From: Actinocatenispora comari
GTDB taxonomy: Bacteria > Actinomycetota > Actinomycetes > Mycobacteriales > Micromonosporaceae
Length of the DNA: 59,169 bases
Direction of reading: 5' to 3'
Assembly (NCBI RefSeq): GCF_017312725.1
Contig: NZ_BOPO01000025.1
Coordinates: 1 to 59,169, forward strand
In this document: one piece after another, positions 1 to 59,169 of the stretch
Numbering within the stretch: the first letter of the stretch is position 1
Layout of the letters: each line of letters starts with the position of its first letter
Translations under genes and position numbers: made by a program
Notes under the pieces: model-generated
What the model saw: only the letters and a program-made list of their open reading frames with translations
Told to the model about the DNA's origin: nothing
Databases searched by the model: none

Positions 1-147
1 GCCGCTCGGGCCGGCGAGGCCGCCGGCCGGGCCGGCGAGGCCGCCGCTCGGGCCGGCGAGGCCGCCGCTCGGACCGGCGAGGGCACGGGCCGGGTCGGCG
101 AAGGTGCCGGCCGGGTCGGCGAGGCCGCCGGCCGGATCAGCGAGAGC
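1..147 (-). repeat. 21-bp tandem repeat, in frame in the AraC-type gene
   Basis: About seven imperfect copies of a 21-bp unit (gccgctcgggccggcgaggc plus c, with variants) run from the left edge to about 147. Read on the minus strand they encode a seven-residue unit such as GLAGPSG or GLADPAG, giving a low-complexity linker in the regulator. The array continues beyond the edge, so the true copy number is unknown. Confidence 0.85.
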
Positions 148-582
148 GGCCGGGTCGGTGACGGCGCAACGGCGGGCGGACCTCTCCGCCAGCTCGGTGG
201 CGGCGGCGAGGCGGTCGGCCAGCGCCCGGACCCGACGCGCTGGCCACAACGCGGCGAGCGGCACCCGCGCGTTGCGCAGCTCGTACCCGGGGACACCGAG
301 TACGGCGGGGCCGACACCCGGGTCGAACCGCACGGCGGCGAAGCCGGTACCGGGCGGGCTGGTGGACAGCCAGGCCCGGGTGTCCGGGCCGGCGACGAGC
401 AGTTCGCCGTCGACCGCGATCAGGTCCAGGCAACCGTCCGGCAGGATCCGGCCGGTGGAGCCCGCCGGGCCGACCCGCCGGGTCCACAGCGTCACCCCGG
501 GCACGCCGGCCCGCCACTGCCGGTACCGGCCCTCGGCCGCGGCGGTGGTTGCGGTCGGTTCGACGTCGGGACGAGCGGCCAC
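1..582 (-). CDS. AraC-family regulator, DUF6597-type N-terminus (partial, runs off left edge)
   Basis: No stop codon occurs from the GTG at 582 down to base 1, so the C-terminal part, including the expected AraC helix-turn-helix, lies outside the window. The N-terminus carries the pattern W-T-R-R-V...R-I-L-P-D-G-C-L-D-L-I...V-A-G-P-D-T typical of the DUF6597 sensor region of AraC-type regulators. The gene begins 18 bases after the chdC stop in the same direction, so it probably shares the haem transcript. The start lacks a good Shine-Dalgarno (GAAGG about 12 bases upstream). From about residue 145 the protein becomes a Gly/Ala/Pro repeat encoded by 21-bp units. Family assignment is from sequence pattern; the missing half leaves some doubt. 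Confidence 0.7.
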   Translation of the reverse strand, partial: MAARPDVEPTATTAAAEGRYRQWRAGVPGVTLWTRRVGPAGSTGRILPDGCLDLIAVDGELLVAGPDTRAWLSTSPPGTGFAAVRFDPGVGPAVLGVPGYELRNARVPLAALWPARRVRALADRLAAATELAERSARRCAVTDPAALADPAGGLADPAGTFADPARALAGPSGGLAGPSGGLAGPAGGLAGPSG

Positions 583-600
583 GGGAGCGGCGGGCCTTCG

Positions 601-1305
601 CTACGGCAGGGCGGCGATGATCTCGGCGACGTCGCGCCGCCGGCCGGTGTGGAACGGGATCTCCAGCCGGGTGTGCCGGCGCGCGGTCGCGGCCCGCAGC
701 TCGCGCATCAGGTCCACGATCCGGTGCAGCTCGTCCGCCTCGAACGCGAGGATCCACTCGTAGTCGCCGAGCGCGAACGCGGGCACCGTGTTCGCCCGCA
801 CGTCCGGGTACTCGCGGGCCATCTTGCCGTGCTCGGCGAGCATGAACCGGCGCTCGTCGTCGGGCAGCAGGTACCACTCGTACGACCGGTTGAACGGGTA
901 GACGGCGACGTAGTCGTGCGGATCCTCGGTCAGGAACGCCGGCAGGTGGCTCTTGTTGAACTCGGCCGGCCGGTGCACCGCCATCGACGACCAGGTCGGC
1001 GTCAGGTACCGGCCGAGCTGGGTGCGGCGGACCGCACCGAACGCGTCCTGCAGCGCGTCCGGATCGGTCGCGTGCCACCAGATCATCAGGTCGGCGCCGG
1101 CCCGCAGCCCGGACACGTCGTACGTGCCGCGCACCACGACGCCCTTGTCCGGCAACGCGTCCAGCAGCCCGGTCAGCTCACCGGTCAGTTCGTCGCGCAG
1201 CGTCGGCAGCGGCGCGGCCGCGGCGAACACCGACCACATGGTGTACCGCACGGTCGCGTTGAGTTCCCGGATCCGGGCGGCGTTGCTCGCGGTCTCGTCG
1301 GACAT
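601..1305 (-). CDS. chdC: Coproheme decarboxylase (HemQ)
   Basis: 234 aa, the usual length for actinobacterial ChdC (chlorite-dismutase-like fold). The enzyme converts coproheme III to haem b with peroxide, the last step of the coproporphyrin-dependent pathway. The segment [14 protein letters not shown] contains the Tyr expected to act in decarboxylation, and EHGKMAREY contains the likely proximal haem His. The ATG is preceded by AGGAG (1313-1317) seven bases upstream. The cgoX stop lies two bases before this start, so the genes are tightly coupled. Assignment is secure from sequence and context; individual catalytic residues are inferred from the family. Confidence 0.95.
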
Positions 1306-1307
1306 CG

Positions 1308-2852
1308 TCAATCTCCTGTGCTGATCTCGGCGGTTTCGGAGGTGGCCGCGGCGGCACGGCGGCCGGTTCCCGGGCCGGCCACGGAACGGCCGGTCGCGGG
1401 CGCGGCGGCACGCTCGGCGGCCGGTGCGGCAGCAGGCTGGTCGACGGCGAGCTGGTCGGCGCCAACGTGGTGGGCGGCAAGCTGGTCGGCGGCAACGTGG
1501 TCGGCGGCGAGCTGGTCGGCGGCGGCGAAGCCGGAACGGATACAGACCGGGATGCCCACCCCGTCGTAGCCGGCGCCGGCCAGCGCCAGCGTCGGGTGCT
1601 CGGCGAGCCCGGCCCGGGCGCGGGCGATCCGGTCCAGGTGGCCCGGCCCGTACTGCGGGAGGGCACCGCCCCAGCGCTGCACCCGGACACCGACCGGCTC
1701 GGGCAGCGTGCTGCCGAGGATCGCCGCGAGATCGGCGCGGGCCGCTTCGGCCAGGTCGGCGTCGCCGCGTTGCAGCACCCGGGTCTCGCCGTACCGGCCG
1801 AGCGAGAGCCGGACCACCGAGACGCCGGGCGCGGCGAGGTGCGGCCACTTGTGCCCGACGAACGTGGCCGCCTTGATCGCGTACCCCTCGGTGGCTGGCA
1901 CCAGGAAGCCGGACGAGGCCGGCAGCACGTCGCCCGGCAGTACCAGGGTGACCAGCGCGATGCTCGCGTAGTCCAGCACGCCGATCTCGGCCGCGGCGGC
2001 CGGCGCGAACGCGGCCAGCAGCCGGGCGGCCGGCCGGGCCGGTACGGCCAGCACCACCGCGTCGGCGGTCAGGTGTTCCGGGTCGCGGGTCGAGCCGACG
2101 GTCAGCCGCCAGCCGGACGAGGTCGGCGCGAGCTCGCGGACCGGCGCGTCCAGCCGGGCGGTCGCGCCGCTCGCCGCGGCCAGTGCGGCGGCGAACGCGG
2201 ACAGCCCGGCGGCCGGCACCCCGAACATCGGCCCGGTCGGCCGGGGCGCGTCCGCCTGCGCGGCGCGTACCGCGGCGGACAGGGTGGTCTCGTGCTGGGC
2301 GGCGGCGTGCAGGGCGGGCACCGTGACGGCGAGCGACAGGTCGTCGGCGCGACCCGCGTACACCCCGCCGAGCAGCGGGTCGACCAGCCGGTCGACGACC
2401 TCGTCGCCGTACCGGGGGCGCACCAGGGCGCCGACCGAGACGTCGGCACCGGGCGCGAGCAGCGGGTCCGGGCCGCCCGGCGGCTCCGGCGTCGCCCGGG
2501 CCGGCCCCGAACTGTCCAGTGTGGACGGATCGGCCGGGATGCCCAGCAGGGTGCCGCGCGGCACCGGCCGCGGCGCACCGGCCGCGATGATGCCGGCCGG
2601 CAGCGGAGCGGGCCGCGCCAGCGCGCCGAACCCGAGCTCGCCGGCCAGTTCGGCCAGCACCGGATCGCGCAGCAGCACCGACTCGGCGCCCTGCTCGACC
2701 CGGACGCCGGCCACCTCGCCGGTGGCGAGCTTGCCGCCCACCCGACCCGCCTGGTCCAGCAGCGTGATGTCCACGCCGGGGCCGAGGCGGCGGCGCAGTC
2801 GCCACGCCGCGCTCAGGCCGCTGATCCCGGCACCCACGACCGCTACGTGCAC
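1308..2852 (-). CDS. cgoX: Coproporphyrinogen III oxidase, HemY/HemG type
   Basis: 514 aa FAD-dependent amine-oxidase-fold enzyme. It starts directly with the dinucleotide motif [15 protein letters not shown] (residues about 3-17). With hemE and chdC beside it, the substrate should be coproporphyrinogen III rather than protoporphyrinogen. The GTG at 2852 is required to keep the first beta strand, yet GGAGG is only one base from it; an out-of-frame mini-ORF (MMEACT) overlaps this start, so reinitiation is possible. The conserved body ends near residue 445. A tail of about 70 residues follows that is rich in Ala, Asp, Gln and His ([10 protein letters not shown] repeats), not part of the family fold. 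Confidence 0.93.
1450..1527 (-). repeat. 30-bp tandem repeat in the cgoX C-terminal tail
   Basis: About two and a half copies of a 30-bp unit beginning agctggtcggcg encode the decapeptide period [10 protein letters not shown] on the minus strand. The unit is a multiple of three, so copy-number changes keep the reading frame. It lies wholly after the conserved enzyme domain. Confidence 0.85.
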
Positions 2853-2883
2853 GCCTCCATCATTGCCCGCGCGCCGGCGCCGG

Positions 2884-3930
2884 CTACGCCGGGGGCAGCT
2901 GGTGCACCAGATCGACCACCCTGGCCAGCATGTCCGGATCGGTCTCCGGCAGCACCCCGTGGCCGAGGTTGAACACGTGCCCGGCGGCCTGGTCGCCCTC
3001 GGCACAGATCCGCCGCACCTCGTCGGCCAGCACCGGCCACGGCGCGAGCAGCAGCGCCGGGTCCAGGTTGCCCTGCACCGCCCGGTCCGCGCCGACCACC
3101 TCGGCCGCCGCCGACAGCGGGGTACGCCAGTCGACCCCGACCACGGTCGCGCCGGCCGCGGCCATCGCCGGCAGCAGGTGACCGGTACCGACGCCGAAGT
3201 GGATCCGCGGCACCTGCGGCGCGGCCTGCGCGACGGTACGCAGCACCGCCGCCGAGTGCGGCGCGACGAACGTGTCGTAGTCGGCGGCGGACAGCGCACC
3301 GGCCCACGAGTCGAACAGCTGCACCGCCGACGCGCCGGCCGCCACCTGCACCTTCAGGAACTCCCCGGCGATCGCGGCGAGCCGGGCGCACAGCTCGTGC
3401 CACAGCTGCGGCGCACCGTGCATCAACGCCTTGGTACGGGCGTGGCTGCGCGACGGCCCGCCCTCGATCAGGTAGCTGGCCAGCGTGAACGGCGCGCCGG
3501 AGAACCCTATCAGCGGGGTGTCGCCGAGCTCGGCGCACAGCATCCGTACCGCCGTGCTCACGTACTCCACGTCGTCGGCGGCGAGCGGCCGGATCGCGGC
3601 GACCGCGGCGGCGTCCCGGACCGGCTCGGCCACGACCGGACCGACACCAGGCTGGAGGTCCACATCGATGCCGACCGCGGCGAGCGGCACCACGATGTCG
3701 GAGAACAGGACCGCCGCGTCCACCCCGAGCCGGCGCACCGGCTGCAGGGTGATCTCGGTGATCAGCTCCGGCGTACGGCAGGCGGTCAGCATCGGCACGC
3801 CCTCGCGCACCGCGCGGTACTCCGGCAGCGAGCGACCGGCCTGACGCATGAACCACACCGGCCGGCGGGCGGTCGGCTCGCGCCGGCAGGCGGCAAGGAA
3901 CGGGGACTCGGTACTCGTCGGCGTGCTCAT
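2884..3930 (-). CDS. hemE: Uroporphyrinogen decarboxylase
   Basis: 348 aa, normal UroD length. It converts uroporphyrinogen III to coproporphyrinogen III in the cytosol. Both family signatures are visible: the N-terminal substrate-binding segment [13 protein letters not shown] and the central [17 protein letters not shown]. The ATG at 3930 has GAGG about ten bases upstream; an in-frame ATG at 3939 is an alternative but too close to that GAGG. The cgoX start follows 31 bases after the stop, making hemE the first gene of the hemE-cgoX-chdC operon. Confidence 0.96.
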
Positions 3931-4116
3931 CGCCGCCATCCTCGCACGCTGACCGGGCACCGCTGTCGGGTGCCCGTGGCGTACCGCAGCGGCACGCCAC
4001 GGTGGGGAAACCCGTGCGGTTACCCACAATCCGGGCGCTCGGTGGGCGCCGCGCCCGGTACCGACGACGGGCAGACAGGGCCGGCGTGGCCCGGCGGATA
4101 TCGCCGTCCCACCCGT

Positions 4117-4122
4117 TAGTCT
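4117..4122 (+). promoter_or_regulatory. -10 hexamer TAGTCT, leaderless start of the DUF3000 gene
   Basis: TAGTCT is followed by exactly six bases and the ATG at 4129, with no Shine-Dalgarno between. This is the usual geometry of a leaderless actinobacterial transcript. The 3931-4128 gap is the divergent promoter region shared with hemE. Confidence 0.6.
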
Positions 4123-4128
4123 CGTGGC

Positions 4129-4683
4129 ATGGCGCCGTCGACCGTGCTGCCCCCCGAGACGTTCACGCGCGCCGTGCAGGGGCTGACCTCGGTCCGGCCG
4201 CGGGCGGAGATCGCGCTCGACCCGCTGCCGGCGCCGAAGCGGCTTGCGCCGTTCGCGCACGCGATCGGCGCCACGGTGCTGCGCGACGAGGACGAGGTGT
4301 CCACCGGCCGGCTGGTCCTGCTGTACGACCCGCAGGGCCATCCGGCCTGGCAGGGCACGCTACGGCTGGTCAGCTACATCACCGCCGAGATCGAGCCGGA
4401 GCTCGCGGCCGACCCGCTGCTGCCGGCGGTCGGCTGGAGCTGGCTGATCGACGCGCTGGACGCGCACGGCGCCGACTACACCGCGGTCGGCGGCACCGTC
4501 ACCCAGACCACGTCCACCCGGTTCGGCGAACTGTCCGGGCCACCGGCCGCCGCCGACCTGGAGATCCGGGCCTCCTGGACCCCGCTGTCCACCGAGCTCG
4601 GCGTGCACCTGGAGTCCTGGTGCGCGCTGCTGTCCTCGACCGCCGGGCTGCCACCGCCCGGCGTCGCCGACCTCACCCGCTGA
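4129..4683 (+). CDS. DUF3000 family protein
   Basis: 184 aa soluble protein of the actinobacterial DUF3000 family (conserved core with [12 protein letters not shown] and WLIDAL). No function is established that I know of; the family is usually found next to ribonuclease D and the haem genes, as here. It has no signal peptide or membrane segment. The start is set by the leaderless -10 element six bases upstream. It is convergent with the gene ending at 4735, with a strong hairpin between them. Confidence 0.85.
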
Positions 4684-4684
4684 C

Positions 4685-4721
4685 GGTGGTGGGGAGCAGA
4701 CGCCGTCTGCTCCCCACCACC
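4685..4721. terminator. Bidirectional hairpin terminator
   Basis: A perfect inverted repeat with 18-base arms (GGTGGTGGGGAGCAGACG and its complement, one base between) starts two bases after the DUF3000 stop and ends 13 bases before the stop of the opposing gene. There is no U tract, as is common in high-GC actinomycetes. Confidence 0.85.
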
Positions 4722-4734
4722 CGCGGTCGGCCGG

Positions 4735-5592
4735 TCAGTTGCCGAGGTAGGCGTCCGCCTTGTTGCACGGGTCCTGCAGCTGCTTGAGCAGCTTGTTGAC
4801 CTTCTTGTCGTCGTTCTTCGACGCCGCGGTCAGGGCGTCCTCCAGCAGCGTCAGGCACTTGCCGATCGTGTCGCGTTCCTTGGTCACGTCGGCGTTCTTG
4901 TCCTTGGCGTCGGACAGATCCGACTTGGCGTCGTCACGCTGCTTCTTGACCGACGCCAGCTCCTTGTTGAGCTTGTCGGCCTTGGCGTTCAGTGTGTCGA
5001 TCGTCTCCTGACGCGAGGCGGCGAGCTTCTTCTGCTGGTTGTAGTCGCCGTTCTTCGACACGTACAGCACGGTCATGGTCGCCGACAGGATCAGGAACAC
5101 CGCGGCGACCGCGGCCAGCACCGGCAGCCACGGGCCCTTCTTGCGCTCGTTGGGCGCCGGCGCGAACCGGTTCTCCGGCGGCATGCCACCGGGGCCACCC
5201 GGTCCCATCGCCGGCAACGCCATGGTGTGCTGCGGACCCTCGCCGAGCGGCGGCTGCTGCTCCGGCGGGTACGGGCCGGGCGGCGGCCCGGCGAAGCCGG
5301 GGCCACTGGTCGGCTGCTCGCCGAAGCCACCACCGGGACCGCTGGTCGGCGGCACGCCGGGCACCCCGCTGGTGGGCGGGCCACCGAACCCGCCCTGCGG
5401 CGGCTGACCACCCTGCGGCGGCTCCCCGTAACCGCCCTGCTGCGGCGGCTGCTCGCCGAAACCGCCCATCGGCTGTGGCTGCCCGTACGGGTCGGGCGGC
5501 GGCTGGTTGTTCGGCGCTCCGGCGCCCCAACCCGGCTGCTGCGGGTTGTGGTCGGGCGGGAACGGACCACCGGGGTAGCCCGGTTGGCTCAT
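4735..5592 (-). CDS. Pro/Gly-rich single-pass membrane protein with coiled coil
   Basis: 285 aa. The first ~145 residues are a Pro/Gly/Gln-rich disordered region, followed by one transmembrane segment (WLPVLAAVAAVFLILSATMT), then a charged helical stretch likely to form a coiled coil (KLNKELASVKKQRDDAKSDL). The short C-terminal part has two Cys that could pair. Topology should be N-in with the coiled coil outside. GGAGGAGGAG precedes the ATG. I do not recognise a named family. The protease gene lies 124 bases upstream on the same strand and has the same layout, so the two may act together at the cell envelope. Confidence 0.8.
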   Translation of the reverse strand: MSQPGYPGGPFPPDHNPQQPGWGAGAPNNQPPPDPYGQPQPMGGFGEQPPQQGGYGEPPQGGQPPQGGFGGPPTSGVPGVPPTSGPGGGFGEQPTSGPGFAGPPPGPYPPEQQPPLGEGPQHTMALPAMGPGGPGGMPPENRFAPAPNERKKGPWLPVLAAVAAVFLILSATMTVLYVSKNGDYNQQKKLAASRQETIDTLNAKADKLNKELASVKKQRDDAKSDLSDAKDKNADVTKERDTIGKCLTLLEDALTAASKNDDKKVNKLLKQLQDPCNKADAYLGN

Positions 5593-5716
5593 CGTGACTC
5601 CTCCTCCATGGGGCGGTCGCCCCCTGCCTCAACGGACCCGGTGAAGGGACTGCCAGCGGGCCCTTCCACCGACCCCCATGTGACGATCATCGCTGGTCCG
5701 GGCAACCGGCCCGACA

Positions 5717-7237
5717 TCACTTCCCGCAGACCGAGAACTGGTCGCAGGGCACGGAGATCGGGATCGCGAGGCCGATCCCCTCCGCGTCCCGGGCCTTCTC
5801 CGTGGCGATGCCGACGACCTGGCCGTCCGCGTTCACCACCGGGCCACCGGAGTTGCCGGGGTTGATCGCGGCGTCGAACTGGATGAACTTGTCGGCGCTG
5901 CCCGGCACCGCACGCTCCGGCGAACTGACCACCCCGGTGGTGACCGAGCTGCCCAGCCCCAGCGGCGAGCCCACCGCGACGACCGGCTCACCCGACCGCA
6001 CCGGCTTGTCGACCACCGGGAGGACGTGGAAGCTCTCGTCGCACTCCAGCAGCGCGATGTCCTTGTCCGCGTCGTACTTGACCACCTTCGCCGGGTACGA
6101 CCCGCCGGAACGCTCCAGCTTCACCGACTTGCTGCCGGAGGCCAGCAGATGCTCGACGACGTGGTGGTTGGTCAGCAGGTAGGTGCCGCCGCCGGGCGCG
6201 GCACCGACCACGAACCCGGTACCGAGGTATTCACCGGCGTCCACCTGGAACACGCTGGGCAGCACCTTCGCCGCGACCCCGGCGGAGTCCAGCGACTTCT
6301 TCACCCGCTGCCGCAGGCCGTCGACGTCGTTCTCCAGCTTGGCCAGCCGGCGGTCGTTCTTCTCCCCCGCGGCCACCGCCGACTTCTTCTGGTCGCCCAG
6401 CGCCGAGTTGGTCTCCACCAACAGCACCGTCTGCACGACGGTGACCACGACCAGCACGATCGCGATCACCGCGACCACCGTGCCGAGCCGGCTGCGCTGC
6501 GGGGACGGCGCCGGCCAGCCCGGCCCGCCGGTCGGCATCGGCTGGCCCGGCGCACCCCCGAACGGCGGCTGCCCGCCCACCGGCGGCTGCACCGACCAGG
6601 AGGAGGTGGCGTCCGACCAGCGGGCGGCGCCGTCGGCCGACGGCTCGGCGCCGGGCGCCGGCTGCTGCCCCGGCCCGGGCATCGGCTGGTACGGCCCGGC
6701 CTCGGCCGGGATCGATTGCGGCGCGGGGCCGGAGGTCGGCGAGTACGACGTCGGCGGGTACGGCGCGCCCTCGGGCGACGGTGGGTACGGCGCGTTCGAG
6801 GGCGACGGCGGGTACGGCGCGTCCGCTCCCTGCACCGGCTCCGCGCCGGGGGCACCGAGGTAGGGGCTCGACAGGCCGGGGTGGGCGGCCGTCTCCGACG
6901 ACGGCGCACCGGCCGGCGTCGAGCCCACCGGCCCGGCCGCACCCGGCGTGGCCTCCGCACCGGGCCCGCTGGTCGTTGCCGTCGCGACGGCGGTCGAGGG
7001 CACCGCCTCGGGCGGCACCCCGGGCGCCCCGGCACCAGGTGTCGGAGCGGCCCCGGCCGGTTGCGGGGCCGGGTCACCGGCCGCCGACGGCGTCGGGGCG
7101 GGAACCGCCGGGAGGGGGTCCGGGCCGGCCGGCGGGGTCGCCGCCGGGCCGGGCGCGGCCGAGCTGGGGTTCGAGGCTTCCGGCTGGTCACCCGGGGTGG
7201 GCTCGGTCCGGCCGTCCGGCGGGTACGGGTCGGTCAT
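5717..7237 (-). CDS. Membrane-anchored trypsin-like (HtrA-type) serine protease
   Basis: 506 aa. Residues 1-248 are Pro/Ala/Gly-rich and disordered, 251-275 form a transmembrane segment, 285-315 a short coiled coil, and ~325-506 a trypsin-like domain facing outward. The catalytic triad is visible: His in LLTNHHVVEH (about 358-359), Asp in KDIALLECD (about 393) and Ser463 in NPGNSGGPV. No PDZ domain follows, so it is shorter than classical DegP. Cys498 and Cys504 near the C-terminus may form a disulfide. The ATG at 7237 has GGAGG 11 bases upstream. Substrate unknown. Confidence 0.9.
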   Translation of the reverse strand: MTDPYPPDGRTEPTPGDQPEASNPSSAAPGPAATPPAGPDPLPAVPAPTPSAAGDPAPQPAGAAPTPGAGAPGVPPEAVPSTAVATATTSGPGAEATPGAAGPVGSTPAGAPSSETAAHPGLSSPYLGAPGAEPVQGADAPYPPSPSNAPYPPSPEGAPYPPTSYSPTSGPAPQSIPAEAGPYQPMPGPGQQPAPGAEPSADGAARWSDATSSWSVQPPVGGQPPFGGAPGQPMPTGGPGWPAPSPQRSRLGTVVAVIAIVLVVVTVVQTVLLVETNSALGDQKKSAVAAGEKNDRRLAKLENDVDGLRQRVKKSLDSAGVAAKVLPSVFQVDAGEYLGTGFVVGAAPGGGTYLLTNHHVVEHLLASGSKSVKLERSGGSYPAKVVKYDADKDIALLECDESFHVLPVVDKPVRSGEPVVAVGSPLGLGSSVTTGVVSSPERAVPGSADKFIQFDAAINPGNSGGPVVNADGQVVGIATEKARDAEGIGLAIPISVPCDQFSVCGK

Positions 7238-7293
7238 CTGACTGCGGTCCTCCACGCTGCGCTGCCCCGGGCGACTGGCGAACGGGGTGGGGT

Positions 7294-7315
7294 GGTGCCG
7301 GCTGGAGCCGGCACC
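7294..7315. promoter_or_regulatory. 22-base perfect palindrome upstream of the protease gene
   Basis: GGTGCCGGCT, two bases, then its exact complement. It lies 57 bases upstream of the protease start and could be an operator or a 5'-leader hairpin. High GC raises the chance of accidental palindromes, so the role is uncertain. Confidence 0.4.
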
Positions 7316-7552
7316 GGCTCGTGCGGCACACGTCCGAGCCGCGGACACACCCGCTGGCACACCGTAGCCGCTGCCCGCCAGTACCGGGAAGAGCCGGTCG
7401 GGCGGGCGGAGAGTACCCGACGCCGGCCGGGACCGGTACCAGCGGGCGCGTGGTGGCGAACCGGACCGAAACGGCTCCGCCCGAACGTGGTCGGGTCGCA
7501 AGAAAACGCCCGCCACGGCCGGGGCGGCCGGCGATCGGCGACGGTTTGCCCG

Positions 7553-7558
7553 TACGGT
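7553..7558 (+). promoter_or_regulatory. -10 hexamer TACGGT, leaderless start of RNase D
   Basis: TACGGT lies six bases before the GTG at 7565, and there is no Shine-Dalgarno. The spacing matches other leaderless starts in this window. Confidence 0.55.
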
Positions 7559-7564
7559 GGGCGG

Positions 7565-8860
7565 GTGGTCGACGCATCAACGCCGGTACCGCAGGACGCC
7601 GCCGCCCCAGCGCCTGCGGACAGCACGCAGGACACAGCGGTCGGTGACGCCCCGGCGCCGGTGCTGCTGCGCGAGCCTCGCGAGGGCATCCCCGAGCCGA
7701 TCGCCGACGCCGCCGCGGTGCCGGCGCTCGCGGCCCGGTTCGGCGCCGGGACCGGCCCGGTCGCGCTGGACGCCGAGCGTGCCTCCGGTTACCGCTACAG
7801 CCAGCGGGCCTACCTGGTACAACTGCGCCGGGCCGGCGCGGGCACGGCGCTGGTCGACCCGATCCCGATCACCGACGCCGGCACCGACCTGTCCGCCCTG
7901 TCGGCCGCGCTGGCCGACACCGAGTGGGTGCTGCACGCCGCGAGCCAGGATCTCGCCTGCCTGGCCGAGCTGAACCTGCGCCCGCAGCGGCTGTTCGACA
8001 CCGAGCTCGCCGCCCGGCTGGCCGGCTTCGAACGGGTCGGTCTCGCCGCCATCACCGAGCGGTTGCTCGGCTTCGCGCTGGAGAAGCAGCACTCGGCGGC
8101 CGACTGGTCCACCCGCCCGCTGCCGGCGAGCTGGCTCTCCTACGCCGCGCTGGACGTCGAGCTGCTGGTCGAGCTGCGGGACGCGCTGGACGCCGAGCTG
8201 CACCGGCAGGGCAAGTCGCAGTGGGCCGCCGAGGAGTTCGCCGCGCTGGTGCACGGGCTGCCGGCCCGGTCGCGGCCCGAGCCGTGGCGGCGCACCTCCG
8301 GCATCCACCGGGTGCGCGGCGCCCGCGGCCTGGCCCGGGTGCGGGCGCTGTGGACCGCGCGGGACGAGGTGGCCCGGCGCCGCGACACCGCGCCGGGCCG
8401 GGTGCTGCCGGACGCCGCCATCGTCGCGGCCGCCCAGGCCGATCCCGGCGACGAGCGGGAGCTGACCGCCGTACCGGGCTTCACCGGTCGCGGTGCGCGT
8501 CGCCTCGGCGGTACCTGGCTGGAGGCGTTGCAGCAGGCCAAGGCGCTGTCGCCGGCCGAGCTCCCGGCGGTGAGCGTGCCGCCGGACGGCCCGCCGCCGA
8601 CCCACCGGTGGACCGAGCGTGACCCGGCCGCGGCGGCCCGGCTGGCCCGCGCCCGCGCCGCGGTCGGCGCCATCGCCACGGACCACACGGTGCCACCGGA
8701 GAACCTGCTCACCCCGGACACCCTGCGCCGGCTCGCCTGGGCCCCGCCGGAGCCGGTGGACGCACCCGCCGTACGGGCGTTCCTCGCCGACCACGGCGCC
8801 CGTCCCTGGCAGATCGGGCTGACCCTGGACGCGCTCACCGAGGCCCTCACCGACGAGTGA
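7565..8860 (+). CDS. HRDC-domain ribonuclease D
   Basis: 431 aa. A 3'-5' exoribonuclease of the DEDDy superfamily followed by an HRDC nucleic-acid-binding domain. The exonuclease motifs are visible: the DxE pair in GPVALDAERASGYRY, the second Asp in HAASQDLACL, and the YxxxD motif in WLSYAALDVELL. The HRDC part lies around residues 230-310. Actinobacterial members are longer than E. coli Rnd, as here. The GTG at 7565 is preferred because of the -10 hexamer six bases before it. Its role in RNA maturation is inferred from the family. Confidence 0.92.
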   Translation: MVDASTPVPQDAAAPAPADSTQDTAVGDAPAPVLLREPREGIPEPIADAAAVPALAARFGAGTGPVALDAERASGYRYSQRAYLVQLRRAGAGTALVDPIPITDAGTDLSALSAALADTEWVLHAASQDLACLAELNLRPQRLFDTELAARLAGFERVGLAAITERLLGFALEKQHSAADWSTRPLPASWLSYAALDVELLVELRDALDAELHRQGKSQWAAEEFAALVHGLPARSRPEPWRRTSGIHRVRGARGLARVRALWTARDEVARRRDTAPGRVLPDAAIVAAAQADPGDERELTAVPGFTGRGARRLGGTWLEALQQAKALSPAELPAVSVPPDGPPPTHRWTERDPAAAARLARARAAVGAIATDHTVPPENLLTPDTLRRLAWAPPEPVDAPAVRAFLADHGARPWQIGLTLDALTEALTDE

Positions 8861-8948
8861 CGCCGGACCGCCGGCGCCGGCCGACGCGGACACCACTGTG
8901 ACCGGATGCACAGTCGGGGTTGCGTGCAAATCGTTCGTTACTGGCGAG

Positions 8949-8954
8949 TAGCAT
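8949..8954 (+). promoter_or_regulatory. Candidate -10 (TAGCAT) of the fadA-fadB operon
   Basis: TAGCAT lies 35 bases before the fadA GTG, leaving room for a leader with the AAGGAGG Shine-Dalgarno. No good -35 was found at the usual distance, so this is a weak call. Confidence 0.35.
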
Positions 8955-8989
8955 CGGCGGGAGAAGCCCGTACCTGCAAGGAGGCTCGC

Positions 8990-10183
8990 GTGCCCCGTAG
9001 CGTCCGCGACGTCGTCTTCGTCGACGGCGTGCGCACCCCGTTCGGCAAGGCGGGCGGCATGTACGCGGAGACCCGCGCCGATGACCTGGTCATCCGGTGC
9101 ATCCGCGAACTGATCCGCCGCCACCCGGAACTGCCGCCCGAGCGCATCGACGAGGTCGCCATCGCGGCGACCACCCAGATCGGAGACCAGGGCCTGACCA
9201 TCGGCCGCACCGCCGCACTGCTGGCCGGCCTGCCCAAGACCGTCCCCGGGTACGCGATCGACCGGATGTGCGCGGGTGCGATGACCGCGGTGACCACGGT
9301 CGCCTCCGGCATCGCGTTCGGCGCGTACGACGTGGCGCTCGCCGGCGGTGTCGAGCACATGGGCCGGCACCCGATGGGCGAGGGTGTCGACCCGAACCCG
9401 CGGATCATCGCCGAGAAGCTGGTCGACCCGTCCGCGCTGATCATGGGCGCCACCGCGGAGAACCTGCACGACCGGCTGCCCGGCGTCACCAAGCAGCGCG
9501 CCGACGCGTTCGCACTGGCCAGCCAGCAGAAGGTGGCCAAGGCGTACGCGGAGGGCAAGCTGCAGCCCGACCTGGTCACGATGGCCACCCGCTCGGTCGA
9601 GGAGGGCTGGGGCGTCGCCACCGTCGACGAGGCGCCGCGCGACACCAGCCTGGAGAAGCTCGCCGGGCTCAAGACCCCGTTCCGGCCGCACGGCCGGGTC
9701 ACCGCGGGCAACGCGGCCGGCCTCAACGACGGCGCGACCTGCTCGATCGTCGCGGCCGAGGAGGTCGCCGCCGAGCTGGGGCTGCCGGCCGCGATGCGGC
9801 TGGTCAGCTACGGCTTCGCCGGCGTCGAGCCGGAGGTGATGGGGGTCGGCCCGATCCCGTCGACCGAGAAGGCGCTGCGGCTGGCCGGGCTGTCCATCGA
9901 GGACATCGGCCTGTTCGAGCTGAACGAGGCGTTCGCGGTGCAGGTGCTCGCCTTCCTGGACCACTTCGGCATCGCCGACGACGATCCGCGGGTCAACCAG
10001 TGGGGCGGCGCGATCGCGCTGGGACACCCGCTCGCGTCCTCCGGGGTACGGCTGATGACCCAGCTGGCGCGCCAGTTCGCCGAGCACCCCGAGGTGCGGT
10101 ACGGGCTGACCGCGATGTGCATCGGCATCGGCATGGGCGGCTCGGTCGTCTGGGAGAACCCGGCTTGGGAGGGCAACAAGTGA
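8990..10183 (+). CDS. fadA: Acetyl-CoA C-acyltransferase (thiolase)
   Basis: 397 aa, normal thiolase length. It cleaves 3-ketoacyl-CoA to acetyl-CoA plus a shortened acyl-CoA. The nucleophilic Cys94 is in DRMCAGAMTA; the C-terminal His (ALGHPLASSG) and second Cys (MCIGIGMGG) are present. The GTG at 8990 has a strong AAGGAGG (8978-8984) five bases upstream. The stop overlaps the fadB start (GTGA), so the two are translated as a coupled trifunctional complex pair. Confidence 0.95.
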   Translation: MPRSVRDVVFVDGVRTPFGKAGGMYAETRADDLVIRCIRELIRRHPELPPERIDEVAIAATTQIGDQGLTIGRTAALLAGLPKTVPGYAIDRMCAGAMTAVTTVASGIAFGAYDVALAGGVEHMGRHPMGEGVDPNPRIIAEKLVDPSALIMGATAENLHDRLPGVTKQRADAFALASQQKVAKAYAEGKLQPDLVTMATRSVEEGWGVATVDEAPRDTSLEKLAGLKTPFRPHGRVTAGNAAGLNDGATCSIVAAEEVAAELGLPAAMRLVSYGFAGVEPEVMGVGPIPSTEKALRLAGLSIEDIGLFELNEAFAVQVLAFLDHFGIADDDPRVNQWGGAIALGHPLASSGVRLMTQLARQFAEHPEVRYGLTAMCIGIGMGGSVVWENPAWEGNK

Positions 10184-12279
10184 GCGACATTCCGGTGTTC
10201 GACAACGAGGTCGTGACCTCGGCGCACGTGCGCTACGTCCCGGTGCCCGCGCTGTCCGGCGAGGCCGCGCTGATCACCCTGGACAACGGGTTCGACCACA
10301 AGAAGCCGACCTCGCTCGGCCCGGCCGGTCTGGCCAACCTGAACGCCGCGATGGACGAGATCGAGGCGCACTCCCCCGCCGTCCGGCTGATCGCGGTGAC
10401 CGGCAAGCCGTTCATCTTCTGCGTCGGTGCCGACGTGACCGGCATGCACCTGCTGCGCGACCGCGAGCAGGCGAAGCTGATCACCAACTACGGGCACCGG
10501 GTGTTCGCCCGGTTCCGCGACTCGTCGATCCCGACGTTCGCGTTCGTCAACGGGGCGACGATGGGCGGCGGGCTGGAGCTCGCGCTGCACTGCGACTACC
10601 GCACCCTGTCGTCGTCGGTACCGGCGATCGCGTTCCCGGAGTGCTTCCTCGGCATCGTGCCGGCCTGGGGCGGTACCCAGCTGCTGGCGAACCTGATCGG
10701 CGCCGACAACGCGGTCAAGGTGATCATCGAGAACCCGCTCAACCAGAACCGGATGCTGCGCGCCCAGCAGGCGTACCAGCTGGGCATCGCCGACGTGCTG
10801 CTGGAGCCGGCCGACTTCCTCGAGCGCTCGCTCGCCTGGGCCGCCTCGGTGGTCGCCGGCGAGACGAAGGTACAGCGGGCCGAGGTCGAGCGCGGCGACG
10901 CGTGGGCGGCGGCGCTGGCCAAGGGCAGGGCGATCGCCGATGCGCGGCTGCACGGCGGCGCGCCCGCCCCGTACCGGGCGCTGGAGCTGATGGCGAAGGC
11001 GGAGACGGCGCCGTTCGCCGAAGGCACCGCCGCCGAGGACGAGGTCAACGCCGACCTGCTGATGAGCGAGGAGTTCCGGTCCGGGCTGTACTCGTTCGAC
11101 CTGGTGCAGCGCCGCGCGAAGCGGCCGGCCGGCGCCCCGGACAAGTCGCTGGCCCGCCCGGTGACCAAGGTCGGGGTGCTCGGCGCCGGGCTGATGGCGA
11201 GCCAGCTCGCGCTGCTGTTCGCCCGCCGGCTGGAGGTGCCGGTGGTGCTCACCGACCTGGACCAGTCCCGGGTCGACAAGGGCGTCGCGTACGTGCACAC
11301 CGAGGTCGACAAGCTGCTCGGCAAGGGCCGGATCAGCGCCGACAAGGCCAACCGGCTGAAGGCGTCGGTGACCGGGTCGATCGACAAGTCGGTGTTCGCC
11401 GACGCGGACTTCCTGATCGAGGCCGTGTTCGAGGACATGGCGGTGAAGAAGGCGCTGTTCGCCGAGATCGAACCGATCGTCCCGGCCGACGCGATCCTCG
11501 CCACGAACACCTCGTCGCTGTCGATCACCGAGATGGCCGCCGACCTCAAGCACCCGGAGCGGGTCGTCGGGTTCCACTTCTTCAACCCGGTGGCGGTGTT
11601 GCCGCTGCTGGAGATCGTCCGCGGCGAGGCCACCGACGACGCCACCCTGGCCACCGCGTTCGCGGTCAGCAAGCAGCTGAAGAAGAACTCGGTGCTGTGC
11701 AAGGATTCCCCGGCGTTCGTGGTCAACCGGCTGCTCACCCGGTTCCTCGGCGAGGTGTTCTCCACCGTGGACGAGGGCACCCCGGTCGAGGTGGCCGACC
11801 AGGCGCTGGAGCCGCTCGGGCTGCCGATGAGCCCGTTCGTGCTGCTGCAGTTCGTCGGGATGCCGGTCGCGCACCACGTGTCCGAGACGCTGCACGCGGC
11901 GTACCCGGACCGGTTCAAGGTGTCGGACAACCTGGCCCGGTTGATCGAGGCCGGCAAGCCCGGCGTGTACGTGTGGGACGAGAAGGGCCAGCCGTCCGTC
12001 GACCCGGACCTCGCCGGGCTGCTCAAGGTCGGCGACACCGTGCTCACCGCCGAGCAGGTACGCGACCGGGCCCTGTCCGCGCTCGCCCAGGAGGCGCGGC
12101 TGATGCTGGACGAGGGTGTCGTCGCGGAGGCGGCCGACATCGACCTGTGCATGATCCTCGGCGCCGGCTGGCCGTTCCACCTGGGCGGCATCACGCCGTA
12201 CCTGGACCGCACCGGCTACAGCGAGAAGGTCACCGGCCAGCGGTTCCTGCCCCGGGGCGTGGCGAGCCTGCCCGCCTGA
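10180..12279 (+). CDS. fadB: Fatty-acid oxidation multifunctional protein (enoyl-CoA hydratase / 3-hydroxyacyl-CoA dehydrogenase)
   Basis: 699 aa. The N-terminal ~300 residues are a crotonase domain (oxyanion-hole segments PFIFCVGADVTGM and NGATMGGGLELALHCDY). The NAD-binding dehydrogenase domain starts near residue 325 with VGVLGAGLMASQLALLFARR, followed by SLSITEMA and HFFNPVAVLPLLEIV, and C-terminal dimerisation domains. It forms the alpha subunit to the fadA thiolase; GTG overlaps the fadA TGA by four bases with GGGAGG upstream. The complete pair supports degradation of medium/long acyl-CoA. Confidence 0.95.
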   Translation: MSDIPVFDNEVVTSAHVRYVPVPALSGEAALITLDNGFDHKKPTSLGPAGLANLNAAMDEIEAHSPAVRLIAVTGKPFIFCVGADVTGMHLLRDREQAKLITNYGHRVFARFRDSSIPTFAFVNGATMGGGLELALHCDYRTLSSSVPAIAFPECFLGIVPAWGGTQLLANLIGADNAVKVIIENPLNQNRMLRAQQAYQLGIADVLLEPADFLERSLAWAASVVAGETKVQRAEVERGDAWAAALAKGRAIADARLHGGAPAPYRALELMAKAETAPFAEGTAAEDEVNADLLMSEEFRSGLYSFDLVQRRAKRPAGAPDKSLARPVTKVGVLGAGLMASQLALLFARRLEVPVVLTDLDQSRVDKGVAYVHTEVDKLLGKGRISADKANRLKASVTGSIDKSVFADADFLIEAVFEDMAVKKALFAEIEPIVPADAILATNTSSLSITEMAADLKHPERVVGFHFFNPVAVLPLLEIVRGEATDDATLATAFAVSKQLKKNSVLCKDSPAFVVNRLLTRFLGEVFSTVDEGTPVEVADQALEPLGLPMSPFVLLQFVGMPVAHHVSETLHAAYPDRFKVSDNLARLIEAGKPGVYVWDEKGQPSVDPDLAGLLKVGDTVLTAEQVRDRALSALAQEARLMLDEGVVAEAADIDLCMILGAGWPFHLGGITPYLDRTGYSEKVTGQRFLPRGVASLPA

Positions 12280-12292
12280 GCCACGCACCACC

Positions 12293-12326
12293 CGCGGCCC
12301 CGGTCGGTACCCCGACCGGGGCCGCG
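12293..12326 (+). terminator. Terminator of the fadA-fadB operon
   Basis: Perfect 15-base arms (CGCGGCCCCGGTCGG and complement) with a four-base loop TACC begin 14 bases after the fadB stop. Confidence 0.85.
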
Positions 12327-12425
12327 CCGCGTTCCCGCCCGCCGACGGGTGGTGCCCTGCCTCGAACGCGGCGGCCGACCGTCCGACCCGGCGGTTGCCC
12401 GTCCGCGTCCGCGAACGCCGTCGCG

Positions 12426-12474
12426 CACCCGGCGCCTCGGTTGCTCACCCGGCGCCTCGGTTGCTCACCCGGCG
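12426..12474. repeat. 20-bp direct repeat at the 3' end of the Hsp70-type gene
   Basis: Two full copies and a partial third of a 20-bp unit (cacccggcgcctcggttgct). The third copy supplies the TGA stop (12465-12467) of the Hsp70-type gene. The unit is not a multiple of three. Confidence 0.8.
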
Positions 12475-14684
12475 GCGCGACCGGCCATTCCGCGATGCAG
12501 CAGCGCGAGCGCGCCGACGCTCGCCGCCCCGAACGCCAGCGCGAGCAGCGCCGGCTGCCACAGGTCGTGCGGGACCAGCCCGAGCGCGCCGAAGGCCAGC
12601 ACATTACCCAGCGTGGCAGCGGTCATCGCACCGAAGAGCACCAACGCGACGGCGCCGACGCCCACCTGCGCCCGGTTGACCGGTGGACCGCAGCGCCTGC
12701 GCCAGTCACGCACCAGCACGGCGGCCGCGACCACCATCAGCGCCACCGGGACCACGAGACCGAACCAGCGCAGCCAGTACAGACCGCTGCTGTACAGGGA
12801 GACCATGCACATGATCGTCGTGGTGAGGGTCGGCGGGACCAGCCACCAGGCGGCGGACCACCACATCGCCCGCACACCACCCGACCGCGTTTCGGCCACC
12901 ACCGGTGCCCGGCGGGCCAGCCGGGCGAAGACCACGCTGAGCACCAGCCCCGGCAGGCAGAACGCCAGCGCCACCACCACGAGATCCTCGCCGTAGCCGT
13001 ACCCGGTTTCCAGCCACCAGAACTCGTGCGCCACCGAGAGGGACGCCACGGTGCCGAACAGCGCCAACATCCCGACTCCGGTGAGCGCGACGTCGCGGCG
13101 CCGGTGGCCGTCGCCGTCGGCGGGCCGGGCCGGCCACGGCTGAGCCAGCAGCAACCCCCCGGTCGTCACCAGCGCGAGCGTGGTCACGCAGCCGACGAGT
13201 ACGCCCGGCAGCGCGGAGAGGTGGATGGCCAGTGCCCAGCCGGCGAGGCTGGCCAGGATCGCGCCGGCGAACAGCGCGATCGACGGTACCGGGGAGGGCC
13301 GGCCACCGACGCTCGTGCCCTCGTGCCCCGGCTCCCGGACGTGCGGGGCGCCCTCGGCCGGCCAGCCGACGACAGCCGGTACGGGGCCGGCGTCGCCCGA
13401 GCCTCCGGTGGCGGGCAGCGGATCGCTCGCCGCCGTCCCGGCGGCTCCGGCTGCCCCGCTCGGCACCAGGTGCCCACTCGGCACCGGGCCGGCGGCGACG
13501 GTACCGGAGTCGGCGACCACGCGGGCGGCCGGCGGGTCGGCGGCCACGCGGGCAGCCGGCGGGTCGGCGGCCACGCGGGCAGCCGGCGGGTCGGGGGTCA
13601 CGCGGGCGGCGGCGGTGCGCAGGGCGCCCTCGGCGACGACGGTCTCGGGCTGGTCGAGCGCATCGGGCGCCACCCGGGTGGCCCGGTGCACGGTGGTCGC
13701 GGCGAGCGGTACCCGGGACGAGCCGCCGACCAGGAAGATGCCGGCCAGTTCGTCGGGTGCGACGCCGACCCGCTCGATCAGCCGGGCGGTCAGCTCGGCG
13801 GCGCGGTCGAGCTTCGGCCCGGCGGCGGCCTCGAACTGCTCGCGGGCGATCTGCACGTCCCGGTCGAACAGTGGCACGAACAGGCCGGCGGCGCTGCGCC
13901 GGGACAGCGTCTCCTTGGCCGCCCGGGCGTCGTCCCACAGCGTTCGGAACGCCCGCCGGTCGGCGGCGGTCGCCGGGGCGGTCAGCCGGCGCCAGGCGTC
14001 CGGATCGCCGGCCGCCACGGCGGCACCGACCTGCTGCACCACCACCTCGTCCAGGTCCAGCCCGCCGAACGAGGCGAGCCCGTCCACGTCGACCACCTCG
14101 TAGCCGTCCGCGGTACGGCGCACCGCCGAGACGTCGAACGTCCCGGCGCCCAGGTCGTACACGACGAGCTGCTGGCCGGGCCCGAGCCGGTGGCCCAGTA
14201 CCGAGGTGAAGTACGCCGCGGCGGCAACCGGCTCGGGGACCAGCCGGGGCGCGGGGAGCCCGGCCAGCGACGCCGCGGTGTGCAGCACCCCGCGACGGGA
14301 GGCGGCCCAGGCCGCCGGGTACGTGAGGATCACCGTGTCGGGGACCGCACCGACCGCCCGGCGGGCCTCGCCGGACACCAGCCGCAGCGTCGCCGCCACC
14401 GCCTCGCCCACCGGTACCTCGGTGCCGCCCAGCAGCAGGGCGCCGTCGCCGGCGTGGCTCTTCGGGTACGGCTCGTAGCTGGCCGGCGCGAGCCGGGCGC
14501 TGTGCACCGCGTCCCGGCCGGCGAGCAGGGTGCCGTCGGGCTCCCGGTACACCGCGGAGGGCAGCAGTGGGGAGCCGTCGAACAGCACCGGCCGGACCCG
14601 GCCGTCCGGCCAGCGCAGCACGGCCACCGTGTTCGACGTTCCGTAGTCGATGCCCAGCGCGACACCGGTCAGTGGATCTTGCAT
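12465..14684 (-). CDS. Hsp70-type ATPase fused to a multi-pass membrane domain
   Basis: 739 aa. Residues ~1-375 form an actin/Hsp70 nucleotide-binding domain with phosphate-1 (GIDYGTSNTVAVLRW), phosphate-2 (VVYDLGAGTFDVSAV) and adenosine (GIFLVGGSSRVPL) motifs. No substrate-binding beta domain follows. Instead a ~110-residue Ala/Pro-rich linker with a nine-residue repeat leads into about eight transmembrane helices (e.g. IALFAGAILASLAGWALAI, LVVVALAFCLPGLVLSVVF). This puts the ATPase in the cytosol tethered to the membrane. The start at 14684 is set by TAGACT seven bases upstream; an in-frame ATG at 14729 is an alternative. The function is unknown; a membrane chaperone or sensor are both possible. 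Confidence 0.85.
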   Translation of the reverse strand: MQDPLTGVALGIDYGTSNTVAVLRWPDGRVRPVLFDGSPLLPSAVYREPDGTLLAGRDAVHSARLAPASYEPYPKSHAGDGALLLGGTEVPVGEAVAATLRLVSGEARRAVGAVPDTVILTYPAAWAASRRGVLHTAASLAGLPAPRLVPEPVAAAAYFTSVLGHRLGPGQQLVVYDLGAGTFDVSAVRRTADGYEVVDVDGLASFGGLDLDEVVVQQVGAAVAAGDPDAWRRLTAPATAADRRAFRTLWDDARAAKETLSRRSAAGLFVPLFDRDVQIAREQFEAAAGPKLDRAAELTARLIERVGVAPDELAGIFLVGGSSRVPLAATTVHRATRVAPDALDQPETVVAEGALRTAAARVTPDPPAARVAADPPAARVAADPPAARVVADSGTVAAGPVPSGHLVPSGAAGAAGTAASDPLPATGGSGDAGPVPAVVGWPAEGAPHVREPGHEGTSVGGRPSPVPSIALFAGAILASLAGWALAIHLSALPGVLVGCVTTLALVTTGGLLLAQPWPARPADGDGHRRRDVALTGVGMLALFGTVASLSVAHEFWWLETGYGYGEDLVVVALAFCLPGLVLSVVFARLARRAPVVAETRSGGVRAMWWSAAWWLVPPTLTTTIMCMVSLYSSGLYWLRWFGLVVPVALMVVAAAVLVRDWRRRCGPPVNRAQVGVGAVALVLFGAMTAATLGNVLAFGALGLVPHDLWQPALLALAFGAASVGALALLHRGMAGRAAG
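13511..13612 (-). repeat. 27-bp tandem repeat in the linker of the Hsp70-type gene
   Basis: Nearly four copies of a 27-bp unit; the two central copies are identical. They encode the nine-residue period PPAARVAAD in the linker between the ATPase and the membrane helices, keeping the frame. Confidence 0.88.
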
Positions 14685-14691
14685 GACCCGG

Positions 14692-14697
14692 AGTCTA
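14692..14697 (-). promoter_or_regulatory. -10 hexamer TAGACT, leaderless start of the Hsp70-type gene
   Basis: On the minus strand TAGACT ends seven bases before the ATG at 14684. No Shine-Dalgarno is present. Confidence 0.5.
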
Positions 14698-14745
14698 GAG
14701 GCCGCCGGGAAGCCGCCCAACTGTCTCATGTGGACAGACGCGGGC

Positions 14746-14782
14746 GCGGGACCGATCGGGTCCCCGTTCCGATCAGTCCCGC
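14746..14782 (-). terminator. Terminator overlapping the end of the PadR gene
   Basis: Fourteen-base arms (GCGGGACTGATCGG with one wobble pair) and a nine-base loop span the PadR stop codon at 14773. Confidence 0.65.
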
Positions 14783-15324
14783 AGCGTGCCGATCAGCCAG
14801 CGCAGCCAGTCGAGTACGTACCGCTCCGAGCCGATGCCGTTGAGCACCGTGGCGTAGTCGACGAACCGCTGGGTGGTCGGATCCTCCGGGGTGCCGTCCG
14901 CCTCGAACTCGGCCCGCACCGTCAGGTAGTGCGCCAGCGACGCCTCCCGCCGTTCCAGCTCGGCGGTGAGCATCTCGCGCATCGCCGCCGGGTCGGCGAG
15001 CCAGCCGTTGTACACCCGCAGCAGCAGCTCGTCGTGCGGCTGCGGGGTCGGCAGCGGGCTCGCCGCCCACTCGGCGAGTGCGGCCCGGCCGGCCGCCGTC
15101 GCCGAGTACAGCTTCTTGTCGTGCGGCCCCGGGCCCGGCTCGGTGCGGTACTCGGCCCAGCCGGCCTCGACCAGCTTGCGCAGCGTGCCGTGGATCTGCG
15201 CGTGGCCGGCGTTCCAGAAGAAGCCGATCGGCTCCCGCATCAGCTGCGCCACCCGGTAGCCGCTGAGCGGTCGGCGGGCGAGCAGACCGAGGATCGCGAA
15301 TCCCAGCGTGTTCACCCGCCACAT
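14773..15324 (-). CDS. PadR-family transcriptional regulator
   Basis: 183 aa from the ATG at 15324. The N-terminal winged helix begins NTLGFAILGLLARRPLSGYRV, the hallmark of PadR, and a C-terminal helical dimerisation region follows. Start choice is uncertain: GTG at 15315 has AGG nine bases upstream, and an upstream ATG at 15354 would add ten residues. The gene lies 64 bases after the M1 peptidase stop on the same strand. Its target is not evident; the peptidase or the Hsp70-type gene are the nearest candidates. Confidence 0.88.
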   Translation of the reverse strand: MWRVNTLGFAILGLLARRPLSGYRVAQLMREPIGFFWNAGHAQIHGTLRKLVEAGWAEYRTEPGPGPHDKKLYSATAAGRAALAEWAASPLPTPQPHDELLLRVYNGWLADPAAMREMLTAELERREASLAHYLTVRAEFEADGTPEDPTTQRFVDYATVLNGIGSERYVLDWLRWLIGTLRD

Positions 15325-15388
15325 CCTGCCCGCCCGCTCGTCCGAGCGGGCCACCCGCCGTCCCGGCCGGCGATTCGCGTCGCCGGCC

Positions 15389-16894
15389 TCAGCCGACCGG
15401 GTCGGTGGCCCAGTCCGGGTGGCCGGGCATCGGCGGGGTGCGCGTGCCGTACAGCCAGGCGGTGAGGAAGCCGTGCAGGTCCTGGTGCGCGACCGAGCTG
15501 GCCAGCGCGATGAACTGCCGGGTGCTGCCGGTGCCGCCGGCGTACCGGGCGGCCCAGGCCCGTTCGATCGCGGTGAACCGGGCCGCGCCGACCTTCTCCC
15601 GCAGCGCGTAGAGCACCAGCGCGCCCCCGTCGTACACGCCGTCGTTGAACAGGTTGTCCGCGGACGGCTGCGCGACCGGCCCGTACCGGCTGCGCCAGGT
15701 GTCGCCGTTGGCGTAGGCGGTGTGCATCCGGTCCACGAAGCTCGCGTAGCCCTCCCGGTCGGCCCAGCTCGCCTCGTAGTAGCTGGCGTGCCCCTCGTTG
15801 AGCCACACGTCGGCCCAACGCGCCGGGGCCACCGAGTCGCCGTACCACTGGTGCGCGAGCTCGTGCGCGAGCACCGGCGACCAGTACGACTGCGGCACCG
15901 CGCCGAACATCCCGGCCGAGGTGAGCGTCAGCGTCTGGCACTCCAGCGCGAAGCGGAAGTTCGCCGGCGCCGCGAGCACGCCGTAGGTGGCGAACGGGTA
16001 GCTGCCGGCCTGCCGGCGCATCCAGGCCAGCTGCGGCCCGGTCACGGCCAGGTCCGGGCCGAGCGTGCCGGCCATCGAGGTCGGTACCACGTTGCGGATC
16101 GTGGTGTGGTCCGGCCCGGGCGCGGTCTGCACGGTGTAGTCGCCGACGGCGACCTGCACCAGCTCGGTGGCCATCGGTACCCGCTGCTGGTAGGTCCAGG
16201 TGGTCTCGCCGCCGTGCTCGTAGCGCCCGGCGGGCACGCCGTTGGCGACGGCGGTCAGCCCGTCCGGCGCGGTCACCCGGAACGTGTAGCTGGCCTTGTC
16301 GCTCGGGTGGTCGCTGCCGGGGAACACCGACCGGGCGCAGGTCGGCTGGCCGGCGGTGACGAACCCGTCGCGGGTGGGCAGCCACCCGGAGGTGATCGGG
16401 TTGTTCGGCGGCGCGCAGTGGTGCGTGGCCGCCGGATCGGCCTGGTAGTCCACCGTGACCCGGAACCGCGAGCCGCGGTGCACCGGCCGGGCCGGGGTGA
16501 CGACCAGCTCGTCGCCGTCCCTGCGGTAGCTCGCCGTGCGACCGTCGACCGTCAGGCCGGTGACGGTGTTGCCGTCGAAGTCCAGGTCGAACCGGGACAG
16601 CGACTGCGTCGCGCGGGCGGACACGGTGGTCCGGGCGGTCACCGTTCGCTCGTCCGGCCGGTAGCGCATCGCGAGGTCGTAGTGCGTGACGTCGAAGCCG
16701 CCGTTGCCCTCGTCCGGGAACAGCGGGTCGCCGATCCCGGGCGCGCCGGGGGTGGCGCCGCCGGGATGCCCGCCGGACGGGCGGGCGGGCGGTGCCGCGC
16801 TCGCCGGGGTCACGGCCACCACCAGCACGGCGGCCACCAGCACCGCGGCGTGCCCGGTACCGCGGCGCCATCGTCCAGGTCTGTCGGCGGTCAT
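15389..16894 (-). CDS. Secreted M1-family metallopeptidase
   Basis: 501 aa. A signal peptide (HAAVLVAAVLVVAVTPASA) is followed by an N-terminal beta domain and a thermolysin-like domain. Zinc ligands are in HELAHQWYGDS and, 18 residues on, the Glu of WLNEGHASYYE. The aminopeptidase GxMEN loop is replaced by FALECQTL, so exopeptidase specificity is doubtful. It ends soon after the catalytic domain, lacking the large C-terminal helical domain of PepN. The ATG at 16894 has GAGGGG six bases upstream; an ATG at 16930 is less likely. Acts outside the cell. Confidence 0.9.
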   Translation of the reverse strand: MTADRPGRWRRGTGHAAVLVAAVLVVAVTPASAAPPARPSGGHPGGATPGAPGIGDPLFPDEGNGGFDVTHYDLAMRYRPDERTVTARTTVSARATQSLSRFDLDFDGNTVTGLTVDGRTASYRRDGDELVVTPARPVHRGSRFRVTVDYQADPAATHHCAPPNNPITSGWLPTRDGFVTAGQPTCARSVFPGSDHPSDKASYTFRVTAPDGLTAVANGVPAGRYEHGGETTWTYQQRVPMATELVQVAVGDYTVQTAPGPDHTTIRNVVPTSMAGTLGPDLAVTGPQLAWMRRQAGSYPFATYGVLAAPANFRFALECQTLTLTSAGMFGAVPQSYWSPVLAHELAHQWYGDSVAPARWADVWLNEGHASYYEASWADREGYASFVDRMHTAYANGDTWRSRYGPVAQPSADNLFNDGVYDGGALVLYALREKVGAARFTAIERAWAARYAGGTGSTRQFIALASSVAHQDLHGFLTAWLYGTRTPPMPGHPDWATDPVG

Positions 16895-17082
16895 AGGTGC
16901 CCCCTCGTGGCTGGCCGACGGCTGTCGCACCTCGCGACCGGATCAGCATGGTCCGCGCCGGTCGGTTATGTCAATGCCGACATAGACGCGACACCTCGGC
17001 CGAACGGCTATTCCCGTCCCGTCGCGGGTGTGGGTTACGAGACAAACCAGTTCCGGAATCCGGCTCGGCGGCCTAATTTCGT

Positions 17083-17099
17083 TACGACACAGTCTCGTA
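17083..17099. promoter_or_regulatory. Candidate TetR operator upstream of the MFS gene
   Basis: TACGA, seven bases, TCGTA form a 17-base inverted repeat 17 bases before the MFS start. A third half-site, GTTACGAGAC, lies at 17035-17043, 47 bases upstream. The TetR gene follows the transporter. The position fits repression of the exporter promoter; binding is inferred. Confidence 0.45.
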
Positions 17100-17115
17100 T
17101 CTGAATCGGAGTGAC

Positions 17116-18708
17116 ATGGACGCGGCCGAGAACAGTGGGCACCCCCGCCGCTGGCTGATCCTCGGGGTCATGGTCGTCAGCCTGCTGGTGGTCGTCCTCG
17201 ACAACACGGTCCTGAACGTGGCGATGAAGGTCATCGCCGATCCGAAGGCCGGCCTGGGCGCCTCCCAGAGCCAGCTGGAATGGGCCATCAACGCTTACAC
17301 CCTCGTCTTCGCCGGGCTGCTGTTCAGCTTCGGCATCCTCGGCGACCGGCACGGCCGGCGCCGGATCCTCATCGCCGGCCTGGCGGTGTTCGGCCTCGCG
17401 TCGCTGGTCTCCGCGTACGCGACGTCGCCCGGCGCGCTGATCGCCGCCCGGGCGCTGATGGGCCTCGGTGGCGCCGCCGTCATGCCGGCGACGCTGTCGA
17501 TCATCTCCAACGTGTTCGACCCGCGCGAGCGGGCCCGCGCCATCGGCATCTGGGGCGGTTCGGTCGGCCTCGCCATCGCGATCGGCCCGATCCTGGGCGG
17601 CTTCCTGCTGGAGCACTTCTGGTGGGGCTCGGTCTTCCTGATCAACGTACCGATCGTGGTCGCCGGCCTGGTCGCGATCGTGGCCCTGGTGCCGGAGTCG
17701 CGCAACCCGAACCCGGGCAAGATCGACATCGTCGGCGTCCTGCTGTCCGTCGTCGGCCTCGTCGCCCTGGTGTACGGCGTGGTGCACGGCGGTGACCACG
17801 GCGACTGGGGCAGCCCGACGGTCTGGGGTCCGCTCGCCGCCGGCGTGCTGATCCTCGCCGGCTTCATCGCGTACGAGCGCCGGATCAGTCACCCGGCGCT
17901 GGACGTCACGCTGTTCCGCGACCCGCGGTTCTCCGCGGCGGTCGGCGCCACCGGCCTGATGTTCTTCGCCGCGATGGGCACGTTCTTCTTCTCGGTGTTC
18001 TACATCCAGAACGTCCGCGGCTTCAGCCCGCTGGAGGCCGGCCTGCTGATGCTACCGTTCGCCGCCGCCCAGGTGGTGTTCGCGCCGCTGAGCTCCCGGC
18101 TGGTCGCCCAGCGCGGGGCGAAGCTGGTCTGCACCGTCGGCATGGTGCTGGTGGCGATCTCGCTCGCCGGGTTCACCCAGCTCGGCGCCGACACCCCACT
18201 GTGGGTGCTGGAGGTGCTGTTCTTCGTCCAGGGCGTCGGGATGGCGAACGTGACGCCGCCGGCCACCGAGGCGATCATGTCGGTACTGCCGCGAGAGCGT
18301 GCCGGCGTCGGCTCGGCGATCGGCAACACCGTCCGGCAGGTCGGCGGCGCGCTCGGCGTCGCGGTCCTCGGTTCGGTGCTCGCCTCGGTCTACCGGGGCC
18401 AGATCACGCCGCACCTGACCGGGCTGCCGGACGCCGCCCGGGCCACCGCGGCCGAGTCGCTGCCGGCGACCGACGGGGTCGCCGCCGCAATGGGCCCGGC
18501 CGGTCGGGCCCTGATCGAACCGGCCAACCAGGCGTTCCTGTCCGCGATGCACGCGGCGGCGGCCGGTTCGGCGATCGTCGCGATCCTCGGCGCCGCCGTC
18601 GTCCTGCGCTGGCTGCCCGGGCGCTACACCGCCCAGCACCGGCACGTACCGGCGCAGCGGTCGGCACCCGACCGGGTGGCCGAGACGGCGGGTAGCCGGC
18701 GAGAATAG
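17116..18708 (+). CDS. MFS exporter, DHA2 (14-helix, EmrB/QacA) type
   Basis: 530 aa integral membrane protein. The DHA2 motif C region is visible as [17 protein letters not shown], motif A as [13 protein letters not shown], and the first helix ends in LDNTVLNVA (motif D1). About 14 helices are predicted. These transporters expel drugs, dyes or natural products by proton antiport; the substrate cannot be told from sequence. GGAG lies four bases before the ATG. The TetR gene starts four bases after the stop, so transporter and regulator form one transcript, probably controlled through the TACGA inverted repeat upstream. Confidence 0.93.
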
Positions 18709-18712
18709 TGAC

Positions 18713-19402
18713 GTGAGCACGCGCGGGAGCACCGCTGCGCGGCCGCCCGGGCGGCCGCGCAGCGCCCGCGTCGACGAGGCGATCGTCGACGCGGTGCTCG
18801 ATCTCATCGCCGAGGGCACCACGGTCGAGGCGCTCTCGATGGACGCCGTCGCGGCCCGAGCCGGGGTCGGCAAGGCCACCGTCTACCGCCGCTGGCCGAA
18901 CAAGGAGGCACTGGTCTCCGACGCCGTGGTCGCGCTCAAGGGCGATGTCCCGACGCCGCGGGGCGAATCGGTCCGGGCCGACCTGATCTCGCTGCTGACG
19001 CTGGTCGGCCGGGCGAACAACCGGGCCGGCAAGATCATGCCGTGCCTGATGCCGGAGATCAAGCGCAATCCGGCCCTCTACCAGCGGTACATGGACTGGA
19101 TGGAGAAGCGCCGCGAGGTGATCCGGGACGTGCTGCGCCGCGGCATCGCCACCGGCGAGCTCGACCCGGAACTCGACGTCGAGCTGGCGCTCGCCGCGCT
19201 GACCGGTCCGATGACGCTGCAGAGCGCGCTGCGCTGGCATCCGCACCTGCCCAAGGAGCGGCTGGCGGAGCGGTTGGTCGACATGATGCTGGCCGGCATC
19301 GCCGGCCCCGCCCACCGCGACACCGCGCCCACCACCGGCCCCTCGCACCCCGGCGGGCGTTCCGCCGCCGGGCCCGCCGGCGACCCGCCGGTCACGGGGT
19401 GA
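18713..19402 (+). CDS. TetR-family repressor, co-transcribed with the MFS exporter
   Basis: 229 aa. The N-terminal helix-turn-helix is seen as LSMDAVAARAGVGKATVYRRWPNKEALV (residues ~43-70 region), the YRRWPNKE form typical of a large actinobacterial subfamily with TetR_C_11-like C-termini. The GTG start lies four bases after the MFS stop. The last ~25 residues are Gly/Pro-rich. The gene end overlaps the 3' end of the convergent dehydrogenase by 11 bases. It most likely represses its own operon and responds to the exporter substrate. Confidence 0.9.
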   Translation: MSTRGSTAARPPGRPRSARVDEAIVDAVLDLIAEGTTVEALSMDAVAARAGVGKATVYRRWPNKEALVSDAVVALKGDVPTPRGESVRADLISLLTLVGRANNRAGKIMPCLMPEIKRNPALYQRYMDWMEKRREVIRDVLRRGIATGELDPELDVELALAALTGPMTLQSALRWHPHLPKERLAERLVDMMLAGIAGPAHRDTAPTTGPSHPGGRSAAGPAGDPPVTG

Positions 19403-20567
19403 CGACGAGCTTGCCGCGCACGTGGGTGCCGACCAGGTCGGCGTACGCGCGCGGCGCCTCGGCCAGCCGGTAGCGCCGGCCGACGGTGCACGGCAACGTG
19501 CCGGCCACCGCGTACCGGGCGAGCAGGTCCAGATCCCCCGGCCCGGCGGCGGCGTAGACGTTGTCGACGATCACCGGGATCCCGACGAACGCGGCCGGGT
19601 CGGGGCTCGGGAACGCCGCGTTCAACAGCCGGCCGCCGGCCCGCAGCACCCGGCTCGTGGCCGGCAGCGCCGCGCCGGGCAGCGCGAGATTGACCAGCAC
19701 GTCGACGCCGTCCGGATGGCGTCGCCGCACCTCCGCGACCGTGTCGACGTCCCGGTACCCGATCACCTCGGCCGCGCCGAGCCCCCGCAGGTACCGCTCG
19801 TCGGCGGCGACACCGGTCGCGAGCACCCGCGCACCGGCCGCCGCCAGCAGCGGCACGACCGCACCGCCGACTCCCCCGGCCGCCCCGATCACCAGCACCG
19901 TCGGCTCGGTCCCGACGTGCCGGCGGGCCGGACCGGCCGGGGCCGCTGCACGCTCCGAGCCGAGGCCACCGGCCGGATCCGTGGCAGGCTCCGGCCCGAG
20001 GCCGGCGGCTGAGCCAGCGGATGGCACGGGCGCGAGACCGGCGGGTGGCACGGGCGCGAGATCGGCGGCTGAGCCGGCGGGTGGCGCGGGGGCGAGACCG
20101 GCGGCGCGCAGGAGTGCGAGCGCGGTGAGCCCGGCGATCGGCAGGGTGGCCGCGTGTTGCGGGTCCAGACCGGGCGGGCGACGGCCGATCGCGGCGGTGT
20201 CCGCCTCGAAGACGGCGTACTCGGCCACCGTGCCGGTGGTCAGCGACGGCGGATCGGCCAGCATCGTCGCCATCCGGCCGGTGGCGCGCGGTAGACCGAC
20301 GCCGAAGACCTGCTCGCCCACCGCGTACCGGTCGACGCCGGCGCCGAGTGCGGTGACGGTGCCGGCGAAGTCGCTGCCGAGCACGTACGGGAACCGCAAC
20401 GGCGTCAGGTCGCGCAGCACCCCGCTGAGGGTGCGCAGGTCGGCCGGGTTGAGCGCGGCGGCCGCGATGCGGACCTGGAACTGGCCGGGGCCGGGCCGGG
20501 GCACCGCGATGTCGTCGACGGTCAGCACGTCCGGACCGCCGTACCCGTGGGCGACCACTGCCTTCAT
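19392..20567 (-). CDS. Zinc-independent NADP-dependent alcohol dehydrogenase / quinone oxidoreductase family
   Basis: 391 aa medium-chain dehydrogenase. The N-terminal GroES-like domain has ALNPADLRTLSGV and GSDFAGTV and no zinc ligands; the Rossmann motif is VLVIGAAGGVGGAVVPLL. Between the two domains is a ~55-residue Ala/Pro/Gly-rich repeat insertion that the family normally lacks. GGAGG sits six bases before the ATG. It is divergent from the TetR gene at 20659, and two palindromic operators lie in the 91-base gap, so TetR control is likely. The natural substrate is unknown. Confidence 0.9.
   Translation of the reverse strand: MKAVVAHGYGGPDVLTVDDIAVPRPGPGQFQVRIAAAALNPADLRTLSGVLRDLTPLRFPYVLGSDFAGTVTALGAGVDRYAVGEQVFGVGLPRATGRMATMLADPPSLTTGTVAEYAVFEADTAAIGRRPPGLDPQHAATLPIAGLTALALLRAAGLAPAPPAGSAADLAPVPPAGLAPVPSAGSAAGLGPEPATDPAGGLGSERAAAPAGPARRHVGTEPTVLVIGAAGGVGGAVVPLLAAAGARVLATGVAADERYLRGLGAAEVIGYRDVDTVAEVRRRHPDGVDVLVNLALPGAALPATSRVLRAGGRLLNAAFPSPDPAAFVGIPVIVDNVYAAAGPGDLDLLARYAVAGTLPCTVGRRYRLAEAPRAYADLVGTHVRGKLVVTP
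19935..20103 (-). repeat. Repeat-rich linker inserted in the dehydrogenase gene
   Basis: Irregular GC-rich repeats (variants of gcgagaccggcgggtggcac) encode alternating GLAPVPPAG and GSAAD blocks. They sit exactly between the catalytic and cofactor domains. Confidence 0.75.
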
Positions 20568-20584
20568 CGGCTTCCTCCAAAACT

Positions 20585-20598
20585 TGACCACGCGGTCA
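20585..20598. promoter_or_regulatory. TetR operator 1 (TGACC-acgc-GGTCA)
   Basis: A 14-base inverted repeat between the dehydrogenase and the second TetR gene. Its centre is 40 bases, about four helical turns, from operator 2. It sits just downstream of the likely transcription start of the dehydrogenase (-10 TAGCCT at 20614-20609, minus strand). Confidence 0.75.
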
Positions 20599-20624
20599 TG
20601 TTGTTCGGAGGCTAGCACGGAACA

Positions 20625-20638
20625 TGACCGTACGGTCA
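20625..20638. promoter_or_regulatory. TetR operator 2 (TGACCGTACGGTCA, perfect palindrome)
   Basis: A perfect 14-base palindrome. It covers the -35 position of the leaderless TetR promoter (+) and overlaps the TTGACC -35 of the dehydrogenase promoter (-), so one bound dimer could shut both. Operators 1 and 2 share the half-site TGACC. Confidence 0.8.
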
Positions 20639-20646
20639 AGTTGCGC

Positions 20647-20652
20647 TAGGGT
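20647..20652 (+). promoter_or_regulatory. -10 hexamer TAGGGT, leaderless start of the second TetR gene
   Basis: Six bases separate TAGGGT from the ATG at 20659; no Shine-Dalgarno is present. Confidence 0.55.
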
Positions 20653-20658
20653 GAGCGG

Positions 20659-21291
20659 ATGCCCCGTGCCGACGCCGCCCGCAACCGACAGTTGGTGCTT
20701 GCCGCCGCGTCGGCGGAGCTCGCCGCCCACGGCCTCGACGTCTCGATGGCCCGCATCGCGGCCCGGGCGGGCGTGGCGAAGGGCACCGTGTTCAACCACT
20801 TCCCCACCAAGGAGGACCTGGTCGCGGAGATCTTCGAGGACCGCATCGGCGGCCTGGTCGCGCTCGGCGCCGAGCTGCGCGGCGCCGACGATCCGGCGGA
20901 CGCGCTGCTGCGGTTCATGGTCGCCGGCATCGAGTTGCAGGCCACCGACCGCTCGTTCTGCGAGGCCGCCACCTCGATCTCCCGGGCCGATCCCCGGGTA
21001 CGGGCGGCGAGCGGACGGTTGGCCGAGACCGCCGAGCAGCTGACCCGACGGGCCCGGGACGCCGGCGCCATCCGCGCCGACGTCACCGGGCACGACATCG
21101 TGTTGCTGTTCAACGCCGCCGCCCAGGCCGCCGCGCCGGTCGGCGCCGCGGCGCCCGGGCTGTGGCGGCGCTACCTGCACCTGATCTTCGACGGGCTCGC
21201 GCCCGGGTCCGCGCACGAGCTGCCCGTCCCGGCCCCCACCGCGGCCGACTTCACCGCCGCCGCGTCGGCCGACCCCGGCCCGACCGGCTGA
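20659..21291 (+). CDS. TetR-family repressor of the divergent dehydrogenase
   Basis: 210 aa. The DNA-binding helix-turn-helix is MARIAARAGVAKGTVFNHFPTK (residues ~30-52), the FNHFPTKEDL variant common in actinobacteria. The C-terminal half is a helical ligand/dimer domain. Divergent orientation and the twin palindromes in the shared promoter make it the likely regulator of the dehydrogenase and of itself. Leaderless start. Confidence 0.92.
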   Translation: MPRADAARNRQLVLAAASAELAAHGLDVSMARIAARAGVAKGTVFNHFPTKEDLVAEIFEDRIGGLVALGAELRGADDPADALLRFMVAGIELQATDRSFCEAATSISRADPRVRAASGRLAETAEQLTRRARDAGAIRADVTGHDIVLLFNAAAQAAAPVGAAAPGLWRRYLHLIFDGLAPGSAHELPVPAPTAADFTAAASADPGPTG

Positions 21292-21326
21292 GCCCGGCCC
21301 CGCCGGGGGCGTCCCGGGCGGGGCTC
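21290..21326. terminator. Convergent hairpin between TetR and aldo/keto reductase genes
   Basis: Imperfect GC-rich arms (GAGCCC-g-GCCCCGCC against GGGCGGGGCTC) fill the whole 33-base gap between the two stop codons. Confidence 0.6.
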
Positions 21327-22311
21327 AGCCCTGGTTGGGCATGCCGGCGGGCACGTAGCGCTCGCCCGTCGCCGTACCGTCGAAGGCCCCGGTCAGCGCG
21401 GTCAGCTCGGCGTCGGACAGCCGCAGCTGCGCCGCGGCGATGTTGTCGCGCAGGTACTTCGACCGCTTCGTACCGGGGATCGCGACGACGTTGTCGCCCT
21501 GGGCCAGCACCCAGGCGAGGGCGACCTGCGCCGAGGTGGCGTCGTGCGCCTGCGCGACCCGGCGTACCTCGGCGAGCAGCGGCAGGTTCGCGTCCAGCGC
21601 ACCGTCGGCGAACCGCGGGTTGCTGCGCCGGAAGTCGTCCGGGGCCAGGGCGTCCAGCCCGGCGATGGCGCCGGTCAGGAACCCGCGGCCGAGCGGCGAG
21701 TACGCCACCAGCGTGGTGCCCAGCTCGCGGGCGGTGTCGAGCAGCCCGTTGTGCAGCACGTCCTGGCTCCACAGCGACAGCTCCATCTGCGCGGCCGCGA
21801 TCGGGTGCACCGCGTTCGCCCGGCGCAGCAGGTCGGCGCTGATCTCGGACAGGCCGAGCTGACCGACCTTGCCGGCGGCGACCAGGTCGGCCATCGCGCC
21901 GACCGTGTCCTCGATCGGGGTCACGCCGTCCCACCGGTGCATGTAGTAGAGGTCGATCCGGTCGATGCCGAGCCGCTGCAACGACGCGTCGACCGCGCGC
22001 CGCAGGTACGCCGGGGACGAGTCGATGCGCCGGGTGTCCCCCTCGCGGACGATCGCGAACTTCGTGGCGAGCACGGCGTCGCCGCGGCGCCTGGCGAGCA
22101 CCCGGCCGGCCAGCCGCTCGTTGTGCCCCCTGCCGTACATGTCGGCGGTGTCCAGCAGCCGGACGCCGGCGTCCAGCGCCTCGTCGATCACCTGCTCGGA
22201 CGCCGCGTCGTCGCCCTCGCCGTAGAACTCGCTCATGCCCATCAGGCCGAGCCCGACCACCGGGATCCGCGGGCCGTCGGTACCGAGCTGACGGGTCGGT
22301 TGTGCAGTCAC
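21325..22311 (-). CDS. Aldo/keto reductase
   Basis: 328 aa TIM-barrel NADPH oxidoreductase of the AKR13-like bacterial group. The catalytic tetrad is visible: Asp and Tyr in LLDTADMYG, Lys in LATKFAI, His in LYYMHRWD. The C-terminal cofactor segment IPGTKRSKYLRDNI is present. The GTG at 22311 has AGGAAGGAA seven bases upstream. It is divergent from the XRE regulator starting at 22526, a common arrangement in actinomycetes. The substrate is unknown; family members reduce aldehydes and sugars-derived carbonyls. Confidence 0.93.
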   Translation of the reverse strand: MTAQPTRQLGTDGPRIPVVGLGLMGMSEFYGEGDDAASEQVIDEALDAGVRLLDTADMYGRGHNERLAGRVLARRRGDAVLATKFAIVREGDTRRIDSSPAYLRRAVDASLQRLGIDRIDLYYMHRWDGVTPIEDTVGAMADLVAAGKVGQLGLSEISADLLRRANAVHPIAAAQMELSLWSQDVLHNGLLDTARELGTTLVAYSPLGRGFLTGAIAGLDALAPDDFRRSNPRFADGALDANLPLLAEVRRVAQAHDATSAQVALAWVLAQGDNVVAIPGTKRSKYLRDNIAAAQLRLSDAELTALTGAFDGTATGERYVPAGMPNQG

Positions 22312-22525
22312 GTGGACGTTCCTTCCTCGCTGTCGCGGTCCGCGCCGCGACCTTGCCGTCGCGGCACTCACCGCGACCTGCCACACCGTCGCGGCGAGCG
22401 CCGCGACCTGCCACCACTCTGCGCCGGTGCCCGGCCCGGTGGCAGGGTGAACCGTGACGAGCAACGCCGTTCCTGGGTGCGGCAGGGTCACCCACCGCCC
22501 CGGGGGCGCTGCCAGACTGGTCGGC

Positions 22526-23476
22526 ATGGCAGCCGACAACCGTCGTCGAACACCCGACCGCGCCGGGTTGGGCGAGTTCCTGCGGGCCCGCCGGGCCCGG
22601 GTGACCCCCACCGAGGTCGGGCTCGCACCCGGCCCCGGCCTGCGCCGTACCCCCGGGCTGCGGCGCGAGGAGCTGGCCGCGGTGGCCGGCGTCAGCGTCG
22701 ACTACTACATCCGGCTGGAGCAGGGCAAGGAGACCCGGCCCAGCGCCGCGGTGCTCGACGCGCTCGCCCGCGCGCTGCGGCTGGGCACCGACGAGCGGGC
22801 GCACCTGCACGCGCTCGCCGAGCAGGCGGCCCGGCACTCGACGGCGCCGCGGCCGAACCCGGTGCGTACCGTGCGGCCGGTGTTGCGGCGCATGCTCACC
22901 AGCCTGCTGCCGGCCCCGGCGTACGTGCTGAGCCGCACCAGCGACGTGCTCGCGGCGAACCCGCCCGGGCTGCGGCTGTTCGCCGGGCTGGACGAGTGGC
23001 CGGCCGAGCGGCGCAACACGATCCGCTACCTGTTCCTGCACCCGGCGGCGCGGTCGCTGTTCCCGCAGTGGGAGCGGGTCGCCGCGGAGAGCGTCGCGCA
23101 CCTGCGCACCGTCGCCGGTACCGACCCGGACGCGCCGGACCTGACCGCGCTTGTCGGCGAGCTGGTCGTCAAGTCGGACGAGTTCGCCACCATGTGGCGC
23201 CGCTACGACGTGCGGCTCAAGGCGACCGGCCGCAAGGAGTACGAGCACCCCGACGTCGGCCGGTTCGGCCTGGACTACGAGGTGCTCTCCCCGGCCCGCG
23301 CGGACGGCCAGCGGCTCGTCGCGTACCAGGCGGAGCCGGGGACGCCGGACCACGACGCGATGCTGCTGCTGGCGCTCGCCGCCGGCGCCGACGAGCGGCA
23401 GACCCCGAGCGAGCCGGCGGCGCACCCGGTCGAGCCGGCCGCCGACCCGGCCACCGGCCGGGGCACCGACGACTGA
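22526..23476 (+). CDS. XRE-family regulator with MmyB-like ligand-binding domain
   Basis: 316 aa. An N-terminal helix-turn-helix (FLRARRARVTPTEVGL, then LRREELAAVAGVSVDYYIRLEQG) is followed by a MmyB-like (MLTR) ligand-binding domain with the typical LFLHPAARSLFPQWE and RRYDVRLKATGRKEYEHPDVG. Such proteins bind acyl-type ligands and usually repress a neighbouring oxidoreductase; here the divergent aldo/keto reductase is the obvious target. The ATG at 22526 has CAGACT seven bases upstream, again leaderless-like. The C-terminal ~25 residues are low complexity. Confidence 0.93.
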   Translation: MAADNRRRTPDRAGLGEFLRARRARVTPTEVGLAPGPGLRRTPGLRREELAAVAGVSVDYYIRLEQGKETRPSAAVLDALARALRLGTDERAHLHALAEQAARHSTAPRPNPVRTVRPVLRRMLTSLLPAPAYVLSRTSDVLAANPPGLRLFAGLDEWPAERRNTIRYLFLHPAARSLFPQWERVAAESVAHLRTVAGTDPDAPDLTALVGELVVKSDEFATMWRRYDVRLKATGRKEYEHPDVGRFGLDYEVLSPARADGQRLVAYQAEPGTPDHDAMLLLALAAGADERQTPSEPAAHPVEPAADPATGRGTDD

Positions 23477-23555
23477 TCGCCGCGCCCCGGCCGGCTCGAC
23501 TCACCCGACCGGGCCGCTGGCTCGGTCGTTCGGCCCGACGGTCGCCGGGTCGAGG

Positions 23556-23583
23556 CGCTCGGTCGGCTCGCGCCGACCGAGCG
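23556..23583. terminator. Convergent hairpin terminator (XRE / VOC genes)
   Basis: Perfect 12-base arms CGCTCGGTCGGC / complement with a TCGC loop, located just before the VOC gene stop. Confidence 0.75.
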
Positions 23584-23589
23584 GCCCGG

Positions 23590-23988
23590 TCAGCCCTGCC
23601 GCGGCGTCGCGGCCACCTCGGCCGCGGAACGCTCCACGCAGAACTCGTTGCCCTCCGGGTCGGCGAGCACCACGAAGCCGCGGCCGTCGGCCCGCCGGTG
23701 GTCGGCGAACAGGGTGGCGCCGAGCGCGAGCGCCCGGTCGACCTCCTGGTCCCGGGTGCGGCCGCCGCTGGGCTGCAGGTCCAGGTGCACGCGGTTCTTG
23801 ACCGACTTGCCCTCCGGCACGGTGACGAACAGGATCGCCGGGCCACCGTCCGGCGCCTCGACCAGCGCCTCCGGGTCACCGGGCAGGTCGTCGACGCTCA
23901 TCGGCCGGCCGAGCAGCTGGGACCAGAACCTGCCCAGCTCGTACGGGTCCGCCGCGTCGACGGTGATGTGACGTACTACGGGATGCAT
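23590..23988 (-). CDS. VOC (glyoxalase-fold) family protein
   Basis: 132 aa, a single glyoxalase/bleomycin-resistance-type domain: HITVDAADPYELGRFWSQLLG at the N-terminus, NRVHLDLQP in the middle and GRGFVVLADPEGNEFCVE at the end. His and Glu at the usual metal positions are present. AAGGAG lies seven bases before the ATG. It is divergent from the MerR regulator at 24210. Enzymatic or binding role cannot be decided from sequence. Confidence 0.9.
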   Translation of the reverse strand: MHPVVRHITVDAADPYELGRFWSQLLGRPMSVDDLPGDPEALVEAPDGGPAILFVTVPEGKSVKNRVHLDLQPSGGRTRDQEVDRALALGATLFADHRRADGRGFVVLADPEGNEFCVERSAAEVAATPRQG

Positions 23989-24172
23989 CCACGAACTCCT
24001 TGTACGGGTGCGCTTCCAGCCTCGATGTCGGGAAGCGCGGTGCGAAGACTCGACACGCTCACCACACCTCCTCTCGCCGGGGCCCGGAGGTGCACTCGCA
24101 CCGGGCCTGCGCACTGTCTACCCGACCGACCCGCACGCGACCAGGCAATTCACCGACGACGAAGATCACACT

Positions 24173-24181
24173 GGAGTCTCC
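24173..24181. promoter_or_regulatory. Short palindrome GGAGTCTCC upstream of the MerR gene
   Basis: A nine-base palindrome 28 bases before the MerR GTG in the VOC/MerR divergent region. MerR proteins bind short dyads in such spacers; no clear 19-base-spaced promoter was found around it. Confidence 0.3.
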
Positions 24182-24209
24182 ACCGACGGGAGAGGGCACG
24201 GTCGAGGAC

Positions 24210-25175
24210 GTGAGCGAGCAGGACCAGCCGGGCACCGGTACGGCGACGCTGTCCATCGGGGCGCTGTCGGCGCGCACCGGGCTGCCGGTCAAGACCATCC
24301 GGTACTACTCCGACCTCGACCTGCTGCCGGTCGCCGGACGCACCAGCGCCGGGTACCGGCGGTACGACGAGGCGGCGGCCGCCCGGTTGGCGCTGATCCG
24401 CACCCTGCGCGAACTGGGGCTGGGCCTCGCGCCGATCCGCCGGGTACTGGACCGGCAGGCCGCGCTCGCCGACGTCGCCGCGGCGCACGCGGACGCGCTG
24501 GAGCAGCAGATCCGGATCCTCCGGCTGCACCGCTCGGTGCTGCGCGCGCTCGCGGTCCGCGAACCCGATCTCACGGAGGTGGAACGAATGAACGACATCG
24601 CCCGCGCGTCGGCCGCCGAGCGGCACCGGATCCAGGAGGAGTTCCTGGACCACGTGTTCGGTGGGCTGCGCGTCGACCCGCAGTTCGAGCAGCTGATGCG
24701 CCGGGCCCGGCCCGACCTGCCGGACGATCCGACGCCGGAGCAGCTCGACGCCTGGATCGAGCTGGCGGATCTGCTGGTCGACACCGACTTCCGGGCCCGG
24801 ATCCGGCGGATGGCCGAGCAGCACGCGGCCGATGCGGAGATGGTCGCCGGCCGGCGGGACTCCCGGTCCTCGCCCGAGGTGGCCGAGCGGGTCGCCGCCC
24901 TGGCCGGCGCGGCGCTGGATGCCGGCGTCGATCCGGCGTCGGCCGCGGCGGCGCCGGTGGTGGCCGAGCTGGTCGGCGTGTTCGCCGCGCACGACGATCG
25001 CACCGACACCCCCGAGTACCGGGAGTGGATCCGCACCTCGATCGGGGGCGGCGCCGACGCCCGCGCCGAGCGGTACTGGCAGCTGCTCGCGGTCATCAAC
25101 GGCTGGCCGGCGGTGCCGACCCGGGTACCGGCCTGGGAGTGGTTCGCCGCCGCCCTCGCCGCCCACACCGGCTGA
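24210..25175 (+). CDS. MerR-family transcriptional regulator
   Basis: 321 aa. The N-terminal winged helix is classic: LSIGALSARTGLPVKTIRYYSDLDLLP...GYRRYDEAAAARLALIRTLRELGLGLAPI (residues ~12-70). A helical effector region of ~200 residues follows with no metal-binding Cys pattern, so a TipA-like or other small-molecule sensor is more likely than a metal sensor. The GTG at 24210 is chosen because the upstream codons offer no better start; GAGG is only two bases away, but GGGAGAGGG lies farther up. Divergent from the VOC gene. Confidence 0.88.
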   Translation: MSEQDQPGTGTATLSIGALSARTGLPVKTIRYYSDLDLLPVAGRTSAGYRRYDEAAAARLALIRTLRELGLGLAPIRRVLDRQAALADVAAAHADALEQQIRILRLHRSVLRALAVREPDLTEVERMNDIARASAAERHRIQEEFLDHVFGGLRVDPQFEQLMRRARPDLPDDPTPEQLDAWIELADLLVDTDFRARIRRMAEQHAADAEMVAGRRDSRSSPEVAERVAALAGAALDAGVDPASAAAAPVVAELVGVFAAHDDRTDTPEYREWIRTSIGGGADARAERYWQLLAVINGWPAVPTRVPAWEWFAAALAAHTG

Positions 25176-25177
25176 AC

Positions 25178-25212
25178 CGGTGGGATCCGTTGCAGTGCAA
25201 CGGATCCCACCG
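25178..25212 (+). terminator. Strong hairpin terminator after the MerR gene
   Basis: Seventeen-base perfect arms (CGGTGGGATCCGTTGCA and complement) with one base between, starting three bases after the stop. A second hairpin, CCCACCG-acaa-CGGTGGG at 25206-25223, shares its first arm with the last arm of this one, so the two cannot form together. Confidence 0.8.
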
Positions 25213-25259
25213 ACAACGGTGGGTGGCGGAAAGGTACCCGCCGGGTGGCCGGTCTCCGC

Positions 25260-25265
25260 TATCGT
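25260..25265 (+). promoter_or_regulatory. -10 hexamer TATCGT, leaderless start
   Basis: Six bases separate TATCGT from the ATG at 25272. Confidence 0.55.
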
Positions 25266-25271
25266 GACCGG

Positions 25272-25829
25272 ATGTCCAACTCCCCTTCGGCTGCGGTTCG
25301 TCCCGCCGTCCCCCGCCCGGCCCTGGTGCAGGTGGCCCTGGTCGCCGCCGCCGTGGCCGGGCTCGCCGGGCTGGCCGTGCTGGTCACCTACCCGGTCGCC
25401 CGCTCCGCCATCGGCACGATCGTGGTCAGCCCCGACGCGCACAACCCGCGCCTCGACCTGCGGGACGCGGCGATCATCACGGCCGTGTTCGGCGCGGTCA
25501 CCCTCCTGGTCGCCGCGGCCTCGCTGTGGCTGCTGCTGCGGCCGCGCCGCAACGGCAAGACCTGGCTGGTGATCGGCTGGGTGGTGGCGGCCTGCGGCCA
25601 GCTGCTCGGCTTCGCCGGCGGCTCCGGCGACAACTGGCACGACGTGCTGCCCGCGTTCTACCCACCCCTGCAGTACGGCACCGGCCTTGCCATCGTGGTG
25701 CTCGCGGTGCTGGTGATCGTGCTGCTGGTGCTGCGCCCGACGACCGCCTACCTGGACGCGGCGACCCCGGTCAGCGCCGGCGCCGACCAGCAGGTCTTCG
25801 ACCTCAAGCGAGTCGGCCGCAAGGGTTAG
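25272..25829 (+). CDS. Small three-helix membrane protein, unknown function
   Basis: 185 aa. Three hydrophobic helices: VALVAAAVAGLAGLAVLVTY, IITAVFGAVTLLVAAASLWLLL and GLAIVVLAVLVIVLLVL, with a possible fourth around WLVIGWVVAACGQLLGF. The segment SGDNWHDVLPAFYPPLQYG is probably extracytoplasmic. I do not recognise a family. Leaderless start. It is convergent with the histidine kinase, with only 22 bases between stops, so no shared function is implied. Confidence 0.8.
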   Translation: MSNSPSAAVRPAVPRPALVQVALVAAAVAGLAGLAVLVTYPVARSAIGTIVVSPDAHNPRLDLRDAAIITAVFGAVTLLVAAASLWLLLRPRRNGKTWLVIGWVVAACGQLLGFAGGSGDNWHDVLPAFYPPLQYGTGLAIVVLAVLVIVLLVLRPTTAYLDAATPVSAGADQQVFDLKRVGRKG

Positions 25830-25851
25830 GAACCGGCACCCGACGGTCGGG

Positions 25852-27144
25852 TCAGGGCAGGTCGGTGGTGGCCGGTGGTGGCACCGGCGCGGCGGCGCCG
25901 CGGGCCACCGGGGTGACGCCGGCGGCCGGCATCGTGCAGGTGACCTCCAGGCCACCGCCGGACAGCGCGCGGGCGCTCACCGAGCCGCCGTGCGCGTCGA
26001 TGACCGCCCGCACGATCGACAGCCCCAGCCCGGACCCGCGGGTACCGGTGCGTTCCCGGCCGCCGCGGCGGAACGGTTCGAACAGCGCCGGTACCTCGCC
26101 CGGGTCCAGCTCACCGCCGGAGTTGCCGACCACCAGGTAGGCGTGCTCGGCGTCGGTGGAGGTGCGAACCCACAGCGTGCCGCCGGCATGGTTGTAGCGC
26201 ACCGCGTTCTCGATCAGGTTGCCGGCCAGCCGCTCCAGCAGGCTCGGGTCGCCGACCACCGGCGCCGGCGGCGTCGCGACCTGCAACGACAGCTCCATCC
26301 GGGCCACGTCCGGCCGTACCGCCGACAGCGCCACCGCGACCCCGGCGGCGAGGTCCGCCGGCACCTTGCGGACCAGCCGGCGGCCGGCCTGCGCCTCGGT
26401 ACGGGCGAGCAGCAGCAGCGACTCGACCAGTGAGTTCGCCCGCTCGGACGCCTCCCGGACCACCCGGCCCATCCGGCGCAGCTCCTCGGCGTCGGAGGCC
26501 GGATCGGCCAGCACCACGTCGACCTCGGTACGCATCACCGCGAGCGGTGTGCGCAGCTCGTGGCTGGCGTTCGCGACGAACCGGCGCTGCGAGGCGAACG
26601 CGTCGGTGATCCGGTCGAGCATCGCGTCGTAGGTGTTGGCCAGCTCGCGGATCTCGTCGTCCGGCCCGGCGTACCGGATCCGCTGGTCCATCGTCTCGGT
26701 CGACAACCGCCGCGCGGCCTGGGTGACCCGGGTCAGCGGCCGCAGCGCCCGGCCCGTGACGATGTACCCGCCGATCACCCCGGCCGAGCTGATCACCACC
26801 AGCGCCGCCAGCCCCTTGAACACCACCTCCAGCTCGGTGTCGCGCGCGAGCCGGGCCTGGTAGCGCTTCGCGTCGACGACCTGACCGTCGGCCAGCGTCA
26901 CCTGGGAACCGGCCTGCAGCTGCTGTGCCGGTACCAGCGCCTGGCGGACCAGCAGCAGCGACAGCCCGAGCAGCAGCGCGCCGGCGCCGACCAGCAGCAC
27001 GCCGTTGAGCAGGGTCAGCCGCAGCCGCAGCGTCGGTCGGGGCGAGGTGGCCCGGACCCGCCGGTACAGCCGGCCGCGCAGGCCCGGTGGTGGGGCCACG
27101 GTCTCGCCGGCGGCCGGACGATCGGTACCGGGGCCGCCGGTCAT
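25852..27144 (-). CDS. Two-component sensor histidine kinase
   Basis: 430 aa. Two transmembrane helices (LLNGVLLVGAGALLLGLSLLL, ~45-66; LAALVVISSAGVIGGYIV, ~112-129) enclose a short ~45-residue extracytoplasmic loop. Then a HAMP domain, a DHp domain with the phospho-acceptor His195 in SHELRTPLAV, and a HATPase domain (N box ENAVRYNHAGG, G boxes RGSGLGLSIV). The ATG overlaps the regulator stop (ATGA), so kinase translation depends on the regulator. The small sensor loop suggests it senses within or near the membrane. Confidence 0.95.
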   Translation of the reverse strand: MTGGPGTDRPAAGETVAPPPGLRGRLYRRVRATSPRPTLRLRLTLLNGVLLVGAGALLLGLSLLLVRQALVPAQQLQAGSQVTLADGQVVDAKRYQARLARDTELEVVFKGLAALVVISSAGVIGGYIVTGRALRPLTRVTQAARRLSTETMDQRIRYAGPDDEIRELANTYDAMLDRITDAFASQRRFVANASHELRTPLAVMRTEVDVVLADPASDAEELRRMGRVVREASERANSLVESLLLLARTEAQAGRRLVRKVPADLAAGVAVALSAVRPDVARMELSLQVATPPAPVVGDPSLLERLAGNLIENAVRYNHAGGTLWVRTSTDAEHAYLVVGNSGGELDPGEVPALFEPFRRGGRERTGTRGSGLGLSIVRAVIDAHGGSVSARALSGGGLEVTCTMPAAGVTPVARGAAAPVPPPATTDLP

Positions 27145-27803
27145 GCCGCGGTGATGCGGTAGCCGGCACCCACCACGGTCTCGATCAGCGGTGGATCGCC
27201 GAGCTTGCGGCGCAACGTCATCACGGTGACCCGGACGGTGGTGGTGAACGGGTCCGCGTTGGCGTCCCAGACCCGTTCCAGCAGCTCCTCGCTGGACACC
27301 ACGCCGCCCCGCGCCTTGATCAGCTCCTCCAGGACGCCGAACTCCTTGCGGGTGAGGTCGAGCATCCGGCCGTCGCGCTGCACGCCCCGCTTGGCCGGGT
27401 CGAGCTCGACGTCGGCGACCCGCAGCACCGGCGGCGCGGCCGGCGTCGCCCGCCGGCCCAGCGCCCGGACCCGGGCCACCAGCTCGTCGAACGCGAACGG
27501 CTTGGCCAGGTAGTCGTCCGCGCCGAGCTCCAGACCCTCCACCCGCTCCGCGACGCTGCCGGACGCGGTGAGCATCAGCACCCGGGTGAGCAGGCCGGCG
27601 CGGACCAGGTCGATGCAGATCTCGTCGCCGTGCACCCCGGGCAGGTCGCGGTCGAGCACCACCACGTCGTAGCGGGTGGTGAGCGCCATCTCGTGACCGT
27701 TGGTGCCGTCGTACGCGGTGTCCACCGCCATGCCCTCGCGGCGCAGCCCGCGGGCGACGGCGTCCGCCAGCGCACGCTCGTCCTCGATCACCAGGACCCG
27801 CAC
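27141..27803 (-). CDS. OmpR/PhoB-family response regulator
   Basis: 220 aa. Receiver domain with acidic pocket IEDE, phospho-acceptor Asp51 in VVVLDRDLPG and Lys in LAKPFAF, followed by a winged-helix DNA-binding domain (LTRKEFGVLEELIKARGG ... VRVTVMTLRRKLG). The GTG at 27803 has GGGGAGG eight bases upstream. Partner of the kinase that overlaps its stop. No target operator was identified. Confidence 0.95.
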   Translation of the reverse strand: MRVLVIEDERALADAVARGLRREGMAVDTAYDGTNGHEMALTTRYDVVVLDRDLPGVHGDEICIDLVRAGLLTRVLMLTASGSVAERVEGLELGADDYLAKPFAFDELVARVRALGRRATPAAPPVLRVADVELDPAKRGVQRDGRMLDLTRKEFGVLEELIKARGGVVSSEELLERVWDANADPFTTTVRVTVMTLRRKLGDPPLIETVVGAGYRITAA

Positions 27804-27922
27804 CGGCAGTGCCTCCCCTCGACCGCGTCGGATGGCCGGCCCGTACGACGCGTCGGGTCGGCCTGGTGCATCATCCCCGGTCGTCCCGGCACGGAGCAAG
27901 CCAGGCGAACGGCACAAGCCGA

Positions 27923-27967
27923 CCGGTACCCCCCGACCCGGTGATCGGACCGGGACGGGGGTACCGG
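27923..27967 (-). terminator. Compound hairpin terminator after the kinase-stub gene
   Basis: Outer arms CCGGTACCCCC / GGGGGTACCGG enclose inner arms CCCGGT / ACCGGG. It lies 28 bases after the stop at 27995 and isolates that gene from the two-component pair. Confidence 0.75.
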
Positions 27968-27994
27968 GTCAGCGCGGCGACCGGGTGGCGGCAA

Positions 27995-29749
27995 TCACTG
28001 AGTAGCGTCGCGAACGCTGTTCGCAACCTTCTGCACGTCGCTCTTGGCCGACGGCGGTGCGGTGAACCGGAGCACCACCTGACGGTCCATCGGGCCGCCG
28101 GGCTTGCTGTGCCAGTACCGCACCAGGACCAGGCCGTAGCCGGAGCTGCCGTCCGGCGCGGTGACCTTGTCCGCCTGCGCCCACGAGGAGTTGCCGCCGT
28201 CGCGCTGCCAGGGCAGGCCGAACGCCTCCTCCTGCTCACGCATGTTGATCTTCTTCGCCGCGTCGCACGGCTCGCCACAGGTACGCACGATCACGTCGCC
28301 GCCGGCCTTGGTCTTCGAGCCGACGCAGTGGTAGTTGACGTAGCTCGTCGACTGGTCCTTCTTGGTGCAGGTCCAGTCGGACGGTGCGACGAAGTCGAAC
28401 CCCAGCCCGGCCAGGCCGGACATCGTCTTGGTCTTGTCGCCGGAGCCGAACTTGGCGAACGAGGACGGCCAGGAGGCGTCCTTCGGCGGCTCCTTGCCCG
28501 GGTGCTTGGGCGTGCTCGGCGCCGACTTCTGCGTGTGCGGCGTCGGCTGGCCCTGCGGCGCCGTGCTCTTGCCACCGGTGGGCTTGGCGCTCGCCGACTG
28601 CTTGGTCTGCGGCGTACCGCTGTCACGGGTGAAGTAGACCGCGCCGCCGATGCCGCCACCGAGCACCACGACGATCAGGATGACCAGCCCGATGAGCAGC
28701 CCGGTCCGGCGCGGCTTCTCCTCCGGCTCGGCCGACAGCGGCGGGTACTGCTGCGGCGGCTGCTGACCGCCGAACTGGTCGGGCTGCTGCTGCCGCGGCG
28801 GGGTGAACTGCCCGGCCTGCTGGCCGCCGAACGGCTCCGGCTGCTGCGCGGCGAACGGCTCCGCCTGCGGACCGGCGAACTCGGCCTGCTGCTGCCCCTG
28901 CGGGGCGAACGGGTCGGGCGCCGCCGCGGCCTGCTGACCACCGGCGTTGAACGGATCGACCGGCTCGAACGGGTTCGGCGCGCTCGCCGTGCCGAACCCC
29001 GGCGGCTGCTCGGCACCGAACTGGTCGGGCTGCTGCGGGACCGCGCCGAACTGATCGGGCTGGCTGGTCTGCTGTCCCGGCGCACCGAACTGGCCCGCCT
29101 GGTTGGCCTGCGGCGGCACCGCGCCGCCGGCATCGGGCCGGATCATCGTGGTCGCCGGCTCGTCGTCGCCGGCCGGTGGCTGGAACCCGGAGCCCATCGG
29201 CGCGCCGGAGGCCGGCATCCCGGAGACCGGCGTCGGCATCGGCTGGCCGGGCACCGGCGGCACCGCCCCGGGCGGCCCGGACATCGGCTGACCCGACATG
29301 GGCTGACCCGACATCGGCTGCGCCGACATCGGCTGACCGGACATCGGCTGCGCCGACATGGGCTGCGCAGACACGGGCTGGCCCGGCACCGGTTGACCGG
29401 AGACCTGCTGGCCGGGCAACTGCTGACCGGCGGGTGCGGTCACCGGCTGGCAGGGCGCGCCCATCGCGGCGAACACGTTCGCGGCGCTGGCACCGCCGTC
29501 GTCGGGGAACGCCACCCACGGTTGCTGGCCGACCAGGTCGGCGGCCACCGGGCCACCGACCGGCGCGGCCTGGCGCACCTGTTCGACCGTCGCGCTGAAC
29601 TGCCAGCGACTCTGTGGATCGACCGCCGCCTGGCCCTCGAGCACGGCCATGGTGACCTGGTTGCCCTGCTGGTCGACTGCCCGCCAGACCCGGCCTGCCG
29701 GGCCCGCGCCGAGCAGGTCCCGCAACGCGTACGGGCCGATTGTCTGCAT
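27995..29749 (-). CDS. Membrane protein with truncated kinase N-lobe, Pro/Gln-rich region and secreted domain
   Basis: 584 aa. Residues 1-~85 look like the start of a Ser/Thr kinase N-lobe (IGPYALRDLLGAGPAGRVWRAVD), with a Gly-rich loop but VTMAVLEG where VA-x-K is expected, so the ATP Lys is missing, and no catalytic loop or DFG. Then a ~260-residue region of QPMSGQPMSAQ and PDQFG repeats, a transmembrane helix (~349-373) and a ~210-residue outer part with four Cys (likely two disulfides) and WPSSF...FVAPSDWTC. The start at 29749 has GAGAGAG upstream. It is divergent from the polysaccharide genes. Probably a non-catalytic sensor or scaffold; function unknown. Confidence 0.85.
   Translation of the reverse strand: MQTIGPYALRDLLGAGPAGRVWRAVDQQGNQVTMAVLEGQAAVDPQSRWQFSATVEQVRQAAPVGGPVAADLVGQQPWVAFPDDGGASAANVFAAMGAPCQPVTAPAGQQLPGQQVSGQPVPGQPVSAQPMSAQPMSGQPMSAQPMSGQPMSGQPMSGPPGAVPPVPGQPMPTPVSGMPASGAPMGSGFQPPAGDDEPATTMIRPDAGGAVPPQANQAGQFGAPGQQTSQPDQFGAVPQQPDQFGAEQPPGFGTASAPNPFEPVDPFNAGGQQAAAAPDPFAPQGQQQAEFAGPQAEPFAAQQPEPFGGQQAGQFTPPRQQQPDQFGGQQPPQQYPPLSAEPEEKPRRTGLLIGLVILIVVVLGGGIGGAVYFTRDSGTPQTKQSASAKPTGGKSTAPQGQPTPHTQKSAPSTPKHPGKEPPKDASWPSSFAKFGSGDKTKTMSGLAGLGFDFVAPSDWTCTKKDQSTSYVNYHCVGSKTKAGGDVIVRTCGEPCDAAKKINMREQEEAFGLPWQRDGGNSSWAQADKVTAPDGSSGYGLVLVRYWHSKPGGPMDRQVVLRFTAPPSAKSDVQKVANSVRDATQ
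29288..29420 (-). repeat. QPMSGQ/QPMSAQ coding repeat
   Basis: About eight 15-bp units such as gacatcggctgacccgacat encode the pentapeptide period QPMSG/QPMSA in the cytosolic region of the kinase-stub protein. Confidence 0.8.
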
Positions 29750-29989
29750 CTCACTCTCTCTCTTCCACGCCGCCGTGCTCTGCGACGGATGGTATAGCTC
29801 CGGTTCACCACCGGGGTACCGGCGTGGCGGCGCCGCGGCCGCCGGGGTGAGCGGTCTCCCGTCGGCGGCGGCCGGCGCGGGAGTGTTGTTCTGGGGCGGT
29901 ATCTTGGGGCACTCCACCCGCAACCCCCGTATCGGCTGCCCGCCCGACCGCCCGTGCGACCTGTCAGGTGCCCCTCCTTGCGATGAACC

Positions 29990-31963
29990 GTGACTGAACT
30001 CGACGATGCAGCGATGCCGCCCGGACCCGACGGCGGCGATCCCACCGACCGCACCCAGGTCCGGCGCGGCCGGCGCCGGGGCGACGCCGACGAGGCGGCG
30101 GCGGACGCCGAGTCGTTCGCCGGTTGGCTGCCGGAGGAGCGCGCCGACGCCGCCGCCCGGCCGGCGGGCAGGGCCAGCGTCACCGGCACCGCGAAGGCGG
30201 AGGTGCGGCGGATCGTGCCGCCGCCACGGGGCGAGCGCCCCGAGGACGACTCCGATCACGAGGGCACCCGGCAGCACGACGACGAGCGACAGCGCAACTA
30301 CCCCAAGCGATCTCACGACGACGCGGAGCGAGCGCCCGGCGCCACGGCACGGTCCGGTCGGGCCAGCGTGCCGGGCATCGCCACCGCCCGGGTGCCGGCG
30401 GGCGAGTCCCGTCCGGTGGAGCCGGACGACACGATGGACATCGCCCGCGCCGACGCCGACCCGCGGCACGGCGGCGATCCGGTCGACAGCACCGCACCGG
30501 TGTCGCCGGGCGCGGTCGTCGGTACCGCGGTGGTCGCCGACGGGTTCCGGGGCACCAACCGGGCGCTGACCCAGCTGGCCTGGTTGGGTTCGGCGCTGCT
30601 CACCGCGGTGATCACGATCTTCCGGGTGGACCGTCCCGGACTGTGGGCGGACGAGCTCGCCACCTGGGGCATGACCACCGTGTCGGCGCACGAGCTGTGG
30701 CCGCTGCTGCGCTCCACCGACATGGTCAACGGCGCCTACTACCTGCTGATGTGGGGTTGGACGCACCTGCTCGGCAGCTCGGATCTGGCGCTGCGACTGC
30801 CATCCGTGATCGCGATGACGGTGTCCGCCGCGTTGGTGGCCGCGCTCGGCTCGCGGTTCGGCGGCCCGCGTGGCGGCCTGCTCGCCGGGCTGCTGTTCGC
30901 GGTGGTGCCGTCGGTCTCCCGGTACGCCCAGGAGGCGCGGGTCTACGCGCTGGTGGTGCTGTTCGCGGCGCTGTCCACGCTGCTGCTGGCGCGGGCGCTG
31001 GACCGGCCGCGCTTCACCCGCTTCCTGCCGTACGTGCTGGTCGTCGCCCTGCTCGGAGCGCTCAACCCGATCTCGATGCTGTTGCTGCTGGCGCACGGCG
31101 TGCTGGTGCTGGCGCAACACCGCCGCGCGTTCGGCGGTTGGTTCGCCGCGGCGATCGTCGGCGCGTTGCCGGCGGTCGCGGTGCTGGTGCTGTCCGCCGG
31201 GCAGCGTCACCAGATCAGCTGGATCCCGCAGTCGCGCCTCACCGACCTGGCCGCGCTGCCGTACAACCTGTTCGGCGCGACGGCGATCGGCGGCGCGCTG
31301 CTGGTGCTCGCCGCCCTCTCGGTGTCGTACCGGCATCCCGCGCTGGTCTACAGCGCGTGGGCGCTGTTGCCCGCGGCGACGCTGTTCACGGTCGGCCACT
31401 TCACCGCACTGTGGCAGCCGCGCTACGTGCTGTTCACGGTGCCGGCCTGGGTGCTGCTCGCGGCCGGCACCCTGGACCGGATCCCGTTGGTACGCGGGCT
31501 GCTCGTGGTCGCCGCGGTCGGCCTGGTGTCGCTGCCGGCGCAGATCACCCTCCGCGGTGAGGCCGGGCACGACCAGGACACCCACAAGCTGGCGAACATC
31601 ATCGCGAACAACGAGCAGCCCGGCGACGGCATCGTCTACGGCACCGACGATCCGGGCGGCGGCTGGGTGGGCCGCGACACCGTCGCGCACTACCTGAGCC
31701 CGGGCTCGCGGCCGAAGGACCTGATGGTCACCCAGCCACAGCGCACCCACGGCAAGGTCCTCGCGATCGAGTGCAAGGACGCGGCGAAGTGCCTGCCGGA
31801 CACGGTGAACCGGGTGTGGGTGGTGCGGCTCGGCTCGGTGTCCGATCCGCTCCGCAATCTCGGCGGCAACAAGGAGGAGGCGCTGCGTACGGCGTTCCAG
31901 ACGAGCAAGACGTGGCATCCGGCCGGCCTGACGCTGGCCCTGCTGACGCGCAAGCCGTCCTGA
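29990..31963 (+). CDS. GT-C fold membrane glycosyltransferase (family 39-like)
   Basis: 657 aa. Residues 1-~185 are a hydrophilic, charged, probably disordered cytosolic region with two copies of a motif (GRASVTGTAKAEV, GRASVPGIATARV). From ~190 there are about 10-11 transmembrane helices; the first outer loop has RVDRPGLWADELATWG, the acidic loop of polyprenyl-phosphate-sugar-using GT-C enzymes. A ~130-residue C-terminal outer domain follows. It should transfer sugars from a lipid carrier on the outer face of the membrane. GTG start; the stop is 13 bases before the GT2 start. First gene of the polysaccharide operon. Confidence 0.87.
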   Translation: MTELDDAAMPPGPDGGDPTDRTQVRRGRRRGDADEAAADAESFAGWLPEERADAAARPAGRASVTGTAKAEVRRIVPPPRGERPEDDSDHEGTRQHDDERQRNYPKRSHDDAERAPGATARSGRASVPGIATARVPAGESRPVEPDDTMDIARADADPRHGGDPVDSTAPVSPGAVVGTAVVADGFRGTNRALTQLAWLGSALLTAVITIFRVDRPGLWADELATWGMTTVSAHELWPLLRSTDMVNGAYYLLMWGWTHLLGSSDLALRLPSVIAMTVSAALVAALGSRFGGPRGGLLAGLLFAVVPSVSRYAQEARVYALVVLFAALSTLLLARALDRPRFTRFLPYVLVVALLGALNPISMLLLLAHGVLVLAQHRRAFGGWFAAAIVGALPAVAVLVLSAGQRHQISWIPQSRLTDLAALPYNLFGATAIGGALLVLAALSVSYRHPALVYSAWALLPAATLFTVGHFTALWQPRYVLFTVPAWVLLAAGTLDRIPLVRGLLVVAAVGLVSLPAQITLRGEAGHDQDTHKLANIIANNEQPGDGIVYGTDDPGGGWVGRDTVAHYLSPGSRPKDLMVTQPQRTHGKVLAIECKDAAKCLPDTVNRVWVVRLGSVSDPLRNLGGNKEEALRTAFQTSKTWHPAGLTLALLTRKPS

Positions 31964-31976
31964 CGCCGGAGGCATC

Positions 31977-33296
31977 GTGCTCGCGTTCCTGTTGCAGATC
32001 TCGGAGTGGCTGCACTCCGGCCACGTCTACCCGTTCGCCGTGTTCATGGCGGTCATCTGGCTGTTGTGGCTGACCAAGGCGATCCTGGCCCGTCAGTACC
32101 GGCCGTGGCAGGCCGACTGGCGCACCACCACCTCGGTGGTCATCCCCGTGGTCGACGAGGAGGAAGAGCTGTTCGTGTCGGTGCTGGAACGCATCGTGGT
32201 GCAGCATCCGACCGAGATCATCGTGGTCATCAACGGTCCGCGCAACGAGACGCTGGAAAAGGTGTGCGAACGCGTCGGAGTAGTGTGGACCTGGACCAAA
32301 ACCCCCGGAAAACGCAATGCGGTCGACATCGGGGTGAGCATGGCCCGGGGGGAGATCGTGGTGCTCGTCGACTCGGACACCATGTGGACCCGGGACACGT
32401 TGCGTGAGTTGGTGAAGCCGTTCCGCGACCCCGAGGTCGGCGGGGTCAGCACCCGGCAGCGCATCCTCAACCCGGAGCGCGGCATGCTCACCCGCTGGGC
32501 CGACTGGCTGGAGAACATCCGCAACGAGTACTCGATGCCGGCGATGAGCGTGCTCGGCACCGTCGGCTGCCTGCCCGGCCGCACCATCGCGTTTCGTACC
32601 AAGATCCTGCGCGACAACATGGAGCGGTTCCGCACCGAGCCGTTCCTCGGCGTGTTCATCGAGGTCTCCGACGACCGCACGCTGACCAACTACACCCTGA
32701 TGGACGGCTACAAGACGGTGGTGCAGTCCACCTCGCTGGTCTACACCGACGCGCCGACGAAGCTCACGAAGCTGGTCAAGCAGCAGTTCCGGTGGGCCCG
32801 CGGCTCGCAGTACAACACGCTGCGGATGCTCGGCTGGATGCTGCGCAACGCGCCGGTGCTGGCGCTGTTCTACGTCGCCGACATCGTGGTGCCGTTCATC
32901 CTGATCGGCTCGTACGTGTCGTGGATCGTGGCGCTGCTCGCCGGCAACAGATCCGAGCTGTACGGGCGGCTGCCGCTGCCGGAGTCCGGCCTGCTGGCGC
33001 TGTTCTCGCTGCTGGTGTTCAGCGCGATGATGACGATCATGGGGCTGGGCATCCGGTTCGGCCGGCACTTCGCGTACCGGCCGAACGACATGGCCTACCT
33101 GCCGATCTTCATGCTGATCAACACGTTCGTGCTGATGCCGGTGCGGGTCGTCGGCTTCTTCCGGCTGGCGCACAACGCGTCCTGGGGCACCCGCTCCGGC
33201 GGCTTCGCCGGCAAGAGCGGCCGCAACCCGCAGGCGCTGATTCCCTATCTGCTGGGCGGTTTGCTGCTCGCCGCTACGGTGGTGAGCAGTGTCTAG
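31977..33296 (+). CDS. Processive family 2 glycosyltransferase (polysaccharide synthase)
   Basis: 439 aa. One N-terminal helix, a cytosolic GT-A domain and about four C-terminal helices, the layout of hyaluronan/cellulose-type synthases. Motifs: VVIPVVDEEEE, substrate DxD at Asp132-Ser-Asp134 (VLVDSDTMW), acceptor-site Asp in EVSDDRTLTNY (~231-233), and the processivity motif QQFRW (269-273). No PilZ domain. GGAGG lies four bases before the GTG. It probably uses a UDP- or GDP-sugar and pushes the chain through the membrane; the product cannot be read from sequence. Confidence 0.92.
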   Translation: MLAFLLQISEWLHSGHVYPFAVFMAVIWLLWLTKAILARQYRPWQADWRTTTSVVIPVVDEEEELFVSVLERIVVQHPTEIIVVINGPRNETLEKVCERVGVVWTWTKTPGKRNAVDIGVSMARGEIVVLVDSDTMWTRDTLRELVKPFRDPEVGGVSTRQRILNPERGMLTRWADWLENIRNEYSMPAMSVLGTVGCLPGRTIAFRTKILRDNMERFRTEPFLGVFIEVSDDRTLTNYTLMDGYKTVVQSTSLVYTDAPTKLTKLVKQQFRWARGSQYNTLRMLGWMLRNAPVLALFYVADIVVPFILIGSYVSWIVALLAGNRSELYGRLPLPESGLLALFSLLVFSAMMTIMGLGIRFGRHFAYRPNDMAYLPIFMLINTFVLMPVRVVGFFRLAHNASWGTRSGGFAGKSGRNPQALIPYLLGGLLLAATVVSSV

Positions 33297-34374
33297 GCAT
33301 CGACTCATCTCGCGGCGCAGCTACCGGATCTGGATGGGCGTCAACGCCGTCCTGCTGTTGCTGTTCTCCGGCGGCGTGCTCTACTTCACCGTCGGCGACG
33401 GCTTTCGCAGCACCCAGGCCGAGGCCCGCTCGATGCAGACGCCGGATCCGACCGAGAGCGCGAAGCTCGCCGCGAAGATCCCCACCAAGCAGCAGGTCAT
33501 GAACCCGCACGGCATCTACTTCGGGCTGTCCACGCCGCAGGCGCCGTGGTCGGACAGCGAGATCGACGGCATCTCCGCCAAGGCGGGGATGCGCCCCGAC
33601 CTCCTGGAGTACTTCGTCAACTGGACCGAGGACTTCCGCGCCCAGGCCGTCGTCCAGGCGTACCGGCAGGGCACCGTCCCGGCGATCACCTGGGAGCCGT
33701 GGTCCGGCCTGCAGAACGGCACCAGCCAGCCCGCCTACGCGCTGGCACGGATCATCGACGGAAAGTACGACGGCTACATCACCCGGTTCGCCTCCGCGGT
33801 GCGCGACCAGAAGTGGCCGATCGTGCTGCGGTTCGGGCACGAGATGAACGGCGACTGGTACCCGTGGTCGGAGAGCAAGTCCGGCAACCAGCACGGCGAG
33901 TACGTGCGGGCCTGGCGACATGTGCACGACCTCTTCGACCAGGTCGGCGCGGACAACGTGATCTGGGTGTGGAGCCCGAACATCACCCGCCCGGTGCCCA
34001 GCGTGGCGCTCAAGCCGCTGTACCCGGGCGACAAGTACGTCGACTGGGTCGGCATGGTCGGCTACGCCGCCGACGAGCAGACCACCGCCACGCAGACCTT
34101 CCAGGACACGATCCAGCAGTTCCGCACGTTCACCCACAAGCGGATCCTGATCACCGAGACCGGTGCCGGCCCCGGCAAGAACCAGTCGACCTGGACCACC
34201 AGCCTGTTCAACTGGTTGAAGAGCCGCACCGACATCGTCGGCTTCGTCTGGTTCGAGTACGACCACGAGGCCACCGGCACCAAGGACTGGCGGTTCACCG
34301 TCAACCAGGACACGCTGGACGCCTTCCGGTCCGGCATCACGAAGATCCGGGTCGCGCGCCCGATCGAGCGCTGA
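33289..34374 (+). CDS. Membrane-anchored GH26-like endo-glycosidase
   Basis: 361 aa. An uncleaved signal anchor (IWMGVNAVLLLLFSGGVLYF, 15-34) and a short stalk precede a TIM-barrel hydrolase. The acid/base Glu185 is in RFGHEMNGDWYPW and the nucleophile Glu290 in ILITETGAG, both characteristic of family 26 (beta-mannanase, lichenase and related). The GTG start overlaps the end of the synthase gene by eight bases, so synthase and hydrolase are co-translated. This suggests it trims or releases the nascent chain rather than degrading food polysaccharide. Confidence 0.9.
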   Translation: MSRHRLISRRSYRIWMGVNAVLLLLFSGGVLYFTVGDGFRSTQAEARSMQTPDPTESAKLAAKIPTKQQVMNPHGIYFGLSTPQAPWSDSEIDGISAKAGMRPDLLEYFVNWTEDFRAQAVVQAYRQGTVPAITWEPWSGLQNGTSQPAYALARIIDGKYDGYITRFASAVRDQKWPIVLRFGHEMNGDWYPWSESKSGNQHGEYVRAWRHVHDLFDQVGADNVIWVWSPNITRPVPSVALKPLYPGDKYVDWVGMVGYAADEQTTATQTFQDTIQQFRTFTHKRILITETGAGPGKNQSTWTTSLFNWLKSRTDIVGFVWFEYDHEATGTKDWRFTVNQDTLDAFRSGITKIRVARPIER

Positions 34375-34385
34375 CGGGACGCCAC

Positions 34386-36707
34386 GTGGACACGACGGAC
34401 CCGGACACCCCGCCGCGGCCCCCGGCCGGTACGGCCGCCCCCGCCGGTGCGGCCGGCACACCGGCGGCCGGCGCGCCGCTGCGGCGGCGCACGCTGCTCG
34501 CCGGCGGTGTCGCCGGGCTCGCCTCGGCCGGGCTGGTGACCGGCTGCGACAGCGACCGTCCGACCGGCAAGAGCGGCCCGCCGCCGCCGTCGATGGTCGA
34601 CGACGTCGATCCGCTGATCGGCACCGCCACGCCGGGCAACACGTACCCGGGCGCGCACCTGCCGTTCGGGTTCGTCGCGGCGAGCCCGGACACCGACAAC
34701 CCGTCCAGTGCCGGGTACACGCCGACCGATCCGATCGTCGGGTTCTCCCAGACGCACGTGTCCGGCACCGGCGGCGACAGCCGGTACGGCAACTTCCGGG
34801 TCACCCCGATCACCGGCCGGGTGCGCCTGGACGGGCTCGGCTCCGGCCGGTCCGGCGAGCACGCGGAGCCCGGGTACTACAAGGTGCTGCTGACCTACCC
34901 GAAGGTGCTCACCGAGCTGACCGCGACCCGCCGCTGCGCGGTGCACCGGTACACGTTCCCGGACGACAAGGGTGGGCACCTGATCATCGACGCCAGTTCG
35001 GTGATCATGACGGGCGGCGCGCAGCAGCCCAAGCACACCCGGCTCGCGGTGGTGGGCAACAACTCGATCGAGGGCTCGGTCACCGTCACCGGCGGCTGGG
35101 GCGACCGGGGCGGGCAGTACACGCTGCACTTCGCCGCGCAGCTGGACCAGCACTTCGCGGACGTGGCGACGTTCGTCGACGGCGCGCTCGACCACGGGTT
35201 CCGGGAGGTGACGGGCGGGGCCAAGCAGCGGGTCGGCGCGGTCCTGTCGGTGCGGAGCTCACTGCGCCGCGCGGTGCAGCTGCGCATCGCCGTCTCGTTC
35301 GTGTCCGTCGCGCAGGCACGGTCCACACTGGACAAGGAGCTTGGGTTCCGGTCGTTCGACGCGGTCCGCGCGGACGCGAAGGCCGCCTGGCGGGACGCGA
35401 TGAGCCGGGCGGTGGTCTCCGGCGGTACCGCCGAGCAGCGCACCGTGTTCGCCACCGCGCTGTACCACTGCCAGCTGATGCCGCACGACGTGACCGGCGA
35501 GAACGTCTGGTGGCAGGGCAGGACGCCGCACTACGAGGACTTCTACACGCTCTGGGACACCCACCGGGCGGTGCACCCGCTGCTGACGCTGATCCAGCCG
35601 AAGCGGCAGGCCCAGATGGTCAACTCGCTGATCGAGACCTACCAGTACACCGGGTGGCTGCCGGACGCCCGGATCGCCGGGGTCAACTCCTACATCCAGG
35701 GCGGTACCTCCGGCGACGTGGTGATCGCCGACGCGGTGGTGAAGAAGCTGCCCGGTATCGACGTCAAGACCGGCTACCGGGCGATCCGCAAGGACGGCGA
35801 GCAGAACTCGCCGAAGCCGCAGATCGAGGGCCGCGAGCTGGACGACTACCTGCGGCTGGGCTACCTCGCCATCGACCAGCAGCGGCCGGACGACCCGCAC
35901 GGCAGCCGGGTCGGCTCGCGCACCCTGGAGTACGCGTACGAGGACTTCTGCATCGGGCGGGTGGCCGAGCACGTCGGCGACGACGCGGTCGCCGCGAAGT
36001 ACCAGCAGCGTGCGAAGAACTGGGCGAAGCTGTGGGACTCGACCACCGGCGTGATCCGGCCCCGCTACTCCGACGGCCGGTTCCTGTCGCCGTTCGACCC
36101 GAACGACGCGTCCACGCCGTACTTCTACGAGGGCAGCGCGTTCCAGTACACGACGATGGTGCCGCACGACGTGCCGGGGCTGATCGACCGGTTCGGCGGC
36201 GACAAGAAGTTCGTCGCGTTCCTCGACCGGTTGTTCAGCCGCGACCGCTTCGACGCGTCCAACGAACCGGACCTGCTCGCGCCCTACCTGTACCTGCACG
36301 CCGGCCGACCGGACCGCACCGCGGACCTGACCCGGCAGCTGCTCGCCACCGGCTACCACGCCGCACCGGACGGCCTGCCCGGCAACGACGACGCCGGCGC
36401 GATGTCCGCCTGGTACGTGTGGACCGCGCTCGGGCTCTACCCCAACCCCGGCCAGGACTGGTACTACCTGACCAGCCCGCTGTTCGAGCACGCGGTGCTG
36501 CGGCTGGCCGACGACCGGACGCTCACCATCACCGCGCCCGGCGCCTCGGACACCAACCGGTACGTGCAGTCGGTGCAGTTGGGCGGCAAGCCGGTGCCCG
36601 GCCCGTGGCTGCGGCACCGCGACCTGCTGCGCGGCGGCGAGCTGAGGTTCCGGCTCGGGTCGAAGCCGTCCGGTTGGGGCGTCGGCAACCGCCCGCCCAA
36701 GCCCTGA
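34386..36707 (+). CDS. GH92 alpha-mannosidase-like, Tat-exported lipoprotein
   Basis: 773 aa. The N-terminus has a twin-Arg signal (RRRTLLAGGVAGLASAGLV) ending in a lipobox with Cys54 (LVTGC). The mature protein matches the two-domain GH92 family: DPLIGTATPGNTYPGAHLPFG at the beta-sandwich start, FYTLWDTHRAVHPLLTLIQP in the (alpha/alpha)6 barrel and PGNDDAGAMSAWYVWTALGLYP near the end. Most family members have Cys where this has Ala in GNDDxG. GH92 enzymes are calcium-dependent exo-alpha-mannosidases. It starts 11 bases after the GH26-like gene and completes the operon on the cell surface. Confidence 0.93.
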   Translation: MDTTDPDTPPRPPAGTAAPAGAAGTPAAGAPLRRRTLLAGGVAGLASAGLVTGCDSDRPTGKSGPPPPSMVDDVDPLIGTATPGNTYPGAHLPFGFVAASPDTDNPSSAGYTPTDPIVGFSQTHVSGTGGDSRYGNFRVTPITGRVRLDGLGSGRSGEHAEPGYYKVLLTYPKVLTELTATRRCAVHRYTFPDDKGGHLIIDASSVIMTGGAQQPKHTRLAVVGNNSIEGSVTVTGGWGDRGGQYTLHFAAQLDQHFADVATFVDGALDHGFREVTGGAKQRVGAVLSVRSSLRRAVQLRIAVSFVSVAQARSTLDKELGFRSFDAVRADAKAAWRDAMSRAVVSGGTAEQRTVFATALYHCQLMPHDVTGENVWWQGRTPHYEDFYTLWDTHRAVHPLLTLIQPKRQAQMVNSLIETYQYTGWLPDARIAGVNSYIQGGTSGDVVIADAVVKKLPGIDVKTGYRAIRKDGEQNSPKPQIEGRELDDYLRLGYLAIDQQRPDDPHGSRVGSRTLEYAYEDFCIGRVAEHVGDDAVAAKYQQRAKNWAKLWDSTTGVIRPRYSDGRFLSPFDPNDASTPYFYEGSAFQYTTMVPHDVPGLIDRFGGDKKFVAFLDRLFSRDRFDASNEPDLLAPYLYLHAGRPDRTADLTRQLLATGYHAAPDGLPGNDDAGAMSAWYVWTALGLYPNPGQDWYYLTSPLFEHAVLRLADDRTLTITAPGASDTNRYVQSVQLGGKPVPGPWLRHRDLLRGGELRFRLGSKPSGWGVGNRPPKP

Positions 36708-36741
36708 CCTGTTGCCGTCCCGCGCGCGACGGCGACAGGTC
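36706..36741. terminator. Convergent hairpin terminator after the polysaccharide operon
   Basis: Fourteen-base arms (GACCTGTTGCCGTC / GACGGCGACAGGTC, one wobble pair) with an eight-base loop; the arms include bases of both opposing stop codons. Confidence 0.8.
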
Positions 36742-39010
36742 AGCGCAGCCCCACGATGCGGTAGGTGCCGGCGCCGGTGGCCGCGGCGCCCGTGCCGGCG
36801 ACCCACGCGCCCGGCGCGGCGATCAGGAACCAGACCTGGTCGATCGACCCGCCGTAGCGTTGGAACGGCCCGCCCAGGTCGATCGGCACGCTGCGGCCCC
36901 GGCCGGAGAACTCCCGTACGTGCACGGTCTGCGTGCCGCGCGCGTCGAACGAGTCGTCGACCGTGGTGCAGCCGACGGCGCCGGCCGCCACCACCCCGCG
37001 GGAGCCGACGTAGCACGATCCGGGCGAGTCGGCCCGCCGCGTGCCGCCCTGCGCGTCGTGCACCACCACCGCACCGTGCACCAGCTCGTACCAGGCGCCG
37101 CCCGGCAGCGGATTCTGGTGGTACGGCACGGATCGGCCGGTGCGCGGATCGAACCCGACCTGGTGCGTGCTGCCGTCGCCGGCGCTGATCTGGGCGCCGT
37201 AGGTCGAGCCGTCCGGCGCGATCCGCCCGATCACCGTCGGCGCGGCCGAGCCCGGCGGGATCGCCACCCGGCGCTGCCACAGCGGCCTCGGGCCGGTGCC
37301 GTACGCGACGAACCGGATCGAGTCCTCGACGCCGTGCGGGCGGCAGCCGACGGCGAGGATCACCACGTGCGCGGCCGTGTCGCGGGACAGGAAGTCGCGG
37401 ACCACGCAGTGCTCCGGCGTGCGGTAGCGCCACACCGGCCGGGCGTCGCGTACCGACCAGGCCCGGATCTGCGCCCGCGGCTCCAGCAGGTCGTCGGCCG
37501 ACAGCCAGACGTCGTCGGTCATCGGCACGCTGTAGGAGAACAGCGGGGTGTCGCCGTCCTCGGTGAACCGCACCCGACCGGTGTCGGCGTCCAGGAACAC
37601 CAGCTGGGTCCGCCCGTACTCGCCGGCCTTCCACTGCAGCAGCACGGTCGCCCCGTCCGGGCTCGCCGTCACGGAGGTGGCGACCGCACCGCGGCGGCGG
37701 TGCAGCCAGCGGATCCGGCCGGTACGCCCGTCGACGCCGGCGACCCCGTCGTCGAGCCGTACCGCGACGCCGGCTCCGGCGGCCACGACCTCGTGCACCC
37801 GGGTGGGCATCGCCCGCGACCAGGCCACCCGCGACACCGTCGCCGGTACCGCCGGGGTCGGTGCCGGGTCGGCCACGACCGACGTCGCCCCGACGCCCGG
37901 CGCCAGCGCGCCGGCGACCGCGGCGGTGCCCGCCACGACCAGGGTGACCGCCGCCCCGACGCCGACCAGCACCCGCCACCGACGCCTGCCGCCACCGCCA
38001 CCAGGTCCGGCATCGCCCGCCGGTCCAGCGCCGTCGCCCGAACCAGCCTCGCCGGTGGGGCCTGCGCCGTCGCCGCGGCCAGCGCTCTCCCCCAGACCAG
38101 CACCGTCGCTCCGGCCAGCACCATCGCTCCCGCCAGCACCATCGCTCCGGCCAGCACCGTCGCTCCGGCCAGCACCGTCGCTCCGATCAGCGCCCTGCCG
38201 GGGGCCGGCGTCGCTCCCGCCGGCTGCCTGCCGGGGGCCGGCGTCGTCGCTCCGGTCGGCGGCGCCACTCGGGCCGGCGCCGGCATGCCGGCGTTCGCCG
38301 TCGCTCCGGCTGCTGGCGGCACGGCGGGCCGCGAGCAGCACCAGCGCCACCCCGACCAGGACGGCGACGGCCGCGACCGCCGCGATCGTGGTCGCCCGGC
38401 CGGGGAAGCCCTTGCCCGCCTCGGTACGCAGGCCGAGCACCGCGCAGACGCCGGTCGCCACGGCCAGCACCGCGACGGTGACGGGCGCGAGGTACTGGCC
38501 GCCCGGCTCGGGCCGCCACGACCGGCGCCGCCGCCAGGCGGCGACCGGCCAGACCAGCGCGGCGACGGCGAGCAGCACCCCGAGCGCCCGCAGCCAGTGC
38601 TGCGCGGTACTCGTTCCGGCGAGCCCGGCCGGCAGCAGCCAGCCGGCGACCAGCACGACCGCCGTACCGGCACCGACCGCGGCACTGCCGCCCGCCCACC
38701 GAGCCGACCGGTCACCGGTACCGCCTGCCGCGACGCCGGCTGACTCCGCCGCGACTCCGCCGTACCCGTCCCCGGCGGCTCCGGCGATCCCGCCGCCGGC
38801 CCCACCGGTACCGACGCCGGCTCCGGCCGCCCCGTCACCAGCCCGCCCCGAGCCGACGGTGCGGCCGGCACCGTTCCCCGCGGTCCCGGCCGCACCGTCG
38901 GCCGTACCGGCACCGGTGTCGGACCCGGCTCCGGTCACGGCGGTCTCGGCGTCGGCGTCGGCCGGGGTGGCCGCCGCGGCGTCGTTGCGGCGGTCCGGTC
39001 CGTCGGGCAT
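36740..39010 (-). CDS. Multi-pass membrane protein with PQQ-like beta-propeller
   Basis: 756 aa. A disordered Gly/Ala-rich N-terminus (~1-110) precedes about four helices (e.g. AVVLVAGWLLPAGLAG, YLAPVTVAVLAVATGVCAVLG), a ~110-residue linker with SDGAGR repeats, another helix (WRVLVGVGAAVTLVVAGTAAV) and a ~360-residue outer domain with WD/PQQ-like blades (VDGRTGRIRWLHRR, LDADTGRVRFTEDG, FDPRTGRSVPYH). No PQQ-dependent dehydrogenase residues are evident, so it is more likely structural or binding. The ATG at 39010 has GAGGAGG eight bases upstream. Function unknown. Confidence 0.82.
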   Translation of the reverse strand: MPDGPDRRNDAAAATPADADAETAVTGAGSDTGAGTADGAAGTAGNGAGRTVGSGRAGDGAAGAGVGTGGAGGGIAGAAGDGYGGVAAESAGVAAGGTGDRSARWAGGSAAVGAGTAVVLVAGWLLPAGLAGTSTAQHWLRALGVLLAVAALVWPVAAWRRRRSWRPEPGGQYLAPVTVAVLAVATGVCAVLGLRTEAGKGFPGRATTIAAVAAVAVLVGVALVLLAARRAASSRSDGERRHAGAGPSGAADRSDDAGPRQAAGGSDAGPRQGADRSDGAGRSDGAGRSDGAGGSDGAGRSDGAGLGESAGRGDGAGPTGEAGSGDGAGPAGDAGPGGGGGRRRWRVLVGVGAAVTLVVAGTAAVAGALAPGVGATSVVADPAPTPAVPATVSRVAWSRAMPTRVHEVVAAGAGVAVRLDDGVAGVDGRTGRIRWLHRRRGAVATSVTASPDGATVLLQWKAGEYGRTQLVFLDADTGRVRFTEDGDTPLFSYSVPMTDDVWLSADDLLEPRAQIRAWSVRDARPVWRYRTPEHCVVRDFLSRDTAAHVVILAVGCRPHGVEDSIRFVAYGTGPRPLWQRRVAIPPGSAAPTVIGRIAPDGSTYGAQISAGDGSTHQVGFDPRTGRSVPYHQNPLPGGAWYELVHGAVVVHDAQGGTRRADSPGSCYVGSRGVVAAGAVGCTTVDDSFDARGTQTVHVREFSGRGRSVPIDLGGPFQRYGGSIDQVWFLIAAPGAWVAGTGAAATGAGTYRIVGLR
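38097..38186 (-). repeat. 18-bp tandem repeat in the beta-propeller gene
   Basis: Five near-identical copies of ccagcaccgtcgctccgg encode the hexapeptide period SDGAGR in the linker before the last transmembrane helix. Confidence 0.92.
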
Positions 39011-39115
39011 CGCGCCAGCCTCCTCGCTCGGTACGGGGCAGAGCGTGCCACAGCGCGGCAACCGGCTCGCGGGTGTCACGCGACGGCTCGCGGCGCGTCC
39101 GGGTGCCGGTCGGCC

Positions 39116-40021
39116 TCACCCGCCGGCGGCGACGATCCGGTCGACCACGGCCGCCACCGCGCCGGCCGCGTCGACCGCGGTGGCGACCCGGGCGGGGCCG
39201 GGACCCGCGGCGAAGGTGCTGACCCCGCTCTCACCGTCGACCGACACCGCGCCGGACGCGTACCCGAACAGGTCGGGCACGAGCATCGTCAGCACGGTGA
39301 GCGGATCGTGCGGGACGTTGCCCCGCTCGCCGCGGAACCGCCACCACTGCTCGATCTCGCTCCGCAGCGCGGCGCCGAGCGCCCCGGCGCCGGCGATCCG
39401 GTCGACTGCGGCGGGGCCCAACCGTACCGTGGTCGTCACGTCCAGCCCGGTCGTCGTGGACCGGATGCCGGCCGCGTAGACGAGGCTGGCAGCGGTCGCG
39501 TCGGAGCGGAAGTTGTGCTCTGCCCCGGGCCCGCCGGCGCCGCCCGGGACCGACCGGTCGGCCGATGGGGCCGGGTCGAACCGGCCGCCCATCACGTACA
39601 GGTGCCGCAGGGCACCGGCGAACCGTTCGTCCGCGCGGATCGCGGCCGCGACGTTGGTCAGCGGCCCGATCGCGACCAGGTCGATCGCGCCGGGCGCGGC
39701 GAGCACGGTGTCGACCAGGTATCCGACGCCGTCGTCGCCGGTGATCGGCTCGTCCGCGAGGTCGTCGAACGAACCGCCCTCGTGCCCGGCCCACCACACC
39801 TCCCGGCCGGACAGCGGTCGGCGCCGCCCGGCCACGGCGGTGATCTCCCGGCCGGCGAGCCGGGCCAGCCGGGCCGCGAGGCGGGCCCGCAGCGCGGTGT
39901 CGCCGTACACGGTGGTCACGCCGACCAGCTCGACCTCGGGCGAGCCGAGCAGCACGCCGAGCGCCAGCGCGTCGTCGACGTCGGAGCCGAGGTCGGTGTC
40001 CAGGATGACGCGGTGGGTCAT
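39116..40021 (-). CDS. Nucleoside hydrolase (inosine/uridine-preferring family)
   Basis: 301 aa. The calcium- and ribose-binding signature DTDLGSDVDDALAL is at residues 8-21, and the active-site HDPLTVL is at ~235. The enzyme hydrolyses nucleosides to base plus ribose for salvage. No signal peptide, so cytosolic. GGGGAC lies upstream of the ATG. Its neighbours do not suggest a pathway; it probably stands alone. Confidence 0.92.
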   Translation of the reverse strand: MTHRVILDTDLGSDVDDALALGVLLGSPEVELVGVTTVYGDTALRARLAARLARLAGREITAVAGRRRPLSGREVWWAGHEGGSFDDLADEPITGDDGVGYLVDTVLAAPGAIDLVAIGPLTNVAAAIRADERFAGALRHLYVMGGRFDPAPSADRSVPGGAGGPGAEHNFRSDATAASLVYAAGIRSTTTGLDVTTTVRLGPAAVDRIAGAGALGAALRSEIEQWWRFRGERGNVPHDPLTVLTMLVPDLFGYASGAVSVDGESGVSTFAAGPGPARVATAVDAAGAVAAVVDRIVAAGG

Positions 40022-40361
40022 GTCGTGTCCCCGATCGACGAAGGTCGCGGCGGGTGTGCTGGGCGGACGAGCCTACCGCCGTGCCCCGGGCGAGAGCCGG
40101 TCACCGGCCGATCGGACGGACCGGCTCCCGCCGCGCGGCTCGGCCCGCCACCTGGCAGGCCGACGCGAGCGCCCAAAGACCACCCACCCGGGCGGACCAG
40201 CGCAACCGGCGGGTGGACCAGCGCGGACCGGCCCGGTGGGCGGCGGAGCGGGGCGGGGCGGCCGACACGAGGCGATCGCGACCGCCTCACGCCGGGCGAG
40301 GCGACAGCGCGCCGGGCGGTCGACACCGAGCGATGCGGCCGTGGGTGACCCGGAGCAGGCG
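40022..40361. other. 340-base gap between nucleoside hydrolase and dxs
   Basis: Downstream of dxs and upstream of the nucleoside hydrolase, both on the minus strand. It is uniformly very GC-rich. I see only short overlapping dyads around 40260-40310 (GAGGCG/CGCCTC) that might end the dxs transcript, and no credible gene or operator. Confidence 0.6.
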
Positions 40362-42311
40362 TCAGCGAGCCGGGCGGCGCAGGTGGCCGGTGGGCGTGCC
40401 GACGGTACCGGCGTGGTCCGAGTCGACGCCCGCGATCCAGCCGGTGACCTGGCGCGCGACGTCCTGCGCGGTCAGGCCGAGCGCGGCGAGGATCTCGTTG
40501 CGGGTGCCGTGCTGGTGGAACCCGACCGGGACGGCGATGTCGCGCACCGGCACCGCCACCTCGGCGTCGGACAGGGCCTGCACGACCGCGGTGCCGAAGC
40601 CGCCGGCGCGTACCCCGTCCTCGACCGTGACGACCAGCCGGTGCTCGGCGGCCAGCTCGACGACGTGCGACGGCACCGGGCGGACCCAGCGCGGGTCGAC
40701 GACGGTGACCCCGTAGCCCTGGCCGGCGAGCCGCTCGGCGACCTCCATCGCCAGGTGGGCGAACGAGCCGACCGCGACCAGCAGCACGTCGGCGCGGGCG
40801 TCGCGGCGCAGTACGTCGACCGCGCCGATGCCATCGCCGAGGCGTTCGACGGCGGGCAGCTCGGCCGGCAGCGAACCGGTCGGGAACCGCACCACGGTCG
40901 GGCCGTCGTCGACGGCGACCGCCTCCCGGAACTCCTCCGCCACCCGGGCGCCGTCCCGCGGCGCGGCGAGCCGCAGGCCGGGCACCACGCCGAGGATCGA
41001 GGTGTCCCAGATGCCGTAGTGGCTGGGGCCGTCCGGGCCGGTGATGCCGGACCGGTCCAGCACGAACGTGACCGGCAGCTCGTGCAGCGCGACGTCGAGC
41101 AGCACCTGGTCGAACGCCCGGTTGAGGAACGTCGCGTACAGCGCGACCACCGGGTGCATGCCGCCCAACGCGAGGCCGGCGGCGGAGGTCACCGCGTGCT
41201 GCTCGGCGATGCCGACGTCGAACACCCGGTCCGGGTACACCTCGCGCAGCTTCTCGATGCCGGTCGGTCCGGCCATCGCGGCGGTGATGCCGACGATGTC
41301 GTCCCGCTCGCCGGCGACCTTGACCAGTTCCTCGGCGAACGCGCTGGTCCACTTCGCGCTCGGCTTCGCCAGCGGCTTGCCGGTCTCCGGGTCGAACGCG
41401 CCGGGGCCGTGCAGCCGGTCGGCGGCGTCGGTCTCGGCCGGCTGGTACCCGCGGCCCTTCTGGGTCATCGCGTGCACGATGACCGGCCCGCCGAACCGCT
41501 TCGCCTTCACCAGCGCGCTCTCCAGCGCGAGGATGTCGTGCCCGTCCACCGGCCCGACGTACTTGAGGCCCAGGTCCTCGAACATCGCCTGCGGCGCGAG
41601 CACGTCCTTGAGGCCCTTCTTCACCGCGTGCAGCACCTCGTACGCGGGCGGACCGACCAGCGGGGTGCGGCTCAGCGACTCCTTCACCCGCTCCAGCACC
41701 CGCTCGTACCCGGGGCTCAGGCGCAGCGAGGCGAGGTGGCTCGCGAGCCCGCCGATGGTCGGCGAGTAGGACCTGCCGTTGTCGTTGACGACGATCACCA
41801 GCGGGCGGTCCGAGGCGGCGATGTTGTTCAGCGCCTCCCAGCACATGCCGCCGGTCAGCGCGCCGTCGCCGACCACGGCGACCACGTGCCGCCGCTCCCC
41901 CTTCAACGCGTACGCCTTGGCCAGGCCGTCGGCGTAGGACAGGGCGGTGGAGGCGTGCGAGTTCTCGATGGTGTCGTGCTCGCTCTCCGCCCGGCACGGG
42001 TAGCCGGACAGCCCGTCGCGCTGCCGCAACGAGTCGAAGCCCGACTGGCGGCCGGTGAGCATCTTGTGCACGTACGCCTGGTGCCCGGTGTCGAACAGGA
42101 TCCGGTCGTCGGGCGAGTCGAACACCCGGTGCAGCGCCAGGGTCAGTTCCACCACACCGAGGTTCGGGCCGAGGTGACCGCCGGTCTTCGCCACCTTGGT
42201 GACGAGGAAGTCGCGGATCTGGCTCGCCAGCTCGGGCAGCCGGTCGGCCGGCACGCGGCGCAGGTCGGCGGGGGATTGCACGGAGCCGAGCAGGCCGTCA
42301 GGCGATGTCAT
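40362..42311 (-). CDS. dxs: 1-deoxy-D-xylulose-5-phosphate synthase
   Basis: 649 aa, full length. It condenses pyruvate and glyceraldehyde 3-phosphate using thiamine diphosphate, the first step of the MEP isoprenoid pathway. The ThDP motif is [30 protein letters not shown]; the N-terminal [18 protein letters not shown], the GHQAYVHK segment and the pyrimidine-domain [18 protein letters not shown] are all present. The ATG at 42311 is preceded by TAGACT eight bases upstream and no Shine-Dalgarno; an in-frame start 33 bases upstream is less likely. Confidence 0.97.
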
Positions 42312-42319
42312 GGGCACGA

Positions 42320-42325
42320 AGTCTA
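42320..42325 (-). promoter_or_regulatory. -10 hexamer TAGACT upstream of dxs
   Basis: Eight bases before the dxs ATG on the minus strand, the same hexamer as in front of the Hsp70-type gene. Confidence 0.45.
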
Positions 42326-42508
42326 GACCTGCGCGCCGGGTCACACCGGCGAGCGAGACGAGGACCCCCCGACATTCGCGCAGTCATTCCCCCAGTCCTT
42401 CACAACTCCCACACAAACGCCGGACCGGCACCCAACGCGGTCGAGCGCGGACACACCGTTCCGACCGCCGTGCCGGTGCCCGATCGCGCGACGGGCCGGA
42501 CGGACCGG

Positions 42509-43741
42509 TCAGACCAGGCGCAACCGGGCCGGCATCTCGGCCGGCGGCGGGAGCCGCAGCGCAGCGGTACCGGGGGTGATCGAGCCGAGGACCGCCGGCC
42601 GGTCGGCGCCGGTCACGCTGGGCAGCGCGCCGGGCAGGCCGTGCCAGGTCAGCCAGCCGAGCAGGGCGAACGCGTACGCCTCCTTCGCGTCGGGGTCGAT
42701 CCCGTACGCGTCGATCGAGACCAGCCGGCAGCCGGCCAGCGCGGCGATCCGGTCGGTCAGCACCGGGTTGCGCAGCCCGCCGCCGGCCGCGACGACCTCG
42801 GCGATGCGGTGCGCCCGCAGCTGGTCGGCCACGGTACGGGCGGTCAGCTCGGTCAGCGTGGCGACGACGTCCTCGCCGCGTTCGTCCCCGGTCAGGAAGC
42901 CGTCCAGGTAGCCGGGGTGGAACAGCTCCTTGCCGGTCGACTTCGGCGCCGGCGCCGCGTAGTACGGCTCGGCCAGCAGCGCGGCGAGCAGCTCCGGCAG
43001 CACCGTACCGGCGGCGGCGTGGTGGCCGGCCGCGTCGTACGGCTCGCCGAAGAACCGCTCGCACGCCACGTCGATCAGCGCGTTCGCCGGCCCCGTGTCG
43101 TAGCCGAGTACGCCCGCACCGGACGCCGCCGACCGCCCGGCGTCGGGGAGGACGGTGATGTTGGCGATGCCGCCGAGGTTGAGCGCGGCCCGCCGCGGCC
43201 CGCCGGCGTCCGGGGTGAGCAGCAGCGCGTCGAACATCGGTACCAGCGGGGCACCCTGGCCGCCCGCGGCGAGGTCGGCGGACCGGACGTCCGAGACCAC
43301 CGGCAGGCCGGTCGCCGCGGCGAGCCAGGCCGGCTCGCCGAGCTGCAGGGTGCCGAGCGCGCGGCCCTGCTCGACCCAGTGGTACACGGTCTGGCCGTGC
43401 GAGCAGACCAGGTCGGCCCGGCCCCCGCACAGCTCGGTGACGGCGCGCCGGGCCGCGGCGGCGTACGCGTGACCGAGCCGAGTGGTCAGCCGGCAGACCG
43501 CCTCGACGGTGGTCGGCGCCGGCGGCAGGATCGCCCCGATCGCCGCCCGCAGGTCCTCGTCGTACCCGACACCGAGCGCGCCGAGCGGTCGCAGCAGCAG
43601 CGTGTCCCCGGCCCGCTCGAACTCGGCGGCGGCCAGGTCGATCGCGTCGTACGAGGTGCCCGACATCAGGCCGACCACCCGGGTGGTGGCCGGTCGCGCT
43701 CCCCCGGTGGCCGGGTCGGCGGTGGTCGTGTCGTTGGTCAT
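42509..43741 (-). CDS. anmK: Anhydro-N-acetylmuramic acid kinase
   Basis: 410 aa. It opens the 1,6-anhydro ring of anhMurNAc and phosphorylates it to MurNAc-6-phosphate, a peptidoglycan-recycling step in the cytosol. The N-terminal ATP/substrate motif is VVGLMSGTSYDAID; further conserved segments are CSHGQTVYHW, LNLGGIANITVL and YDTGPANALID. The ATG overlaps the stop of the upstream serine hydrolase gene by four bases. No murQ is in the window. The divergent peptide transporter suggests that imported or released muropeptides feed this enzyme. Confidence 0.95.
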   Translation of the reverse strand: MTNDTTTADPATGGARPATTRVVGLMSGTSYDAIDLAAAEFERAGDTLLLRPLGALGVGYDEDLRAAIGAILPPAPTTVEAVCRLTTRLGHAYAAAARRAVTELCGGRADLVCSHGQTVYHWVEQGRALGTLQLGEPAWLAAATGLPVVSDVRSADLAAGGQGAPLVPMFDALLLTPDAGGPRRAALNLGGIANITVLPDAGRSAASGAGVLGYDTGPANALIDVACERFFGEPYDAAGHHAAAGTVLPELLAALLAEPYYAAPAPKSTGKELFHPGYLDGFLTGDERGEDVVATLTELTARTVADQLRAHRIAEVVAAGGGLRNPVLTDRIAALAGCRLVSIDAYGIDPDAKEAYAFALLGWLTWHGLPGALPSVTGADRPAVLGSITPGTAALRLPPPAEMPARLRLV

Positions 43742-44988
43742 ACCTGCTCCCGGGCGGCGGTGAGGATGCGGTCCCAGTACGGGTTGAGGTCGAGCAGCCG
43801 GGTGCCGGTCGCGTGCACCCGGTTGGTCATCAGCAGCACGACGCGCCGCGCGTCCGGCAGCACACCGAACCGGATGCCGGTGAAGCCGCTGTGCCCGATC
43901 GCGTCGTGCTCCGGCCAGCGCCAGAACCCGAGCCCCTGGCCGGCGTCCGGCCCGGCGGCGGCGAAGCGCTGTACGGTCTCGGGGCGCCACGGGCCGTCGG
44001 CGGCGAGCAGCGCCCGGCCGAACGCGACGAGGTCGTCGGCGCCGCCGAACAGCCCGGCGTGCCCGGCCACCCCGCCGAAGCCGTGCCAGGCGTTCCCGTC
44101 GTGCACCTCGCCGACGATGGTGTACTCCCGCCAGCGGTCGAACGCCGAGGGCGCGATGCCCGTCGGGTACGGCTGGTCGGTGGCGAGCATCCGCCGCTCG
44201 TACCAGTCGCCGTGGCCGGTCGCGACCAGCGGCACGGCCGGGCCGTCGCCGCCCGGACGGTAGTGCGCGCCGGTCATCCCGGCCGGTTCGAACACCAGCC
44301 GGCGCACCGCGTCGTCCAGCGGCCGGCCGGCGGCCCGGGCCACGATCAGGCCGAGCAGCATGAACCCGAGGTCGGAGTAGTGCCGCTCGGCGTCCCGCGG
44401 GTACCGGGCGGGCAGGGCCGCGATGGTCGCGGCCGGGTCGGTGGGTCCGGTGCTCGACGCCACGATCTCCGGTGACGCCGCGTACACCGGCCACCACTCG
44501 GCGAGGCCGGCGCGGTGCCGCAGCAGGTCGCGTACCCGGATCTCGGCCGGCAGCGCCGGCAGCCAGTCGCGGGCCGGCCCGTCCACGTCGACGGCGCCGG
44601 ACTCGGCCAGCGACATCAGCGCGGCGGTGGTACCGGCGAGCTTGCTGACCGAGGCGAGGTCGAACACCGAGTCCGGCGTCAGCGGTGCCGGATCGTCGAG
44701 CCGTACCAGCGGGCGTCGGGGCGGTTCCGCGTCGTCCGCGGGCACCCGCCGGTCGGCCGGTTCGCGACGGACGGGCGCGGGACGGTCGCCGGGTGACGCC
44801 GCCGCAGACACGGTCGGTGACGGTTCCTCGGCGGGAAGCCAGCCCGAACCGGGCGCCATCCGGTATGTCTGGCGGTGCCCGGCGACCAGTTCGGCGACGG
44901 TGCCGCGGTGATCGGCGACGCGCAGCAACACCCCTGGTACGCCGGCTGCGGTCAGGTCGGCGACGATGTCGTCGAGGTTCTCGGCCAT
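43738..44988 (-). CDS. Serine hydrolase of the beta-lactamase (class C / PBP4*) fold
   Basis: 416 aa. Active-site motifs: SxxK as Ser113-V-S-Lys116 (DLASVSKLAG), YxN-like YSD in HYSDLGFMLLG, and HSG in AIGHSGFTG. Residues ~45-95 form a Pro-rich insertion. No signal peptide is seen from the chosen start, so it may act in the cytosol, like esterases or muropeptide hydrolases of recycling clusters. Translationally coupled to anmK. The start is fixed by TACAGT six bases before the ATG. Exact reaction unknown. Confidence 0.88.
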   Translation of the reverse strand: MAENLDDIVADLTAAGVPGVLLRVADHRGTVAELVAGHRQTYRMAPGSGWLPAEEPSPTVSAAASPGDRPAPVRREPADRRVPADDAEPPRRPLVRLDDPAPLTPDSVFDLASVSKLAGTTAALMSLAESGAVDVDGPARDWLPALPAEIRVRDLLRHRAGLAEWWPVYAASPEIVASSTGPTDPAATIAALPARYPRDAERHYSDLGFMLLGLIVARAAGRPLDDAVRRLVFEPAGMTGAHYRPGGDGPAVPLVATGHGDWYERRMLATDQPYPTGIAPSAFDRWREYTIVGEVHDGNAWHGFGGVAGHAGLFGGADDLVAFGRALLAADGPWRPETVQRFAAAGPDAGQGLGFWRWPEHDAIGHSGFTGIRFGVLPDARRVVLLMTNRVHATGTRLLDLNPYWDRILTAAREQV

Positions 44989-44994
44989 CCCCGG

Positions 44995-45000
44995 ACTGTA
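44995..45000 (-). promoter_or_regulatory. -10 hexamer TACAGT, leaderless start of the serine hydrolase-anmK operon
   Basis: Six bases separate TACAGT from the ATG at 44988 on the minus strand. Confidence 0.55.
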
Positions 45001-45036
45001 AATAACCTTCGACGACAAGCACACACCCGGTACCCC

Positions 45037-45067
45037 TTGACTAGGCACTTCGCGATGAGGTTACTCT
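45037..45067 (+). promoter_or_regulatory. Candidate promoter of the peptide ABC operon
   Basis: TTGACT (45037-45042) and TACTCT (45062-45067) with a 19-base spacer lie 36 bases before the binding-protein GTG. The spacer is a little long. Confidence 0.4.
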
Positions 45068-45102
45068 CTGTCGATCCCGACTCCGAGTACGGAGGACCAC
45101 CC

Positions 45103-46650
45103 GTGACAAGGATTCCCGCCCGCCGATGGGGCGTTGCCACCGCGATCCTGGCACTGGGTGCCGGCGCGGTCGCGTGCAGCCCGAGCCCGAGCTCCGACAC
45201 CAAGTCCGGCAGCAAGGCCGAGCTGGTCGTCGCCCGTACCGCGGACGTCGACGTGCTCGACCCGGCCCGCGCCACCGCGTTCTCGACCACCCAGACCCTC
45301 GCGCTGGTGTACGACCAGCTGGTCGACACCGACGCCAGCGGGAAGCTGGTGCCCGGGCTCGCCACCAAGTGGACGGTCGCACCGGACGGCAAGTCCGTCA
45401 CCTTCGCGCTGCGCACCGGGGTGAAGTTCCACCACGGGCAGGCGTTCACCTCGGCCGACGCCAAGGCCACCCTGGACCGCATCCGCGACCCGAAGACCGC
45501 CTCGGTCGACGCGTCGTACCTGGCGAACGTCACGGCGGTGGACGCGCCGGACGCGCACACCCTCAAGCTGACGCTCAAGCAGCCGGACGCCTCGCTGCTG
45601 ACCGCGCTGTCCTACACCGGTACCTCGATCCTGTCCGCCGCCGACATCAAGGCCGGCACGGTGGACAAGAAGCCGGACGGCACCGGCCCGTACACCTGGA
45701 AGACCTGGAAGCAGGGCCAGCAGCTGGACCTCGCCGCCAACAAGGACTACTGGGGCGGCGCGCCCAAGAACGCCGGCGTGCAGTTCCGGGTGATCCCGGA
45801 CGAGGCGTCGATCGTGTCCGGGATGAAGGCCGGCAGCTTCAGTCTGGGCATCGTCAGCGATCCGGCGCTGACCAAGCAGCTGACCACGAGCAACCGGATG
45901 AAGCTCGTCGCCAACCCGACGCTGGACTACCACGTCCTGCAGCTCAACGGCCGCCGCGGCCCGCTCAAGAACCAGGCGGTACGGCAGGCGATCGGGTGTG
46001 CGGTCAACCGCAAGGACGCGATCGACACCGTCTACTTCGGACAGGCCAAGCAGACCGGCCCGATCGTCAGCCCGGCCTACTCCTACGACCCGCTGGAAGG
46101 GCTCGGCTGCACCGACGGCGACACCGCCGCGGCCAAGAAGATGCTGGCCAAGGCCGGGTACGCCAAGGGGTTCCACCTCAAGACGATCGTGATGACCGGG
46201 CAGTACTCGACCTCGACGAACCTGGCGCAGGTGCTGCAGGCGCAGTTGAAGAAGGTCAACATCACGCTGGACCTGGACCGGCAGCAGACCAACGTGTACG
46301 TGCCGAACTGGTCGAAGGCGAACTTCGACGCCGCGGTGGCGCTCAACGGCGGCAGCACCGACCCGTACCTGCAGTACAACCGGTACTTCACCACCGACGG
46401 CAGCCTGAAGGTGCCGGCCGGGCTGGCCGACAAGAAGCTGGACTCGTTGCTGCGCAAGGGAAACGAGACCACCGACGAGGCGACCCGCAAGCAGGTGTTC
46501 GGCGAGCTGTCCACGCAGCTCAACACCGACTCGCCGTGGGTGTGGCTGTTCCGCAACCAGACCTACTACCTGCAGGCGAACAACCTGACCGGGTTCACCG
46601 CGACGCCGTCGGACTCGCTGGAGAACCTGCGCGTCGCCGGCCTGAAGTGA
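45103..46650 (+). CDS. Peptide ABC transporter substrate-binding lipoprotein (SBP_bac_5)
   Basis: 515 aa. A lipoprotein signal (AILALGAGAVAC, Cys about 26) is followed by the family 5 binding-protein fold: DVLDPARATAFSTTQTLALVYDQLVD, LRTGVKFHHGQAFTSADAKATLDRI and DGTGPYTWKTWKQGQQLDLAANKDYWGG. Family 5 proteins bind di/oligopeptides, including muropeptides in some species (MppA). GGAGGA lies six bases before the GTG. The micro-ORF at 46652 begins one base after the stop. It is divergent from the serine hydrolase and anmK genes. Confidence 0.94.
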   Translation: MTRIPARRWGVATAILALGAGAVACSPSPSSDTKSGSKAELVVARTADVDVLDPARATAFSTTQTLALVYDQLVDTDASGKLVPGLATKWTVAPDGKSVTFALRTGVKFHHGQAFTSADAKATLDRIRDPKTASVDASYLANVTAVDAPDAHTLKLTLKQPDASLLTALSYTGTSILSAADIKAGTVDKKPDGTGPYTWKTWKQGQQLDLAANKDYWGGAPKNAGVQFRVIPDEASIVSGMKAGSFSLGIVSDPALTKQLTTSNRMKLVANPTLDYHVLQLNGRRGPLKNQAVRQAIGCAVNRKDAIDTVYFGQAKQTGPIVSPAYSYDPLEGLGCTDGDTAAAKKMLAKAGYAKGFHLKTIVMTGQYSTSTNLAQVLQAQLKKVNITLDLDRQQTNVYVPNWSKANFDAAVALNGGSTDPYLQYNRYFTTDGSLKVPAGLADKKLDSLLRKGNETTDEATRKQVFGELSTQLNTDSPWVWLFRNQTYYLQANNLTGFTATPSDSLENLRVAGLK

Positions 46651-46651
46651 C

Positions 46652-46717
46652 ATGAGTGACCGTCGGCATCGGCGTTCGGGCCGCATCGACGTTGCGGCGA
46701 AGGAGGAACGTCGATGA
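46652..46717 (+). CDS. Micro-ORF 1, 21 residues, bridging binding protein and permease genes
   Basis: ATG lies one base after the binding-protein TGA; the TGA of the micro-ORF (46715-46717) overlaps the ATG of the permease gene (46714). The peptide is strongly basic (MSDRRHRRSGRIDVAAKEER, then R). The AAGGAGGAA Shine-Dalgarno of the permease is read here as KEE. It most likely works in cis by delivering ribosomes to the next start; a function for the peptide itself is possible but unsupported. Confidence 0.6.
   Translation: MSDRRHRRSGRIDVAAKEERR
46684..46716 (+). promoter_or_regulatory. Hairpin with Shine-Dalgarno in the loop and start codon in the stem
   Basis: Perfect ten-base arms CATCGACGTT (46684-46693) and AACGTCGATG (46707-46716) enclose a 13-base loop ending in AAGGAGG. 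The second arm contains the permease ATG. A ribosome translating micro-ORF 1 would melt this stem and expose the start. Confidence 0.7.
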
Positions 46718-47685
46718 GCCTGCGTTACCTGGCCGGGCGGGTGGCCGGCATGGCCGGCACCCTGCTCGGCGTCGCGGTGGTGGTGTTCGTCGTGCTGCGG
46801 GCGCTGCCCGGCGACACCATCACCGCGAAGCTCGGTACCCAGGCGGCGACGCTCACCGCCGAGCAGCGCGCCGCGCTGCGGCACTTCTACGGGCTGGACG
46901 CCTCCCCGGTCACCCAGTTCTTCCGCTGGTTCGGCGGGCTGCTGCGCGGTGACCTCGGCGTCTCGATAGACACCGGGGTACCGGTCACGCACCTGATCGG
47001 CGACGCGCTGCCGGTCACCGTGGAACTCGCGGTACTGGCGATGGTGATCGCGGTGCCGATCGGCGTGCTGTTCGGGATGCTCGCCGCGAGCCGCCCCGGC
47101 GGCGCCCGGGACTTCTCCGTCCAGGGCGTCGGGCTGCTCGGGCTGGCGCTGCCGGAGTTCGTGGTGGCGACGGTGACCGTGGCGTGGCTCGCCTCGGCGT
47201 TCGCGTACTCGCCGAGCGCCGGCACCTACGTCTCGCTCGGCGACTCGTTCTCCGGCAACCTGCGCCAGATGCTCTACCCCGCACTGGTACTCGCGGTCGG
47301 GTTGGCGGCCACGGTGATGCGCACCACCCGGTCGGCCTACCTGGAGGCGGCCGGCTCGGACTTCGTGCGTACCGCCCGGGGCAAGGGGCTGACCGAGGCA
47401 CGGGTGCGGTTCCGGCACATCCTGCACAACGCCGGCATCCCGATCGTGACGATGGTCGGCATCCAGTTCGGCTACCTGCTGGGCGGCACGCTGATCGTCG
47501 AGCAGGTCTTCGCCCTGCCCGGGCTGGGCCGGCTGCTGCTGGACGGCATCCTGCACCAGGACTACGCGATCGTGCAGGGCGTCACGCTGCTGGTGGCCGC
47601 CGCGTTCGTGGTCGTCAACTTCGCCGTGGACCTCGTGTACCGGCTGCTCGACCCGAGGACCCGGTCGGAGGGGAGGCGGGCATGA
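46714..47685 (+). CDS. Peptide ABC transporter permease (DppB type)
   Basis: 323 aa, about six helices. Typical DppB features: N-terminal YLAGRVAGMAGTLLGVAVVVFVVLRALPGD, the large loop, and the EAA motif region AAGSDFVRTARGKGLTEARVRFRHILHNA. Forms the membrane channel with the DppC-type protein. The ATG overlaps the stop of micro-ORF 1 and has AGGAGG seven bases upstream within a hairpin loop. The stop overlaps the next gene (ATGA). Confidence 0.94.
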   Translation: MSLRYLAGRVAGMAGTLLGVAVVVFVVLRALPGDTITAKLGTQAATLTAEQRAALRHFYGLDASPVTQFFRWFGGLLRGDLGVSIDTGVPVTHLIGDALPVTVELAVLAMVIAVPIGVLFGMLAASRPGGARDFSVQGVGLLGLALPEFVVATVTVAWLASAFAYSPSAGTYVSLGDSFSGNLRQMLYPALVLAVGLAATVMRTTRSAYLEAAGSDFVRTARGKGLTEARVRFRHILHNAGIPIVTMVGIQFGYLLGGTLIVEQVFALPGLGRLLLDGILHQDYAIVQGVTLLVAAAFVVVNFAVDLVYRLLDPRTRSEGRRA

Positions 47686-48578
47686 CGCAGGAGATGCCAC
47701 CGGCGGCCGCGGCGGTCGTCCCGGCCGCGCCGCGTACCGCCGGCCAGCCGTCACTGCCGCGCCGCATCCTCGCCGACCGCAACGGCCTGATCGGCGTGGT
47801 ACTGATCGGCGCGCTGGCCCTGATCGCGCTCGCCTCGCTGGTGCACCTGGGACAGGATCCGCTCGCACAGCACCAGTCCGGCCAGCTCGCCGGGCCGTCC
47901 GGGGCGCACTGGCTCGGTACCGACCAGTTCGGCCGGGACATCGCCGCCCGGGTCGCCGCCGGCATCTTCGCCTCGCTGCGGGTCGCGCTCGTCTCGGTGG
48001 CGCTCGCCACCGTGATCGGCGGGCTGCTCGGGGTGCTCTCCGGCTTCGCCGGCGGCATCCTGGACGCCGTGGTCGGCCGGCTGACCGACGTCCTGTTCGC
48101 GTTCCCGGCGACCCTGCTGGCGCTGGCGCTGGTCGCGGCGCTCGGGCACGGCTGGTTCAACACCGCGGTGGCGATCGCCGTGGTGTACACGCCGATCTTC
48201 GTCCGGGTGGCCCGCGGGCCGGTGCTGACCGTCCGCGAGTCCGAGTACGTCCGGGCCGGCCGGGTGCTCGGCTTCTCCCGCTCCCGGCTGCTGTTCCGGC
48301 ACGTGCTGCCGAACGTCTCCGCACCCATCGCGGTACAGGTGGCGCTCGCGCTGTCCTGGGCGATCCTGACCGAGGCCGGCCTGTCCTTCCTCGGCCTCGG
48401 CACCCAGCCGCCCAACCCGTCGCTGGGCCTGATGGTCGCCGACAGCCGGAACTTCTTCCCGGACGCCTGGTGGACGCTGCTGTTCCCGGCGCTGGCCGTG
48501 GTGGTCGCGGTGGTCGGGCTCAACCTGATCGGCGACGGCCTGCGCAACGCCCTGGACCCGAGGACGGTACGCCGATGA
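47682..48578 (+). CDS. Peptide ABC transporter permease (DppC type)
   Basis: 298 aa, about six helices, with the N-terminal SPGAHWLGTDQFGRDI-like segment (GAHWLGTDQFGRDIAARV) and the EAA motif ESEYVRAGRVLGFSRSRLLFRHVLPN. The first ~35 residues are a soluble Ala/Pro extension. The ATG overlaps the DppB-type stop; GGGGAGGCGG precedes it. The TGA overlaps the ATG of micro-ORF 2. Confidence 0.94.
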   Translation: MTQEMPPAAAAVVPAAPRTAGQPSLPRRILADRNGLIGVVLIGALALIALASLVHLGQDPLAQHQSGQLAGPSGAHWLGTDQFGRDIAARVAAGIFASLRVALVSVALATVIGGLLGVLSGFAGGILDAVVGRLTDVLFAFPATLLALALVAALGHGWFNTAVAIAVVYTPIFVRVARGPVLTVRESEYVRAGRVLGFSRSRLLFRHVLPNVSAPIAVQVALALSWAILTEAGLSFLGLGTQPPNPSLGLMVADSRNFFPDAWWTLLFPALAVVVAVVGLNLIGDGLRNALDPRTVRR

Positions 48579-48655
48579 GCGAGCGTCAGCGAGCGAACCA
48601 GGGGCACTGCGCGTGGTGCCTCATCGGGCTTCCGACGAAGGAGGAAGGCCGATGA
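48575..48655 (+). CDS. Micro-ORF 2, 26 residues, bridging permease and first ATPase genes
   Basis: The ATG overlaps the permease TGA (ATGA), and the TGA (48653-48655) overlaps the ATG of the ATPase gene. The peptide begins MSERQRANQGHCAWCLIG and ends PTKEEGR, with a CAWC pair. Its 5' part (gagcgagcgtcagcgagcga) resembles a repeat I recall as common in Micromonosporaceae genomes, so the bridge may derive from a mobile intergenic repeat. The Shine-Dalgarno AAGGAGGAA is again read as KEE. Confidence 0.55.
   Translation: MSERQRANQGHCAWCLIGLPTKEEGR
48622..48654 (+). promoter_or_regulatory. Second loop-Shine-Dalgarno hairpin, same geometry as at 46684
   Basis: Arms CATCGGGCTT (48622-48631) and AAGGCCGATG (48645-48654, one mismatch) enclose a 13-base loop ending in AAGGAGG; the ATG of the ATPase is in the stem. 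Length, arm size, loop size and Shine-Dalgarno position equal those of the hairpin at 46684-46716. Confidence 0.7.
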
Positions 48656-49638
48656 GCGTGTTGGAGATCGTCGACCTGCACGCGGTCGTGGCGACCGACG
48701 GCGGCGAGCTGCCGGTGGTACGGGGCATCTCGCTGTCCATCGACGCCGGCGAGATCGTCGGGCTGGTCGGCGAGTCCGGCAGCGGCAAGAGCTTCACCGC
48801 GCTGTCGGTACTCGGGCTGCTGCCCGACGGCGCCCGGGTGTCCGGTGGCCGGATCCTCGTCGACGGCGAGGATCTGCTGTCGCTGCGGGCGGCCGAGCGG
48901 CGGACCCGGCGCGGCGGCACGGTCGCGATGATCTACCAGGATCCGATGACCGCGCTGAACCCGCTGATGACGGTCGGCGCGCAGATCGCCGAGGGTCTGC
49001 GGGCGCACGGTGTCGACGGCGCCGAGGCGAAGAAGCGCACCCTGGCGGCGATCGAGGAGGTCGGGCTGCCCCGTCCGGAGCGGATCGCGCGCAGCTACCC
49101 GCACCGGCTCTCCGGCGGGCAGCGGCAGCGGGTCGTGATCGCGAGCGCGCTCGCCCTGCGCCCCAAGGTGCTCATCGCCGACGAGCCGACCACCGCGCTG
49201 GACGTGACCATCCAGCAGCAGATCCTCGCGCTGGTCGACGAGCTGCGGGTGGCGCACGACCTCGCCGTACTGTGGATCACGCACGATCTCGGTGTGGTGG
49301 CACGGATCGCGAACCGGGTCGCGGTGATGTACGCCGGGCGCATCGCCGAGGCGGCGCCCACCAGGAGCCTGTTCGCCGCGCCGCAGCACCCGTACTCGGC
49401 TGCGCTGCTCGCGTCGATCCCGTCGCCGACCGACACGGTACGCGGGCCGCTGCCGCAGATCGGTGGCGCGCCACCGGATCTGACCGCGCTGCCGCCGGGC
49501 TGCCCGTTCGAACCTCGCTGCGCGCAGCGCGAGCCCGGGTGCGCGGCGACCGAACCCGACCCGGTCCACCGCGGCGACGCCGACACCGCCTGCTTCGTAC
49601 CCCGAGAGCGCTGGACCACCGCGGAGGAGGCGGGATGA
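48652..49638 (+). CDS. Peptide ABC transporter ATP-binding protein (DppD type)
   Basis: 328 aa. Walker A GESGSGKS, Q-loop IYQDPMTALNPLM, signature LSGGQRQR, Walker B VLIADEPTTALD and H-loop ITHDLGV are all intact. The C-terminal oligopeptide-transporter extension with Cys-rich PPGCPFEPRCAQREPGC is present and may carry an iron-sulfur or zinc site as in other DppD proteins. The ATG overlaps the micro-ORF 2 stop. The final TAEEAG and TGA are part of the same Shine-Dalgarno/ATGA cassette repeated downstream. Confidence 0.95.
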   Translation: MSVLEIVDLHAVVATDGGELPVVRGISLSIDAGEIVGLVGESGSGKSFTALSVLGLLPDGARVSGGRILVDGEDLLSLRAAERRTRRGGTVAMIYQDPMTALNPLMTVGAQIAEGLRAHGVDGAEAKKRTLAAIEEVGLPRPERIARSYPHRLSGGQRQRVVIASALALRPKVLIADEPTTALDVTIQQQILALVDELRVAHDLAVLWITHDLGVVARIANRVAVMYAGRIAEAAPTRSLFAAPQHPYSAALLASIPSPTDTVRGPLPQIGGAPPDLTALPPGCPFEPRCAQREPGCAATEPDPVHRGDADTACFVPRERWTTAEEAG

Positions 49639-49676
49639 CCGACGACGCGATCCCTCCCGCAGAGGAGGCGGAATGA
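49635..49676 (+). CDS. Micro-ORF 3a, MTDDAIPPAEEAE
   Basis: Thirteen codons. ATG overlaps the TGA of the DppD-type gene; TGA overlaps the ATG of micro-ORF 3b. The GAGGAGG near its end serves as Shine-Dalgarno for the next start and is read as EE. Confidence 0.55.
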   Translation: MTDDAIPPAEEAE

Positions 49677-49714
49677 CCGACGACGCGATCCCTCCCGCGG
49701 AGGAGGCGGCATGA
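49673..49714 (+). CDS. Micro-ORF 3b, MTDDAIPPAEEAA
   Basis: Second copy in the 38-bp array, last residue Ala instead of Glu. Overlaps its neighbours by four bases at each end. Confidence 0.55.
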   Translation: MTDDAIPPAEEAA

Positions 49715-49752
49715 CCGACGACGCGATCCCTCCCGCGGAGGAGGCGGAATGA
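49711..49752 (+). CDS. Micro-ORF 3c, MTDDAIPPAEEAE
   Basis: Third copy; its TGA (49750-49752) overlaps the ATG of the DppF-type gene. Confidence 0.55.
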   Translation: MTDDAIPPAEEAE

Positions 49753-50690
49753 TCGAGGTGACGGAGGCGGCCCGGCACTACCGGACCTCCGACGGCGTGG
49801 TGCGGGCGGTCGACGGGGTCAGCTTCGTGGTGGCCGAGGGCGAGACGCTGGGGCTGGTCGGCGAGTCGGGCTGCGGCAAGTCGACCACCGCCAAGCTGCT
49901 GGTCGCGCTGGAGCGGCCGACCGCCGGCACGATCCTGGTGGACGGCATCGACGTGGCCACCGCCCGCGGTGCCGAACTGCGGCGGCTGCGCCGGACCATC
50001 CAGCTGGTGTTCCAGGACCCGTACGCGTCGCTGAACCCGCGCCGCCGGATCGCCGCCACCCTCGCCGAGGTACTGGCGGTGCACGACCTGGCCCGCGGCG
50101 CCGCGGCGACCCGCCGGGTCGGCGAGCTGCTGGAGATGGTGGGGCTGCCGGCGTCGGTCGGCGAGAGGTACCCGCACCAGCTGTCCGGCGGGCAGCGGCA
50201 GCGGGTCGGCATCGCCCGTGCCCTCGCGGTCGAACCGAGGGTACTGGTGCTGGACGAGCCGGTGTCCGCGCTCGACGTGTCGGTCCGGGCGGAGGTGATG
50301 AACCTGCTCGTGTCGCTGCGCGCCTCGCTCGGCCTGACCTACCTGTTCATCTCGCACGACCTGGGCATGGTGCGGCACCTGTGCGACCGGATCGCGGTGA
50401 TGTACCTGGGCAAGGTGGTGGAGGCGGGCGGCTGGCGGCAGGTGTCCGACGACCCGCTGCACCCCTACACCCGGTCGCTGCATGACGCGGTACCGGTGGC
50501 CGATCCGACCGTCGAGTCGGGCCGCTCCGGCCGTACCCTCACCGGCGAGGTGCCGGACCCGGCCGCGCCGCCGCCCGGCTGCCGGTTCCACCCGCGCTGC
50601 CCGATCGCCGAGGACCGCTGCCGGACCACCGAACCGCCGCTGCTCGCGCAGCCGGACGGCGACCGCCTCGTCGCCTGCCACCTGGTCTGA
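49749..50690 (+). CDS. Peptide ABC transporter ATP-binding protein (DppF type)
   Basis: 313 aa. Walker A GESGCGKST, Q-loop VFQDPYASLNPRRR, signature LSGGQRQRVGIARAL, Walker B VLVLDEPVSALDVS, H-loop ISHDLGM, and the C-terminal oligopeptide extension PPPGCRFHPRCPIAEDRC. It forms the ATPase heterodimer with the DppD-type protein. Its start is fed by the third 38-bp micro-ORF with GGAGGAGGCGG upstream. Last gene of the operon, followed by a strong terminator. Confidence 0.95.
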   Translation: MIEVTEAARHYRTSDGVVRAVDGVSFVVAEGETLGLVGESGCGKSTTAKLLVALERPTAGTILVDGIDVATARGAELRRLRRTIQLVFQDPYASLNPRRRIAATLAEVLAVHDLARGAAATRRVGELLEMVGLPASVGERYPHQLSGGQRQRVGIARALAVEPRVLVLDEPVSALDVSVRAEVMNLLVSLRASLGLTYLFISHDLGMVRHLCDRIAVMYLGKVVEAGGWRQVSDDPLHPYTRSLHDAVPVADPTVESGRSGRTLTGEVPDPAAPPPGCRFHPRCPIAEDRCRTTEPPLLAQPDGDRLVACHLV

Positions 50691-50727
50691 CAGCCACCTT
50701 CTCGGCCGCAGCGCCGTGGGAACGCAC

Positions 50728-50760
50728 CGGGCCGCCGTCCCCGGCAGGGACGGCGGCCCG
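50728..50760. terminator. Bidirectional terminator between the peptide and sugar ABC operons
   Basis: Perfect 14-base arms CGGGCCGCCGTCCC / complement with a five-base loop CGGCA. Confidence 0.9.
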
Positions 50761-50775
50761 TTCGTACCGCGGTGC

Positions 50776-52035
50776 TCAGGCTCGACCGGAGGCCTTCTGG
50801 CTGCGGCGCGACACCGAGTCGATGACCACGGCGGCGAGCAGCACGATCCCGGTCACCATGTACTGCGCGTAGTTGGTGATGCCGAGCAGGTTCATCCCGG
50901 CCGCGATGGACTGGATCACCAGCACCCCGAGCAGCGCCGAGAACGCCGAACCACGACCACCGAACAGGCTGGTACCGCCGATGACGGCCGCGGCGATCGC
51001 GTACATCAGGATCTGCTGGCCGGTACCGGACTGGGTGACGCCGCGGTTGACCGACGCGTAGAACACGCCGCCGATCGCGGCCATCGTGCCGGAGATCGCG
51101 AACACGCTGATCCGTACCGCGGCGACGTTGATGCCGGCACGGCGGGCGGCCTCGATGCTGCCGCCGACCGCGAACACCTTCCGGCCGTACGAGGTGTGGT
51201 TCAGCACGAACCCGGCGATCAGGATGAACGCCAGGAAGATCAGCGGCGCCAGCGGCAACCCGCGGGCCTGGTTGAACACGACGGCGACGGCCAGCAGCAC
51301 CACCGCGAGCACCGCGCTGCGGATGATCACCTCGGTGACGCTGCGCGCCGGGATCCCGGCGCGCCTGCGGGCGAGGCTGCCCCGCAGCGAGATCACGAAG
51401 TAGACCACCGCGACCACGATCGCCACCAGGTAGCCCCAGAACAGTTCCTCGAAGTAGGTGTTCGTGAGCAGGTCGATCAACCCGTTGCTGTTCGTCAGGT
51501 TGTACGACCCGGTCTTGCCCAGCACCCACAGCGAGACGCCGAGCCAGCCGAGCAGGCCGGCCAGCGTGACGATGAACGCCGGTACCCCGATCTTGGCGAA
51601 GAAGAAGCCGTGGATCAGCCCCATCGCCAGGCCGGCGGCGACCGCCAGCAGGATCGACAGCCCCTCGCTCAGGCCCCAGGTCTGGTTCGCGACCGCGACG
51701 ATCGCGGCGCAGGCGCTGGACACCGACCCGATGGACAGGTCGATCTCGCCCAGCAGCAGCACGAACACGATGCCGAGCGCGAGCATGCCGGTGGCCACGA
51801 TGTTGATCGACAGCTCGGTCAGGTAGCTCGGCGACAGGAAGCCGGAGTTGAGCGACTGGAAGATCGCCCAGATCACGATCAGCCCGACGACCACCGGGAT
51901 CGAGCCGAGCTCACCGCCGCGGACCCGGCGCCAGAACTCCCTGAGGTACCCGCGCACGCCGCCTTCGGCGAGGATCAGCCGCGGGTCGACCTGCGCCGCC
52001 GCCGCCGGCGCCGCAGTCTGATCCGTATCGCTCAC
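50776..52035 (-). CDS. xylH: Sugar ABC transporter permease (XylH type)
   Basis: 419 aa, about ten helices, BPD_transp_2 family used for monosaccharides. Typical segments: VATGMLALGIVFVLLLGEIDLSIGS and NPAGRKVFAVGG-like TSYGRKVFAVGGSIEAARRAGI. The GTG overlaps the ATPase gene stop (GTGA). Together with the ATPase and the binding protein it should import xylose or a similar pentose; the sugar is inferred from similarity of the binding protein and the ROK regulator. Confidence 0.92.
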   Translation of the reverse strand: MSDTDQTAAPAAAAQVDPRLILAEGGVRGYLREFWRRVRGGELGSIPVVVGLIVIWAIFQSLNSGFLSPSYLTELSINIVATGMLALGIVFVLLLGEIDLSIGSVSSACAAIVAVANQTWGLSEGLSILLAVAAGLAMGLIHGFFFAKIGVPAFIVTLAGLLGWLGVSLWVLGKTGSYNLTNSNGLIDLLTNTYFEELFWGYLVAIVVAVVYFVISLRGSLARRRAGIPARSVTEVIIRSAVLAVVLLAVAVVFNQARGLPLAPLIFLAFILIAGFVLNHTSYGRKVFAVGGSIEAARRAGINVAAVRISVFAISGTMAAIGGVFYASVNRGVTQSGTGQQILMYAIAAAVIGGTSLFGGRGSAFSALLGVLVIQSIAAGMNLLGITNYAQYMVTGIVLLAAVVIDSVSRRSQKASGRA

Positions 52036-52847
52036 TTCTCCCCCTCCGGCCCGGTCTGCCGCGCCGCGCGCCGGGTGACAGCGTTGTCGCTGGCCCCGGT
52101 GATCGCGGAGATGATCTGTTCCTGGGTGGTGTCCCGCATGCCGAAGGTGCCGTTGTTGCGGCCCAGCCGCAGCACCGCCACCTTGTCCGCGACCGCGCCG
52201 ACGTCGGCCATGTTGTGGCTGATCAGGATCACGCCCAGGCCGCGCTCGTCGCGCAGCCGCTCGACCAGGTCGAGTACCTGCGCGGTCTGCTCGACACCGA
52301 GCGCCGCGGTCGGCTCGTCCAGGATGACGACCTTGGGGTCGCCGAGCAGCGACCGGGAGATCGCCACCGTCTGCCGCTGGCCACCGGACAGCGACGCCAC
52401 CGGGATGCGCACGCTCGGGATCTTGATGGACAGCGTGTCCAGCAGTTCCCGGGAGCGGCGCTCCATCTCCACCTCGTCGAGCAACCCGAACCGGCGGATC
52501 TCCCGGCCGAGGAACAGGTTGCCCACCACGTCCAGGTTGTCCGCGAGGGCCAGATCCTGGTACACGGTCGCGATGCCCAGGTTGGTCGCGTCGTGCGGCT
52601 TGCCGATCGACACCGGCCGGCCCTGCCACTCGATCACGCCCGAGTCGATCGTCTCGACCCCGGCGATCGTCTTCACCAGGGTGGACTTGCCGGCGCCGTT
52701 GTCACCGACCAGCGCCACCACCTCGCCCGCGTGGACCTCCAGGTCCACGTCGGCCAGCGCCTGCACCGCGCCGAACCTCTTGCTGATGCCGCGCAGCGCG
52801 AGCACTGGTGTGTCCGTCTGCGCCGGTGCGCTTGTCACCTCAACCAT
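52032..52847 (-). CDS. xylG: Sugar ABC transporter ATP-binding protein (single-domain XylG type)
   Basis: 271 aa, one ABC domain, about half the length of E. coli XylG, which has two; single-domain forms are common in actinobacteria. Walker A GDNGAGKST, signature LSGGQRQTVAISRSL, Walker B VVILDEPTAALG and H-loop ISHNM are present. The ATG at 52847 is preceded by AAGGG; a GTG three codons in is an alternative. A strong hairpin separates it from the binding-protein gene. Confidence 0.92.
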   Translation of the reverse strand: MVEVTSAPAQTDTPVLALRGISKRFGAVQALADVDLEVHAGEVVALVGDNGAGKSTLVKTIAGVETIDSGVIEWQGRPVSIGKPHDATNLGIATVYQDLALADNLDVVGNLFLGREIRRFGLLDEVEMERRSRELLDTLSIKIPSVRIPVASLSGGQRQTVAISRSLLGDPKVVILDEPTAALGVEQTAQVLDLVERLRDERGLGVILISHNMADVGAVADKVAVLRLGRNNGTFGMRDTTQEQIISAITGASDNAVTRRAARQTGPEGEK

Positions 52848-52878
52848 CCCTTGCCGTACGTCGCCGGAGCCTGATGAA

Positions 52879-52911
52879 CCGGCCCGGGAACCGTGTCGGT
52901 TCCCGGGCCGG
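52879..52911 (-). terminator. Intercistronic hairpin between xylF and xylG
   Basis: Perfect 14-base arms CCGGCCCGGGAACC / complement with loop GTGTC, 11 bases after the xylF stop and 31 bases before the xylG start. In ABC operons such a stem usually ends part of the transcripts or protects the binding-protein mRNA, giving more binding protein than membrane components. Confidence 0.75.
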
Positions 52912-52922
52912 GACGCACCGAG

Positions 52923-54038
52923 CTACTTGATGCCGGCCTTCGCGCAGTCGGCCTTGTACTTGGCGGTGCAGATCTCCGACGGCTTCCAGTAGCCGTCCTT
53001 GACCACCGTCGACTCGATGTTGTCCACGGTCACCGTGGTCGCCGGGACGATCTTCGCCGGTACCGACACGGTGCCGTTGTTGACCTTGTCGCTGCTGCCG
53101 GTCCACTTCTTGCCGGTGGCGACGTCGACCGCCATCTCGGCGGCGGCCTGGGCCTGCGGCTTGATCGACTTGTAGATCGTGGCGTACTGCTCACCGGTCA
53201 GGATCCGCTGGATCCCGGCGAGCTCGGCGTCCTGGCCGGTCACCGGCGGCAGCGGGGTGACGTTCGCGGCCTTCAGCGCGGCGATCGCGCCACCGGCCAT
53301 GCCGTCGTTCGCGGCGTACACACCGATGATGTTCTTCTTGCCGACCTTGCTGATCGCGCCGGCGACCTCCTGCCGGGCCTGGTCCGGGCTCCAGTCCTGG
53401 GTGTCGTACTCGGCACCCACGTTGACCTTGCCGTCCAGAACGCTGTGCATGCCCTTCTTGAAGTCGGGCGCGTTCGGGTCGTCCGGCGAGCCGTTGACCA
53501 GGATCACCTTGCCGCGCTTCGGGCTGCCCTTGGCCGAGATGGCCTTCAGGAACGCCTCACCCTGCTGCTTGCCGATGTCGACGTTGTTGAACGACGAGTA
53601 GCCGGAGATCGGCCCCTGCGCGAGCCGGTCGTACGCGATGACCTTGACGCCCTGGTCGTTGGCCTTCTGCACCGAGCTCTTGATCGACTTGTAGTCGACC
53701 GAGTCCAGGATCAGCACCTTCGCGCCGGCCGCCAGCACCGCGTCCACCTGCTGGCGCTGGGTGTCGGCGTCCTGGTTGGCGTTGCGGTACTCGATGGTGC
53801 ATTTCGGGCACAGCTTCTTGATGTCCGCCGCCAGGAACGGGTGGTCGAACTTCTCGTACCGGGCGGTCTTGGACTCCGGCAGCAAGATGCCGATCTTGAA
53901 GCCCTTGTCGACGCTGAGTTTCTCGCCGCCGCTGCCGCCGCCGGCCTGCTTGGCCTTGCCGCACCCCGCGACGCCGATGGCGATCACGGCGACGGCGGCG
54001 ACGGCGAGCCCGCGACGCAAGTAAGTCCTCACGTGCAC
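52923..54038 (-). CDS. xylF: Sugar ABC transporter substrate-binding lipoprotein (XylF type)
   Basis: 371 aa. Lipoprotein signal AVAAVAVIAIGVAGC (Cys about 26), then a periplasmic-binding-protein type I fold: FKIGILLPESKTARYEKFDHPF, VIAYDRLAQGP and GVYAANDGMAGGAIAALKAA, close to D-xylose-binding XylF. The GTG at 54038 has GGGAGG four bases upstream; a second GTG two codons in is equally possible. First transporter gene of the operon. Confidence 0.93.
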   Translation of the reverse strand: MHVRTYLRRGLAVAAVAVIAIGVAGCGKAKQAGGGSGGEKLSVDKGFKIGILLPESKTARYEKFDHPFLAADIKKLCPKCTIEYRNANQDADTQRQQVDAVLAAGAKVLILDSVDYKSIKSSVQKANDQGVKVIAYDRLAQGPISGYSSFNNVDIGKQQGEAFLKAISAKGSPKRGKVILVNGSPDDPNAPDFKKGMHSVLDGKVNVGAEYDTQDWSPDQARQEVAGAISKVGKKNIIGVYAANDGMAGGAIAALKAANVTPLPPVTGQDAELAGIQRILTGEQYATIYKSIKPQAQAAAEMAVDVATGKKWTGSSDKVNNGTVSVPAKIVPATTVTVDNIESTVVKDGYWKPSEICTAKYKADCAKAGIK

Positions 54039-54178
54039 GAAACCTCCCTGACACAGGCCGCTCTCACGCGGCCAAGTTCACGACAGTCAACCGCTATGTG
54101 CTGGCGTCGTCAATAAGTGAAGATGGATCGGCGCAAAACCGCGCCCATTCGTTATCTACCCGAACATTGCCCTGGCCA
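54039..54178 (-). promoter_or_regulatory. Promoter/operator region of the xylFGH operon
   Basis: One of the most AT-rich stretches of the window, between the ROK gene stop and xylF. On the minus strand it holds TTGACG (54113-54108) and TTGACT (54090-54085) as possible -35 elements and a dyad GGCGC-n6-GCGCC at 54130-54145. It is the natural place for ROK repressor binding, but no operator was proved. Confidence 0.45.
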
Positions 54179-55390
54179 TCAGCCCGAACGTGGCCAACCA
54201 CCGGCCGCCACGCCGACCGCCTGATCGGTCTCGGCCATCGCCAACGCCAACGCACCCAACACCTCCGCGCGGGCTCCGAGCGTGCCCGGCAGCACCCGCA
54301 GCTGCCGGGCCGCGCTCGGGATCGCATACCGCGCCACCGACTCCTGCAGCGGCCCGATCAACAGGTCACCGGCCGCCGCCAGGTCACCACCGATGATGGC
54401 GCACCGGGGGTTCAGCAGGTTGCACAATGCCGCAACGCCCACGCCAAGGTGACGCCCCATGTCGGCGAGTACCCGCCGGCAGCCCGGATCGCCCTCGTGC
54501 GCGAGCCGGATCGCCCGGGCCACCGTCACATCGTCGCCGTGGCTGTCGCGCAGCAGCGACAGCAGGTACTTCGCGTTGGCCTGGGTCTCCAGGCAGCCAC
54601 GGTTGCCGCACCGGCACACCGGCCCCGACTCGTCCAGGGTGATGTGCCCGATCTCGCCGGCCGTCCCGCCGGCACCGTGGTAGATCCGGCCGCCGAGCAC
54701 CAGCCCGGCGCCGATGCCGGTGGAGACCTTCAGGTACACCAGGTCGCCCTGGTCCCGGCCGGCCCCGAACACCAGCTCGCCCAGCGCGCCCAGGTTGGCG
54801 TCGTTGTCCGCGTGTACCGGCAGGTCGACCCGCCGTTGCAGAGCCTCCTTGGGCCGCACCCCGATCCAGCCGGGCAACAGCGCGCTGGAGCCGATCTCCC
54901 CGGTGTCCACGTCGATCGGCCCCGGCACGCCCAGGCCGACCCCGAGCACCCGGTCGCGGCCGGCGCCGGCCCGCCGCAGCAGGGTGTCGATCAGCTCCTC
55001 GGCACGGTCCAGCGCCTGCTCGGCGGAGGTGTCCACGTCGGCAGGGACCGCGTCGGACGCGAGTACCCGGTGGGACAGGTCGCCGACCGCGACCCGCAGG
55101 TGGGAGTGGCCGAAGTCGACGCCGACCACCAGACCGGTCGACCGGCTCAGCGCCACCCGGCGCACCCGGCGACCGCCGGCCGAACCGGTCCGTACCTCGA
55201 CGGCGCCGCCGTCCGCCAGCTCGTGCACGATGTTCGACACCGTCGCGGCCGACAGCCCGGTCCGGCGGGAGATCTCCGCCTGGCTGAGCGCACCGGCGTC
55301 GCGCACCGCCCGCAGCACCCGGGTCACGTTCGCCCGGTGCAGCGAGGACTGCGACCCCGGTGGGTGGACGTCGGCGCCACGGCCAGGCAT
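54179..55390 (-). CDS. ROK-family transcriptional repressor (XylR type)
   Basis: 403 aa. N-terminal winged helix (LSQAEISRRTGLSAATVSNIVHELADGG, residues ~35-62) followed by a ROK sugar-kinase-like domain. The ROK zinc motif GHITLDESGP...CRCGNRGCLE is intact, and the ATPase-type motif GVDFGHSHLRVAV is present. GGGAG lies five bases before the ATG. Upstream of xylFGH on the same strand; it should repress the operon and release it on binding the sugar. Confidence 0.93.
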   Translation of the reverse strand: MPGRGADVHPPGSQSSLHRANVTRVLRAVRDAGALSQAEISRRTGLSAATVSNIVHELADGGAVEVRTGSAGGRRVRRVALSRSTGLVVGVDFGHSHLRVAVGDLSHRVLASDAVPADVDTSAEQALDRAEELIDTLLRRAGAGRDRVLGVGLGVPGPIDVDTGEIGSSALLPGWIGVRPKEALQRRVDLPVHADNDANLGALGELVFGAGRDQGDLVYLKVSTGIGAGLVLGGRIYHGAGGTAGEIGHITLDESGPVCRCGNRGCLETQANAKYLLSLLRDSHGDDVTVARAIRLAHEGDPGCRRVLADMGRHLGVGVAALCNLLNPRCAIIGGDLAAAGDLLIGPLQESVARYAIPSAARQLRVLPGTLGARAEVLGALALAMAETDQAVGVAAGGWPRSG

Positions 55391-55587
55391 GCATGCTCCC
55401 TGCGTCCAGCCGGTACCCCGGCGGACGCGGGGGGAACGGCGTGGGTTTCGGCTACGAGTACAAGAACTGAAGCTATGGTGCGCCTGTGACACGTACATCC
55501 GTCAAGAGCCGAATCCGAACCGAGGCCTTCGGCGTACCCGTGCGGCAGCTCACCGCACCGCCCGAGCCGATGAAGGTAACTGCCCGG

Positions 55588-55593
55588 TAACGT
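55588..55593 (+). promoter_or_regulatory. -10 hexamer TAACGT, leaderless start of the HAD gene
   Basis: Seven bases separate TAACGT from the GTG at 55601. Confidence 0.5.
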
Positions 55594-55600
55594 TGCCCGG

Positions 55601-56242
55601 GTGGAGCTGATCGCCGACGCACTGCTGTTCGATCTCGACGGCACCCTGGTGGACTCGACGCCGGCGGTGATCCGGTCCTGGACCGCCTGGGCCACCGAAC
55701 GCGGCATCACCGCGGAGCGGTTCGCCGCCATCGCGACACACGGCCGCACCTCGCGTTCGATCGTCGCCGACCTGGTGCCGGCCGACCAGCTCGACACCGC
55801 CGACGCCCGCATCCAGCAGCTGGAACTCGCCGACCTGACCGGGGTCACCGCGCTGCCCGGCGCCGCCGAGCTGCTGGCCCGGCTCGACCCGGCCCGCTGG
55901 GCGGTCGTCACCTCCGGGGTACGGCGGCTCGCCGCGGCCCGGCTCGCCGCGGCCGGGCTGCCCACCCCGCGGGTACTGGTCAGCGCCGACGACGTGCGGC
56001 ACGGCAAGCCCGACCCGGAGCCGTACCTGGCGGGTGCCGCCGGGCTCGGCGTCGCGCCGGGACGCTGCGTGGTCGTCGAGGACGCACCGGCCGGCCTGAC
56101 CGCCGGCCGCGCCGCCGGCATGGCGACCGTCGCGGTGGCCGGTACGCACCGACCGGAGGAGCTGAAGGCCGACCTGGTGCTGCCGGACCTCGCCCACCTG
56201 TCCGCGACCGGTACCAGCCGATTCGTCCTGCGCGCCGCCTGA
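55601..56242 (+). CDS. HAD-family sugar/polyol phosphatase
   Basis: 213 aa, HAD subfamily IA with a small cap. Motif I LLFDLDGTLVDSTP (nucleophile Asp), motif II VVTSG, motif III Lys in VRHGKPDPEPYL, and motif IV VVVEDAPAGLTAG. Close to glycerol-3-phosphatase/sugar phosphatases (Gpp, YfbT). Substrate not certain. Its place beside the sugar transporter may indicate a role in sugar-phosphate detoxification, but it is divergent from the ROK gene and may be independent. Confidence 0.92.
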   Translation: MELIADALLFDLDGTLVDSTPAVIRSWTAWATERGITAERFAAIATHGRTSRSIVADLVPADQLDTADARIQQLELADLTGVTALPGAAELLARLDPARWAVVTSGVRRLAAARLAAAGLPTPRVLVSADDVRHGKPDPEPYLAGAAGLGVAPGRCVVVEDAPAGLTAGRAAGMATVAVAGTHRPEELKADLVLPDLAHLSATGTSRFVLRAA

Positions 56243-56454
56243 CCCGGGTGTTCCGGCGCGCGCGGGCGGGCCGCCCGGATCGGGTGTGGTGGCGGCCGCG
56301 ATGCCGGGGCGCCGGGTCTGGTCGGGCTCGACGACATCGGCTACGCTGCGGCAACACCGCGTGAGCGGGCGGCAGCCGGGCCACGCGGAACACCCCCTGA
56401 TCGCCGCGCCGCGCCGACGGCGGGCCCGGCACGACCGAGAGGGCAGGCCGACCC

Positions 56455-57108
56455 ATGTCCGATGCCCTGACCATCCAACTGCCCGCGCTGGGCGTGCACC
56501 TGCGCCACGGGGTCAAGCATCTGCTCGAAGCGACGCTCATCCCGCTCGGGCTGTTCTACCTGGTCATGGCCTTGGCGGGGCTGCACGGCGCGCTGTTCGC
56601 CGCGCTCGGCTGGTCGCTCGCGGCGCTGAGCTGGCGGCTGGTCACCCGCCGGCCGATCCCGACCGTGCTCGCGTTCATGACCGCGCTGCTGGTGGTGCGC
56701 ACCGCCGTCGGATACGTCACCAACAGCGTGTTCCTCTACTTCCTGTCCCCCTCGCTGCAGGACTTCGTGATCGGCCTGGCCTTCCTCGCCCTGCTGCCGT
56801 TCGGCAAGTCGCTGATCGCCAAGCTCGCCGCCGACTTCTGCGTGTTCCCGGCCGAGCTGACCGACAACCCGCGGGTACGCCGGTTCTTTCACCAGGTCTC
56901 GGTGCTGTGGTCGTCGGTGTTCCTGCTCAGCGGCGGGCTGACGCTGTGGATGCTCGCCCGCACCAGCCTCGGCAGCTACCTGCTGATCGGCACCGCCGCG
57001 TCGTACTCGCTGATCGGCGTGGCGATCGTCGTCTCGTTGGTGTGGTTCCGCCGCTCGCTCGGCCGCGAGGGCATCCGACTGCACCTGCCGTTCCGCGCCA
57101 CCGTCTGA
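56455..57108 (+). CDS. VC0807-type integral membrane protein
   Basis: 217 aa, about five or six helices (LIPLGLFYLVMALAGLHGAL, IPTVLAFMTALLVVRTAVGY, FVIGLAFLALLPFGKSLIA, VLWSSVFLLSGGLTLWML, YSLIGVAIVVSLVWF). The pattern with Asn-Ser-Val in GYVTNSVFLYFLSP and FFHQVSVLWSS matches VC0807-family proteins, related to septation-protein-A-like proteins, of unknown function. GAGGGCAGG precedes the ATG by about nine bases. Confidence 0.8.
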   Translation: MSDALTIQLPALGVHLRHGVKHLLEATLIPLGLFYLVMALAGLHGALFAALGWSLAALSWRLVTRRPIPTVLAFMTALLVVRTAVGYVTNSVFLYFLSPSLQDFVIGLAFLALLPFGKSLIAKLAADFCVFPAELTDNPRVRRFFHQVSVLWSSVFLLSGGLTLWMLARTSLGSYLLIGTAASYSLIGVAIVVSLVWFRRSLGREGIRLHLPFRATV

Positions 57109-57150
57109 CCGCGCGACCGCCTGCCCCGAGCGCCGACGCCACGCCGTACA

Positions 57151-57265
57151 GCCGACGCGGTGCCGGTCAGCGGACGCGGTGCCGGTCAGCCGACGCCATG
57201 CCGGTCGACCCGACGCCGCGCCGGTCAGCCCACGCCATGCCGGCCGACCGACGCCGCGCCGGTCA
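57151..57265. repeat. 19-bp tandem repeat reaching into the SMI1/KNR4-type gene
   Basis: Six copies of a 19-bp unit (gccgacgcggtgccggtca; one copy is 20 bp). The last copy contributes the TGA stop (57263-57265) of the minus-strand gene. The array fills most of the convergent gap after the VC0807-type gene. Confidence 0.88.
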
Positions 57266-57796
57266 GCCGACCAGGTCGGACCAGAACGGTACGGTCGGGC
57301 GCGCGCCGGCCACCATCTCGGCCCGGTGCGCGTCGCCGAACTCGGCCCGCAGGTAGCGGGGCAGGTCGGCGCCGTAGACGATGATGTCGGTCTGGTGCAC
57401 CGACAGCACCGGGTGCCCGGCCGGCCCGCCGACCCCCGGCAGGTACCGGTGCCCGTAGACCGGCACCATCGGCGGCACGGTGGCGAGCTCGCGGCGCGCG
57501 GTCGCCAGCGCGTCCGCGACCCCGGACGGCCGGTCGCCCCAGACCGGGTACCAGAAGCCGTTGTGCTCGACGTCGAACAGCACGCCGTCCACCGGCCCGG
57601 CCAGCGCGGCGGCGAGCTCGTCGGCGGAACCGTTGCGCCAGTCCGGGAAGCCGCGCCCGACCGGGAGTGCCGCGGCGAGCAGGGCACGGTGGTCGGCGGC
57701 GAACCGGAAGCCGAACCGTGCCTCGACCGCCGACAGCTCCGCCTCGGTCAGCCCCGGTGCCAGCGGCGCCGGCAACAGCGTCACCGGATCGGTCAT
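57263..57796 (-). CDS. SMI1/KNR4 (SUKH)-type protein
   Basis: 177 aa. The N-terminal LTEAELSAVEARFGFRFAADHRALLAAALPVGRGFPDWR and later FDVEHNGFWYPVWGDRP, VPVYGHRYLPG and VLSVHQTDIIVYGADL fit the SUKH superfamily. Many SUKH proteins are immunity proteins against polymorphic toxins; actinobacterial solitary members have no known role, and no toxin is nearby. The ATG overlaps the stop of the methyltransferase gene (ATGA) with GGGGGAGGAG upstream. Confidence 0.83.
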   Translation of the reverse strand: MTDPVTLLPAPLAPGLTEAELSAVEARFGFRFAADHRALLAAALPVGRGFPDWRNGSADELAAALAGPVDGVLFDVEHNGFWYPVWGDRPSGVADALATARRELATVPPMVPVYGHRYLPGVGGPAGHPVLSVHQTDIIVYGADLPRYLRAEFGDAHRAEMVAGARPTVPFWSDLVG

Positions 57797-59124
57797 CGCT
57801 CCTCCCCCGGTACGTCCTCGGGACGCCCCGTGCTCGGCAGCGCCGGGTCGGTTCGCCCGGCCGGCGACGCCCCGGCCGGCTCGAACAGCGCGACGCACTC
57901 GACGTGCTGGGTCATCGGGAACGCGTCGAAGCCACGCAGCCGGCTCAGTCGCCAGCCGAGCTCGGTGAAGGTGGCGGTGTCGCGCGCCAGCGCGGCCGGA
58001 TCGCACGCCACGTAGCAGACCGCGCGCGGCGTCGCGGCCACGATCTGCTCCACCACGGTACGGCCGGCGCCGGCGCGCGGCGGGTCCAGCAGCACGAGGT
58101 CGGCGGGGCCGAGCGCGGGCAGTACCCGTTCGACCCGGCCGGCGACGACCTCGACCCGGGGCAGCTCGCGCACGTTGTGCCGGGCGGCGTCGGCCGCGCC
58201 GGGGTGCGACTCGACCAGCGTCACCGTTCCGCCGTCGCCGACCGCGCGGGCCAGCGCGACCGCGAACAGGCCGGCCCCGCCGTACAGGTCGTAGGCGCGC
58301 TCGCCGGCGCGCGGCGCGAGCAGCTCCAGCGCGGTCGCCGCGAAGGTGTCCGCCGCGGCCGGGTGCACCTGCCAGAACGCCTCGGCCGGCAGCTCGAACT
58401 CGGTGCCGATGGCCCGCTCGACCACCGTCTCCTCGCCGTACACCAGCCGGGTCACGGTCCGCGTGCGGCGCCGGTCCCGGCCGCGCCCGGCGGGCACCTC
58501 GCGGTGTTCCAGCACCGCGGGATCGCCGGCGGTGGACGACACCACGCTCAGCTCGCTGCCCGGCCGCCAGCCGCGATCGGTGACGGGCAGCTCCCGTACC
58601 GCGGGGGTGGCGATCGGGCACGCGTCGATCTCGACGATCCGGTGCGAGCGGTGCGCGCGCAGCCCGGCGCGGCCGGCCCGGTCCACCGCGTAGCGGACCC
58701 GGGTACGCCAGTCGAGCGGGCCGCCCGGCAGCTCCGCGACGGTGACCTGCAGCGCGTCGACCTGCTCCGGCGTGAGCTTGCCCAGCCGTACCAGCAGCTC
58801 GGCGAGGACGTCGGCCTTGAGCCGGCGCTGCGCCGCCGGCGTCGCGTGCTGCCAGTCGCAGCCACCGCACCGCCCCGGCCCCGCGTACCGGCAGGGCGGC
58901 GGCACCCGGTCGGCGGACGCGGTGTGCACCACGACCGCGTCGGCGCGCAGGAAGCCGCGCTTGACCTCGGTGACGGTGGCGTCGACGACCTCGCCGGGCA
59001 GCGCGTGCCGGACGAACACCACCTGCCCCTCGTACCGGGCGACGCAGTGGCCGCCCGCCGCGACCTTGCCGACGGTCAACCGCAACGTGTCGCCGACCGC
59101 GGGGTCGGCCGAGGGCGCGGTCAC
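57793..59124 (-). CDS. TRAM-domain RNA 5-methyluridine methyltransferase (TrmA/RlmD type)
   Basis: 443 aa. TRAM RNA-binding domain at ~10-65, then the Fe-S Cys cluster CRYAGPGRCGGC with a fourth Cys in EIDACPIATP, SAM motif YDLYGGAGLFAVALA, the DPPRAG motif, nucleophilic Cys in YVACDPAALARD and the general-base Glu in QHVECVALF. It methylates uridine at C5 in tRNA or 23S rRNA; which one cannot be told. GTG start at 59124. Its stop overlaps the SUKH gene start. Confidence 0.94.
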   Translation of the reverse strand: MTAPSADPAVGDTLRLTVGKVAAGGHCVARYEGQVVFVRHALPGEVVDATVTEVKRGFLRADAVVVHTASADRVPPPCRYAGPGRCGGCDWQHATPAAQRRLKADVLAELLVRLGKLTPEQVDALQVTVAELPGGPLDWRTRVRYAVDRAGRAGLRAHRSHRIVEIDACPIATPAVRELPVTDRGWRPGSELSVVSSTAGDPAVLEHREVPAGRGRDRRRTRTVTRLVYGEETVVERAIGTEFELPAEAFWQVHPAAADTFAATALELLAPRAGERAYDLYGGAGLFAVALARAVGDGGTVTLVESHPGAADAARHNVRELPRVEVVAGRVERVLPALGPADLVLLDPPRAGAGRTVVEQIVAATPRAVCYVACDPAALARDTATFTELGWRLSRLRGFDAFPMTQHVECVALFEPAGASPAGRTDPALPSTGRPEDVPGEER

Positions 59125-59169
59125 CGGACCACCCCGATCGTCGCGACCCGGACCAGCCCGGTCGTCGCG

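Follow-up and report, generated by a model that had tools for sequence, protein, structure and literature searches.

The analysed window, a stretch of 59,169 nucleotides from the genome of Actinocatenispora comari, carries a short tandem array between two genes for oligopeptide ABC transporter ATPases, here called dppD and dppF. Two permease ORFs (BPD_transp_1) precede this gene pair. The start of dppD at 48652 was our choice, and an in-frame GTG is also present at 48613. The features of the locus are listed below, with the partial unit scored against a model of the repeat unit, R1.

48652 to 49638, + strand: upstream gene, DppD/OppD-type oligopeptide/dipeptide ABC ATPase (dppD), Pfam ABC_tran and oligo_HPY
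49619 to 49636, + strand: partial unit formed by the 3'-terminal dppD codons (TTAEEAG), 12.9 bits, E 0.005, model positions 28-45
49635 to 49672, + strand: unit 1, mini-ORF 49635-49676 (MTDDAIPPAEEAE), SD-like AGAGGAGG at 49661-49668
49673 to 49710, + strand: unit 2, mini-ORF 49673-49714 (MTDDAIPPAEEAA), SD-like GGAGGAGG at 49699-49706
49711 to 49748, + strand: unit 3, mini-ORF 49711-49752 (MTDDAIPPAEEAE), SD-like GGAGGAGG at 49737-49744
49749 to 50690, + strand: downstream gene, DppF/OppF-type oligopeptide/dipeptide ABC ATPase (dppF), 313 aa, Pfam ABC_tran and oligo_HPY

Direct reading of the sequence placed ATGs at 49635, 49673, 49711 and 49749, a spacing of exactly 38 bases. Three 38-bp units, each a 13-codon ORF, fill positions 49635-49748. 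The TGA of dppD (49636-49638) overlaps the start of the first mini-ORF, the TGA of every mini-ORF begins at the second base of the following ATG, and the ATG of dppF (49749) overlaps the stop of the third mini-ORF. Each unit contains an SD-like (G/A)GAGGAGG that ends 4 bases 5' of the next ATG. The spacing, the overlaps and the assignment of the last ATG to a DppF-type gene had all been proposed in the first-pass annotation, and they were confirmed by these coordinates and by the presence of both Pfam domains in the two proteins. It had also placed GGAGGAGGCGG in every unit; an SD-like motif is present in all of them, but unit 1 has AGAGGAGGCGG. The three repeats that it counted stand as three full units, although the array comes to about 3.5 units because the last codons of dppD match the 3' part of a unit.

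Tandem Repeats Finder gave the array a period of 38, 3.6 copies, 94% matches and a score of 248, which was the highest among its 71 rows for the window. No stretch in the rest of the window exceeded 10.9 bits against the unit model when the whole window was searched. A 19-bp tandem array of 7.3 copies was observed at 57132-57271; it was also scored with a 38-bp period (scores 159 and 178), and no match to R1 was found in it.

The same junction was compared in a genus sample of four species with genomes of 7.0-8.0 Mb, comprising the genome of the window (G000) and the other three species of the genus (G001, G002 and G003). The downstream protein was 97% identical in G002, 95% in G003 and 85% in G001. 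The number of units following dppD was three in G000, two in G002 and zero in both G003 and G001. The two units in G002 have boundaries identical to those in the window, and a further full unit forms the tail of dppD. In G003 and G001, the dppD stop directly overlaps the dppF ATG without any units. Four base differences separate the window unit from that of G002, and all of them change an amino acid (I/L, P/S, A/P and E/K).

Copies of the unit were found elsewhere in these genomes. A 22-base core, taken without the RTGA ends (R = A or G) and allowing up to 2 mismatches, matched 16, 6, 14 and 14 times in G000, G001, G002 and G003, respectively, while the reversed core used as a control matched 3, 2, 4 and 2 times. 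Since the control still gave 11 matches, against 50 for the core, some of the weaker core matches are chance. At 0-1 mismatch, 12 of the 15 genus loci end at (A/G)TGA, the exceptions being G001:C9, G002:1973253 and G002:5925748. For R1, we picked 26 of the 41 units listed, with the RTGA ends included; some of the 15 units left out were likely chance matches and others were near-identical neighbors. With this model at E<1e-3, at least 23 units were found at no fewer than 10 loci in G000, at least 19 at 11 or more loci in G002, at least 11 at 5 or more in G003 and at least 8 at 7 or more in G001. The genus consensus is approximately RTGAGTACCGCCGACGTGATCnnTCCCGCGGAGGCGGC, followed by the next RTGA. 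The window units are of a TDDA..AEEA subtype, which is also found at loci C39, C90 and C130. Judged by sequence, the window array is not private to its operon, and its unit is a member of a dispersed family. The full unit in the dppD tail of G002 had suggested that the array was a mere duplication of that tail, an idea that the dispersed copies overturned as an account of where the sequence came from.

The positions of the units relative to genes were recorded in a census that pooled loci L111-L401 with the window, keeping only nhmmer hits that scored 15 bits or more and counting identical 70-base contexts once. Gene frames were called from GC phase and not from annotation. The census contained 148 arrays, 45 of which have more than one unit; its loci were best matches or picked by us, and orthologous junctions were counted apart, so these counts are not independent. 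A strict junction was defined as an array with the upstream TGA in the 5' RTGA of the unit and a downstream gene start at the 3' end of the unit. Strict junctions made up 68 of the 148 arrays, a share inflated by choice because the analyst-picked R1 includes the RTGA ends. At these junctions, mini-ORFs of the same direction overlap their neighbors with a spacing of -4 nt, and 77 of the 96 mini-ORFs read have 13 codons. With RTGA or TGATG accepted as the overlap, 64 of the 68 have an unbroken chain of mini-ORFs up to the downstream start, which agrees with the earlier proposal that a 38-bp (3n+2) period preserves the stop/start relay. The chain also holds at L361 and L392, even though the reading frame of the junction unit is a different one there. 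The remaining 80 arrays consisted of 19 antisense and 7 sense arrays in coding sequence, 15 that have the upstream stop but for which the 3' end yielded no start, 12 with a downstream start but a different upstream arrangement and 27 that were mixed or unclear.

The repeat period differed between junctions and genes. For the multi-unit arrays at strict junctions (n = 23), the main period was 38 in 18, 39 in four and 41 in one, whereas all six multi-unit arrays inside genes had a 39-bp period. A main period of the form 3n+2 was, therefore, found in 19/23 strict-junction arrays vs 0/6 in-gene arrays (Fisher p = 0.0004). The four 39-bp arrays at strict junctions (L147, L217, L274 and L326) each read as one longer ORF, which stops at the downstream start. 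Sixteen further multi-unit arrays fell in neither class and had periods of 38 (7), 39 (8-9) and 42 (1). Of the seven sense copies inside genes, five use the ADxLxPAEA frame. Antisense copies have the same upstream phase in 18/19 cases, but that phase is held downstream in only 12/19, and so frame keeping for antisense copies is shown only in part. The mean entropy at codon positions 1, 2 and 3 was 0.62, 0.55 and 0.50; third positions are not the most variable, and no peptide-level constraint is visible in this measure. The frame and the stop/start overlap seem to be preserved rather than the peptide.

Several sites were found both with and without units. A clean 36-bp in-frame antisense copy lies in an aminotransferase-like gene of G002, where it reads ATASAGGSTSAG inside the host protein, and is absent in G000, G003 and G001; we take this gene, recognized by eye, to be HisC-like. 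At another junction, between genes that by eye are presumably cysH- and cbiX-like, G003 has three units exactly at the GTGA that forms a plain start/stop overlap in G000 and G002, and G001 has ATGA there with no unit. This site is precise on the upstream side only, and the first codons of the downstream gene in G003 differ from those in the other species. Copy number at matching junctions also differed between species, each represented by one genome: 4/2/1 (L273/L282/L292), 2/4 (L280/L287) and 3/2 (L278/L291). Decayed junction units were observed at L218 (G002:C1:5925748), whose upstream flank matches those of L278 (G000, three intact units) and L291 (G003, two intact units).

To look beyond the genus, R1 was run on 397 genomes of the order, and 34 had matches at E<=1e-4. 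Family f15 supplied 23 of them, the family of the window five (G000 included), f8 three, and f12, f14 and f16 a single genome each. Twelve of the 34 genomes have one match each, several of them weak. No fewer than three other families of the order contain copies; at this threshold, there were at least 15 matches in the f12 genome (G047) and 9 in the f14 genome (G049). At a loose threshold of E<=0.1, these two genomes gave 53 and 14 matches, respectively, and most other genomes gave 0-13. The f12 genome, which is 3.0 Mb and 86% complete, is unusually unit-rich, and its junctions (e.g. L254, L257 and L263) often hold three or four tandem copies. In a sample of the phylum at E<=1e-5, 2 of 396 genomes matched, namely that of the window and one with a single weak match; this sample shows a low background and not the full range because evidently none of the rich genomes were drawn. 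An 85-base query had no site covering 80% of its length in 50,697 phage and 72,556 plasmid records. A phage or plasmid origin was rejected, as the best E was only 0.2 for phages (4 Arthrobacter phage records) and 4e-3 for plasmids (6 plasmid records in all).

Contrary to the first-pass annotation, which knew of no described system of this kind, mycobacterial interspersed repetitive units (MIRUs; Supply et al. 1997 as cited in PMC12548453) are a precedent. In the available excerpts of that source, MIRUs are described as repeats that seem to be mobile, enter at start codons, are coupled with -4 nt spacing and probably affect the target gene very little (PMC12548453). Excerpts of other papers describe them as tandem and variable in number (PMC2734929, PMC2453075), with unit lengths of 77 and 53 bp (PMC4213456, PMC2453075), a quoted range of 40-100 bp (PMC2734929) and, for the MIRUs of senX3-regX3, a distribution restricted to M. 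leprae and the M. tuberculosis complex (PMC4213456). As far as these excerpts go, the 38-bp family resembles MIRUs in being short, dispersed and apparently mobile, with start-codon insertion, a coupled ORF and variable tandem copies; by our own arithmetic, 77 and 53 are also both 3n+2, as is 38. It differs in length, since 38 bp is outside the quoted range (typically 53 or 77 bp), in its presence in other genomes of the order and in its additional occurrence within coding sequence, with 39-bp periods when multiple. By analogy, the 38-bp family works like MIRUs, but it is set apart from them by descriptions and not by sequence comparison. Among the papers listed in searches of the open-licence PMC literature, no 38-bp family of such a kind outside mycobacteria was found.

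Other relay arrays were reached through a survey of SD-ATGA pairs, which had a match in 174 of 354 genomes of the family; most among the matches listed looked like chance, and the survey cannot measure phase preference. At L173 (G123:C20, minus strand), in another genus, three 35-bp mini-ORFs (MSGLFTPDGSRS, MSGLFPPDGSRS) form the same type of relay between two ORFs, and no further locus of this array was found in its genome, G123. At L175, L176 and L186, a junction has been duplicated once, over 32, 44 and 41 bp, respectively; each of these lengths is 3n+2, and each duplication forms one relay mini-ORF. These local duplications, including L173, share with the window array the 3n+2 period and mini-ORFs that overlap their neighbors. 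L175 and L186, however, fuse the ends of two neighboring genes, whereas the window unit is neither built of an upstream tail and a downstream head nor confined to one locus. A different small dispersed repeat with an SD and ATG (CGATCGCTTGCGGAGnCGTAnATG) was observed in genus g12 (L414-L422) and is tandem at 35 bp in G171. Nine matches to it, including three within a single array, came from 4 of the 22 genomes, the reversed control gave none, and the ends of this repeat are often damaged. Rickettsia palindromic elements are small repeats that are likewise tolerated in frame inside genes; unlike the 38-bp units, they are longer and palindromic and are not known to be start/stop relays.

The window array is very likely one of the places occupied by a short (~38 bp) interspersed repeat, dispersed and non-autonomous, whose mode of action resembles that of a MIRU. 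What can be read from the sequences is the sense-direction position at start/stop overlaps, the tandem copies, the frame rule in multi-copy arrays, the empty sites and the copy-number differences between species. At junctions, each unit spans one RTGA stop/start overlap to the next and contains the 13-codon ORF and an SD-like sequence. A ribosome that has terminated on the upstream gene would reinitiate on one mini-ORF after another and lastly at the start of the downstream gene, with the SD of each unit helping the restarts along the chain. Because ribosomes would restart through the chain in this way, inserting 38 x n bases would be nearly silent for both neighbors, and the element would persist by being harmless and not through any activity of the peptide. 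A dose effect of copy number, or promoter activity, is possible.

That the array is a cassette under selection, with the two ATPases held at a ratio that depends on unit number, seems unlikely to us. Copy number does differ between species at the dpp junction (3/2/0/0) and at others, and in excerpts of one study, a tandem-repeat tract upstream of fpg1 in M. tuberculosis was reported to go with mRNA level, a modest link that was not equally evident in all strains shown (PMC2734929). However, like units precede many different genes and sit inside genes, two species have no units at this junction and, with an SD-like sequence in each unit, extra units need not much change the yield. The tunable cassette proposed in the first-pass annotation keeps its relay anatomy and its variable copy number but not its specificity for this gene pair. 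Against its own idea, that annotation had set a relative with the dppD-dppF pair, no repeat and equal DppF expression; the first half of this description, the pair without a repeat, fits G003 and G001.

It is less likely again that the conserved thing is an RNA structure, a promoter or a protein-binding site, with the ORFs being incidental. Conservation is found at the nucleotide level, and the spacer of senX3-regX3 that bears MIRUs was reported to have promoter activity in the excerpts available (PMC4213456). The array fold, though, is no more stable than shuffled sequences (z = +1.21; 176 of 200 at least as stable), the CCTCC half of a possible hairpin is not conserved, and the period changes from junctions to genes in the way expected of reading frames. 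A hairpin that sequesters the SD was rejected as unsupported by the same z of +1.21 and by the variable positions in the CCTCC half.

Plain tandem duplication of a gene junction, with no mobile element involved, is a slightly poorer candidate still. It fits the L175 and L186 mini-ORFs, in which the head of the downstream gene is joined to the tail of the upstream gene, the G123 array with no second locus in its genome and the first unit of G002, which is the dppD tail itself. The mini-peptide of the window, on the other hand, lacks the downstream N-terminus, homologous units are scattered over many unrelated loci, other families have them too, and there are empty sites. Local duplication may explain multiplication at a locus but not arrival there, and we take it that the window unit first belonged to the dispersed family and then multiplied locally. 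Selection for the 13-residue peptide as a product is highly improbable: a consensus near ADV(I/L)xPAEAA does recur across loci and is the frame of most sense in-gene copies (5/7), but some junction copies are read in another frame, variability is not highest at third codon positions and every difference between the window and G002 units is amino-acid-changing.

The MIRU-like repeat may have a wider setting, which we put forward tentatively and with rather more doubt than conviction. It would be an order-wide family of mobile modules of ~36-41 bp, separate in sequence from MIRUs and adapted to reading frames. At junctions, the modules would have 3n+2 lengths, their own SD and RTGA ends; in genes, they would come in multiples of 3, tending to read as ADxLxPAEA-like linkers in sense and ASAGxSTSA-like linkers in antisense, the latter from one case. 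Their copy number may tune downstream genes. Our confidence in this order-wide reading was set slightly lower since the phase expected downstream was seen in no more than 12 of the 19 antisense copies.

Annotators should be wary of 13-codon ORFs and of gene starts of the MST type at such junctions, which may belong to the repeat. The family comprises dozens of natural insertions, and for some of these a close relative has the empty site; two questions thereby become testable: whether termination-reinitiation steps carry ribosomes across several mini-ORFs and whether repeat number alters the dose of the next gene. These data suggest that translation-coupled interspersed repeats are not just a mycobacterial oddity. 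If the order-wide reading is true, few known mobile elements would be as small as these units, which would be silent as ribosomes walk through them.
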